Positions 1-64,000 of a stretch of 64,000 bases of DNA are shown in pieces. The DNA is from Cloeon dipterum (Eukaryota; Arthropoda; Insecta; Ephemeroptera; Baetidae). The stretch is from contig NC_088790.1 in assembly GCF_949628265.1 (NCBI RefSeq), positions 11,908,545 through 11,972,544 on the forward strand, written 5' to 3'. The notes beneath the pieces are model-generated. The model saw only the letters and a program-made list of their open reading frames with translations. It searched no databases and was not told the origin of the DNA. Numbering within the stretch: the first letter of the stretch is position 1; each line of letters starts with the position of its first letter. Position numbers and translations under genes: made by a program.

Positions 1-797
1 ATTTTCATGACAGCAAAAATGAAATTTGAATTAAATTAAATTCGTTTCTGCTCACGTTTTTCAACTAGAGAATACATTCGCTCTTTTCTCGGTAAAGCCA
101 AGCATTATTTTTAAAGAGACTAATTTTTTAATTAAAAAAATATACGGTAAATTTTCCAAGACTGCTGATATTTAAGGCAAAAAAGTTACTATTCGCGTGT
201 TCATTTAAATTACAGTTCAAAAAAGCACATAAAAAACACGGAAAGGCTCAACGAAAACTTTTAGCCAATTTTTGACCCCGTCTTCTGTTTGTGAAAAATT
301 AAAAAAAAAACTTGGCAATAATATCCATTCTCCTTTTTAGCAAATTTTTACATCGACGTATTGAGTAGGTTTAAAAATAAAATTTTCCATAGTTCGGCAA
401 TTTGTAATCGTTTGTACACCATCAAGCACTCGCATTCTTCCCAAGAAAATTCCCAGCATTATGCATTATCAAGCAATCCACATTGGATTGGCCCGTCGAC
501 ACCCCACTTTCGCTCAATTTGCAAGGTATCGATACTTTTGCACGGGTTCGGCCGACTATTACGACGAGTATTATTACGCAGCAAGCTCTTTCTCCTCGCG
601 CTCTCCAGCTCGAGCAGGTCCAATTTATTCATTAAGCGGTGGGACGAGCGGTGTTGAGTGGCGCGCGGCACTCCAGCAGCTCCGACCGATCTTTGCAGAC
701 GCTAGCTCTCGAATTCGCACACGTACCCCGGCGCACCCCAAGTCTTAGCGATGTCCGCCCACGCCTCGTGACCGAGCTTTTTCCCGCCAAAAACACC
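1..797. other. Non-coding flank with a GC-rich patch
   Basis: No convincing exon was found. The first 350 bases are AT-rich. From about 460 to 790 the DNA becomes GC- and CpG-rich and is open in several overlapping frames on both strands, which is typical of a promoter or 5' untranslated region rather than of one coding frame. It leads directly into the possible first coding exon at 798. Confidence 0.4.
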
Positions 798-3159
798 ATG
801 CCGCCCAGGGAGTCGTGCCCCATTAAGACAGACGTGAGTTTTGCCAGTTTTCACTCATTTTCGCGCCTCTGCCGCTTCCGCGTTGCAGACTTGTTATAAC
901 ATCGCGCGGCTTGTAATCTAGGTCAGGCTTGAAAATCCCGCCTCATGTGCATTTTGCAATTTCCTGCTTTTCGAGACTGAAATGTTTATTATTTTTTAAA
1001 TGTTTTTAGTTTATAACTTTTGTACCGTTGACCTTAATTTTGTAGTGTTGCAAATTGACGCAGATATATAGCTTTGAGGCTTATTTTGGCTCCTATTCTT
1101 TTAACAATGGTTCACCTTTCTTTTTTGGCCGTCCAATTTCTATTGAGCGCTTACATCGAGGAATGGTTACTCGTGCTGAAACGGAAACGCAACAGATGTT
1201 TCCAGTCTGCTATATCACGGTAACTGCTGTAAATAATTTTAAGAGAAAATTAAAAGAAATACACAAGCAGGAAAAAACTTATTCAGATCATTTTTCACTC
1301 TAGGAGCCTCTTTTCAACTTTTATTTTTTATTCAATTATATTTCTCAAAAAAGACTTTTAAATACATACATCAGATGCTTATTTTGAAAATTGCCTCTTG
1401 TTTACATTTGTGTGACCTGGTAACCTACAAACAAAGAGCTGTGGTTCTTTTCCCGCTCTCAACATTTCCTGAACAAGCTAAGAGATGACTCTTAAACATC
1501 GTATTTAACGACACTTTCCCTTTTTACTGATCCGCTGACGTAATAATTGTTGATTGTGAGAAACACCTTTCATCCTGAAAAGGCAATTTAGTCAAATAAA
1601 AACCTCTAACTAGTTCTGAAACTTTAGAATGATCATAGCGTCAGCTCGCTGTTATTAATCCGCAGTGGAATATCTGGATTAAAATGACGGAGAGTGTCAT
1701 TTATGTGCAATTACACCACGCGGAGCCTTCGCGGTTTCCGCGGTGAAAATCACATTTTGCTTCGATTACCATAGCGTTTATACACATATCGCTGGTTTCC
1801 GCTCGTTTTGCAATTGATTAAACTTCGATTCACTGCCATTGTCATTTGCATAAAGCAATATGCGACTGAGTAAATGTCAACATTGCGTGCGCGGCGCTGA
1901 ACTCTCTCCGCGCAGCCAAAATGCATTGACCTCGATTTGAGTGAAATAAACTTGGAGTTATTATGTCACATTATATCACAGATGTATTTGAATGATAGAT
2001 CTTCAATCTCGATTGATACATATATAGAATTTCCTCAACATTTAATTTCAAGATAATGTTTGCATAACATTTATAATTAACAAAAATTTTATTGTTTTCC
2101 TTGAAAGTTGATAATTCAGTCTATTGTTTCTGGAAACCATTGACAGTTCATCTCTACAATTTGGTAAAATACAATGAAGGGCTGAATAACAATTTAAATT
2201 CAGATTTTGCAGGTTTCTTGAAAATAAAAACAGGGATAGATTTTAATTCTTGTCTCATCCAACAATGTGCAAATTATGAGGCCTATACTGGTGATACAAA
2301 TCTTGATTTTTAATAGGGTGACAGTGCCAACCGCTTGATTAGAATGCAAACTTTCCAGAAATTTAAATTGCACACTCTGGACAAATTTAAGCTATGTCTC
2401 AATTTCTAGAGAAAATATTTTGATATTTTAAATTCGGGTCAAATGATTTATTTTAGTAAAATCCCCCTGAAGTAACATGATATAGGAAAAGTCAAGATAT
2501 GGTTCAAGTTTCGGCCTCCTAGTTTTCAGGCTTTTCGATTCGTAAGCACTGAAAATCACAAAAGTTATATTTTTCCCGGCAACCCATACGTTTACGGACA
2601 GACTGCGACGATAGGAATAAAAATATGACGAGAAAATCATGGTCATGCCATGGAAATCTTCTAGAAAGTTAGCAAAACATGAATTTGGAATGTGTTCCTT
2701 GGTACTCATCGTTTCATATTCCAAATTCTTAATTACCAGATCTGTCGAATGTTTATTTTAAATCAATTTCAACGATCGAAATAGACATACCCGTTGATTT
2801 TATCTGCATCAAAGTATTTTATTCATTTCATGATACAATAATTTCCAATCTATTTTAAGACCTGCTGTTTATCCAGTTAATATAATATATGTAATGCAAA
2901 ACCTGCCATTAATTATATCGTCTCTTCTTGCGGGAGATGATTCTCGATGCGATGGATCCGGTCTTGACGGCTTAAGAGTGAGAAAGAAACCCTTCCTTGT
3001 GAGCCATTATTAGCTGCGCGCTAATGCGAATGAACTGCCTTGACTCTCGCTCTAACAGGGCACATCTCCGCATAGAAAATCGCACGCACCTCTCGTTTCA
3101 ATCCCCGTTTTGCCGTCTGATGCACCTTTCAAGGTTGCAGCAATTGCAGTTGGACAAAG
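798..3159 (+). CDS. Possible 5' end of an unidentified gene (two candidate exons)
   Basis: Candidate exons are 798-833 and 3059-3159. The first begins with ATG in a good context (aacaccATG), encodes MPPRESCPIKTD and ends at a consensus gtgagt donor in phase 0. The second follows a pyrimidine-rich acceptor (ctctaacag), is open in phase 0 for 33 codons (begins GTSPHRKSHAPL) and ends at a gtgagc donor, leaving two bases of a codon. The two join in frame. I do not recognise the peptide and could not find a matching next exon; the phase does not fit the PAQR3 gene downstream. Another frame of the same stretch (3024-3479) is also open, so the coding frame is not proven. This could be an untranslated or chance structure. 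Confidence 0.22.
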
Positions 3160-5440
3160 GTGAGCAGGAACTGCAAAGAGACCGGCATCTCTTCGATCGG
3201 TTGCGAACTTGCGAGATGCTTGAGGACAGTTTCGTCGCGACCTGCGAGCCGACAGGTGTGCGAAATGCATCAGCGGCAGCCGCTCTTCAGTCTCTTCGCA
3301 GCCGATTCCTGCTCCTACCAAGTGGAAGTAATGTTTGCTTGTATATTTTTAATTATTTGCGGGAAATGCGTTTTTTCCGCAGAGGAAATTTAAAATGCAT
3401 GAGTTTGCGAAATTTCGGTGAGATGTTTACATGTCTTGAGCAGAAATTGTTATCAAGAAGTTGTTACTTTTTATTCTAATCAAACTCAGACTTAAAGTAC
3501 ATTGTTGAAATTAAAATTGACAGATGATAAAGGGTGACAAGGCTAGCGGAAGACTGATAAAATAGATCAAAATCATCGCGTTGCACCCATGAACTTAATG
3601 AATTAATTGTCCTCTATACTGATTTTGGTTTTCATCGAATTTCCATTCTGCATAAAGTTAAATTAAATTAAAAAACAATGCAACTGTTTTAATTTTCAAA
3701 TAAAGGTAAGAAGTGATTTTGACATTTCAAGTTTAAATTAAATTACAAATTAATATATTACTGGCGATGGTTATTATTTTCTGCGCTGAATCTCTGACCT
3801 TAATGAGAGATGAAATTAATTTTTTTAAGACAAATTAAATTCCTTTACTGCACAGCTAGCTGTTCCGACACTGCAGACTTCATAAGCAGTACTTAATAGC
3901 CTTCAAAACAAAATTCACAGTACTAGCTGCAGAAATTTCTCAATGAAATATTAAAAATTAAATTTATTTTATTTCCTGTTATACAAACTGTAATATGCCT
4001 TCTAGAGCATTTTTTTCTATCCCGTGCAAAGAAATAATTAAGGATCGTGAGGAAAATCAGTCATGGTTAGGTTCAATACACAAAGGTTTGGCTTGTGTGT
4101 ATCGTAGCAATTTTTATTTTCTCGGTAGACCTTGACGCCGACCTTTCCGAACCACGTAAATTCGTTCAAGCTTTCAATGAAATGTAGACCTTGTTCATTG
4201 CACTAAAAACCCAAAAGCTTCGCGTGACCTTTTTTGGCGAATGAATGAACTACTACAGCATATGGTTTTGCAGACCCGGCGGGTGACTCATGACCTTTTG
4301 GCCTAAAATCTGATAACGAAGAAATAATCAATGTCAAGTCGATCAATACGTTAATTTTTAAAAGATCATTCCCCTTAAAAATGTCAAAAAATGTATGGAG
4401 GTCAAATGAAATGATAAGGACCCAGCGCGTGGAGCTTTGTGTTATATTATCTCTAAAAATTAGAAAATAGCAGATAGGAGTGCAGCACGCGGTTTCAGCA
4501 TGCGAATTTAACACGCAAAAACAAATTTCATCAGCATTATCTCAAGAATTTCGATCGAAGACCTACACCCAACTTAGAAAAGACTAATTTGTTTTTACCG
4601 AAATGAATGAAATTTCTTTTAAAGGTGTTGTCAACCTTTTCCTATTTTTTTCCTTCAAGACGGTAGATTTCCAAACTCATTTGTAATTGCAGTGTGCGCT
4701 GTTCGACCGGTTTTCTCTTTGATTGGAGCAATTAGGTGGCTGCTGCATTCGACTTCTGGTTATGTGTGCACTGAGCTGCCGCAGTTGAGAAACACATAAG
4801 CCGGCGAAGGAATAGGCCATCTCGCAATTCGAAGCAGGAAATGAAAAAATTACTGCTGGTTTAAAAAATTATAAAGTGACCATCGGTCATCAGCGCAACT
4901 TTTACAAAAAACATCCGTCCTAAAAAGTGTGACAGGAAAAATTGGAATTTCCTCTTTCTTTTTGCGGCGTCTCAGTTTTGGCCACGAAAAACAGATAACA
5001 TATTTAAATCACGAGTTTATGTTTATAGGACAGCTTTATTCAGGATAATGTTAGCAATATTTTGTTGATAAATAGTTCCAATTAAATCGGATTGTCGCTT
5101 TTTAGTGGATATAACTACGCTATTTGATTTGAATTCATAAAGATAAAATTTAATTGCATTGCCTAAGGATATTAGAAAATCAATTATTTGCTTTTAAAAT
5201 TTTATCTAAATTGATAAAAATTTTGAAGCACTTCCAACAAATTTGGTTCAGCAAAGTTTTCCCTGATATTTCGAACGAATCTTTTTGCAATGAATAGCCT
5301 ATTTGAGGTTACTCCTGGATATATTATCCCCATTTTAATTGTTGCCGAGTCATTTAAGTCTCTGCTTAGCGACAGTCGAAACGGGACCATCTCATTTCTC
5401 TCGTGTGGTCTTTCACGAACGTATCCTTTGTGCACAAATG
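3160..5440. other. Intergenic, AT-rich
   Basis: No exon could be supported. There are several AT-rich stretches and short chance open frames. The DNA turns GC-rich from about 5440, where the PAQR3 promoter begins. Confidence 0.5.
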
Positions 5441-5482
5441 ACTTTTTCGATCGGCGGCGGTGTAGCGATCCTCTGCGTTCGG

Positions 5483-5513
5483 CCAATGGGCTTTCGTCGG
5501 CGGAGTGACGTCA
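5483..5513 (+). promoter_or_regulatory. CCAAT box and perfect CRE upstream of the PAQR3-like gene
   Basis: CCAAT is at 5483-5487 and the palindromic cAMP response element TGACGTCA is at 5506-5513, inside a CpG-rich stretch (about 5440-5700) with no clear TATA box. The translation start is 137 bases further on. The arrangement is typical of a TATA-less CREB/ATF-responsive housekeeping promoter. Factor binding is inferred from the motifs only. Confidence 0.6.
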
Positions 5514-5562
5514 GCGTGGCGGCCGCGCCGCGGTTCAGCGCAGTGCCGCAGTGAGCATCCAG

Positions 5563-5586
5563 TCAGCCAGCCGGTCGTCTGGCTGA
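5563..5586. repeat. Perfect hairpin in the 5' leader of the PAQR3-like gene
   Basis: TCAGCCAG (5563-5570) is followed after an 8-base loop by its exact complement CTGGCTGA (5579-5586). It lies between the CRE and the ATG, so it is probably in the 5' UTR, where it could fold in RNA. Any role in translation is speculation. Confidence 0.55.
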
Positions 5587-5649
5587 CGGAAAGAGAGATT
5601 CCGGCGGTGTGTGTCGGTGCCCGAATTAATTAATTAATTGTCGCGCACC

Positions 5650-8600
5650 ATGAGCCACTGGAACGGACGCGCCGCCGAGTGCGCTGAGTGTCGCCGACAA
5701 TTCGACACTTCTCTGCTAACCCGACGCACGGCCACAAGGGTCAGTCTAGTTTAACCTTGATTTATTCGCTAACAGTTGGCACCGATTGTATGTTTTATAG
5801 TTGGTCTGATTTGTTTATTTTCATTTAACGGAGGAAAATATTGAATTTTTTTAATTTGTCGGGGCACGGCCGGGTTGAAAATAACATAAACAAACTCGTC
5901 ATTGAACCTGAATTCTTGAGGTAAAATATTTTTGTTGATGGTCAGATAAACTTATCGTTAAGATTTCGAAAACACGTTATTAGATATTTCAAGTGCTCGC
6001 AATCAGTTGACCTATTTAACAACTTGTTTTCGTTATTTAGCAAAACGTTCTATTTTTTAAACAATCTCTGCTCCACACTGGTAATAAATAAAGCCAAATC
6101 TTTTTTTTATCGATCCTCTTTGAGTCCTATGTCATATTATATTAGGGAGCGACGGAGCTGTCTCCTCTTTCAGCAGCTCTGGGTCAGTATCGACTTACTC
6201 TTGCCGTCTCATCTCTGACAGCAGAAATCTCACAGAGATATATTATGCGAATTGGGAACTCCTTTAAAATAAGTCATTAACTTAAATAACCATTTCATTA
6301 TTTCTTTTAAATAATGCGTCTAGGCTTGAAAAGGGAACGCATTTCTGGTCTTGGAAGCCAGCCATGGACTCGTAACAAAGCGCATGCACGTGTGTGCTAT
6401 TCCGAGCAAACTACTAAATCGAGAGCAAGAGAGACTTTTTGGCACAGTCCACCTTGCGAAATCTATTTTCGAGAGGAATGCCATCGAAAGAAAACTGACA
6501 GTTTTTTCTTGTTTGCTTTTGGTGCAGGAGGAGAACGGTGTGACCGAGAAGGAGGCGGAGGCACTGGGTGAGAAGAGTCCATCTGAGAAGGAAGCGTCGG
6601 CCGCCGACTACAGCAACTTTATCCTTACCTACGATGAAGCGCCAGGATACCTCAAATTCAACCCATACATCCGCTCTGGATACAGAGGCTTCCTTACAAC
6701 CAAAATGTGCATTGAGAGGTAAATAATCAAGCTGCTTATACAATCAAATAACAAGGAAGTGTCAGAAAACCACAAAAGCAGATAACTTTTCTTGCTATTG
6801 TGGCACACTTCAAAATTTTAAGTTGAATAGAAATCGAGAAATAAATATAATATTTTTGCTAGCCATAAGTTTTAGAAGCTTTCGTGATTGGTCCGAATTA
6901 AGTTACGGCACAAATATTATTTCATTTACACTAAAAATAAATAACGTAAGCAACGTTCGCTTTGATGCTGTGTTCAGAATTTAAATTAATTGTTCAGAAT
7001 TCTGAAAATATAAACAAGCTACAGTTATTTTCCTAACATCCCTGATTAACTCTATCTTATCACTTAGAAGGTGTTTATATTTCTTGAATTAGCCCAAAAT
7101 GAAAAATTCCAAAATAATTAATTAAAAAATCATTCCCATTCTTGCGTTTTAAATACAGTATAATCTCAAATGGCATATTATCAAAACCGTAGTCTCTGCT
7201 TTCTTAAAAAAAACACGCCACAGAAGAATTTTCGTGTTACGCATTTTCGTAAGTACCTTTCCTCTTGCGTTATTTCAAAAGAAATAAACCACCTTCCTGG
7301 TGCGGACTTGCAAACGTAAACACGCGGTTGGGTTCGGCCAATGAAAATAAACGAAAACTTTCACTTGGAGGCTCGTCCGAGAAATTCCGTTGCACACGTT
7401 TCGGAGCCAAGGCCACAGCCTCCAAATATGTAATTTTCCCAAGCGATTTCTTACGCAAGCGGTGCGCGCTTTTCGCAGCATATTCTGGTGGACCAACGAG
7501 ACAGTCAACATCTGGAGCCACATTTTCGGCTGGATGCTCTTCCTCGGGCTCACCTTGTACGACCTGATGCTGCTCAACATACACGCGTCGGCCCTTGACA
7601 AGATGATCGTCGGCCTTCTCCTTCTTTGTTTCCAGGTAAACTTCGCCAATTGGTAACGCTTCCAGACAAATTACTTACGCCAGCGTGTTTTCAGGCTTGC
7701 ATGATTCTCTCCAGCGCTTACCACACCTTCTCGTGTAAGTCGGAAAAAGCCTACAGCTGCTTCTTGACGTATGACCTGTGTGGAATCGCGCTCAGCATCC
7801 TTGCAATTTACATGTCTGGTGTCTACTACGCCTTCTGGTGCTACTCAGTAAGTGGTTATTTAGACAATAAAACTTATTTTAAATTTACTTTAAAAATTGC
7901 TAAAGTTTGTAATTTTTTACATACGTAAAAAATCAAAATTATTAATTCCAATTGTACAAAACATATTTTCATTGAGTGGCGGTGGTTTTAGTTTTGTTTA
8001 GATAAAGAGCAAAATTTAATTTTAAAAGAAAAAAATCACTATTCAAAGCAAGTTAGAAAATTAACAAATACACGACATGATATAATAATTATTAAGTCTT
8101 CTTGACAAGCTTGTCAAACTAGAAATTCAATATTTTTCATTTACTAACCTTTAAAATAAATCCCTGACGTATTGACAATGTAATTCCCTGCGTTCTCAGG
8201 AATGGCAGCAGTTTTATTTGCTCACGGTCTGCCTGATCTTCGCGCTGGCGATGGCCCTGCAGTACCCTGCATTCCAGGTGGACTCTCACACCAAAATGCT
8301 CGTGTTCGTCGGCTGGGCGGCATACGGCGTTGTGCCCACCATCCACTGGGTGATCATGATGGGCGGCTGGCAGAACCCGATCGTCGTGGTGAGTGTCAAA
8401 GTTCAACGAGACGCGGCCGAGCGTTATTTAATTTTAATCTCGTTCACAGCTGCTGCTGCCAAGAGTGCTCGGAATGTACGCAATAGTCAGCCTGGCTTTC
8501 GCCATTTACATCACCAGGATACCCGAGAGATTTGTGCCAGGTGAGTCTTCAAAATTAATATTGAAGGCTGATTTCGTAACACCGCTAGATCTGCCAAAAC

Positions 8601-9077
8601 GGAATTTATTAACTGTGTCGTGTTAATATTTTAATCAAAACAAAATATATTTTAGCCAAAATAAGTGCAACCAAATCTCCAAAAATGTGAGCAGGTTGGA
8701 ATACGGAGGAAAGATCCATTGAATATGAAATAAAATACAAATAATCATAAACTGAAGGGTTAAGGAAAATGGAACAATTGCGTTTTCTTTTTTTCTACTT
8801 TTTTTGTACCTGGAGCCTTTAAAAGTGTTTTTTTTTTGTAACATTAAGTGCTCGTTTCATCTTTATCTTTCTTTTTTTCTTTTCTCCTATAAATTAATAC
8901 CGTGTTTCTCTAATGCAAATCAATTCTTGTGTTTCAGGTTGGGTAGATTACGTCGGTTCGTCGCACCAATGGTGGCATGTGATAATTGTGGGTGCCTTTT
9001 ATTACTGGCACAACACGGGCATCAAGTACGTCGAGTACCGCATGAATCACGGCTGTGCTAATGACCTCAGATTTTAA
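5650..9077 (+). CDS. PAQR3: PAQR3-like progestin/adipoQ receptor family protein
   Basis: Exons: 5650-5739, 6528-6718, 7479-7635, 7695-7847, 8200-8388, 8450-8540 and 8938-9077. All phases agree, giving 336 residues (human PAQR3 is about 311). The start is the first ATG of a CpG-rich leader. After a hydrophilic N-terminus of about 75 residues come the family landmarks NPYIRSGYRG, NETVNIWSH (100-108), SSAYH with His156, Asp173 and the late pair His300/His304 (SSHQWWH). These His/Asp residues match the zinc site of the PAQR fold. The rest is seven hydrophobic helices. In vertebrates PAQR3 (RKTG) is a Golgi membrane protein that tethers Raf kinase and damps ERK signalling; the same role here is inferred from homology. 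PERFVPG and the GVVPTIHW stretch point to PAQR3 rather than adiponectin receptors. The short N-terminal exon is the least certain part. Confidence 0.93.
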
Positions 9078-9386
9078 ATTGTGACAAACAATCACGCAAG
9101 CACGCACACGCAGAATTGGTCGATTTGATACAATCGCCTAGTTTTCGACGCACGAGCGCATCCCAGTGTGTTTTTACTTCTTTATTGTTGAGAGAATCGG
9201 CGTCGGGAGGTCGTCGGTCGAGTGCTGGTTCATGCACACCGCGCCCACCCCCGCAAGGTTCGTGTCCACGGATTTTAAAGACGACTCACACTCTCACTGT
9301 GACATAGTTTTGTAAGCATTAAGTGCCAACGCTACCTTCATTTTATTGCTGTTATTGCAGACACATATTTTTTGTTAAATAAGAAT

Positions 9387-9392
9387 AATAAA
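9387..9392 (+). terminator. Poly(A) signal of the PAQR3-like gene
   Basis: AATAAA lies 310 bases after the stop codon in an AT-rich stretch. It is the first good signal downstream. Confidence 0.6.
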
Positions 9393-9399
9393 TTTTAAA

Positions 9400-10470
9400 A
9401 AGACATACACATTAAATGGGAACGATCTTTTATTTTCTTTTAGTCCTCAAATATATTTTTTTGCAAAATTCTCGATTCATTCTTATTGCCTGCACCATTG
9501 CCTACCGAAATCAAGCGAGAGTGTCGGCCGCCATTAGTAATACTGAAAATAATAATTCTAACAAACTGGCAGAGAAGAATTTTCATATTTTTTCCAGTGA
9601 TACGTTTGCCAAGAAAAAGAGTATAATATTATCATCATGTATAGATTCTAAATTTAATGTATAATCTAGTTCGTGAATTTTATGCACCTGCATTAAAAAA
9701 GTAGTCGAACAAATGAATACCTGCTACAAAAAATCGCATTTTCAGGCTCTTGAATATTCAAGTGTGGAATATCAAACTGGAACCAATAAAAAATTCCATC
9801 ATTCAACATTCCAGACATTGTATTTCATAGTTGTCTAGAGCGTTAATTTTATTTCCTAGTTTCGATTGCATCTGAAGCCATATTCCATGGTAAAAACTAT
9901 AACTTGTTTAAAAAAATTTCACTAATAACCAAATATTCACTATCAAAATCGCAATCTTTGAATTCTATTTCGGCAAATTCATTGCCTATTTCTTAAATGA
10001 TCTAATTTTATTATAATATTTCCTTGAAATACACGGCTTCATGATCTTCAGATCAGAGAGAGCCGTAACTAAGTGGGAAATATATTGACGCTCCTTGCAA
10101 CAAGGAAATGCAATATCATGTTCATGTTTCATTTCAAGAACTGATGCATTTTAAGATAGCATCCCAATAAGGTCCCATTTCACTGGAATATCGTTTCAAC
10201 GATCATTTGAATTTTCCTGAGACCTGATATGAAATAGTCAAAGCAATGAATTGCCATGGCGGTTGACTTGTCACACATTATAGTTTTAATGACCTCTGCA
10301 TATTTCTTTTTCTTCCAAGATTGTTATATTTACTCCAAGCTATACTGTTTTTTTTACTATGGTGAAGTACACAAGATAAACTAACTAACTGTATTGATTT
10401 TATTGTTTCCAATTTTTACAGGAAGTAAGAAAGTTAATAAAAATAAATCATATTGTAACAGTAGTATAAG
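9400..10470. other. Intergenic between the PAQR3-like gene and the Pro-rich gene
   Basis: AT-rich sequence with no supported exon. The flanking genes converge here, their 3' ends facing each other. A second reverse-strand AATAAA (TTTATT at about 10398) offers an alternative, longer 3' end for the Pro-rich gene. Confidence 0.5.
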
Positions 10471-10471
10471 T

Positions 10472-10477
10472 TTTATT
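10472..10477 (-). terminator. Poly(A) signal right after the Pro-rich gene's stop codon
   Basis: TTTATT on the plus strand reads AATAAA on the gene strand. It begins only five bases past the stop codon, so use of this site would give a 3' UTR of about 20-35 bases. A second signal about 75 bases further on is possible. Confidence 0.45.
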
Positions 10478-10482
10478 GGCGT

Positions 10483-11860
10483 TTATTTGTGAAATTCTGG
10501 TTTGTACGAGATGGGAATCGGCTGGAACTGCGGGTTGACCTGCTCAATTGACACAAACTTGGATCCAGCAATATCTGGATCGGGAAGAGATAATTCCTCA
10601 GCAGGCGTGCTGGCATTGGTGGCTGTCGGTGGAGTTTCTGGAGCGACTGGGGCGGTCTTTGGCGCAATCTGGCAGCGGATATCAAGCAGTTCAGGGATTT
10701 CCTGATGGCGAGTGTCCATCGTCCCCTGCTGGCATTCACGATGGCTGCTTGAACGGGGTTGAGGAGGAGGAGGAGGAGGAAGAGGAGGAGGAGATATGAG
10801 GATGGGAAGGTGGAAAGGCTCGTGATGAAGAATGGGGAGATGCATTAAATTTGGAAATGGTGCAAGAGGGTTAGTGGGAATCTGAGGAAGAGGTGGGGAA
10901 TATGGGTGCGGGTTAGAAGGAGCCCAATTATGATGATTTTGGAAAGTTCGTGGGAGAGGGGGAACTGGAGGACGGAATCTGGGGTCTGTAATGCTTCCTT
11001 GCAAGGGGTTTGCATTCCCCAATGATGGCCACTGTCCAATTTGATTAGGGAGGGGTTGGGATCTATCGAATTGTGGCGGATCCAAAGGGTGGTGCGGATA
11101 ATAAACGCTTGGTGGAATGTTCAAGGATGTGGCCTGCCCCAAAGGTTGCATGTAAACCACCTTCCAAAGCTGCGGAGGTCCGTGCGGAAGAATGCATATG
11201 ACAATCTGGTTCACTTCGTCAACCTGAAAGAAAGGTTTTTATTTCAGATCGAGTGCAAGAGGTTATGCAGCCTGCATGACACTCTCGTGCCGCAGGTTGC
11301 GTCAGCGCCTTGCCACACAATTTTGAGTCAGCATAATTTATTCTAATTATTCCAATTGTATTGCTTCGTCAGGTTTCTCTGTTTAAATATATCTCTATGT
11401 TTAAAGCTAGCTTCAAATTCAAGATAACTGTCGCAATTTTAAAAACTTATCCAGTTTGTTTAATAATGAGGGCTTTAGATATCTTAAATAAAAATGTTTT
11501 CTCCTTCAATTAAATTACATATGCAATACTTTTCAAAGAGTTCATTGCATAATTCATAAATATTTTTACAGCATTTAGAGAGTACCACCAATGTTAGCTG
11601 TAAAGTTGATTACTTTTATTAATTAAAATTTAAATACAGCTTATGATGAAAAAACAATATTAAATTCTATTCATTAGAAAATTTAAAAATTAATCCATTT
11701 TTCTAATAAAAGTTTTGGAGCTTACCAATCGACAACCGATGAGTTTGTTGGTTCTGTACCAATTTTGTTGAAAGAGAACATTGTTCTGCGGTGGACTATG
11801 AAGCAGGCTGCGCGGCGCCACGGCCGTGATGGCGATCAGTAACGTTAGCACCTTTATCAT
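10483..11860 (-). CDS. Secreted proline-rich protein, function unknown
   Basis: Two exons, 11726-11860 and 10483-11223 (reverse strand), joined in phase 0 through gtaagc and tttcag, encode 291 residues. The protein opens with a signal peptide (MIKVLTLLIAITAVAP). A short conserved-looking block of about 50 residues follows, containing NWYRTNKLIGCRL, then VDEVNQIVICILPHG and LWKVVYMQPLG. From about residue 80 it is dominated by Pro, with His, Asn and Gln, including a run of PPPLPPPPPP. Pro-rich secreted insect proteins include cuticle, salivary, silk-associated and antimicrobial proteins, but no family motif was recognised. The hydrophobic core block with a single Cys may be the only folded part. 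The exon junction and signal peptide make it a credible gene even though it has no name. Confidence 0.72.
10761..10795. repeat. GGA/GAA-rich microsatellite inside the Pro-rich coding exon
   Basis: A (GAG)n/(GGA)n tract on the plus strand reads as CCT/CTC on the coding strand and encodes the poly-Pro run. Slippage here would change the length of the Pro run in whole codons. Confidence 0.7.
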
Positions 11861-11919
11861 CGCTGTGTTAGGTACACAGTGTGGCGGAAAGTTTGCAACG
11901 CGTTCGTTTTATCCAAGCG

Positions 11920-14900
11920 GCTTCACGCTGAGTTTGCATTTAAATTTTAAAATAACAAGCAACAGTAGGTTCCTATGAATGAACAATGTTAGGAAGGAAT
12001 AAAAAGGACTATTGATTTCAATTTAATCACTTAATGTTATTCATCTTTACGACTTATATATTGTTCGTTTCTAAAACTCTAAAAATGATAAGTCACTTAG
12101 GTGTGTTAATCTCCTAAAAAATATACTACTCAAAAGTTCATAATGCCCTCAGCTAGGTGATTAGGTGATTGGCCTCTCAGTTTGCTGTCGTGTCTGGAAA
12201 TTCTGCTGTGCTTGGAGTAAACGTGTTTGTGTTTGGTAATTGTTTGGAAAGATCACGGTGATAAAGCGTGACTAAGTAGTTTGATTGAATATTATTAGAT
12301 GCTTCTCAATTAATTACAAAATTAACAAATGACAATAAATCAAGAAATCTAAAATAAAATGAAAATAATACAATGTTACAGTCGCTGATTAAGAACATAA
12401 ATTAAAATGAATAGAATTCACGGTTAGTGAAAAAGCTTCCCTTTAAAATATTCATTTTCCTAAACATTAATTTAATTATCATATTATAAAATGTTATTTA
12501 CAGTGAGATAAACCACATTAACCATTTTTTACATCTTGGAATGTTAAAAGTTCAAACAGATTTTTTATTACCCATGGAATGTTCATGGTTAGTAATCAGT
12601 GTATCTGTTTGATATCTACATAAATACAATAATATAAAATTGAAACATTTATAACTATATTCTAGTGGTATTTTAAAGTAAGAACAAAAAACTATCATGG
12701 TGAACTATTAACATTTCATATTATATAGCCATTTTTTAGATTGTAAAATATTTGATTTTAATCTTGTAGTAGTCAATTTCTTAAATAAAACAAATATTTA
12801 AAAGTAAAATATATCTATTTACTAGGAATAAGAAGCATACAAAATTATTGTTACATAACGCAATTTTGTTATTCAATTATGAATTCATACTGAAGCACTC
12901 CCAGTTAACCAGCAGATTATATTTTAAGTGTAAGCAACACACTACATTCAGTGTCCTTTAAAAAGAGTACCGGGTTTTAACAAGTGGATTTGGCTTACTG
13001 GATTTTCCCCTGAAGGTTAGACGAACACCGCACCCGACCAAAATCTCTTATCTGAAATTGGCGTTTTTGTACCAGTCCTGACGCGAATACATTTTACGAA
13101 CGAATCTTGTTTAGAAGCAGAGTGGCTTGGCATTGTTCAATTGAGCGCAATGTCGACATTAATCAGTTGTTGACTTTTTATTTGCACGCCCTGGGCCAGA
13201 CGTTTGCCAAAAAGCGATTCGATAGCTTGATGTGGCTCGCAAGGGTTTGCCATTCACCATTCTTTAAAGACCTCATTCTATTTTCAGATATAATCAAATT
13301 TGGAATGGAAGCAAATTTAGCGCCGAGTTGGCTTATTGATCCACCATAAATGAGCGAAAATTTAAAAAAAGGTGAAAACATCCATATTTAAATGTTTTGT
13401 ATGGGGGAGCGAGGTTAAGAAATTTTTTTTTTTTTAATAATTGCACAATTTATTGGTATAATAATTTTAAATGTTTATTTCAAGCAGTTGACAAAAAAGA
13501 ATACATTGATTAATTGTGAGCTGCAAAATGATCTTGTTTCGAATGTCTTCTGGATAAATAGATTTCTTATAATATACTGGCAGGCACTCTGATCCTCCAA
13601 CGAGAAATTGTTATTGATTTCCGCAAGAGGAGTTTGACCTGACAGGAATTTCAAAACTTAAGATTATCTTTTCTATAGACTATTGAAAAACCGGTTTTAA
13701 TTTTTTGCATGTGTATGTGCTCAACAGATTAATACTTTTAATTGCATGTGCAAATCTTGAATATTGAGTAGTTAAATGTTAGCTTAAGTATCCCAATCAC
13801 GTCCGCGAAAACTTGCCTCAGGTATAGATATGAAAGAACAGCATCGTGCTTGTGACCAAAAACACTGAGTCAATATTGTATGCAGCTTTTAAAATGCGCA
13901 GCCAAATAATCATCATTTTATTCACTTTAAAGAACCTTGATATTCTGGTATACGCATGGACTCTTGCCGACGCAAAATATTTATTTTTCCTGATTTTTTA
14001 CCTGCACTCGTCACGACCAGATAATGAATAGACTAATTTATATATTTACATTTATATGCTTCCTGGCGTTGATGAATTGAAAATTGAAATGTTCATAAGA
14101 AGTTATTAGAATAACTTATTGCTACAATAAAACAAAATTTATTGGTTTGTTACATAATATTTTTCATCATGATCAGAATCAATTGTGGTAGTAAGCTAGT
14201 TATTTCCTGCTCAGCAGCTATATATTGAACTGTTTATTATTTTTTACTCCACTCGTGCAGCTGGTGGGTACAAGTTGCGGTTTGCCTGAAAATTTTTGAC
14301 GTTGTCGCGTTAACCTTCGCTGATTTGAATTCTCCGCAGCACAATTTAGGCTCAGAAAGACAAACAGTTTACTTTAACTCAAAATTTTAAATTATTTGAA
14401 TATTATTTTTATTAAAGCTTATTAATGGCTTGAATTCAATCTTTTAAATAGGTTCATGTAACGGTAACAAGGATTTTCCGGGTCTAGCTGCATTGTTTCT
14501 CTTTAAAGTAAACTGAAACAATGAAATCTGTATAGTTGTAGTTGGAGTGAATTTAAATGCACGCCACATTTAAATTAAAAAAATTAAATTAAATTTGATG
14601 GATATCGCTTTTAAATTATTAGTACTGTTAACTCCCTGAATTAAAATGCCTACATTTTTTTTATTTTTTCCTGCTTTTTTACCACTACTTAGAGTGAATG
14701 TATAAATTAAGCTAAACATGAATTCATAATATCATGTTATTCGGTTAATTCGGTTAGCATATTTTTCAAAAGGCCATGTGAGTTAGTGAAATGATAAATA
14801 GTCGAACCGTTTGACTTTAGAAAGTTAAATGTATAGAATGAGAAGCACAATTTTTATTTTTGACACCTTTCCTTGAAACTGAGACAGGGCGAGTAATCAG

Positions 14901-15235
14901 TTTTCTCGTGCACAAAGCATTAATTGATGGTCGATTGTGTGCGCCGAAGAGAGGCAATGAGTGTTCTCTTAAGAGAGTACAAAGGCGAGAAACAGGTCAG
15001 GCACTCACACACTCAACTCGCACTTTCCGCTTCCTCTCGATTGTGTGAGATGTGATCAGGGATGCTGTGGAAATGCAGCCGCGAGAGGCGACATTGACCC
15101 GACCTTTCGCACACGCCCAAGGCCGTGAGTCACATTTTCACGCCGCTTCCCATTTCGGTCTAACATCCGTAGAAAAATAGAGTTCCCTTTGCCGGCGCCT
15201 GAAAGAGATGTGAAGAGAGACGAGAGAGGGAGAAG
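11920..15235. other. Intergenic, AT-rich
   Basis: No exon supported over about 3.3 kb. The stretch is very AT-rich to about 14.85 kb and then becomes GC- and GA-rich (14.9-15.24 kb) as it approaches the probable promoter of the phospholipase gene. An upstream sequence GGATAAAACG near 11.91 kb (reverse strand) could serve as a weak TATA element for the Pro-rich gene. Confidence 0.45.
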
Positions 15236-15239
15236 ATAA

Positions 15240-15354
15240 TATAAATTTGCATTTTGCCTCTGTCGAATCTCGCATTCTCGCTCACGGCGGCACTACAACG
15301 ACCGTCTCCCCGGCACTACTCATCTCTGCCCGCGTACTCGTGCACATTTCGCAG
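15240..15354 (+). promoter_or_regulatory. Probable TATA promoter and untranslated first exon of the phospholipase gene
   Basis: TATAAAT is at 15240-15246. About 30 bases downstream begins a CG-rich, ATG-free leader that ends in a consensus donor (cgcag|gtagga, exon end 15354). The next same-strand acceptor that leads into a coding exon is at 18671-18674 (tttcag), one base before the phospholipase ATG. This fits a 5' UTR exon separated from the coding exons by a 3.3-kb intron. Transcription is inferred, not shown. Confidence 0.5.
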
Positions 15355-18300
15355 GTAGGACTATATTTGCTAGTAGAATTTCTTCTCGTAATGTTTTATT
15401 TTCAATAGGCCATTTCCGTTATCAGAAATGCGATATTTTATTTTATTATTAATGCAATTACCAAAATTTAATCTAGCATGCAATTTTGATTTAAGCCGGT
15501 GCAAGGAAAGCATAGTATATAAATTGAATATTCCGTGTTATTCACTAGAAACTAATTTATATTAATGTGTTCTTGATACTTTTTTACATTTGAAGTATTA
15601 ATAGATTATTTTTGCCAACACTGAAAAAAGTACACAAATTTACGTGATTATAGTCTTAACTTAAACAATAATAATAGGGTTTATTAATTAATAAAAATAT
15701 CAAAATCAATTGATGAACATTAAAAAATATTTTCTAGACTATCTATTGTTTATCTGATTAAATATTTCAGCTGTTACACAATTTATAGTTTTGTAACTGC
15801 TGTGATTATACATATTATTTATTTAAAGATTCTCTTCAAAGTATTTTGGCCGCTTTTTAATTTAAACAATTGTGCTTAGGATAGATTGTTGAGTAAAAAC
15901 TACTTCGTGGCATCAAAATACATATTGGCATTGTATGTAGTGCATGCCGCTCGCAGTCTCGAGAAAAAGCACCGGCAGTTGAATGTCATAAAAGACTTTA
16001 CTACAATGTGCCGTCAATATCTCACCACTTTTTAATTTTAACCTGCAAAATTTAGCGTAAACGAGTCAGTTCAACAATGCAAATGAATTACAATAATTGT
16101 AACCCTAATTCATTCTTCTTTGATGTTAAAAATAATGTGTATTTCATATTGGTGGTGGGAGAATTTTGAATCGCTCAACAAACATGCAAGTTTTATCTGT
16201 TGAATTGATTATTGTTGCCCTTTTCTTGCAACACGGAAATTTTCTTTTGGAAGTTGAGCAATGTGCAATTTTTCCGCTACCACGATGATGGCAGACATCT
16301 GAGAAATGCCGAGTTGCATTATTTAATCAAGTAGTAAAAAGGCTTTGGCCTAAATATTTGATTTCAATACCAATCTGGCACATATTTTTTATCAGACTCA
16401 CTCGTCATTCAGGAAAATCTACGTTCAAAATTGTTTTGTCTCGATATATGGACGAAAACCAAATTTAATATAATCAATTATTTCATTAGCGGCTAATTTT
16501 CCTGCATAAAATTAAGTTCATCATTTTCGCTGTTCGAGGCTTTGGCATTTTGCCATCTGGATGCTTACAGCATCAGTGCCGTTCAACCTTCGCCTTGATT
16601 TCGCCGCCCGAACAAAGGGGAAAACACAAAGGTTACGCGTACAATTGTTAGCGACGCTCGGTTAATTGAAACGCCTTCCCCCGCACAAATAAACCGCCAC
16701 GGTTTCCCATAAGATCGGAAAAGAAGTCTGATTTTATTGCATGATTGGAGCCCACGCCGAACAGCATGCAATAAGCGAATAAGGTCGGTTTTACTTTGTG
16801 GGTGCACTGCACATGAAGAGACAGAAAAATACGCAGCATTTGCATTTGTGCGCGTTTCGAGTCGACGGAAGAAGCGAATATAATTGGCCACGCGGCGAGC
16901 AAGCGAGGCCGAGCTGCGGCCGCAGCACTTTTTCTCGAAAAGTAGCTGATGTTCAATTTCTTCACGGAAAAATGTAACCGCCGCCGACAGATGAGCTTCA
17001 CTGGCTTTACGTGGACATTTTTTTGCAAGCGAAACGAAAATGCCAAGGAGGATAGAATAAATAAAAGAGGATAAAGGGTATGGGTCCTTTAAAATTATTG
17101 TTTCTTTTCCCACAACAAACGGATCATTCAGAGCCGGATTCTGATTCAGTCAAAATGCAAATAAATGTCAAAGTAATAATTTTAGAAAATTAGTTAAGGT
17201 CACTCTATATTATTTTTCACTTAAATTTCTCCAAATAAATTAGTTCAACCTGACATTTAGAGTATGATGAATTAATTAATTTAAGGCTAATTTAAATAGA
17301 GACTTGTACTTAAATTTGGCCAATAAATACTAAAATTAACGGTGGGATTCAGCTGTGGTGTTGTCGACAAAAAGTCAGTGAAGCAATTTTTTAATTTCCA
17401 CGCAAGCTGGCTAACTGGCTCATTTTTTTATCAGGTGAATATGCTTTTTTCAATTTTTTTCATTTCTATGCTGTGAGACTATGGTGTTTCTTGTAGAAAA
17501 GTAGTCCTTTGCTTGACATGAATTTTAGTATATTTATTTGTCATAAAAACTCAATAGTTTTACTCAAAACTCTTAGATATTTCTTTAGTTGCAGTTTATT
17601 ATCGATTAAATACACATGTAACAATTAATTATAATTAATGGTTGGATTCATTCACCAAAGCTTTTGCACTGGAAGAATACAAACAATTCTAAAGCAAATA
17701 TAAACATGAAACCTCATTTAAATAAATATGCATTTTTCAAGGAAATTGAAAAATGTCCAGCAATCATTCCGGCGCAAGATAATTTGTCGGCGTTGCCTTC
17801 CGCGCTGATTGTGAGAATGTAGAGGAACGCTACTTAACATCTCAATAAAATTTGTGCCAGTCACGCACCTTGTAATTCTAATTGCTTACTCCAATAGCTT
17901 TTTGTCAGCTCGGAGTTGACAAAACGAGCAGGAAACCTCTCTTCTCTTGGTAGTGACTTTGTGACCGCTTATTGGGTCACGGCCGCCGCAAATATTGCAT
18001 CTGGCGGGACGCGGTTTTTCCGAGCCGAATGACTATAGGGAGGTGGATTCGGGCCGCCCGAATATTAATTAGCTTGTTGCGCAACCTGATATTGAGATGT
18101 CTCTCGCAGCGGATGAAAGTCACACTCCATTGTCTCCCAAATTGCCCTTTGTCATCTTTATCGTTGTCGTTTCCGCATAGCTATTATTAATTTGAAGGTG
18201 CTGAGTTTTAAAAGCACGCATTCATCGTAAAAAAATATTTCACGGTCGATTTTAAAATGCATACAAAAATATTTATGTGACAAATTTTATAATTCTATTG

Positions 18301-18674
18301 AAAAATCTTTCAAAAGTTTAATTCTCCAATTGTTAAAATGTAAAAAGCTTAAAATCTAAGGGTTGCCTTGTTTGAAGATATGTACAACGTTAAGACGGAC
18401 CATTTCTCTGTAGGAGAAATCTTGACGAGATTTTTCCAACGGTGCATTTAAGGGAAACCTTTGTTGTGGAATAAAAAGGATTTCCACATAATTAGCACCT
18501 CTAAAATTTACAGTAGTTGCACCAGGTTAGCAGAAATTCAATTCTTCAAGCGCAAACCTTTAATTTTTAAGCCTTCGTTTGAAAATAAATTTTTTAAATG
18601 ACAAAACTTTTGAAATATACGACTTTTGCTAAGAACTGCAGAAAGTTAACTGATATTACTTGTTAAAATTTCAG
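15355..18674 (+). other. Probable 5' UTR intron of the phospholipase gene
   Basis: Mostly AT-rich, with two GC-rich islands (about 16.56-17.05 and 17.75-18.18 kb) that carry chance open frames on several strands but no recognisable protein. They may be regulatory islands within the intron. Confidence 0.4.
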
Positions 18675-18675
18675 A

Positions 18676-21600
18676 ATGATTTGGCCAGTTTTTCTCATTC
18701 TCCTGATCTCCGGCGTAAAGTACCAGGCTGCTGGCCAGCTAGCAGAGCTGATGGACCTGATGAAAATTCCTGATTCAGTAATGGTACGTGTCTCCAACGA
18801 TCGACACGGAAAATTATTAAATACAATTTCTTTAATATTTCAGGAGCAGGTGGACGTTTGGACGCGTCCAGTGGCGAACGAGGCCGCCTTCCGTCCGGTG
18901 GTGAGCAGGCACGCAAACTGCCAGAAGCACATGTCATCGGTGATCGAGTTCCCGTGTAAACGCACCTTTGACAGGGTGCCTCCAAGGTCGCCGCAACCGC
19001 CCACCTCCGTGCACCGACTGAGGCCAGGCGATATCGACGTTGTCGCGGCTATTGGAGACAGTCTTGTTGCCGGTATGTCAATGTTTGTGATGCGTTTACA
19101 CAACTTATGTTTTGATGCTTCAAATGAGTAAATTTATGAATTGCAAGCTTTTAATATTGATTATAGAATATAAAATTAGATAGTAAGAGTGGTGCTGATC
19201 CAAACATTGTTTAAAGATTGATGACTTTAATTTATGAGTGAAATATTTAAAAATAGTAAGTTTTTATAATATTATTATGTTACTAAACATTAAAAAAACA
19301 AAAGAAGTAGCCCTTTAATAAGTCATTAGAAAATTGAAGGCTAGAAATTGTGAAAAATTTATAAAGGAACATACAAACATCTAACAGTTATTTTTAAAAG
19401 TATATAGAGTATGTTATCAGAAATGGTTTGTTTGAATAATTTGTTATTGGGATGCAATAGTCATCAGTATAAAATCAACTTTCTTCGTGAGAAAAAAATG
19501 AAACGAATAATACATTGCTTTCGACTCATATGTGTATACATTTAAGAATTAAGATTAATAAGAACAAAGTCTGTAATTTGCAATAATTTCTTATTTCCAG
19601 ACTAACAATATGATTGTATAAAATTCTGTTTTTTTTTTAATTTAATGTTATGTTATGCATTTCTTTTAACTATTTTGTAAATCCTCTGACAGCACTAAGC
19701 ACGCTGAAAGTTAGTACTGATGCACGAACAAAAAGTAAATAGTATTTCCATTTTTAATTTTACACACTATTGTAGGCCTAATGTTGCACGCATAATTGCG
19801 TTTAATAAATTCAATCATTCAATTTTTAATTTACACCTCTCTTTTCAGGTGATGCCGCTTTAGACGACTCACCGTTCAGCGTGTTCATCCAGTACCGCGG
19901 CGTGTCTTGGTGCGCGGGCGGCATGGCCGACTGGCGCAAGTACCTCACCGTCCCCAACATCCTGAAGCAGTTTAACCCCAACGTCACAGGTTTTTCTACT
20001 GGCGAGGGATCCTACCAGGTGACAATTTTTAAACTACAAATTATCAGAATAAACTCAAATTTTGATCTGCAGTCCAAGAACGCGCGCTTCAATATCGCAA
20101 TGCCAGCCGCGTTGGACGACGACGCCCTCACTCAAGCGCAGATTCTCGTTTCACGGATCAGAGCCGACCCAAGCATCGATTTCCACAAGTCTTGGAAGGT
20201 GCGCTTTCCAAATTATTATTTTATATTTTGAATGGCATAATCAAGATTTTCTTAAAGATACAATCTTCATAGATAGATGACATTTCCGCGGAGTTTTAAA
20301 ATTTTGAGTTAAATTTAGTCTACATATTTTAATTAATTCAACAGCATTGAATCAATGCTGGTTAATTGTGTGTTCTTTTCTGGAAGCATATATCCGAGAG
20401 CATATATTAGTCTTCTCAAAAATTAAATTAAAAAAGAAGGTAGGTATTTTCTCTATCAATTCAAGTTTATTTAGCATGAATTTACGAATTTTATTCCTTA
20501 AATACCAAAAATCAGAGCTATTTTTCGTGTTATTAATATTAACTTTGTACGGAAATACTTCACTCTATCACATTTTTTAATCCTTTTTTCGCAGCTAGTG
20601 ACAATTTTCATTGGCCACAACGACCTTTGCTCGAAGGCGTGCTTCAACCCTGAAAAACACACGGCCCTTCAGCACAAGAAACAGCTGCAAAAGGCGTTGG
20701 ACTTCCTCAGGAAGAACCTTCCACGCACCTACGTGTCGCTCGTCACAATAGGAGGTGAACACAATAATTAACATTTCGTCGCTGAGACAAAATATCTAAA
20801 ATCCCGATTTCAGACGTGACATACTCGATGAAGGTGCAGCGTTCCATGATCTGCAAGTTGATGCATCCCTTTCTGTGCGCATGTCTGCACAGGGGACGCT
20901 CCGCCAACCCTGTCAAATGGGTCGGCAACCTGGCCAGAGAGTACGCTCAAGCCGAAATTGATTTGGTGAGAGACTTAATCGTTACTTTACACGTATTTTC
21001 TTCATATATAATACTAAGATTCTTATGAATGCCCTAATTAGATTTAATGATAATATTATCTTTATTACGTGAGAGATGCAAAATTTTAAACTTAAATTTG
21101 TTATAAACATTTTGACAAAAAAGATAGATAGAGTTTAAAAATGAGATACAAAAGAGAAAAAATATTTTTAATTAAAATAATGAAAATATAGAAAATACCT
21201 TTTACTATATTTTTTTTTTTGTACATTCTTCTTATATAAGATCTTAAATTTACTATTTGGTCCTTTCAAACATTTAATAGGTATTAAGCGGAAGATATGA
21301 TAACGATCCAGAGTTTGCCGTCGAACTGATGCCGTTCACCTCGTTTACACATCAGCTCGGCTTCATGTCGACGCCCGCCGACATGAAGAGCGTGTGGATG
21401 ACGGACAAAACGCTGATCGGTCCTGACTGCTTCCACATGAGCCAGGCCGGCGCCGCCATGAGTAAGGACGTTTAATTTTAAACCTATGCCTGACAATTTA
21501 TACGAATGCCTTTTTTGTCGCAGTGGCCAACATGTACTGGAATAATCTGCTGGAGCCGAGTTCCCTGCGCTCATCGTCCCCGCCGAAAGCCATTTTCGAC

Positions 21601-21690
21601 CGCTTCCTCTGCCCGACGGAAAAGAATCCGTATTTGTTCACTAAGGAAAACAGCGTGACATTCAGGGCAAAAGCTTCACAAATCATTTAG
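18676..21690 (+). CDS. PLB1: Phospholipase B1-like secreted GDSL lipase
   Basis: Eight coding exons: 18676-18783, 18844-19072, 19849-20018, 20073-20198, 20595-20754, 20814-20965, 21281-21461 and 21524-21690. All phases agree and give 430 residues. A signal peptide (MIWPVFLILLISG) leads. The SGNH/GDSL blocks are in order: the nucleophile Ser109 in AIGDSLVAG, the block II glycine stretch WCAGGMADW, Gly218 and Asn220 in IGHNDLC, and the Asp364/His367 pair in GPDCFHMS. The sequence around RPGDIDVVAAIGDS and IEFPCKR is characteristic of phospholipase B1 rather than of other GDSL enzymes. Such enzymes remove fatty acids from the sn-1 and sn-2 positions of phospholipids. Vertebrate PLB1 has tandem catalytic repeats and a membrane anchor; this copy has one repeat and no C-terminal membrane segment, so it is probably soluble and extracellular, for example digestive. 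Paired Cys residues fit secretion. Confidence 0.93.
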
Positions 21691-22191
21691 ATTGACACAC
21701 TTTTAATAATTTATTACTATAGTATTTATTCTGAAAACTTGAAATCGCATGCAGTTGTGGTTATATTATGAAAGTCTGAGTCGATTAGGAAATTTCTAAC
21801 GGCCCCAATTTCGATTTTAAATCATGCAGCTGTGAAATTTTTGATTCAAAACATAAAAATATTAATTTTATTTTAAACATTTTTTCCACATTTTATGGAT
21901 TGAGAAAATCCTAAAACAAATAATCTTTTTCCGTCTAGGAATGCAAACTACCAGAAATTACAGGGGCCTTATTGCATTAAAATTAATTTTAAATGGCTTC
22001 TAATACTAGGCCAATTTCCTTTTTACGTTTAAATTCCTTAAAAAATAAGACTTGAATATGAAACTTAAATATTTAATTTGTAATAATTTCAGCTGCGATA
22101 TTTTGGTCTATATATAGACATCACCCATGCATGATATATACATTGCCAAAGGCTATCTTGTACTGATCTAATTTATTTGCGTTGATGTAAG

Positions 22192-22205
22192 AATAAACAA
22201 ATAAA
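22192..22205 (+). terminator. Two poly(A) signals of the phospholipase gene
   Basis: AATAAA occurs at 22192-22197 and again at 22200-22205, about 500 bases after the stop codon. The closely spaced pair is a good candidate for the transcript end. Confidence 0.6.
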
Positions 22206-22209
22206 GAAT

Positions 22210-23730
22210 TGCAAAGTGAAATCTATCCCTGTTTTCCTACCCCTATGTCAACTGGGATGAGGTAGCAAGAGATGGCAGCAGGGGATCGTGGGTCGGAGTC
22301 TGAGGCCGCGAGCAGCAGACTCTGCTGGCGAGACGCGAAAGCCGGCATTGGCATAATCCGCGCCTCTCCTCGCCAGCAAATTCGGTTTTATGGCCGCAGA
22401 TGATACAATATCGCGATATACGGCTGCAAAGCTGCTTAGCATGCTCGACAGCAGGCAATTCGTTCGCTCTCCATCCCAAATTCGACACAATTTATGGCGC
22501 GCGATACACAATTCCGAGAGTCCTGCCTGGGAGTGGCCCCCGTGCGTCGAAAATTGCTGCTCGCTCGCAATCGGCTCAACTGGTCCTTTGAGCGGTAGCC
22601 AGCTTCCACCCGTGGCCAATTAGTTCAAATAAAAACGGCCGCACCAACCATGATGAGCACGATTTTTCATTAATTTTCAGCTTCATTGCGGCGTATAAGC
22701 TTAGGGCAGTAAATTCTTCCTGATAAAAAGCTATCATATATATTTTAACGTATAAATTAAAAAAAACAAGACTTGAGGCATTTCGTTCAAAGCTTACTAG
22801 AGCAAATATAGATTAAAAGGAGAGCCCTGGCATGCTTATAATCTCTCTTCTGAACATCGTGATGGCATGAATTCGTTGCTTTGCATTGCATACTACTTTT
22901 AGTAGATCCAACGATTGCAGATAATTCCGAACGAATTAATCCAACACAAAGCCGGCACGGTGCGTAGAAAGAACACTGCTAAATATATTTTCAAATTAAT
23001 TATTACTTAGGCTTGGGGGCAACCCTGATGCAAGAGTTTTAGTTTTAACCTGTTCTGGTGGTTTTTCTAAACTCATTGTCAGTGGAATTAATAACAACTC
23101 TCGCAAGGTTAAGGAGTTGCAATCGTACATATTTTGATTCATTCTCTTTTGCCATTTTTTTTTTAATTTCACCTTTTGTATTAAAGAAACAAACAGTTCT
23201 CTTAATTAAAACTATCCGGATTAATTGATTGCTTACAGTGTAACAATCAGGATACAATTTAATCCAACATAAATATATACATTCCTAAAGATAAAGAATG
23301 TTTTATTTTTGGTTCTATGAGTTTTTTTAATGTGAAAATTTAAAAAACTAAAACTTACAAAAATCTTAATAAACATGGTCTAATTGTATACCGTTGATGT
23401 TAAATGAATAAATTTATAATCTAAAAATTCGGATAATCCCATGCGTGGAGCAGGAAAAGCCGTTTCGCTGGCCGCAATCAAGGTGCTATAAAATATCAAA
23501 AGAAAGTCATTATATCGGGAACCGATACAGTGTCATAATTATATTTCTGTAAAATTCTCAAACAACACTTTCTAAGAAGGAACTCGGCTTTAGTTTTTTT
23601 TTAAATGTGGATATTGCCATCTTGATTATTTCTTTATTTTAGTGCTATAAATTTTATTCAATCACAAATTCAAAGATTTACAAATTTACTATTACGAGAA
23701 CGTCAAAACTTTCAATTGAAGCAAAATAAT
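22210..23730. other. Intergenic between two convergent genes
   Basis: A GC-rich island at about 22.25-22.62 kb is open in frames of both strands, with no recognisable protein. The rest is AT-rich. The phospholipase gene (+) and the carboxypeptidase gene (-) end towards each other here. Confidence 0.45.
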
Positions 23731-23733
23731 ATC

Positions 23734-23739
23734 TTTATT
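23734..23739 (-). terminator. Poly(A) signal of the carboxypeptidase gene
   Basis: TTTATT on the plus strand (AATAAA on the gene strand) lies about 170 bases past the stop codon of the AGBL4-like gene. Confidence 0.5.
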
Positions 23740-23907
23740 ATTAAAAAACAATCACACATGGAAAGAAAATATATTACTCTAAACAAAATTATTAAATTAA
23801 GATTACAAAAAAATATAATTACCTTGTCAAAAATTTGAGCTACAATATTAAAATTACGAAAAAAGGTGAATGGAAAATTTGACTGATTGTTCCTTTTTTT
23901 ATATAAA

Positions 23908-26900
23908 TTAGGCCAGTTTTTTCCTGGAAAAGACGTGCTGGGAGCTGCTCCTGTTGCGGCAGGCGAATCGGCGGTGCGGCGAAACGGAGGTGGACCTGCG
24001 AGCAGCCCTATCACGCGGCCTGGCTGCCCGGCGGCCGGTGGCCACATCGAGGCCGCCTCGCGTCAGCTCGTTGAAGTCGATGATGGTGAGGCTGGGCGGC
24101 GGCTGCGGCGCCGCTAGCACGCCTTGCGGCCCGTCAGGGCAGGCGACGCGGCGGCCCAGTGGCCGCTGTGGAAGGCCGGCCGCCTCGGCCGGCCTGCTCT
24201 CCACGGCCAGCTGCAACACGTGCGACGAGGTGCGGCCCTCGTCTCCCTGCTGCAGCTGCGAGTCAGGGTTGCAGCTCGGGGCGGAACTGCCCACAGAGGC
24301 AGGCTTCCGCGGCGCCGCGGCCACCGGCGGCACCACGGGCATCGGGAACACTTCAGCGGCCACCGTTTCTCCGCAGGGGATGACGCCCACGTTGCGGTAG
24401 TAGTCGTAAAAGGTGCGCGCCACGTTGCGACCCAGCCGGAAGTCTAGTATAATTTATTCTCAGGAAAATATTTTACATATTCAATTTATTCAATGGGTTG
24501 AGTTCTTGGCTTGTATATTTTCCAGTTCCAAGAGAAAAATCTCATGGAGAATTCTAAGATAAGTATATGTGAAGCATGTACAGAGAAAAACGTTGAAGAA
24601 AGTTCAAATAGTTAATTGAATTAAAGGGTTATATACAGGGAGAGCTGTAAAGTTATGGAACTATTTTTGGAATCATTTCCTTGGTAAAACATCAGAATTT
24701 CTTTAGAATAAAAACATCCTGTGCATGAAAACCAGCTCTATTAAATTATAAAGTCAAGTAAAATATTGTCTCATAAAAAAATTAAACAATACAAAACCGT
24801 AAAATTTGGTTTCTTAGAGTTAGCAATTTTTTATTTAATATTTAGTTCCAAAATTTGCTTTTCCTATGGCAGCTATGCATGATCTCAAATCAAGCAAAAT
24901 TTAGAGTTTTAATTCTTGGCAGAATATCCAGGCAGCTTCACTATTTAAATTTTGCACTTCAAAAAATCAAACCTTCAGAAACTTTTTAAAGGATACACGC
25001 GTCTTCAGTGTAGGGAGTGATTGTGGTTTCGTTTGGCCGCTGGAAGCCGAAGAGAGAAACTTCGAGGGTGTAGCAGTTGACCGACTCCTTCAGTGTGGAG
25101 CAAAAGTGGCTGCAAATTGATTCGGCCACGATTTAAAATTCAAATGCGAGGATGATTGATTGCTGTGGAAACATGCGCTCACCGGCGAGTTGAGCCCTGC
25201 TTGCTGGGGTCGCGGTTGTACATTGTGTTGGCCAGGCTGAAATCCTCCGCGTTCTGCGCCAGCAGTTTTTGGAACACAACGTGACGCTCGTGTCTGAAGA
25301 AAGAAAATTGATGAGACGAGAGGGAGATACATAAATATCTATATATCGCTTGCCTGTACACGTCATCGTACGTGTTGCCGTAAATAAATGCACCCAGGAG
25401 ACTCGAGTGCGCATGCATGTCCATCACAAAGTCCAGATCGATGCTCTGGAAATTGCATAAATAATTTTCTAGTTGGTCGTCTGTCCTTCTATTAGACTCG
25501 ATTCTATATACACTTGGGAATAATAGGCGGCTTTTGCGTTTAACATCAAAAGCTATTCGAAATAAGTATTCGCAAAATAGTCGTTTTAGCATAATCAATT
25601 AGTTTCCATGAATTTAGTTTTTGGAGCTATCCTTCGTAAGGCAATATTCTGAAAAAAAAAAGATATTTTAATTACTGAATACCACTTTAGTCTTCCAGAA
25701 CATATTCCACAGCCTTTTTTGTCCAATCTATTGCTTAGATAATAAATAATAATATATATCTAAATTGAATATGTGACTTTATAAACCAAATATTTTGAGA
25801 GTAACCTCGTCCTTGTCAAAATCTTGCAGCATTTTGAGCAGCGCGTGTAGAGCGGGTTGCGCGAAAGGTGAGCATTTATTCCACGAGCGGTTCAGGTCGA
25901 ATCCCATCACGCTGGACCTGAAACCGAAGAATTAAATAAACGAAGATGCACTCGGTCGGCCTGGAATTTGATTTCGCAAGATTGGCTTTCAGATCGAGCG
26001 ACCCTTCCTGTTTGTTAATGGAATGCGCGTCAATTGAAGCCAATTGAGGAGGCGATTCGAACGATCCCTTTCAGAGCAATTTGCGCGTGCAATTATTTAC
26101 ATAAGAGGCAACACCACAAGCAAGCACATCCTTCCTCTCTCGATAAATATATCTGGCTCACTCACCGGACAGGCATGAAACCGGCAGCTCTTCTTCTGCT
26201 CGTTTGCTTTTCCTCGGCCTACGCCCTGAGTGAGGAACAGGTTGTTTACCGCTACATCAGAGTAAGGATCGAATGTCGGTATCTTTCCCTCACCCCAGCC
26301 CCTCAGCTTAATCACGAGAAATGCCGTGCTTCAAAGTTTATTTACTTTAAGCACAGTAGACGTTCATTCGAGAGAGAATGTTTCACTCCCACTTAATTTT
26401 CATTTCATTAATTTATCGCTCTACTGCAATGCTAAATTATTGCTGTATCACTTTACAATTTTATTTTATACAAAGATAACCCTTACGTAACTAAACCAAT
26501 TTTAAATAAATCGTTTTTGTATCAAATAAAGCCAAATTTCTAGAGATCGGGGATTTAGGACAGTCTTTCTGCTGTCATTTTAGATATCAAATCAAACAAA
26601 TCACTTAATTTTAAGAATTTTGAGCCACATTTTAAAACTCTAAAACCGTATTTGGAGTTCAAAACAATATATTCAACTCAATTTAAAATCGTCTAAATCG
26701 ATCGTGAAACCCCTGCAAACCCATAATATGGTGTTGTCGCTTCATGTGAGATTTTTGTGCACAAATTGTATTTTTTTCAGGAGGTTTTCCAATTTTAAAA
26801 ATATTCCTTTTTAAAACTTTGGACAGCTCAATATCAAGATTATACTACTTCAGCCATTTTTCAATTTTTTTATTGCGAGGTCACGAAAACTGGGCTTCTA

Positions 26901-29900
26901 ATTAATAACAATTTCTGGATGTTTGATTATTTTTAACTTTGTTTATAAACAAATTGTTTAACTCAGTTTGACCATTTTTTATGTACATGATTTAAATTTT
27001 TAGTACAAATCTTTTGATCTTGTAGAGCTGAATTTTCTAACGAGCTAGGAGCTTTGGACGGAGAAAATGTTCTTGTTTGAAAAATTGTCTAAGAAAAATA
27101 TTGTAATTTCGACAATACAATTTAAATATGATAATACTGGCGAGAAGTTCGCTAGGAAAATAAAAGAAAAAAGCATTCTTAAATCTTCAAATCGGTTTTT
27201 GAAAAAGTCGTCTTTTGATCTCGTTTAAAAATTGTCTAAAATTCCCAGCCTAACTGATGTAATTAAATTTCGTTTTATCCGTGTAATTGAATTTTTCTTG
27301 TGCACTCATCTCACAAAAAAGAAATAATAATTTTTGCTCAACATCTTGAACTTTTATTCTTGGATAAACATTTTGAAGACATTTCATAAGTTGCTTCGCT
27401 CAAGGACCTCTTTATAGTTTTTAAAACTACGATAGGAAAAAACCATGGAAGTAGTGTGTTTAACTTTTTCAGCAGAGAACCGAGAGTTTCTCCCTCGCTG
27501 AATGTTATGAAAATATCTCTTTTCTATCCCCCATTTTCTACTTCTGGTGCTGCTGAGCATTCTGCAAACTTTGAAGGAGTTTGTTGGTGCAAACAGGAGC
27601 AGACAAACGATGCTCTCGAGACTGAGGAAGCCACTGCAGCGGCTCCGGTCGAAAATGAAGCGACTCGAACCGTGGAAGTTGTTGAAAAAAAAGTTGACGC
27701 CGCTACCAGTGCCGTTTCCGAGACGACGCCTGCCGTAGCCGTGACGGAGGACATCGCTGGCATCATCAGGGACGTGCTGCGCAACTCCCTCGAGGATTCG
27801 CAGTCGGTCATCGACGCGGTATTATCCATTTTCCCCTCTCCCGGCAAAACGAAAATCTTAGCTAATTCTCGGCGCAGGCGGTCAAGTCGGCGGCCATGCA
27901 AATCGCTGACCAAGTGCAGGAGAGAATGGAGCAGAGGCTTAAAAGGATCGAGGCGCAGGCCGAGGAGAACTTGCTCAAAGTGAGTTGTGTTTCAAGCAAA
28001 ACAAAGCTCTGGGTTTATCGTGGGGGTCTCCCCATAAAATAATTCATACAATTTTAAAACCTTAAAAACAGAGCAAATCAAATCAACATTAATTCTATAT
28101 CATTCCTAAAACCTAATATAATACACTCATCTTTGCACGCAAAATGCTTTCCCTAGGTGAGAAATTCACAAAAATGAGTTTTTAAAATATGAAGATGAGC
28201 CGTTAAAATTTCAAACTACCAGCAAGTAGAAAAGTCTGCAGACAAAATGTCACTGGTTGGAGGAAAACATTGAATAATTAAAATAATTTTTAGCCTTGAG
28301 AAATTAAGCTTAGCAGAAAACGTTTTCTATTAAAATTATTGGAGGGAGGTTAAAAGGAGTGAGTAGAAAGCACCCCTCAAACCCTTCAGATGGTCAGGAG
28401 AGGTTGAGACGAGTCTAATGGTGTTCAGTTTTTGCAATTCTATATTTGATGTTTGATATTTGAAGTTGACAGAACAAAAAACACGAAAAAGACGATATAT
28501 TTGTGTTTTTTAGTTTTGAGTTTGATGTGGAATTTTTAAAACTAAAAAATGAAGCATCTTTAAAATTTCACACAAGTTTGCGCGTGTCATGTGACAATTC
28601 ATAGGCACTTTTCAAAATTCTAAAATCCTGAGCTCATCAAATTTGTTTAAATTTTAACAGAAGTGATATTTGACCTTGACTTTGGTCATCTTTGATGTTA
28701 GTAAGATCGGGCTCGGTGAGAGGAATCCAAAGCACGCACCTTATTTTATAAATTGCTTTACGGGGAGAAGAGATACTGAGGTTTCCAAAATTTTCCAGTA
28801 TACGCTCAAAAAAACGAACATTTTGTCAAAAAATTGTATTATGCAAACTTCTAGAAAATATTGATTCCTGGTGTAAATTTTGTTGAGTTTACTTGACCAC
28901 GTGCCAATTTTGCCCTCTGACCCGTGACATTTCACCTACAAAATTGTTATTTTTCCTTTTCAAATATTCCCCTGAGCCTCGAGTTGTTTTTCCATTTAGG
29001 GCGCAGTCGAACAAAAACGGTTGATACCGTCAAACGCAAGTAGGAATGCAAATACAATGCTGCGATGAAGGCATGGAATGCGGGATGCCGATGCTTGCCA
29101 CCTGTCCTGAGTGTCGAATTTCAAAAGACAAGGGCACCTCAATTTAGGGAACGAGGGTGGACAAGTGCGGTCGAGCAGCCTCTCGAGCTCACCAGCAGGA
29201 GGAAAATTTTCAGCCCTTTATCCGATTATATGACGTGTTGGAATATTTATACGTTTCCTTTGTTTTCGCAGTACAACGGGATCGCGATGTTTATGGTGGA
29301 GAAGTTTTACCTGAAAGCGGACCAGGTGGAGCGGAGGATTGCAAAGAGCTTGGACCTGATTACAGAGGTACTTGCAACAAGATCGATCGGAAAGAACGCA
29401 CCGAACCGCAATTGTGATGTTTGCAGATTGTGCAATACCGCCTCAGCACGATGGAGCAGAACATGAATAACCAATCCATGGACAACACCAGCCTCATTCC
29501 CCGCGAGCCTCTGGATTTCGACTGCTTAGGCTACAGTGAGTGCTAAGTTCGCAAAATATAGACCGACTTTTCATGTTAGACAAAACAGGGAACCATCTCA
29601 TTCGAAAGAATGTTTTGACTTGAAATTAAAACAAATTGCCTTTTTGGTCACAGTGAATTTTTTGTTTGAATTAATGAACAGTTGGCTAAAACGTAATTTT
29701 GTTAAGTAATGGACTTATTTTTAATTTTTTTAACCGTGACCCAGTGATTTTTTAGGGATTCCATATTAAAACCAATTAATTGAAAAATAAATACTCTACA
29801 AATATTTACGTCTCAGCCAATTTGCCATTAATTCAAATATAAAATTTACTGTAAAATTTTGAAAAAGTCTCCATTCTCCTTGAGTAAGGTTGAGATCCAT

Positions 29901-32900
29901 CTTAATCAAAAGATGCCATTGCCGGGAAATAATGGAGAAAGCAAACAAATACCCCTTTAAGAGAGTTTTCAAGTAAATAATGCCCGATAAAAAATCATCT
30001 GTTGCAGAGAAACTCGCTTTGATGAAGGTTCGTTACGGAAAGTACTACATCAGCGAGAACATGGTAAGAAACACTCAAGACGTGCTCGAAACAAGAAGTA
30101 TTGATTTTTGTCTCCTTTTTCCAGACGGACTGGTACGGTGCCAAATGGTTCTGCAAAACGCACGGCATGGAGCTGGTCAGTTTCGAGCGTGCCAGCGAAA
30201 TGAGGGCAATTTGGCAGATCGCAGACGCCTCCAAGGAGTGTAAGTTGTCCAATTGAGCAGCATGACACATCTTTTTCCAACCTCGAACACTCCATTTCAT
30301 TCACAAACAATAGAATCACGAAGCTGGAAGTGAATTGTTCATTCAAATCTATTTATCAACTTTTATTCGACCAATCTTTATCACCGAGAAATAATTTTCC
30401 CCTGAGGTTTTTGTGTGGCCAAATTTGTCACAATTTTTCTCATTGCTGTTTAAAAAAGGTCCAATAAATTTTGGCTTCGAATCGTTCCCTTGAAAGGATC
30501 AGCTCATGAAAAGTCACTGACAATTTTTCTAACTTTTGCAAAAATATTTCTTGTATTATTTTTCGGAAAGAAATTGCTTAAACATTAAAACGTTCTAGTC
30601 GATTGCCAACAAAATGCGCTAACACGAGATTAACCCTCCCAAGAAAAGAGTAGAGCGAAGGGAAGGGAAGGGCTGAAGGGTTGGAATGCTCATTTTAGAT
30701 CCATCGGCAACATAATGGCTGCTGCCTGTCACGTCCGTCGTTCTTCTCTGTGTTGCGAAGGCGGAAAATAAGAGCGGTGCGTGCTTGTGTGTCTGTTGCA
30801 GTCATGGTGTCCTACTGGACGTCGGCAAGCGACATCGGGCACGAGCGGGGCCAATTCCACTGGCGTGACGGACAGAAGATCGAGAGCGAGCTGTGGATCA
30901 CGGGCTACCCTGAGGCGCCGCCGGGCGAGCAGGAGCAGTCGTCGTGCGTCAGCCTGTTCATCGGCCGACTACGCGCCACCAGCTGCAACTACCAGCGCTA
31001 CTTCATCTGCGAGGGACTCAAGCACGACAACAAAGCCACCTTCCTCAACCAGAAAATCAATGGCGAGTGATCGCATTTTGCATGAATACATACATGCTCG
31101 CAATAAATAACACTCTCGAAAGCCCCGAAAAGACGACTTTCCTCTCTGCATGCGTGTGCTGACTCTGTGTGTGTGTATGTGCGTGCGCGACTTTATTGCT
31201 GAGGCAGGACGCCGCCTGTCTTGTTAGCTGCGTTGACAGCACGTCTTTCCTCAGCATTGATTTTGTTCTCGTTCTTCCTTCAACTCATTCCCTCACTGGG
31301 GATGCAAGCTTCGTCCGAAAAGAATTTGTCCCAATGCCGGGAAAAGGAAATGAGTTCTAAAACTGCAAAAAAAACAGCTAGGAAAGATGCCACATTGATA
31401 AAAAATATAGGGTTGGGTACTTTAGATGATCAAACTTTTTGTGTATCTGATTTACTTTGAGGCATGTAATGATCCAAACAATTCAAAGGCTCTCTAATTT
31501 TCTGCATCGGTATTATTAAATTCGGCTTTTCTTTTCCCGAAAAAATATCAATGAAAATTACCCCATGCTTACGATGGAAATATATAATTATGACAATTTA
31601 TTTTCACGCAATTTTATCCCGAATGCAGGCACTTGGTTCTTTGTCAGCGTCAGCAGTAACAGTAACCGCTGAAAACTCGAAAATTATAGGGCATAATAAC
31701 ACTCAAAAAGGAGTATGACGTATGTTAAAACCAAATGATAAATATAGAAATTTAATTATTAATGTCTCACATTCAGCAAGAAATGAGCATTGTAACACAA
31801 AAATTATCGATAGTCAAATGTGCCATAATGCTAAATTGATGATTCAAACATAACGGAAGTCATCCATAAAATAATGATCACGAATTTTTCAATGTCAATT
31901 TGAACGAATTCTCTTCTTAAAAATCATAGTTCCCCATTTCTCTTTCTCTTGTGTGCGTATCTCAGCACGACAAAGAGGACTGGTCCGTGTGTGTACGTGG
32001 TTTGTTTTTTTCATTTCTCTCTTTCTCGTAAGCGCCAAATGATCCTGACGGTGGCCAGTGTGCCGTTGAATTTCTAACTCACCTCTGGTTGCCGAGGAAG
32101 ACGCCATCAGGATTGAGCATCGGCACGATGTGAAAAACGATGTGCTCTCGTAGCGCCGACGATATTGGATGCGAGCTCACGAGGAAATCAATGAGGCCTG
32201 CAATATCGCAACTTGAGTTACTAGCTCGATCCTGCCTTTTGACACATTCCAGATCGCTCTAATCAAAGGTTACGAACGATAACTTCTCGAAATTGAAATT
32301 TTCCCGGAGAGCAAGTCAGGATTATTCCTTTCACGCGGAGCTCAGATGTTTAACAGATAATCTCTTACGTAATTTCTAAAGAATAAAGTTCATAAAAAAT
32401 ATGTAGACATTTTACTAACCTTGACAGGCAAACGAGGCTGGCGACTCTCCGGGATGGATTCTGCTAAAGATGCAAACGACGCGTTGCCGACTTTGCGGGC
32501 GCAGATTGTGTGGGTGCGTGATAGTTAACATGTCGATCCGCCGTTGTTGCTTTCAGGAGGAAAAACCTGGTTTATTATTTTCCAATACAGCAGCTACAAA
32601 TTTTTTTCATTGCTTTGTGATATACGATCCAAGTGAAGGAAGCTCAATTTTCGAATGATTTCTCAAAATAATCTTTTTTATTATTTAAAAAAAGTTATTT
32701 TATAGGAAACAATCAAGAGGTTTGTTATTTTTAGTTTCAAAATACGAAAAGTAAAAGGTTTTTGAGTTCCGGTGAGTGATGTAAAAATTAAAATTGCACA
32801 AATCGGTCAAATTTAGAGGAAAATACCTTGGATCAACCCTGAGGTCAGAAAAGACCATCAGAACAGGTAAGAAATCGATCCCTGGTGTCAGGGTAGCCCT

Positions 32901-35900
32901 CCAATGATTGATATAATTAAATTTGTATGTGTTTTATTGGTTCGATCTACAAGATCTGCTCACCGTTGGAACGGCTAAGTTGCGAACTTTCATTTATGTT
33001 CAATTCGACCTTTTTGAAGCCATTAAAAGGCACTCAGACATTGCCATTGTGTGCCCAAAATCTCGTTTCTGAGAACCTTTTTGATGCGCGGAGGGTTAAG
33101 TTAAGGCAAATAATGCACATATTTTGAATGCTCATGACTTAGCTGTTCCAACGGTGTGCAGATCTTGCAGGTAGAACAAAGCCCGTCAGGCGTTCATAAA
33201 TTGGCTCCATAATAGAACGCCGAGAGACCCGTTTCTCCAGATTAAACCGATTTTCCGGAAAAAACTGCATTAAAATTTTCCGGCAAACTTGAATATTTTG
33301 ACAACACTATCGAAACTTAACAACATGCCAAAAAATCAGTGTGGTGCTCATAAAAAAACCCTAAAAATTGCAAACCATATTAATTCTCATGGAAACTCAA
33401 AATTTAAGTGTAAAATTTTTGCCGACACCAATGAAATCTCCATTTAAACATGTATACCAATTTAAAAATTAAATCTCGTGGTATTTAACTGTTCATTTAA
33501 ATCTATCAAATACAAATTTGAAATAAATTTAATTTTCTTTAATTGGATTCTTGGCATCCAACCTAACCGGGCTAGGAAACTTGCCTTTGAAACTCTACAT
33601 TGATTGAAATCGCTTGCAGAGCACAAACTGTGAAGAAATCTCAATAGCAAGCAGCCTGGAAAATGATTGTGCGTGAACTGAACAGCTCGAAGCTTTTGGA
33701 GCTGTCTTGTGTGTTGACAAAGGCGTGTGTTATATGTGTATGTTTGGTCGCGCTTAATTACATTTGGTGGTGTCAGGGACGACAACAATGTACCTACCAG
33801 GCTGGTGGCAATCTGCTTTCGCCACATGAAGGTGAGGTGGCGCCTTTCGAGCGCGTCAGCATGTGCCTGGCAGCGTGAATACGAGTATGGAAAGCACAGC
33901 GCGAATTGGTAGACATCCTCCTCGCGATCGAAGCCAAATGCGAACGACAGAACATAGTGGTTCTGGTGTTCCGGCGAACGGTAGTAGTAGACGTGCGTGC
34001 CCGGCATTCGCTGCCTGCGAAAAACGCTTTCCAATCATCTCAAACTCGTACGCTTCACCGCACTTTAGAATGAACTACTGTGTAACTTTGGAATATATTT
34101 TGTTTGCACAAGTCAATTAAATTATTAATTAATTACTCATGTAAGATTTATAAATATATTTGAAGAATATTTTGTCACAAAATTCGGAGAAACTGATTTT
34201 TTTACCATGGGAATATTTTAACATATAAACAATTCTGGGCACATTTATTTTAGCCAGCCACTGAACTTTATGACCTGGATGACCTATAAAAATTTATGAC
34301 CTATATCGTATTAAAAATTTAAAAGTTAATTTTAGCTTCCCTTTGTGCTCGGGGGAATATTTTATTTGAAACTGACATTTGCTGATTTAGAGAGAAAAAA
34401 TTCTGATTAGATTTTAACAAAACTGGCATTTCCTTTTGGAGAATCAATCAGGTTGCCAGGTGAATATTTCATTCGAACGAAGGGGAGAAAACATTCACTA
34501 TATCCTTATTCATTTTTTAAAGACTACACAGCTTCTAGTTTCCTTTGCAAAATTTAAAGCTGAAAAAATTGGGGCTACAATTTTTGAAACTAAAATATTT
34601 GTTTTTCATTGTAATAAATTTTGAGCACTCTCACCATTTTGGTCTGCTGGTTGACTTGATTATAGGCGTCATGCCATCCCTGAACAGATTCCTGCTTTTG
34701 CTCAGGTTGACGATGTTGAAGATCACCCTCTGCGAAACAAAAGCAGAAGCATCTCACGGAACAGCAGCGGAGTAAATCGGTCATCTCGACAAGATCAGTG
34801 CTTGTTTTGCATAATTACAGTTTAAAAAGGGCAATTAACTTATTCAAATCCCTCTATCTCGAGAAGGCAGGCCGTTCGCACCACTTCTGGAAGCGCTTAA
34901 GCCTCTGCACGACGATAAAGAGAGAAAGAAGAAGAAGAAGAGTGCATTTCATATTTAACGGCGGAGAGTCGGGAGTAAGTACGTATATCGCTCGGCTCAA
35001 AGCCGCAACAAGGTTGTGCTGAAAGGGCGGCTTTTTCTCCTACACAGCATACGGGACGGGCGGGCGGGTGGGAGGGCGGGGGTGCATATCCATACGCGTC
35101 TCAGGAATAAAAAGCTCGTCTCTCTGCCGCTGCCGCAAGAGTGGTGCATTAATAAAACATATGGAATGCTCTCTCTCGCGCGCGCGGCCGTCGCGTCTTG
35201 ATCGAATGCAAATGCACAAAATTTGCGCGCCAAGCACAACTTTTCCCTTTTTCTCGGCGTACGTGCGCCGAGAGACTAAAAATGGACGCACGCGGAAAAG
35301 GGCCGCAACGCAATTTTTCTTTCTTCCTTCCTCGGCTCGTGTGTGTGTGTGTGCTGCCGAGGCCAACTTTGTCTTGCCGCCTAAATCGTAATGGACACGC
35401 CGGATGCTGCCTGTGCGTCTAAGAAGGCTTCGCTTGCTTCTTTGACATCGGGTGCCGCTCACACTTTTTTCTTTCTCCAGCTTATTGAAAACGTTGCTGT
35501 GTCGGCTCAAGTGGCAGAGAAACAATTTCCCTCTCAAAAATAATACATGAAATGAAAATAGGACGGATTATTCGTTGAAATTTTATTAAAATTAGTGATA
35601 TTTTAATTAATATAAATTGATTGTTAAAAATAAAAGGGGAATCGATTTTAAATAATTTTATTGAAATAACCCTAATCCAATCAATACATGCTTAATAGGA
35701 TTGGAGGCTTTGTAAAATTTTAATTGGAATACTTAATTGTAGCAGCCTTGTACTTGACAGCAGATATTTCAGTCTTAAAAATTTAGAGTCTGAATCACAG
35801 GTTATAGTTAAAAAAATCGACCTCCTCTAATGCTGCAGCATTAAGCATACTATGTACTGAATAGGCAAACTTGAGTCGATGCTGCCACCAACTCTGCACG

Positions 35901-38900
35901 CAAGAAAACTAAGCAGCTGCCTCTTACAAGAAATAAAATAACAAAAAAAATAATGGAGCGGGATTTGTTTAAAACATATCGGCAGTAGTGGCTAGAAGGC
36001 ACTTTAATTTTACAATGAACTTTGAAGCTGAAATAATGAAAAATTACAAATTTCTCATCGATAATGAAAATAGCGGCTTCCCCAGTATTTATGTAAAAGT
36101 GAATTTGATACTTCTCAAACTCAATTAGTAACACAAACCATGACGAGAATCATCAATTTGTACAAAATAATTTCTTAAAAATACATTAAAACATATTTAT
36201 TTGAAAAGATACACTTCAAGAATTGAAAAATATTCCAAATAAATGCAACAAATTGTATTTTGTATTCATATTTTTAGCAATTATAATTAATACGTATTTC
36301 AGTGCACTAAATTTTCGGAGAGACATAAGACATAGAATATGACCTGATCAGCACGGACGTTGTCGACGGTGAAATTGAACCAGAGGCGGAGTCGCGGGTT
36401 ACAAGTGTCTGGCCGGATAAACAAGTCGTACTCAAACTCAGAAACAAGATCCACGCGGCCCAAATTGCCTGCAATCATATCGAGTTTCACTGAAAATGGA
36501 GACAACTGCAGAGCAAACAAACACACCAAATAATACATATTTCCTATTTGTTTCGAGTGTTTTACTCTTAAAGAACAAAAAATATAATTATGAATTAATT
36601 AACAATGTCGGATTTTGGTTTACCACAGTTACTGTAAAAATACGAAATAAAATTATTGCTCTGTAATTGAAAAATATTTTATGGACGTTAGCTCCAAATT
36701 ACGCTCGGTAATATTTATTAAATTCAGAATTTCTTTCGTAGGAAGGAAAATATTTTTTGGCTTTGAAGAAATAAATTAAATATAAATCTATCGAAGTGAT
36801 GGAAGTGATTAATTAGCCGTGAAAACTGAAATTCACCGGTTTCAAAGGAAGCATCGAAGCACAGGTGTCCACGTTTGGCTTTTCCAGAATGTCCGGCGGG
36901 TCTCATCACGATGCGGCTCACGTTGCCGAGGCCTCCCTCATTCTCGCTGTCGTCGCTGTCTGCGAAGATATGACAGAGAGAGTGAGTAATGAAATTGCTG
37001 TCTAAGGCCCAACAAACATGCTTTAACTTCTTTATCTCTACACATGACGAGATTAGGCGCAAAAATTCCCGCAAACTTAATTTGGACAGCATGCAGCGTC
37101 GAGTTTCACGCCTTGCCTTTTTCATACTTTCGACGCTGATGAAATTTTCAAACTGTTGAATCTCAAATAAAACTCGGGCGAGGTGTTTTCTTTTGCTCTG
37201 ATTGCGATTGTCGAGAGCGGTAATGAAAGGGCGGCGTTGATTCGATCTTGGTCAGCAGAGCGCAAGCTTCAATACTAAACAGCTCAAAGGCGGCAAATTG
37301 GGCAAAAGCCTTGAGTCAGCACGTGGAAAATCGAAATAGCGCTCGCGTGGAACAGAGAGAAAAATTCTCTTCAATTAGTATTTTTCACTTTCGACATTGC
37401 TTATTTATTGGACGACGATTCGCGGGAGCAGAAATATCGCAGCCTGAGGAGAAACCCTCGAGTACTTTTTTCCTGCGCGCCGCTCTCGTGTTTCCGGTGC
37501 TGAATACCAATTGAAAGGACCGATCGTCGGCAGCGCCGCATCGTGACCGGCAAGACTGATGCGATAAATGAGCAGACTAGGTGTACGCAGGGAGCTGAAA
37601 AGGGCCCGGCAAGAAAAAAAACTGCGGCGTCTTCCTCCACCACCACCACCAGCGGAAGAAGCAGCAGCAGCAGCCGAATTCCCTCGAGCGCACCTCGCAA
37701 GCTAACGAAGCGGCAGTCAAGGTGGAAAAAATGGACCGGTCCTAAACGTCCGAGAAAGCTAGGATTCTGTTTGGCTTGCGAAAAGTTAATGCCTTCAAGG
37801 GAGAAAGAATATTCGATCCGTCGTTCGCACTTGGAGCACAAGCATTTTTCATCGAACAACAAGAAACTGCTCCGCCCTACATTAGTGCTGCGCAGGTTGC
37901 ATAGTTCGAATTTGAGATTTGAATGAGTATGGACAGTGACTGATACTAGAGTAAACTCCATATTGATAATTAATCCTCAGTCTCCATTACCTCAACAAAT
38001 CAAATAGAAAACAATTTAGAAACCTTAAATGAATGATCAGAGTTTCTCCATCTCGTGTTTTTTTACCTTTGGCCTGTGTATAATTATCGTTAGCTCAGTG
38101 CTCTTTGAGCCTTTCTTGTGAAATGAAGGAGAAGTAATTTCGCCCCTGGGGAGGATCGTGCAAGACGCGTTTTTCCTCTATCTCTCCGCGTCCAGCCGTG
38201 TTTTTCCTTTTAAAAACAAGCCAGATTTGGCCTAACGACTAACGAGGGCGGTGTCGTTTCGGCCAGGCAGGCAGGCGGGCAGGAAAAGCAGCAGGGACAT
38301 ATCTAGCAGGCCGGACGGGCAAATCAAATCAGCGTCTAGCTCCTTTGAGCGCGCGCGTTAGTCTTTACCACGTTGCCGACGCCAAATAAACTTCAAAGGG
38401 TCTCTCTCTTTTAGACTTTCGCTGCACGTAGCTTGTTAGCTGCGCACTGCACACACGCCCGTGCTTGCGTATTCCGCGCGGCACACACGCGAGCGGCAAG
38501 ACGTCTGTTCCCTGCGCTGCCTGCCCCGATGAGCCAGCGAGCTGAGTCTAATTCGCTCTTTTGTTTCCCATTCAAATTGCATTTCTATTTGGGCGTTGTC
38601 AGCCAGGTCGTCTTTTTCTAATGAAAAGCTATGCGGGGCCCCAGCTAGCTGAGCTATACTACTGACATAACGAGTATTAGGAGCCTTGTTATACTGACAC
38701 CGCAACAAATAAATCAATTTCCCAACGGCACCTCCAAGCTGATTTCAACAGAGCAAGTTTTATGATAACTAAGTCTTGATGTATTAAATTTAAAAATTCA
38801 ATTTTAGACCTACATTTCATAAATTTTAAATTAAAAAGCTTAAATTAATAACAATTATTTACGTTATAACAAGTTAAGAGTTACAACAAGTAGGTTAATA

Positions 38901-41900
38901 ATATTTTAATTGGTAAATTATTACATTTGAACATATATTACAAAACTTAACATTTTTTTCTTATAATTTTTCAACTAAATCTATTATGCAAAGTTTGTTT
39001 TTAAGATTTTTAGATTTATAGCAAATTTTGGGATTTTAAAAATCAGTTTATAAATACGACTAGCAATAAAATGTGATTCAGTACAAATTTTATAAACAGT
39101 GAATGATGCCTTCATACCATGCGTTCAAGTAATTGAAGTAATTAATATAGTTCTAAATTTCTAAAGTTTTTCATTGTAAACATATTAACTGCTTGGTTCT
39201 GGTTGTTAGCATATTTTAACGATATTATTCGACGACATAATTCCCTTCAATTTTACATTATAATTAGGGAAATAAGAAATAATGCCATTCGATTAAATCG
39301 GATCAGAATTAAACTCTTGATGATAATATACCAAAAAATAGTGTGGAAAAATAGTCGAAGCATTAAAATCCTCATAGAAAGGGTTGCAAACAGCGTGTGA
39401 TCGATTTTTCAAATTATATTTATTATTGATAGTTTGAAAATTAGGACAACTTGAGGAAAATCAGAAACTGGAAGTAAACAGCAGATAATATTCAAATTTT
39501 TAATAAAGGAAAAGTAAAACTCAACAATTTTTTGTCCATTTCAGGACAGGAACTATCTGGGATAAGCTGAAATCTAAAAACGTACTTATGTACCAGGAGC
39601 AAGTTCGCTTTCATGTTTTTTGTTTTTTAAAAAAATTTGTACTTCTCAACGAAGTAAACTAAGTAAAAAATATTTGACTATGCCATTTAAAAAGGTAACA
39701 TGGAGATTATTTTAAAATCGAATTTCGAAGCTATTTTCCATCCAAATGATGATTTTTATAGACATTCTCCATTCAACGAAAGTTGGTCATTTTTCAATCC
39801 CAACGATATTGATTTTTTTCACTTCCGGTTGAATCTATGACTGTCCGGCTTGATTTTAATATTTTTTCATAGAGATAATTTATTCCAAATTGAACTTGCC
39901 ATTTGAAATATGGACGTGAAAAAGGTAAAATGGAATGAACTAGCGAGTAATTCTTTGTTCTTTTGTACTTCTTTCCATCCCGTTTTCTTACATCTATTTT
40001 GGCATGTTTCTTTTGCAAAGATTAAATTTATATTTTTACCTCAGCATACACCCGGACAATCTCATTTTTTTGTTTGTTAAAACTGGAGCCATCCTCTAAC
40101 TCTATTCAGAACTTTTCCACGATGTACCTTGCTTTTTTCTACCATTATGAGAAGAATATAAAAAGCAGGAGCAGAGCATGCAAAGTTGGGGGGCGGAATA
40201 TTTATCTGGAGGCGCGCGCACGCATTTTCTTGAGGCAGAAGCATGGCGGCTGCTTGCTCTATTCATCGCGAGTGCAGCAGTTTATCCTGGAAATTGCGGT
40301 CGTAAATCTCGAGAACGTGCTGCCAATTTCCATGCAAATCCACCTGGCTCTGCCTTTTGCCCGCCGCGCCCGCCACCGCCGCCGCAGTCAGGTGCACAAA
40401 AATTTCAATATTTCTCCGCGCGCACAATGCCACTTTCTATACTAATAAAAAGCGCCGTTCGTCTTTATTCATTTGCAACGTCGGCGCTCGTAAATGGCGC
40501 GCCGATAATGTTAGCCGCGCGCACGTGAAAATAACTTCTCGTAAGTCAAAATTGCCCGGCGAGGCTGTAAAAGAGGCATATTTTCAAATTGAAACCATTC
40601 TCGGAGGTAATTTATGCCAGATGAGGAAAAATCCACCGAGAATAGGTGTCATTTGTTCGCCTGAAGGTATTCAAAAGAGAGCGAAGCGGAGAATGGAGAA
40701 GATTGTAGACCAGACGCAAAACTAGGCACTGGCATCAAGAAAGTGCACGAGACTCCTAAAAAACGCAAGATATTCATGACCAAATCTGATTTTTTTTCTT
40801 AATACAGAATAAAAGAGTGCTATCATACCTGAAATTTTCGCAAAAGATTTTAATTTAAACTTTGAACTTTTATGATTAAGTTTTGATTAAAAGACAATGA
40901 ACTGCGGTTCGAAATAGCCACCACGGTACGAGAGTTTGTTATTTCATTTTTCCTCTCACAATCCTCAATTAATTGTCTTTCATTGACATCAAATTATATG
41001 AAACGGTGTTTCCTGATCATGAATAATTGTAATTTCTTGAATTATTTTAGTCTAAGCGGTGCCTCTTAACGGAACATAGCTCATACATTGAGCATTTTGT
41101 ACCATGTTGTTGCTGACTGCAGCCAAAGCAGAGGAGCCTATATCTTAATTGGATAAACCATCCCAAAAATTACATTTTAAAATTATTTCACCATTTCTAC
41201 TCAATAAAATTTCTAATATAATTTTTATATGCTTTAAATACTTTTGGTGGCCCAGATACATTATCATGCATGGCTACATCTATTTTCTTTAAATCCAAAA
41301 TGCATTTAGTTTGCACCAATCTAGAGTAATTAGCTATATGAAATTCCAGTTCCCTCTCTATTTCACACTGGGAAAATATTTGCTTGGCATCTAAATGATA
41401 GGACATTTGCTCTCCCCTACTCAGATTTCTGGCTTTAGAAGCCTCCCGAGACGACGCGACAGCATTTCGGGGGCCTCGAAAAGGGCCCCAGCCACACAGG
41501 AGGGGTGCAAAACTCTCCTTTTTTCGCCCCCCGAGTTTATCAAGCTGCTCTTCTTGAATTATCTCGCCTCGCGCCCCTTGCAAAATAAACAGAACTACTT
41601 TTTACGGCTGAGAGACGTCGGTGGGACGGAGAGAGAGAGACAGGTAGTTTATGAGTTTTGTTTATTAACGTTGTAATTTTTTCTCCTCGGCGGCACATTC
41701 CGGGACCGCACCCTTATCCGCAGAGGCAGCGGGGGCGGCGGCGGCTGTCGTCGCCCCTTAGCCGCTTGGGCCTCCGCTCCGTCTTCTCTTCCTTAAGAAA
41801 AAGCGCGTACGTGAGCTGCATCTTTACTGCCGCGCGCCCGCTATCTCTCTCTTTTAGCTCAACGCGCGCTTTCTTTCCATCCAGCGCAACCCGGTGGGAA

Positions 41901-44900
41901 GCAAGGGCAAAGGTGGGCCAGGGTTGGCGCCCTTTTCACCTGGGACACGTCGTAAATTGGGGCGTTAGGGGCACTTTGTCTGCCTGCACCTGCCACCTCA
42001 CAAATCTCCGGCCCATCCCATCCGACCAGTGTTTTCGCTCTTATTATAGCCGAATGCTACAAATTGCTACAGCAGAAATAAAGATAATGGATGGAAAGGG
42101 CCGGCACACGAGCGCAGGTGCCGCTGACATTCTTTCTTCCTTCTGCAAATCGTGTTTACGGCCTGCGCCATTTCGGAATAGCGCTGCTTTTAATTCACTT
42201 TTTGTCGCACTCGGCGTCAACATGTGCCACCGTCCAAATCGAGCCACTTTCGTTTTAGGAATCCATTTTATCGGCCATTTTGTTAGAAATACTGCCAATG
42301 GAATATCACGTAAGGGCAAAAAATGTTAGCTACATAAAAAACGACTTGCAGTGACATTATGTAAGCAAATTTTTATCTTTAGCCAGTTGTAATATTTTTA
42401 GAAGTTTCACAGGTTTCATTAGTTTGGATAATTATTTTTTCCAATGTACATTCTCTTAATATGTATAACAATATAGCTTTTGCTTTAAACTCAAAATATT
42501 AATTATATTAAGGGCTGTAAAATTGTTTAAGTACCTTGAATGCCAAAAATTCACGACCAATTAAAAACAATCAATCTAGACTAATTTTTACATTTATGAA
42601 CTTACAGATTTCCTCGGTTTTTACGTCTGCACGTTTCAACGACGTTTCAACAAGTATGTGCTACTGAAGCAGTGCTGAAGTAAAAAATTAGTTACAAAAA
42701 ATAATTATTTGCAACTAAATCTAAAAAAAATCATTTATCACTTAGTTTTTTTTTAATTGGCTTCCGCTAGTCAGGTCCAAGATGACATTGAAATGTTGGC
42801 AGCTGAGAGTTCTCTTTACTTTATTTACGAGTTTCGTAAGTGTATTTTTCTGATGTGTCACAATATTGTTGAAAACTTGATTCTTCATCAAATTTCTATT
42901 TGTTCATTTCAAAGCAGCTTACCCCAGCCGACACAATTCCTGCGCGTCACGCGAATCTTGCCATATACTGTAAAAATCATGGATAGGCTCGATAACACCG
43001 TGTTTGTCTGGGTTGAAAATTCTGACAAAACCATTTATTCTTATGCGTACTAAACCTTTAAATTCGAACGGTTGAATTTAGAAAATGGCTTTCTCGCCAC
43101 AGTAGATAGTTTTAGATGCTGCCTCAGATTTCAGTGAGTATAGGCAGTTTCAAATTATTTTAAAGTCCATATGAGTTGCACGAACGTCCCAGTTTTAATT
43201 TAAAAAATTGTCAACTGTCAGAAAACAATAAATTCCAATGTCTGTCATCGTGCACTTAGGTTTGCCTTAGAAATACCAAAAAATCAAGAATACGACGTTT
43301 TCCTTTCACCCGAAAAAATGGCTGACAGGTTTTTGTGTAACGACCGAAGCCTATTTTTTCTCATGCGAAATTTTTTGCCATTTTCAGCGGCATATTGTTC
43401 CCCAGTCTAGGGCGTGAAGCAGCGTCTGGCAGGGGGCTAAGTGGTGGAAGTTTGAATTATTTTGCTCCGATATTAAATCTGCCGCGGCGGCGTTGGCGGC
43501 GAGGGACTTGCAAATAGAAAAGTCGGGCGGCGCATTGTGTATGAATGATACGCACATTTAGTGTTTGTTGGCACACGTCTGGGATTGTCGCCGCCGCTTG
43601 CAGTGTCGGAGCGAGAGAGAGCGTTCGCGTCCTTTTGTTAAAAGTGCGGAAGATATTGCAGAGAATGCGCGGCGGTCGTAAATTCAAGTGCCACGCGAGA
43701 CGTCGTTTGCATCTGGCGCGCGCGCAATTTCTTCTCGCTCCCTCGGCATTGTCTGCAAAATTGAGAACCAACACCTTTCCAACTTGAAGCTTGAAAAGAG
43801 CCAGAGCGAGCGAGAGAAGAGGAACAAGTCGGGGGAGCAGAAAAGAAAAGCTGCTCTCTCTCCTAGCGCTCTCGCAGGTATAATTAATTCACAAATTTTA
43901 TCTTTTCGCAAACATCTCTCCTCTCGCGAAGTAATTTATATGCCCTCACTCTCGTTCGCGCGTTCTTAATTTAAAAATTCCCTGCTTTTGATGTGCCCTA
44001 ATTGTTCAGACGCTTTCCTACCTGCCCGCCGTGCACTGCATGAGCATCAAAGTTTGCTCTCCAGCGAAATCCTTTGAACCGACCGCTCAAAAGAAAGCAC
44101 ACCTGCCCTGTTGATGATTTTCTTATAAACGATATGCGTTTGTATCTAAAACAGCAGCTGATTAATTTTCCTAATTTTTCGAATTTCAACCAAAATTTCT
44201 CTCAGTTTATTTTCTTAATTAATAATTTAGTTGAAACATTTAACTTTGTTTTATTTTCTTCTAGGTTGAAAATAATTTTTAGATAAAAAATGTAACATAA
44301 AGATTAGGATAGAAAATTTTAACCAATTTTTATTTTGCGAAAATATGTGTGTAACTGGACAATGTGCCTCTCGAGAATGTTAAAAATTGACATGAAAATA
44401 TGATCTTGTGCGTTGATTATAGAATTAATTCAAAATAAAAACAAATTACAAGTTAAATCTAATGATGATTTATGCTCTTTTAGAGCTACATATCATTTAA
44501 TCATACCACACCATCAAATTAAAAATGCTGAAGTGGTGATCTTAGCTAAAATCGCTAAATTGCTTTAAACTAAAATTTCAAAGCCTAACTTGTCACAAAA
44601 ACAATATATGCCTGGAAAATATTGAAATATGCTGCAGTGATCATTAATTATTATTTGTATTGAAGTTGGCATACCACAATTTCTTCATCGTGAACTTATT
44701 ATTTAAATGAAGAGTACAGGAAAAATATTTTTTGTATGCGTCCTAAAAAACAAGCAGTGGTTGGTTTTGATTTGGAGATTTTCTGCTGCAAAAAGAAATG
44801 CTTCAGACTTCAGAACTCAGAACAAAGCTTGTTATTTTCCTATTTATTGCAGCAGCTGCTTTTTTTCTCCGCTCCATTCTCATTTGTGCCATCAAAGAAA

Positions 44901-47630
44901 GCACAATATCCTCCGCTGTCTCTTGTTCTATTAAGACGGAGGAGCGTTCTTTTATCTACGTCAGTTTAAAAGGCCTTGATTGGCCGCTGGAATGTCACTT
45001 CCATTTCACCACAAATAACGATTATTGCTACGAAAAAACACAGGCTTAGAGTCAGTGAGGCTGAACATATGAAGAAAGGAAATCTGAAAACTAAATATTG
45101 CATACAATGCAATATGTTAGTAGAAGTTTCCTATTTTCTATAAAATAATATTTAGAAACCTTTTTTTTACAAAAGTTTACTTTAGCTTGAAAACCTGTGG
45201 CGTAGACTGGTAAAAAACGATATGGCTTAAAAATTCATGGTGCGCTTTTGTCACGGAAAAGCAGTAAAAATAACTGAATTAACATTAAACGGATAAAGAT
45301 AGCACAACTTGCGTGAAAAAGGCTGCATTGTCACGAGCCGGAATTGAATGGTCGGCAGCGGCTCAATTTGAAATCAAGCTTTCGCACAAACAAACGCGTG
45401 CCGGTCCATTCCATTTATATTTAAATCTAGACGCTGGCAGGCGAAAAAAAATAAAAAATCTCGCGCTCTCGTCATGATGGTGCTGTGTGTGAGAGAGCGT
45501 GTGTTTGGAATAAAAATGGCCACGCACACACACACGAGCACAGCGCGACCATCAGATTTTCCCTTTTGAATTTTAATTCCTTCCACTCTGTGCGAAGCGC
45601 AGCGCGCGCGGATGGCTTTTTATGAATATATTAAATGTGATTAAGTTAATTATCAGGCGGAATAAGAGCTTCTCGGGCGTTACGGTCTGAATGCAAAGCA
45701 GCGGCCCCGCAGCAGCAGTCCCCGAGGGCCTCGCCTCATCAACCTATTCCCACCATTTTTGCTCTGCACCTCCATTTTTGTCATCCCACGCTCGTTAACG
45801 CAAACGCCCGAAATTCCCGGCAATTCGCATAGCAACTCTCTGTTTGAATTTTATTACCGAAATGAAATTAAAAGTTACACGCCTGCCTGACCGCGCGTGC
45901 GAGAGCTAATTAGAATTAGCAGAGTTGCCGCTTGTTACTGCGTCATGTGCATTTTTAAAATTCTATCTTTTGGGAGGATCATAACTTTAAATTAAACATG
46001 CTCTAATGGCTCTAATCAAACATCATATCGTGCTCAGATAAAAACAGCAGTTTTACATGTTTCAGGAGTATTGTATTTATCTTGGAAACTATCTACATTT
46101 TGTGATTGTATACAAAACATTGAGTTGAAAGTTTATTGTTTCAAGAATTTGCTGCTCTATTAGAGATCAAAATTTTCCTGTGCATATTAAACATTGCTAA
46201 TAATTGTGAATTCTAAATATTCCTTATTCAACCCAGATCAGGGATTAAGTAACTTTCCAACGACTTGTTCGAGTATCCATCCATGTGAAGTTTCCATATG
46301 TAAATTTTAAACAAATAATTATTCTGCATTTGCAATTTTATCTGCCAAATGAATGGTTCAAATCGACATAACCGCAAAACCCCCATACCGTTAAAGTCAT
46401 CTTGGCCTCTTTCAATTATAAGTGAGGAGTGCTCACCACCACTCTTTCATCACCATAATTCTAACTCCTTGATTATAAAGCAAATATTTTGGCATGCGAA
46501 ATTTTAGGCACTTTTGCACTGATTATGAAATGAAAAATTTACACTGCCTTCCTTCTAACAGGGGGTGATTATGGAGGGAAGATTGAATGACATAATTTAT
46601 TTTCTAGTTAATAAGTTAGAAGATTTTATTTTCTAGTTTTGAGTAAAGGTGTTTATTTTTAATTTAGCAGGGAAAGGGGAAGTGGGATTGGGTTGAGCAC
46701 TCTTTAAACCCTTCAGTGTATTAGGGGAGGTCAAGAGAAGTTTAATGCAGTGCATTTTCTGCTTTTCAGATAGTTACAGTATGAGATTTGAAGGTAAAAT
46801 TTTTTTAGAAAAATAAGAAATATTGTTTTCTAAGTTTGTAATGGATTTGTTCCTAAACAGAAACGCACGCATTTCTAAAATTTACTCATATAAGTTTACA
46901 ATTACGCTTAGGCACTCATGAGGGCTTTCAAAAGTTGCAAAAACGTCCAAAATTGTCAGAATATTACCTTAGGTCTAGGCTAGTAACTAAGACTGTGAAT
47001 TTTAGATGTTTTTTTGCAAAAATTTTTATATTTATGGTTTTGGGTCTATTTAGATGGCTTTATTTCATAACATTTTATTTAAAATGAATAACATATTTAT
47101 ATTTAAAACGTTCAAGATTAGCTGCTTTTTTGCTCCCAAAGCTCCCAAGAAATAAAAAATGACAAAATATGTCTCAAAATAGTATAACCGATTTTCACAT
47201 GTGCAAATAAAACAAATTTGATTTAGTTTTGTTGGCAATAATCATCTATAATTTAATTCCAACAAAAGCTTATTATAGTCACTAATCCATCCCTAAAATC
47301 TGCTTTCCTTACAAAATGGGGACAAATTTCATTATTAGGGTGCCCTTAACACTCTTCTTCACCCGTGCACTCTGCTCTTTTAAGGAAAGCACTTCAACAC
47401 CTGCAGAGGAAGTAACACGGCACGAATAGAAAACGCTTGAAAACGCGCCTGGTGCTTGAACAAATTCATCGCTAATCAATATCATTTTGAAGAGGGAGAA
47501 TCCATAAGTACTCTCCGGCATACACGCGTGGCAAGTGGTGCGAAAGGAAGCGAATTCGGACTTCACCTTGTTGCGGGCGTCGACAGAAGACGTTGGTCGG
47601 CTGCAGCGGGTCGATCGGCGAGTCATCCAT
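23908..47630 (-). CDS. AGBL4: Cytosolic carboxypeptidase 6 (AGBL4-like) M14 zinc peptidase
   Basis: Coding exons on the reverse strand: 47567-47630 (probable first), 36837-36959, 36344-36468, 34635-34729, 33798-34014, 32420-32549, 32083-32197, 25806-25917, 25354-25445, 25183-25293, 24997-25109 and 23908-24443. All junctions keep frame, giving about 610 residues (human CCP6 is about 500). The N-terminal beta-sandwich domain carries NLGRVDLVSEFEYDLFIRPD and FNFTVDNV. The M14 domain has zinc ligands His240 and Glu243 (IHPGES) and His338 (DMHAHS), substrate-site Asn299-Arg300 (GFDLNR) and catalytic Glu411 (CYTLEVS). CCP6 shortens polyglutamate side chains on tubulin and other proteins in the cytosol; that activity is inferred from family identity. 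The C-terminal 165 residues after LGRNVARTFYDYYRN are low-complexity and Pro/Ala/Arg-rich, unlike vertebrate tails. A lectin gene is nested in the intron at 25918-32082. The first exon rests on phase, Kozak context and donor only. Confidence 0.93.
25294..25353 (-). other. GC-AG intron in the carboxypeptidase gene
   Basis: This 60-base intron begins TACAG|gcaagc and ends tttcttcag on the reverse strand. The flanking exons join as DDVYRHERHV, which aligns without a gap to the family; the only nearby GT (gtgtac) would put the next exon out of frame. GC-AG introns are a minor class spliced by the ordinary spliceosome and often have otherwise strong donor matches, as here. Confidence 0.8.
26175..31070 (+). 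CDS. Secreted C-type lectin with long helical stalk, nested in the AGBL4-like gene
   Basis: Eight exons: 26175-26261, 27597-27818, 27878-27979, 29272-29367, 29427-29535, 30008-30063, 30125-30239 and 30802-31070. Phases agree, giving 351 residues. The start (ggcATGaaa) opens a clean signal peptide (MKPAALLLLVCFSSAYA). Residues 30-100 are acidic and Ala/Glu/Val-rich. Residues 100-190 are helical with heptad-like spacing (IADQVQERMEQRLKRIE), suggesting an oligomerising coiled coil. The C-terminal C-type lectin domain runs from about 202 (DFDCLGY) to 335, with WYGAKWFCKTHGMELVSFE, FHWRDG and RYFICEG. The usual calcium/sugar triplet EPN or QPD and the WND motif are missing, so classical calcium-dependent sugar binding is doubtful. 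The gene lies wholly in one intron of the opposite-strand carboxypeptidase gene. The second exon could instead start at 27558, also in frame. Confidence 0.85.
28280..28620. repeat. Degenerate interspersed repeat, copy 1
   Basis: This stretch shares ordered blocks with 46600-46930: AAACCCTTCAG, then a GGAGAGGTTGAGA-like block, TAATG and TTCTAAAATTT/TTTAAAATTTCA, and finally TAGGCACT with CTTTCAAAA-like sequence. Identity by eye is about 60-70% within the blocks. It lies in an intron of the nested lectin gene. The element type is unknown. Confidence 0.45.
31102..31107 (+). terminator. Poly(A) signal of the nested lectin gene
   Basis: AATAAA lies 31 bases after the lectin stop codon, so the nested transcript can end well before the host gene's next exon at 32083. 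Confidence 0.6.
31110..32082. other. Intron sequence downstream of the nested lectin gene
   Basis: Holds a GT-rich stretch (31166-31190), AT-rich sequence and no supported exon. It lies inside the 6.2-kb carboxypeptidase intron that contains the lectin gene. Confidence 0.5.
32951..33166. repeat. Foldback (inverted) repeat in a carboxypeptidase intron
   Basis: The 30 bases at 32951-32980 and the reverse complement of 33137-33166 match at 28 of 30 positions, sharing CACCGTTGGAAC and AAGATCTGC. The arms are 156 bases apart. The spacer has no open frame. It resembles a foldback or miniature inverted-repeat element, or an RNA hairpin formed in the unspliced transcript. Confidence 0.75.
37504..37926 (+). 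pseudogene. Zinc-finger-like open frame without a start codon
   Basis: The frame is open for 140 codons between TGA (37501) and TGA (37924), with no ATG before its last third. The first half is Thr/Ser-rich and basic. The second half has CLAC, then KEYSIRRSHLEHKH, giving a C-x2-C-x16-H-x3-H-like array preceded by two Trp residues (SRWKKWTG). KEY-x-hydrophobic-RR-H and H-x-K-H patterns are familiar from BED/C2H2 fingers at the N-termini of hAT-transposase-derived proteins such as the GTF2IRD2 and ZBED groups. It could be a decayed transposase or domesticated-gene fragment, or a spliced exon of a short unknown gene on the strand opposite the host intron. Not certain. Confidence 0.35.
42757..43053 (+). 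other. Unidentified open frame, possibly coding
   Basis: Two protein-like stretches lie in one frame: VQDDIEMLAAESSLYFIYEF before a gtaagt donor (about 42838), and a second ending in MDRLDNTVFVWVENSDKTIY and a stop at 43051. The sequence has a more natural composition than nearby chance frames, but no family is recognised, and splicing at the visible donor does not preserve the second frame. It may be a decayed gene copy. Confidence 0.2.
46600..46930. repeat. Degenerate interspersed repeat, copy 2
   Basis: Second copy of the repeat seen at 28280-28620, in the same orientation, inside the first intron of the carboxypeptidase gene. No open frame or terminal repeat is visible, so it may be an old non-autonomous element. 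Confidence 0.45.
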
Positions 47631-47950
47631 GGCGTACGTCGCAGAGAAGGTGGCTCACGAAGCGCCGAGTCCGCCCGACTGACTTTCAGTCCAACACGGT
47701 GTGTGCCCATACGTGAGTGTGTTACCCGGGCAGCCGGGCTAACAATCGGTCGGTCAGCCACCGATTCCGTTCCGTGTTCCGTGCAGAAAGAACTCCTGCG
47801 GCGGCCGCCGGCAGGCAACCCGCGCGACGCGGCCGTCCGACGCGTTGCATGCCCACCAGAAACGAATTCGGCCGTGAGAACGAGTCGAAATACTGCCTCC
47901 AAACTTGGGAGCTGAGTTCAAATGAAATGCTGAGACAGGCATTTTCATGC
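47631..47950 (-). promoter_or_regulatory. CpG-rich 5' flank of the carboxypeptidase gene
   Basis: From 47.5 to 47.9 kb the DNA is strongly GC- and CpG-rich amid AT-rich surroundings, as at the PAQR3 promoter. The probable first coding exon (ATG at 47630, context acgccATGG) lies within it, so this is the likely leader and promoter on the reverse strand. No TATA box was seen. Open frames across it on both strands are attributed to base composition. Confidence 0.45.
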
Positions 47951-49228
47951 CTGTTATTCAGGAAAATCGATTTCTTCTCTGGCTTTGGAATTTCAGATAT
48001 TTAATATAAAAAAATATTAATTTATGGCTGTAATTTTCGGTAGGAATTTGCATTTCATTAAAAGAATGTTTCCCTTACTGCCGGGTATCTAAGTGTATCG
48101 GCTGATCAAGAAAATAAAATAAGTATATTTCGCATGAAATTATTGATTAAAAATGAGAATTGTATGTATTTCTACTGAAATTGACAACATTACTAAAAAA
48201 TTATATTTCTTTAAAATTTCGGAGATGGAACAGACCAACCACAAAGAGTTTGTTTGAAAAATTTCCTTTTAAATAAAAATTGGAATTTGTGATCGTGATC
48301 TAAGCAATATTATAGTTTTGATAATTTTTTGACGGTAGTTCCTTCATTATTTAGAAATTCAGGTGAAAGGTCAAAACTTGGCTTTGGATAAAAAAAAATA
48401 TCAAATTAACGCGAGATCTCGGCTTCTGGTGATCAGTAATACAAAAACTGAATGCAGTTTAACTCGTCTTGAAATCTCTGACAAGCCAAGAAGGTTTTAG
48501 GTTTGAAACCTCCGCCCCCTTTTAATCGCTCCTCCCTTTTCGTCTAAATGGAATCAATACATTTTTCCGTGGCCTGAAAATTTGGAATAACCTAAAAAAT
48601 GTTTTTTTAAAATCCCCAACCCACCCAATCAAAAAATAACCAGGTTTATTGTAGTTTAATAAAATTATTTTCAAAGTTGGATTCCTTATGAATTTTATAC
48701 TATCTTTTAAAGTTCCACCATCAAATCTCCAAATGAAACCATTTGAGAAGTAATTTTACCAAGAATTTTCATCTGTATGACCTCCCCTCTTCTGTTTTCC
48801 ACATTCAAGCCGTGTGAAATAAACTTTCTTATTGGAGCAGCCAGTTGTGTTTTGGAGCCTCGCACACGCTCGCGCGAAAATAAATTGAAATGAAATTGCT
48901 GCAACACTCCACTTCCACTGCTTTCTAGTGCTGGCGTGTGTTCGCTTGGCGAGGGGATAAATTTTTGATTGTTGTCACTGGCAGCGTGTGTATGAGTGTG
49001 CTTGCAGGCCGTGAATCTGTGTATGTTGTTTTCCCGTTTTCCATCGCGACCCTGCATGCTTATAAATAGAATTTGATAGTGTTATATTGACGCGCTTAGT
49101 CGGCGTGAAAGCGCCTCCTTCGCCCCGGCATAATCTCGCGCGGTCACGAACGCACGCCCAGACTTTTACGATCGCGTGAGAGCACCCGCGGGACGCACAC
49201 ACTAACACAGGCCATAAGAAGGAGCGAG

Positions 49229-49231
<3 letters not shown>

Positions 49232-49260
<29 letters not shown>
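49232..49260. repeat. (GA)n microsatellite
   Basis: An uninterrupted 29-base GA tract at the edge of a GC-rich island. Confidence 0.9.
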
Positions 49261-49262
<2 letters not shown>

Positions 49263-51026
49263 GCTTATTTGGAGATTTCCAGATCTCCTCCTATTTAATT
49301 ACAGTTTAATTTAAATTCAACACTGAAGAGAAAAACAATCTAGTGAAAGGGCTATTTTCATTTCATGAATAATTTATACAAACTGAATAATTCCTCGTTG
49401 TCAAACACATCATCTGGTTTGCTTAATAACTCTCTTTATGGGTTTTGGCTTCTCGATTGATGAACCAATAATAGTTTTTAACATCGAGGAAGAAGTAAGT
49501 TTTAATCAACCTTCTGCGAAAATGAAAATTATAATTTACAGAGGAAGGTGAAATCATGAATTTGATTGCTACCATCACCAGTGTGGATATTTTACACTAA
49601 TAACGACAGTTATTATCCATAAATCATGACGGAATAATGACATATTTTACAAATTTAGATCATGCAGTTGCTACCGGAAAACGCGCCCACCAGATTGGCT
49701 CTGATTTAATGAGTGTAAGAGGGCATTGCTCGCGGGAATGGAAAGTATAGGGCCTGGAAAAGGATTCTGGATTTTTTAATAGGTGTGGTAATCGGTTTTA
49801 CATGGGGGAAAGTTGAATTTTTCCTTTTCATCTGAATTTCCAGGTGAACGGCAGCTGACAAAATCAATGATAATTAGTTATTATTAGTTTTCATCAAAAA
49901 TATCCGGAAATGTTTGGTTTAATTTTTATGAATAATCGAGACCCTTTGAAGAGTTAGGGAAACTCAAACTGTTTATCGAGTTAAGAAAACTCTATTAAAA
50001 ATGGTTATTTTCCAATTAAAGGCTGATTTTTTCCTTTGAAGGAAACATGCACAAACCTAAAAACAATGATATTGTTTTTTTTTGTCCGGGAATGAGTATA
50101 TTTGCTTGAAATTCCAAGATAAAAATGTAATTTGGGCCAAATTATCAGTGAAAATGTCAAATTCAAGATAATAAACGCAATAAACATTCCAAATTTTGGC
50201 AATCAGGTTGAAGTTACAGCAGTAACCATTATTTTGTCACGCTCTTTACACAAAATTGCGTTAAGTTATGACGTGGTATGATTATACTGTTGAAAATTAA
50301 TACGCTGGACTTGCACCGATGAATAATTTCCAAAAAAATATGGGAAATGATTATGTGTATCAAAATAAATCACAAAACCAATTATTATTATTATTTTCTT
50401 GCCTCGGAAAATGATTAAACTGATGGATTATCTGTCGGAAACATCAATTTTAATATTTTTGTCCCTAAATTGTAATCCCTAAACAAAACACAGATCACAG
50501 GAAAAAGGTTCTGCGATTATAGACACTACTTTTCCCTCCCTATAAGAATAAAAATCTTTCATTTAAAAGTAAAAAAAGCCAAAGTTGAAAGTTACTCAAA
50601 ATGAATTTAGAGCAATTTGAAAAGCATTTTTGAGATTATAAAGGAAAATTTAGAATATCCACCAGAAAATCTGGAAAAACATAGGACAGCTACGCAACAA
50701 TGAAAGGAAGAGGCTTAGTTTCCCCAACTTGACCACCTCTAATTCAAGCCGAATTTATTGAGGGCACAAACAGCCCTATAAGAAGCGAAATTAGCCGCGG
50801 TGACAACAGAGAAACGAGCTTAACGAGGCCACCTCTCAAGGAAGGGCTCGTCGCGGTGATACATTATAGAAAGTGCATTCAGTTGCGCGGGTTCCCATGG
50901 CAGGGTGGCGGGCTGGCGCGTTTGAAACTCAGCGTCGTAAAAGTTTTAATTACGAACGAGTGCTCTTTCTCCGCAGTAATTTGGAGGCAGGTGGATTCAA
51001 CCTTTTTTCCGGAGCGGCCTTTGTTG

Positions 51027-51055
51027 CTCTCTCTCTCTCTCTCTCTTTCTCTCTC
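51027..51055. repeat. (CT)n microsatellite
   Basis: Twenty bases of perfect CT, then one interruption (ttt) and a further short CT run. Confidence 0.85.
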
Positions 51056-52152
51056 GGCTTTCTCTCAACGGCGGGCCGACCCCTCGTGCCGTAACGCGTG
51101 AAGGTAATTGCCACGCCGGCACATTACACATTGTAGCGCGCAGGCAGGCAGGCAATGCGGAGCTGGCGACTCTCCTGAGACACTCGCTGCCCCGTGAAAG
51201 CCGACTATTAAACTATCAAAGATACGAGAGACGAGGCACGGAGGGTGTGTAATTTATCGCGGAGCAGCCGCTTAACTTTGCCTCCCTCCCGGTTGCTTTG
51301 CATAAAATTCAGGGGAAGTGCAGCAGAGCCGCGTCGCAAAATCGATGCCCGCTCATCGACCTTCACGCCGCTGAATATAAATAAAATTAGCCAATGTGGC
51401 GGAAAATTAAAACCGAAAAAAATGTACGGCGTGCGGATCGAACATGGAGGGTTGGAATTCCGCCGGCTCGCTCTCTCGGTAATTAGTTAGTCAAGCGAGT
51501 CGTGCTTTGATTGATTTATCGCTGCTGGCTTTTGCTTTGCGTGATCAATTGTCCCGCCTAGCCGAATACAACCGACACGTTTCGCTTTTGCAAATGTGAT
51601 TGTGACTTTGACCATTTGCAGCTTTTCATCGTAAATTACCTCTGCGGGTTTATAAAACTCAGGGGCTTTAAATTACAATCGAACGAGGAACAAAATTGCA
51701 CATAAATCGAAATAATTTTCCATCCAATTGACCAATTCTACACAAAATTATGCAGGAATTTATTCATTTCAGATCAGAAGTAGCACTAAATCCTCACTTC
51801 ACACGCATTTTAATTCTTAAAACAAATTTATGTATTGACATGCAGGAATTAACAAGTATATTTAACACTATTTTTATCTATAAAAAAACAGATGAAAAAT
51901 GAAACTGAAATATAGTTGTTGCGGGGTGGCCGCACAAGTAGGATAGGGAACCTTCTCTGTTTCACTGCCAGATACTGACCAACTTATTTCACTCTCCGCG
52001 CACTCTCTGCGTGCACACATTCATGAAATATCTGAGTGAATACTTATGGAATATAACAAAAACCCCAAAAACCAGGTTTTATTATTATTTTATAACGTTG
52101 TAATTAAGTAAAGGTTTAACACGTAATTCTGGCATATATTAAATTTTTGCTC

Positions 52153-52322
52153 TTTACTGACAACAGACTGCTGAAATTCTTAAGGATGTCAAAAATCCAA
52201 AAGGAAGTTTAGCTAACTGGGTCTTTAAATTGCAAAAATACAATTTTGATGTTTACCACAAACCGGGCAAATTTAATGTGGTGCCAAATTTGCTTTTGCG
52301 TTCATTTATTGGTACTGCATAA
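52153..52322 (+). mobile_element. Decayed Ty3/gypsy retrotransposon pol fragment (RNase H region)
   Basis: FTDNRLLKFL in one frame is followed, after a shift of frame near 52179, by LKDVKNPKGSLANWVFKLQK and then YNFDVYHKPGKFNVVPNLL before a stop at 52320. This is the well-known end of gypsy-type RNase H, where the family normally has a TDN...L motif, then R/NW...LQ.Y.F...Y.PGK.N.VAD.LSR. The frameshift, the altered VAD (VPN) and the early stop show that it is a dead relic. No long terminal repeats or other pol domains were recognised around it. Confidence 0.85.
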
Positions 52323-53125
52323 TCGTCAGGCGTTGTAACTTTATCTACCCGCTGCCCGTATTGCCACTTACTCTCTCTTTGAATAATGACGTGTTAAACC
52401 TAGTCTCCTAGTCTCAAGCCCCTTTACCACGTTATAATTTCATGCAGTGTGTTGACGACTTTGTACAAAGACATTCTCAAATGACACTCCACGCAATTAT
52501 GCAAAATAAAACCAAAATTCCAAATATATGCCAGTTTCGGTTTAGAAATTTATTTAGAACTATATCAATTTAAAGCTACTGCAGTTCTGTCAATTCTTAC
52601 GAGAAATGTTTTATATTTCTGTGGTTAAATTACTTCCAATCCTTTCCGTTGGAAAATAATTTGAAGTCTCACTCCCCTTTCCTTCAAAACCAGAATCTGC
52701 AGTCAATCAGATTTTACTCAAGCGGGGATGAATGAAGTGATTTTTTCCAGCCACTATTTGCTCGGGGTAAACCGCCGTACACGTGCGGGCAAAGTCGAGC
52801 CAAAACTTCTTTCCTGCGAGCATTACGGAAGGTGGGGATCGGGCAAAGAGCTTTTCTTATAGGCGCACTCGTCGGCTGCTGAGGCGACTAAATAGTTTAA
52901 GTTGCATCTCGTGTCGGCAGCTGCAAGCAGGCAGGCAGCAGCCGGCACGTCTCCCAACGCGCTCGCGAGCACCCTTTATTGGAAACACGCCGGCCGGCCA
53001 ATCAATCCAATCGGCTCGCAGGAAGTTGAGAGTAAGGTCGGCCCATGATTGAACGCCAATAAAAGCAACACTTGTTCACCGACGCTTATTCCAGCAGACG
53101 ACGCACGCGGAGATAAAAAAAACTG

Positions 53126-53126
<1 letters not shown>

Positions 53127-53167
<41 letters not shown>
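53127..53167. repeat. (CT)n microsatellite
   Basis: A perfect 41-base CT tract. Confidence 0.92.
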
Positions 53168-53169
<2 letters not shown>

Positions 53170-53405
53170 CTCTGGTCCTCTTGTAAAACGATCGATTCGA
53201 ATAGTTTCCCGTCCAGAATGTGCGTCGCAAAAACAACTCGGTCCCATCAATGACGTGTTTTGGTTTTTAACGAAAATTATGTATTATGTTTCTAATTATT
53301 CACGAAATACTCTGAAAATCTGATCGGAGATTAATGGAATGATAAGAAAAGGTTAAAAAACTGCAATCATGGTGTTTGAGTAAAAACTTTGATATCGATT
53401 ATAAA

Positions 53406-53421
53406 ACACACACACACACAC
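53406..53421. repeat. Short (AC)n microsatellite
   Basis: Sixteen bases of perfect AC. Confidence 0.8.
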
Positions 53422-53817
53422 CAGTTATTAATTTATATAAATATGCTTCGAAAATTTATGGGTATTCATAATAAGTTTAAAGGCCGTCTTTGACGAAATT
53501 TTATTGTGCTGTACACCAATCGATTCATTGGGGTTCGACTTTGGTTAGGTGACCAACTTTTGCAACTGGAAGTACAGCGTGACGTGCGTATGTATTGCAA
53601 TAATCATGGTGAACGAATAACATATAGAACAGGGAGACTGCTGACGCAGTTCAACGGAACTGATGATGTTGTGGACATCGTATCGTGAAAACCGAATCGA
53701 ATATCATTTCGAACAGGAAACATAATCGCATCCTGCATAGGTACTATGTGGCCAGATGGACTCATTTTAGTAAAAGTTAGCTGTTCATAAAGAGACAGCG
53801 CGATCAGATTTTAGCTG

Positions 53818-53824
53818 TATAAAA
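53818..53824 (+). promoter_or_regulatory. TATA box of the mucin-lectin gene
   Basis: TATAAAA lies 38 bases before the proposed ATG at 53862. With normal spacing the transcript would start near 53848 and the 5' UTR would be very short, about 15 bases. Confidence 0.45.
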
Positions 53825-53861
53825 TCAATTATTCCCCTACGAACAGCAGCTTTATTGAATA

Positions 53862-54706
53862 ATGTTTGTAAGTCGCATCTCATAATTTTCATTTAATTCA
53901 AGTTTCGTCCGTGAGTTAAGGTTCACCGTTTGAATATCTCCCTCATCAGTTTGATTATCATCGCTACAGTTGGACTAACAAGTTGTTACCGCAGAAGTAT
54001 CTATTTTCTTTAATATAAAACATTAATACTCTCGTTTTATCAGATGGAAAAGGTGTTGTGGGTAGGCATGACAAAGCGCAAAGAAGTCTACTCATCAAAA
54101 TATCTAAAATTCGAAGGCAGAAAATAATTAAATGTTGCGGCACCAAGAGCTGTCTAACCGGCCGAAAGAGAACACAAAACACTACAATAATCCAAGCCTC
54201 AGAAAAAAGCGAAACTATGTAAATTTTGAAATAAACAAAATCAGCTTTTGCCTTATTTAAAATGAATTGTTTTTTCTAGAAAAGCAATAGAAACGTCAAT
54301 AAATGAACAGATATCTACGCTGTCTCAAGAAGAGGCAACAACAGAACTGATTAAGGAGGCCACTGAAAAATTGACACCAGGGATATTGGAGCCTGAAACA
54401 ACAACCGAAACATTGGTGGCAACAACTGTAGAGCCAGATACAACAACCACATCTATGACAACAACCCAAGAAATAACAACATCAGCACTGGATACAACAT
54501 CAACTCTGATGACAACAATCACATCACCAGAGACAACAACAACAACAACACCGGAGTCGACAACTTCAACATCAACGTCTTCAACCACAACCACGTCCAC
54601 AACAACAACTACAGCAGCTCCAACTACCACTACAAGCACAACAACTACAGCAGCTCCAACTACCACGTCTACCACTACAACCACATCTACGTCAACGACG
54701 ACGACT

Positions 54707-54743
<37 letters not shown>

Positions 54744-55973
54744 CTACTACCACAACCACAACAACAACTACAACAACTCCATGCCCTGGTGATATTAGAG
54801 TTTTAACTCTCTCATAGAGTACATCATTATATATAAATAACACAACATTTTTCAGATACGTTCAACGTATCAGGAGTTTTTGTATGATTAAATTTTGTTA
54901 AAATATAATATAATTTTCATATTTTGAGCTAGACTACCTGGGAAAGTGCCAGATTAGACTGCAACCGAATGGCTATGGATTTGCTAGTTTTGGAAACAAA
55001 AGTAGAAGAAGGATGCTTTTTTGAGTATCTCCAAAAACTAGGTTTGCTAGATAAATATTTAATGAATTAATCCAGAAATTATAAATTATGAGAGCAGGAA
55101 GATCAGATGCCACTTTTTGGATAGGCATGAATTCTTTGGGGAAATCGTCGTTTTCTTGGATCAACAATGCCCCATATAATTTTACCTCGTGGGATACAGG
55201 GTTTCCAACGACTGTACCAAAAGATAATTGTGTCACAATCAAGTATATAATACGCAGACAAAATACACATGATATTATAGTATCTCATTTTAATGTCTAG
55301 AAACGGTAAATGGACAAACCAGAGGTGCATAAACATAAACTACTTTGCTTGTGAAAAGTCGACAACAATAACAACTTCTTCCAAGAGCTGTCCAGCAAGT
55401 AAATTATATTGCGTTAAAGAGTCACGTATGTTCTAACAAAAGTTTTGAAAAGCATCATCGACGTATTCTTTAACATTAGACAAGGTAAAATATATTCCAA
55501 GTAGCTGCTTATTAATTGTGGTAAAATAGAAAAGTTGGGATGGAGCGCGCACTGCATGTGCACAAGCCGGTTTCGGCGATCTTGTTACCGCAGAAACCCC
55601 TGAGGAGGATGAGTGCGTTAGAACACTTATTAGACAAAACGGTTTGTTTCCAAACAATATTTAGGATTTATTACAGTTAATTTATTTCATAAAATATATA
55701 GGAATTGAAAATGAATACGTTTGGATGTCTCTGAATTGCATAAATGAAACATTCTATAATCACTGGGCTACTGGTGCAAACACAAGCTACGTTTCATGGA
55801 AACCTGGAGAACCAGCGCAATACCCAGTTGAAAGATGTGCTATTTATTGGTAAAATAGCCAATATTTGTGTGGTTAAGCCCTCTTATATTTGAAATTTGA
55901 CAGGAACAATGGGTGGTATGATTTGCCATGTTTACATGCAACTTACTACGTTTGCGAGATCTCTTTACTTTGA
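53862..55973 (+). CDS. Secreted mucin-like protein with two C-type lectin domains
   Basis: Twelve exons: 53862-53867, 53921-53996, 54044-54218, 54280-54788, 54856-54881, 54933-55041, 55095-55242, 55301-55398, 55443-55462, 55530-55641, 55702-55849 and 55904-55973. The total is 1497 bases in one frame, 498 residues. Order: signal peptide (NISLISLIIIATVGLTSC); a basic segment, about 28-75, with KISKIRRQKIIKCCGTKSC and a dibasic GRKRTQ; a mucin-like region, about 96-252, mostly Thr and able to carry O-glycans; lectin domain 1 (about 253-367: PCPG, TTWESARLDC, ATFWIGMN, FACEK); lectin domain 2 (about 380-494: KSCPA, SWDGARTAC, YVWMSLN, WKPGEPAQ, WYDLPC, YYVCE). Domain 2 has EPA and WYD where sugar-binding domains have EPN and WND; domain 1 lacks both. 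It probably acts outside the cell in mucus, cuticle or immunity. The two smallest exons, 53862-53867 and 55443-55462, are the least certain. Confidence 0.82.
54706..54745 (+). repeat. (ACA)n trinucleotide repeat encoding poly-Thr
   Basis: A near-perfect ACA run inside the mucin exon. In-frame slippage would alter the number of Thr residues without breaking the frame. Confidence 0.8.
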
Positions 55974-56118
55974 ATTGGTTCAAACTTTCCTCGTTTGAAA
56001 ATGACTATTCAAAATTCCCGCTCAATTCTTTAAACGCAGCAATTATTGGTTCCGATCGTGGTCAGCAGATAAAAATGAACTGCAATTCTGAAAACTGAGA
56101 GTTGTTTTATTTTATTGG

Positions 56119-56124
56119 AATAAA
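56119..56124 (+). terminator. Poly(A) signal of the mucin-lectin gene
   Basis: AATAAA lies 146 bases after the stop codon. Confidence 0.6.
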
Positions 56125-56279
56125 AGTAAATAAATTTTTAAATTTTCAACAACAAAAATTATTTTTATTTAAAACAAAGCAGTTATATGAAGTTATATTT
56201 TCCCCTTGGCTTCTTAAATTTTATCCGTGTCATTTTGATGCAAGAATGTAATATCAGTTCATATTATAATTATCTCAAA

Positions 56280-56500
56280 AGCGCTTCCCGTCGGGGGCAG
56301 GTTCAACCTTGACCCAGCCGCGCGGGGGCCCGGTGGCACCGGAAAAACTGCCCAATCTCACTCGGGGACCGATCTCAGGGTGGGTCACCCTGAAAAAGGT
56401 CGCCAGGGTGGCGGGGCTTGGCGAGACCTTTCGAGGGAGGGGACGCGACCCATGATCCCTCGCCGCCTCGCATTATTAGTCAATAAAAACCGAGTTGCTC
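56280..56500. other. GC-rich, highly structured block, possible ncRNA or repeat
   Basis: An abrupt GC-rich segment within AT-rich DNA. It contains a perfect hairpin at 56376-56392 (CAGGGTG, three-base loop, CACCCTG) and further self-complementary GC runs such as GGGGGCCCGGTGGCACCGG, and it ends in an AT-rich stretch. GGTTCAACCT at 56301 resembles a polymerase III B box, but no matching A box or cloverleaf was found. I could not match it to U1-U6, 7SK, SRP or a tRNA by eye. Confidence 0.35.
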
Positions 56501-56654
56501 CGTTAGGCGATGGGTAAATTGCTTAAAAATTAAAATTTATCGTTGCGTGAGCACACTTTCAACAACGCGGTTCTGAATAAACTGCATAATTTGAAAAGAG
56601 ACGTTCAGGCGCTGCAATGTACTCCACCGCAAATCAAAAATTAGAAAAGTGTTG

Positions 56655-56674
56655 GCGGCGCCGCGCGGCGCCGC
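56655..56674. repeat. Perfect 20-bp GC palindrome
   Basis: GCGGCGCCGCGCGGCGCCGC is its own reverse complement. It sits 150 bases from the structured GC block and is flanked by AAAGTG on both sides (AAAGTGTT before, AAAGTGCTT after). Confidence 0.85.
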
Positions 56675-56699
56675 AAAGTGCTTAGCCACCCCGTGCACC

Positions 56700-59600
56700 G
56701 CAATTTAAAAAAGCTTCTTATATGCTTGAAATTTTACAGACTGTTTCAAGGGACAAATATCTCGCGGTTAATTAACCAAACAATTAATAGTAATATCAAT
56801 CAACCAACACGAAATTTTTTAAAAAAATCATTCGAATAGCTGTTTGACTCACTGACACAGATAAAGGTAAAATTTAATTTGTCTACCATCAGTTCGAGTT
56901 TTTCTTGTTTATTCATGCAAGTCCACAAATAACGATGGAGAATTATTAAAAGTAAGTAATTCAGTCGTTCCGACGGCTCTCATATTTGTAGAGTTAGGAT
57001 TTCAACGTTGTAAACAAAAGGTTCATTCTCCTCGCTGTGGTAATGAAGCTTGAACTGAAGCTGAATCTAGCAAATAATATATACACTCAGCAAGAAAAAA
57101 AACACATGGGTCCACTCTCCACTCCACTATGTCGTGTGCAACCCTAGCAATTAACATGGCTGCCGTGGTGGTGGTGCTGGCCAGGCCGGGCGGCATCAAT
57201 AATGAAAGGACAAAGACGTGTTTCGGCATGCTACGCATATTAATCCTCTTATTCGGCGCACAGGGGGCTTAGGCTTCATTTTCTTCGAGTTTGCCAGTAG
57301 GCCGCACAACTGCGGTGAGGGTGCTAAATTCTCTCAGTCAGGGCGGGTCATAGAGGTGCAGCCAGGAAAATTCGGATATTAAATAAACAAAGTTTTACGG
57401 ACCGCGGGTTATCTGAAAACTGCGAGGCTGTGTGTATGCTAAATTGGACGCTGGGCGTGTTAACTTTACGCCTCTGCAAGAAAGTCGTAGGGTCAAAAAT
57501 AAATTGCAATTTGCCGGCGGTGCTTGCTTGCTTGCGTCGGAGAGCAAATTTTCTGGCTCGTGCTCTGCTTCGCCAGCGCGCGCGCATGATTTCAAACTTT
57601 TAAGCCCTGCAAGGATTTGCGAAAGCAGGCCAATATGCACGCCCAGAGAAAAATACTGCTCTGGCTGCTGGCTGCGGCGCCCGAGAGCACACACGACCAC
57701 CACAGCCAGCCTCTTCCTGATCAATATTGAGCAGTCCTTTTTCTAAAACAAAATCTATGATCATAATATACTATTTTTTTAAGCAAGTAATATTTTCCCA
57801 AGTTCCTCTTAATTCTAAATTTTAATAACAATATTTTATGAAATTTTAGGATAGTTAAGTAAAGAAATCATACAGTTGCATGAATAAATTTCATTTTTAG
57901 GAGATGGTTGACGGATTTAGAGGAAAATTTCATGAATAAATTTAGGTTGAAAAAATACAAAAGTAAATTTGTTTTATATTTTTAACAACTGTTGTTCCAA
58001 CTGGCTCGTTCATTCCCAATAATTTCCAATTTTTTAATTTAATTCAGCAATTAATTATTTACACGACGGTATATATACAAATGCATTAAATTTTTTGTAA
58101 TTCTTAAACACTTTTTTACTTACAATTTTAATAAAACCAAACAGAGACTAAAGAAAATTTTAACAAAAAAACCTTATTTAAATTCATAAAAATGTTTAGA
58201 ATAATTGTTTCTTTTTAATTAAATGACCCATATAACTATCCATTTTTCAATTTAATAACAGAAATGTGAAAATTTCAAGGCGTAAAATTTAAAAAATGGG
58301 GGGTTTGTGTAAAATAAACGCATATTACCAAGCCTCAAAATAGTTGCATGATTTAAAAAATGTAAAGAAGCGAGCTATTACATCAATTATTAGGTGCATG
58401 ATTTATTGTCATAATGAAGTGTCTCCCTGTCAGTGCTGCGCAAAAAAAAACAGCGTTCGAATGTGGGGAATGCACAAGTTTGACTTGCTAGGCAAAAAGG
58501 CTGTCGCTGCTGTTGCTCAAAATTGGTAAACAGAGTTTCTTGCTTAAGCCGAGGACGTGGAGCGAGGGGCCAAATTTTGTTGCCTCTGCGCGCCCTTCGG
58601 AATTCGGCTCAGTGCTCTTTTTTGCAGCGCGCGCGAGTTATTTACTCGGCAGGCCAAAGCCTTTAATTTATGGCCTGGCTCAGCGCGCCCGGCTTCTTTC
58701 CTTCCTTCCTTCCAGCTCCGCGTGCAGACAAACAAACGCTCGCTGCTCCTTTTTATTTCTTTCTTATTTGGCTGCTTTTCCAACTGAGACTAGTTGGGCC
58801 CAAACTTAATTTTCAGGAACGTGCTGTGCTCTCTCTCTTTTTAGTCGGAACTAGCCGCGCTCGGCCACTTGTAAAGCAACAGTTTTCTTTTCCTCTCTTT
58901 CTCTCGCTCGCTGTCCTGATTAGCCACTCCCTCTCGTTTTTGCTGTGAACCCTCTCGTTACTCTACAGCTTTCTTCTTCTGAGCCGAGCACCGACTTGGA
59001 CGTGCAGAGAAGAAGTTGAGAACAATAGAGGAATGCAAAATGAGCATCAGTTAAGCTACGTTTCAACAGTCAAATCACTATTTACGAGGCTTACTTCCAA
59101 GTTAAATCATTCGTTTAAGAAGAAACTTTTATAGTTAAGTTTTAGTAGTGTAGCTCACAATCAGAAGATCTGATAAATCAGAAATTTGAACAATACGTTC
59201 TTTAAAATTGTGTAGACCCCAATTCATTGACGCGCATTATATAAACTTTATTGACTTGTATTGACTTTGTTCTCCTGGAGAGGATCTGACGATCGAGGAA
59301 TTTCTTAGAATTCCACGTTTTATTTTTTGGTGAAATCATCTTGAATTTGAACAAACCCTAATGGCAAAAATTAAAAAATGTTCTAAGAGATTCAAAATTG
59401 ACCTGCCAATATTGATTAGTCTCATTGAAAAATGTCTACAAGCCAAATTTCAGCTAAATTGAGCAAATTTTGTAATCAACGTTATAATTAGTTGTTATAT
59501 TTCATCCAAATTTTTCAAAATAATTTCCTTAACCTTCGAATAAAAAATACCCTCAGTGTGTTCCACATATATAAAACGGCGAAATTTTTGGTCAGACCAA

Positions 59601-60420
59601 AATCTTGTCTTTTTTGCCCTTTTGCAGTGCTGGAGTTACTACCAAAAATATTTGTTCATTAGCTGTCAGTCATCTTTATTAAAACAAGTAAAGGTCAAAA
59701 TTTACACTAAAAATTTTTACCCTTCTACTTTTTGACTGATGAAACCCCTCTTTAAAAATTATTTGCAGTTTATTTTGATGTCCCATGTGCAGTTGTAACA
59801 AGAGTGATCTTTACGCCTGTAAGTTCATTAAGAAGCCAAATAAAAAAATGACAAACTTTTATTAAAAGCAATTCAATTTTGTGGTTAAAAAGTTATAAAA
59901 AAAAACAGTTCTTAAGATTGAAGCAAAGAGAAAAAGCATTTTTTATTTATCCTTTTTCTCACTATATTGCAAGCGCCATGTTCTGTTCAATCGGACAGTG
60001 AAAATTTCCCCCTTCTCAATAAAGAACTCTACTCCTAAAATTTATTCGTATTGACATTCATTCGAATCATTAATTTGGTGTGCTAGATAAATCAATCTGT
60101 TACACATCCGAAAACTCTCACGCGTACATGCTGAGCACTTGGGAGTGGAGCAAGAAAGATTTGGATCTCGTCATTCGGAATGGAGGAGTGAGAAACGTGA
60201 CAAAAGCAACGTGTCAGAATTAAAACGAGGCCATTTTCGAATTCCCTGTTGGAGTGACACGCCTCTGCCGTCTTGGAAGCAGCGACAACTGCTGTATGCG
60301 ATTCAGGGCGTGGCGCGCGCGAGGCGAGATTCTGGTGGTTCGAAGGCGCAAAAACACCATTTCCGCGTAATGGCCCGCGACACCCGCGAGCAATATTGGC
60401 CCTGCGCTCGGGCTCTCAGC
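56700..60420. other. Intergenic with GC/pyrimidine-rich islands
   Basis: No exon supported. Islands at about 57.05-57.72 and 58.5-58.95 kb are GC- and CT-rich, the latter with a (TTCC)4 run near 58.70 kb. The rest is AT-rich. Confidence 0.5.
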
Positions 60421-60546
<126 letters not shown>

Positions 60547-60892
60547 CTTCTCCACAGATTCTGCTCGTTTTCTCCATTTATCTGCCGCGGGCTCGGAAAT
60601 TCACTCGGAAATGTCTCCACAATGCGGCCTGGCCCGAAATGAGATTGCAATCCAACAAAAGATTACCTCACTGGTCAACGAAATTGTGTGTACCAGCAGG
60701 TCAATCGAAACTCTGTTCAAACAGGAGTGACAGTCACAAAAAGCAAATAATCACCCTAATAAATCGTATCAGATTTTTACTTTCTAAATGTGGATACCGT
60801 AGATAGCGCATGCTTACTCTTTTTAAAGGTTTCACTCCTCTGAAACATCTTTTTAATTTTCTAATTCAATTAAAATTGCGTTACTTGCTGGT

Positions 60893-61140
60893 TTGCACCT
60901 TTCCAGCATGCGTGATTTGGCTTCACGGGACAAATGTCTAGCGTTTCAATGCAGTCCTCGGTGCGGAGGCAAGTGGCCCTTGAGTGGGCTGGGTCCCTGT
61001 GCGGCCTGGTGCGCCCATGTTATCCGTTCGCGGTGTTATTGGGACCCGGGTTTCAGCATTCGTGCTAGTGCAGTGCGCGCCCTTCCCGGTCCTCCGGTCC
61101 TCGGACAGGGATAAAAAGAGCAAAAAAAATCAATTAATTA
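60893..61140 (+). other. GC-rich segment ending in an A-rich tail, possible retroelement end
   Basis: Between about 60.92 and 61.11 kb the DNA is sharply GC-rich and open in two overlapping frames. It then passes into GGATAAAAAGAGCAAAAAAA and AT-rich sequence. A GC-rich body with an abrupt A-rich 3' tail recalls the end of a SINE or non-LTR element. No reverse transcriptase motif, polymerase III promoter or target-site repeat was confirmed. Confidence 0.25.
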
Positions 61141-64000
61141 TTCAAACCATAATTAAGTCTGTCTAAAAAGCTATCATAAAACAGCCTGAACCGGCAATGA
61201 AGCTGTGCAAAACCGTTTACTTTGCTTACGCTTGGGGAATAACGCACTTTATGCCCTAACTACGTGCAATTTCACGTTTTGCACTTAATTTTAAATATTC
61301 ATCACGTCATATTTTGAGCGCTTGTTGAAATAGAGTGAAAGTTAGTTACCCTAAAATTTGCAGTACATATTGTTTGTAAAATATTGTGTAATCGGTGTTA
61401 AGGTTTTAACAAGAATTTATAAATGCAAAGTAGAATTTAAAGCAGCCAGATTTTAAATGAAATATTTTTGGGGGAGGCAAACTCAAGTTGCATAATATTC
61501 AAATCGCCTTGTTTAATTGGAATTTGTTTTAACTTTTGGATTTAAAAGCCAAATTTCTTGATTTTCCAATCCTATACAGTTTTGGTTGAGTATCAGCATA
61601 TAAGCGCATTTTCAGGGTTTAGAATAAGTCAATTTTGTTGTAATAGTTCTACAAATTGACTAATATAGCTTGCCAAATTTGATTTTAACGAATTAAGGAG
61701 GAGGAGGATTGGACGGTTAAATTAATTGAAAGATGTCAATGCAGTTAGCACTCTTGAATTTTTTCATGGAAGGAGAAAAAATTTGGACAATTTGCTCATT
61801 GATTTTTTACATAGCCACCCCAGCGTTTAGGGTTACGTGTAGGGATGTGTTTAAATGTGAGTCAATAAATGTTGTAGCGACTGGTTTATTTTGTTTTTTA
61901 GTTTTGGACTGGATAAATTTTTCAAAAAATATTTAATTTACTTTTCCTGTTTTACTAAATTTAATATTGAATTTTTCAAACTGTACTGAATAAATTAATT
62001 CCAATTTTATTATTCCATGAAATGGGGCAGTATTTGACAGACAAAACATATTATAGAGGCATAGATTTAAATGAAGACCATTATTTGCAACTAGGACGAT
62101 TGTCAACCATTTTCTTCCATAACTGAAAAACCGCATTTTTGAGCAAAAATGAACTGAGTGTATTTAAAAAATAGATTTACAACAAAATTACTTTAACCAG
62201 CGCCAGAATAGCATAATCGATTTATACCAAAATTAAAAGTCAAAGCAAAAAGCGTGACATACTTTTTGTTCGTGGTTCTGCTCGTCCATTTTTGTAATTT
62301 ACGCTTACTTTTGATATTTCCCTAAAGTTCTTTGCACTTAAGATGGATTCAAACTACCTCCACGAGTTTTTAAACGAAATTTTTAAATCTTTGGGTTCCC
62401 TCTCAGGAAGTGATTTCGAGCCTAGCCCGAATCTTTTGTCCTTTTCCAATTCAAAGGGAATTTTTAATCAAAAACACAAACTAACGCAATTCCCAAGAAG
62501 CGCCTTTCGCGGGCGGGCGATGGCAATCTCGTACACATGCGGCGGACGGAGCACATGTAGCAGAGCAGAGAGAGAGAGAGAGAGAAAGAGTGGAACTAAC
62601 GAGCCAAGTTTCGAACTAACTCGATTGCGCGGAGTGTGTTGCTGCAATGGGTGCGTAATATAATAAGTCACGTCCGCTCGTTCCCTCTGCTGTTCTTGGC
62701 CAAAACTTTTAACGTCGCCGCCGCCCACGCCTCTGGCACAGCAGAGACACTAATTTCGAGTGCGCGCGGAGAATAAGTGGCACGCCGGCCTCTTATCCGC
62801 GCCGCGACTGAATTTTTCACAAGTGACGCAGCGCGCGACACGTAAATCCCAGAGATTAATCACCGTCTCGCACTCAATAATTCATTGCAAAGTCAATGAT
62901 TGCGTTCCCTTCTCAGATGCTTTTCACTTGATAAAAAGTTGGACTTGATTCTCAGAAAATATAAAAAAGCTCTGGTAGAATTTGCGTTTGAATGAGAAAC
63001 TCGGAGCATTTCTTGCCGAACAATGCGTCTTTCACTTCTATTTGTTCTTTTTCTGCGCAGATTTTTTAGGCCTGCTGTCCTGATATTGCTTTAGGTTTTT
63101 AATGGCTGTTGAATTAAACGGCAAACTCGACGACATCTATAAAATTGGTTGTTGCCATGAACACTGATTTGATAAATGTAATTTAGTTTCAAATATCAAA
63201 CTAATTCTGTATGACGGGATTGCTGAGATTCTGCAAAATTAGTCGATTATGCTTAAGTACAATTTTATTTTCAATTGTTTCAATCGGTTTTCCTGAAAGC
63301 AATTACAAACTGTTTTAATTTTATTTATGGCTTTATCATGGCTTTTCAAAATTTGAAATTTCTCCTTTGCTGATTTCTTTATCAATGTTTTCCTTCCAAT
63401 GAGGATAAATTATCCCTGTGTTTCCTTCAGTAATGCTACGATGAAATCAATTAAAATGTAGCCCTCGTAGTCAAATTATTATAATACTTATAAACACGTT
63501 CATCGGATTATTAGCTTCTCTTCTCGAATTTCGATGAAAGGGCATACTGAAATTTTTAAAAAGGGGCCTGACTGTGACTGGTGGCGTAGTCCACAGAAAA
63601 ATCCCAAAATTGAGATGACAATTCAATTTAATTGAAGTTTATTGGTCGTAAATACGTTAATGTATAACAAGTCAAAATCAAAAAACATGCGGCACTACAG
63701 GTAAACAGGTTAACTAACCCCCTGCCTGGGAGGGTATAGCCGTAATAAGCCCACACTAGTAAAATGCAAAAAGTAAAGACATCACAAAAAAGATACGCTT
63801 TAATATCAAACTGTAACAATGCCTTGCCGAACAGTCTTTCAGTGCAGGCGGCATATCATTCCCTTCTTTTACGACTTGATATTTATACGCATTTTTGCCG
63901 AGGCTGGTGCGAGCACTAAAAATTTCATCTGAATATCTATACTATCGAGATTTATTCATTTTAAGGGATTAATTGGAAAATAATCGATAGTTTGCAGAAA
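61141..64000. other. Intergenic to the window end
   Basis: No exon supported. An island at about 62.5-62.9 kb is GC-rich and has a short GA tract (62567-62584). The last 400 bases may belong to the 3' UTR of a reverse-strand gene that lies beyond the window. Confidence 0.45.
63638..63643 (-). terminator. Tentative reverse-strand poly(A) signal
   Basis: TTTATT (AATAAA on the reverse strand) is followed by GGTCG, with moderately complex sequence upstream to the window edge. It could end a gene whose coding part lies outside the window. Weak evidence: such hexamers are common in AT-rich DNA. Confidence 0.2.

Follow-up and report, generated by a model that had tools for sequence, protein, structure and literature searches.

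Gene model at the locus

The window, by which we mean the whole stretch of 64,000 nucleotides analysed here, corresponds to C5:11908545-11972544 of the Cloeon dipterum genome. The genome used is 190 Mb, and the published assembly of the species is given as 180 Mb in the text of PMC7250882 consulted. A gene of 12 exons and 11 GT-AG introns was mapped to positions 53862-55973 on the forward strand, with an open frame of 1506 nt encoding 501 amino acids and a stop. From the first to the eleventh, the introns measure 53, 47, 61, 67, 51, 56, 58, 54, 45, 60, and 54 nt, with phases 0, 1, 2, 1, 0, 1, 2, 1, 0, 1, and 2. The mapped features are listed below, all on the forward strand, with the evidence for each; A and B are two paralogues on C1, P0003 is a protein of the mayfly Neocloeon triangulifer, and CTLD stands for C-type lectin-like domain.

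53818..53824, +, TATA-box-like TATAAAA, 44 nt before the ATG, inferred from the sequence
53862..53867, +, coding part of exon 1 (ATG TTT), identical in A and B
53868..53920, +, intron 1, 53 nt, phase 0 (paralogues only)
53921..53996, +, exon 2, remainder of the signal-peptide-like start (paralogues A and B)
53997..54043, +, intron 2, 47 nt, phase 1 (paralogues only)
54044..54218, +, exon 3, cationic module with RRQKIIKCCGTKSC (motif pattern match at 54115)
54219..54279, +, intron 3, 61 nt, phase 2 (model and P0003 only)
54280..54788, +, exon 4, Thr-rich mucin-like segment (model, Neocloeon alignments, and composition)
54789..54855, +, intron 4, 67 nt, phase 1 (model and Neocloeon alignments)
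54856..54881, +, exon 5, first strand of CTLD1 (model and Neocloeon alignments)
54882..54932, +, intron 5, 51 nt, phase 0 (model and Neocloeon alignments)
54933..55041, +, exon 6, CTLD1 part a (model, Neocloeon alignments, and Pfam)
55042..55097, +, intron 6, 56 nt, phase 1 (model and Neocloeon alignments)
55098..55242, +, exon 7, CTLD1 part b (model, Neocloeon alignments, and Pfam)
55243..55300, +, intron 7, 58 nt, phase 2 (model and Neocloeon alignments)
55301..55398, +, exon 8, end of CTLD1 and Thr/Ser linker (model, Neocloeon alignments, and Pfam)
55399..55452, +, intron 8, 54 nt, phase 1 (model and Neocloeon alignments)
55453..55484, +, exon 9, first strand of CTLD2 (model and Neocloeon alignments)
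55485..55529, +, intron 9, 45 nt, phase 0 (model and Neocloeon alignments)
55530..55641, +, exon 10, CTLD2 part a (model, Neocloeon alignments, and Pfam)
55642..55701, +, intron 10, 60 nt, phase 1 (model and Neocloeon alignments)
55702..55849, +, exon 11, CTLD2 part b (model, Neocloeon alignments, and Pfam)
55850..55903, +, intron 11, 54 nt, phase 2 (model and Neocloeon alignments)
55904..55973, +, exon 12, end of CTLD2 with the stop TGA (model; acceptor edge by Neocloeon alignments)
56119..56134, +, two poly(A)-signal-like AATAAA hexamers (56119 and 56129)

The models of the window gene and of paralogues A and B were drawn by hand and eye and afterwards verified by script. The splice-aware aligner that placed the Neocloeon triangulifer proteins P0001-P0003 on the window was blind to the hand-drawn model, and each of the three proteins recovered both edges of introns 4-11 exactly. 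Intron 3 was recovered additionally by P0003 only, so its support comes from the paralogues and this one protein. Upstream of intron 3 the three alignments disagree with one another, showing small exons that are doubtless spurious, and are unusable; the placement of introns 1 and 2 is therefore that given by the paralogues alone. Two features considered 5′ of CTLD2, a micro-exon of 5 nt and an intron of 29 nt, were dropped once the paralogues, and afterwards the Neocloeon proteins, put exon 9 at 55453-55484.

Over the CTLD exons, the window gene and B differ by about 91 synonymous and 70 non-synonymous changes, with a dN/dS of 0.115, which indicates that the reading frame of these exons is under selection. 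The TATAAAA at 53818 and the AATAAA hexamers at 56119 and 56129 are consistent with the ends of the gene. A search of Rfam gave no match at the locus, and a search of a phage collection gave none either. Judged from these comparisons, this is a real, intact, and conserved mayfly gene. An earlier sequence-only reading had proposed twelve exons within 53862-55973 with the frame kept over all junctions, and this is confirmed by A and B and, for introns 4-11, by the Neocloeon alignments; its eleven ultra-short introns, given as 44-67 nt, are also real and measure 45-67 nt.

Protein domains

The spliced model bears out the predicted order of signal peptide, cationic segment, Thr-rich mucin, and two CTLDs. 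The N-terminus, read by eye, is hydrophobic and signal-peptide-like. Residues 24-85 form the cationic segment, with 17 K/R and 3 D/E, and residues 86-255 contain 91 T, 17 S, and 9 P, making 108 of these 170 residues Thr or Ser. With a putative signal peptide and a long Ser/Thr-rich tract, the protein has two of the features by which a secreted mucin is recognised. When the CTLD part was scanned with Pfam in an early version, Lectin_C (PF00059) was the sole family matched, in two stretches (91.9 bits against a cut-off of 22.6, E 5e-26). A protein search with residues 22-90 gave no match at E up to 10, the module being short for such a search.

In sugar-binding CTLDs, the usual Ca2+/sugar motifs are EPN or QPD together with WND. 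These were absent from both CTLDs when read in the sequence; CTLD2 has EPA and WYD, and CTLD1 has neither motif. Sugar binding may therefore be lost or unusual. The product is best classed as a protein of the CTLD superfamily. Residue 24 is a further cysteine beside the three of the module, so that the cysteine count of the module segment would be odd only if the signal peptide is cleaved after residue 24. The chain ends five residues beyond its last cysteine and so has no C-terminal anchor.

Paralogues, selection, and age

A search of the genome for paralogues of the same architecture, which the sequence-only reading had suggested as a check, was successful. Both were found by protein search, A at C1:7.97 Mb on the minus strand and B at C1:29.41 Mb, and both share all 12 exons and all eleven intron phases with the window gene. 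The introns of A measure 45-65 nt. Those of B measure 45-64 nt except intron 2, which reaches 533 nt (L025:3007-3539) and contains an inverted-repeat insert with nested inverted repeats in three pairs of 60-66 nt arms; by its structure, the insert is like a small mobile element within a short intron.

The window gene and A are about 82% identical in DNA, including the introns (83.8%, 496/592 sites) and a further 250 nt or so on the upstream side. As the introns and upstream DNA are shared, A arose by DNA duplication and not by retrocopying, and it is a recent duplicate. About 2 kb upstream of A, the promoter and the first exons recur in a second copy at 80% identity (L024, reverse complement 1657-1970). 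For CTLD2, dN/dS between the window gene and A is 1.67, the polarised changes number 26 on A vs. 5 on the window gene, and A has lost the first CTLD2 cysteine. This looks like relaxed or changing constraint on CTLD2 of A after the recent duplication.

Deeper relationships were read from a midpoint-rooted tree of 72 CTLDs, from which partial domains and those scoring 150 or less were dropped; the L027-L029 models, the partial domains of L030, and L001-L008 do not enter it. The CTLD1s of the window gene, A, B, and Neocloeon cluster together (support 0.80), as do the CTLD2s (1.00), and this grouping by position places the origin of the two-CTLD layout before Cloeon and Neocloeon separated. CTLD1 of the window gene pairs with B rather than A, at a low support of 0.34, unlike CTLD2. 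The idea of a young, rapidly evolving gene finds no support in this grouping or in the low dN/dS against B, a comparison that shows, at the level of codon substitutions, the CTLDs of the window gene to be under purifying selection; only A appears to be loosening.

Intron size at the locus and in the genome

All eleven introns are at most 70 nt in the window gene and in A, as are 10 of the 11 in B. The sequence-only reading took this for intron minimisation at a single locus, possibly reflecting fast or high-level expression. However, the same size class is common elsewhere in the Cloeon genome. Among the measurable introns of myosin genes, 25/58 are at most 70 nt and 31/58 at most 100 nt; these counts are lower bounds, since introns were measured between exon matches and short introns bridged inside one match were not counted. 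Restoring twelve omitted rows adds introns of about 351 and 478 nt and gives 25/60 at most 70 nt. In related loci, 105 of the 118 CTLD introns are at most 70 nt (53/59 in L031-L050 and 52/59 in L026-L029), with medians of 53 and 55 nt. L026-L029 include near-identical tandem copies, and the CTLD intron boundaries in both sets were placed by profile splice alignment, so that the 14 values below 45 nt include likely edge errors (for example, 36 and 42 nt where the hand models of A and B give 54 and 48). The contrast drawn with other genes of the window was partly right. A PAQR (HlyIII)-like gene piece at 7483-8540, whose spliced frame is open, has one intron of 352 nt, but its other two measure 59 and 61 nt.

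Taken together, the myosin, PAQR-like, and related CTLD introns indicate that short introns are common in this compact genome and the rule within the lectin family. We conclude that the short introns were inherited within the family and that no special explanation is needed at this locus. Selection for fast or very high expression is a very improbable cause. What speaks for it is that every intron of the gene is short: if drawn independently from the myosin sample, eleven out of eleven at 70 nt or less would have a chance of about 1e-4. This estimate is weakened, however, as the introns of one gene are not independent, and the size class is also frequent in myosin genes, the PAQR-like gene of the window, and the related CTLD loci.

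The CC module and the mayfly lectin family

The cationic segment contains the module RRxxII[K/R]CCGxxxC. With the cationic exon as query, the genome gave 50 matches among 50 scored candidates, at E values from 4e-31 to 0.43, of which 28 lie within fetched loci; as this is a short module, with some 13 residues strongly conserved, chance hits may be among the weaker matches. Across 26 aligned module peptides (24 from Cloeon and 2 from Neocloeon), Ile is invariant at one position and Cys at three, and one Arg and the Gly are nearly so. The motif pattern found 30 module copies in loci L024-L051, and 28 of them precede CTLDs on the same strand, the nearest lying 674-2837 nt downstream. The two copies with no downstream CTLD are situated 860 and 1951 nt from the fetched ends, and no CTLD matches were seen on the opposite strand in the module loci among L024-L051.

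Within the window, the module pattern matches this gene only. A second, different CTLD gene lies at 30116-31013, with no match to the pattern nearby. Further CTLDs were seen in L030 (C5:13.83 Mb), also with no match to the module pattern in the 9 kb fetched.

The sequence-only reading knew of no standard family with its domains in this order, and such a family can now be named. Neocloeon P0001 (455 aa, labelled "macrophage mannose receptor 1-like") has, like the window gene, a signal-peptide-like start, the module as RREIIKCCGHNSC, a Thr-rich mucin, and two CTLDs. It is 60% identical over 99% of the CTLD region, and the edges of introns 4-11 agree on alignment, whereas the N-terminal 40 residues and the length of the mucin differ. 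The same order, from a signal-peptide-like start through the CC module and a Ser/Thr-rich linker to the CTLDs, is found in Cloeon P0020, P0021, and P0036, the linker of P0036 being also rich in Gly/Asp. P0016, also from Cloeon, carries the module and a Ser/Thr-rich linker, but its start is short. In the array L026-L029 (C2:25.21-25.25 Mb), the module is followed by a linker of DPSNP repeats, with no Thr mucin, and by many two-intron CTLDs; this array also contains near-identical duplicated blocks. We define here a mayfly CC-module lectin family by the module, a low-complexity linker, and CTLDs, all three of which are recognisable in the predicted product of the window gene. In its architecture and its placement in this family we have very high confidence.

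A lectin-OBP branch

On the CTLD tree, two-intron CTLDs (the window gene, A, B, the C2 array, and L046) separate from those with one intron or none called. In the latter, which form a sister branch, a third CTLD (CTLD3) passes into an odorant-binding (OBP) domain with no break in exon or frame; this was observed directly in 12 of the 20 fetched loci L031-L050, for example at L050:2876-3459, and OBP matches were found in further loci too. The domain was identified as an OBP by Pfam PBP_GOBP in 7 of the 10 relatives scanned, the other 3 having no match, and by a search of solved structures (best E 8e-14). Moreover, it has six invariant cysteines with the spacing C2-x3-C3 and C5-x8-C6, which is the spacing rule of OBPs. 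Precomputed Pfam assignments for 44 proteins, every one of them from Cloeon or Neocloeon, include PF01395 in 20. The chimeras of Neocloeon include P0047, which matches both Pfam families, and P0046, which matches PBP_GOBP and is CTLD-like by query similarity.

A search of the genome with the PF01395 family gave one match, presumably due to short OBP exons, and protein queries were used instead. Among the strong CTLD3-type loci, 90/96 are followed on the same strand by an OBP match no more than 1.5 kb away, and the other 6 have none in the list used. Because the OBP query was taken from a chimera, free Cloeon OBPs are hardly detectable with it, and the observation that 90/90 OBP loci lie behind a CTLD is uninformative about them. 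The link between the module and the OBP domain is seen at the DNA level in the fetched loci; no single annotated protein examined shows both. For 26 of the 50 modules there is no CTLD3-type match within 8 kb downstream, and the OBP branch thus makes up just one part of the module family. In the controls over the same distance, a CTLD3-type match was found on the opposite strand for 3/50 modules and upstream on the same strand for 7/50, as expected in tandem arrays.

The lectin-OBP proteins of Cloeon (P0017, P0023, and P0028) and their relatives P0020, P0021, and P0036 come from the same genome as the window gene and have short introns like it. Unlike it, the branch has one intron per CTLD, and where its OBP part is seen, the third CTLD is followed by PBP_GOBP and after that by another CTLD-like stretch. 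The window gene carries two CTLDs, each interrupted by two introns, and lacks an OBP domain: its frame stops at 55973, and the only OBP match nearby is a stray, weak one at 15.5 kb (E 0.04). As no OBP domain follows its last CTLD in frame, it lies outside the lectin-OBP branch.

Relation to known systems and proposed function

Sequences of solved structures gave 98 matches, headed by the yolk sac IgY receptor 9wyt (E 3e-29, in several short stretches); 5xts matched at E 1e-25 in one stretch over both CTLDs. These structures, together with 5ao5, represent the vertebrate mannose receptor family, with which tandem CTLDs are shared. Members of that family have ricin-type and fibronectin II domains, 8-10 CTLDs, and a membrane anchor. 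The window gene, in contrast, has two CTLDs, and no ricin-type or fibronectin II domain or anchor was seen, the Pfam scan having covered the CTLD part. The name that NCBI gives to P0001 thus does not seem to fit the window gene as a statement of family membership. Lepidopteran immulectins, which are dual-CTLD pattern-recognition lectins, are likewise secreted with two tandem CTLDs; to our knowledge, they have no mucin stalk or CC module.

We consider it probable that the product is a secreted-type, mucin-stalked, double-CTLD protein of the large module-marked mayfly family, one that would act in multivalent recognition or adhesion. Taken by itself, the function as a multivalent lectin is a more tentative proposal, somewhat less likely than not. 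The hydrophobic start would export the protein from the cell, and the Thr tract, if O-glycosylated, would form a stiff stalk. In collectins, N-terminal cysteines form interchain disulfides; the three module cysteines, an odd number, suggest the same and may join chains in this way. Mucus, cuticle, or microbes, for example, offer polyanionic surfaces to which the positive charge of the module could tether the protein, with the CTLD heads as the multivalent recognition or adhesion end.

An alternative is that the protein is a structural component of a gel or matrix, in which the Thr stalk and the disulfide-linked module build a mucus or peritrophic layer and the CTLDs bind protein with no sugar specificity. 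The lack of canonical sugar motifs in both CTLDs would fit such a role, as would a stalk in which nearly two thirds of the residues are Thr or Ser. However, the constraint on the CTLDs against B and their similarity to P0001 over almost the whole CTLD region perhaps exceed what a passive matrix needs, and we regard this role as rather unlikely. It is extremely improbable that a mucin gene and a neighbouring lectin gene were wrongly joined, and we rejected this two-gene model, in favour of which nothing was found: in the window gene, A, and B a single intron of 62-67 nt separates the mucin exon from CTLD1 and the frame is kept across it, and P0001-P0003 each combine a Ser/Thr-rich tract with the two CTLDs in a single chain. 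The multivalent recognition or adhesion protein remains our preferred reading.

Implications

An expansion of OBPs to a record 191 genes, many of them expressed in gills, has been published for Cloeon dipterum (PMC7250882). The branch described here comes from the same species, and its domain is likewise an OBP. The main text of that paper contains no occurrence of "lectin" or "c-type", PMC11597413 contains none of lectin, odorant, OBP, or mucin, and no description of lectin-OBP chimeras or of a mayfly lectin expansion was recognised among the papers listed from the open-licence PubMed Central literature. We see an even chance that baetid mayflies evolved a large secreted family built of signal peptide, disulfide/cationic CC module, mucin-like stalk, and tandem CTLDs, one branch of which captured an OBP domain that the window gene lacks, and that a large part of the 191 Cloeon OBPs may be domains of lectin chimeras and not free carriers.

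The intron sizes at this locus are ordinary for the Cloeon genome. Through the CC module the gene is linked both with an extensive lectin family of mayflies and with in-frame lectin-OBP chimeras, neither of which was found described in the literature searched. If the published OBP expansion overlaps these chimeras, its interpretation as a set of free odorant carriers acting in the gills would need re-examination, in the direction of surface recognition or ligand delivery by lectin heads.
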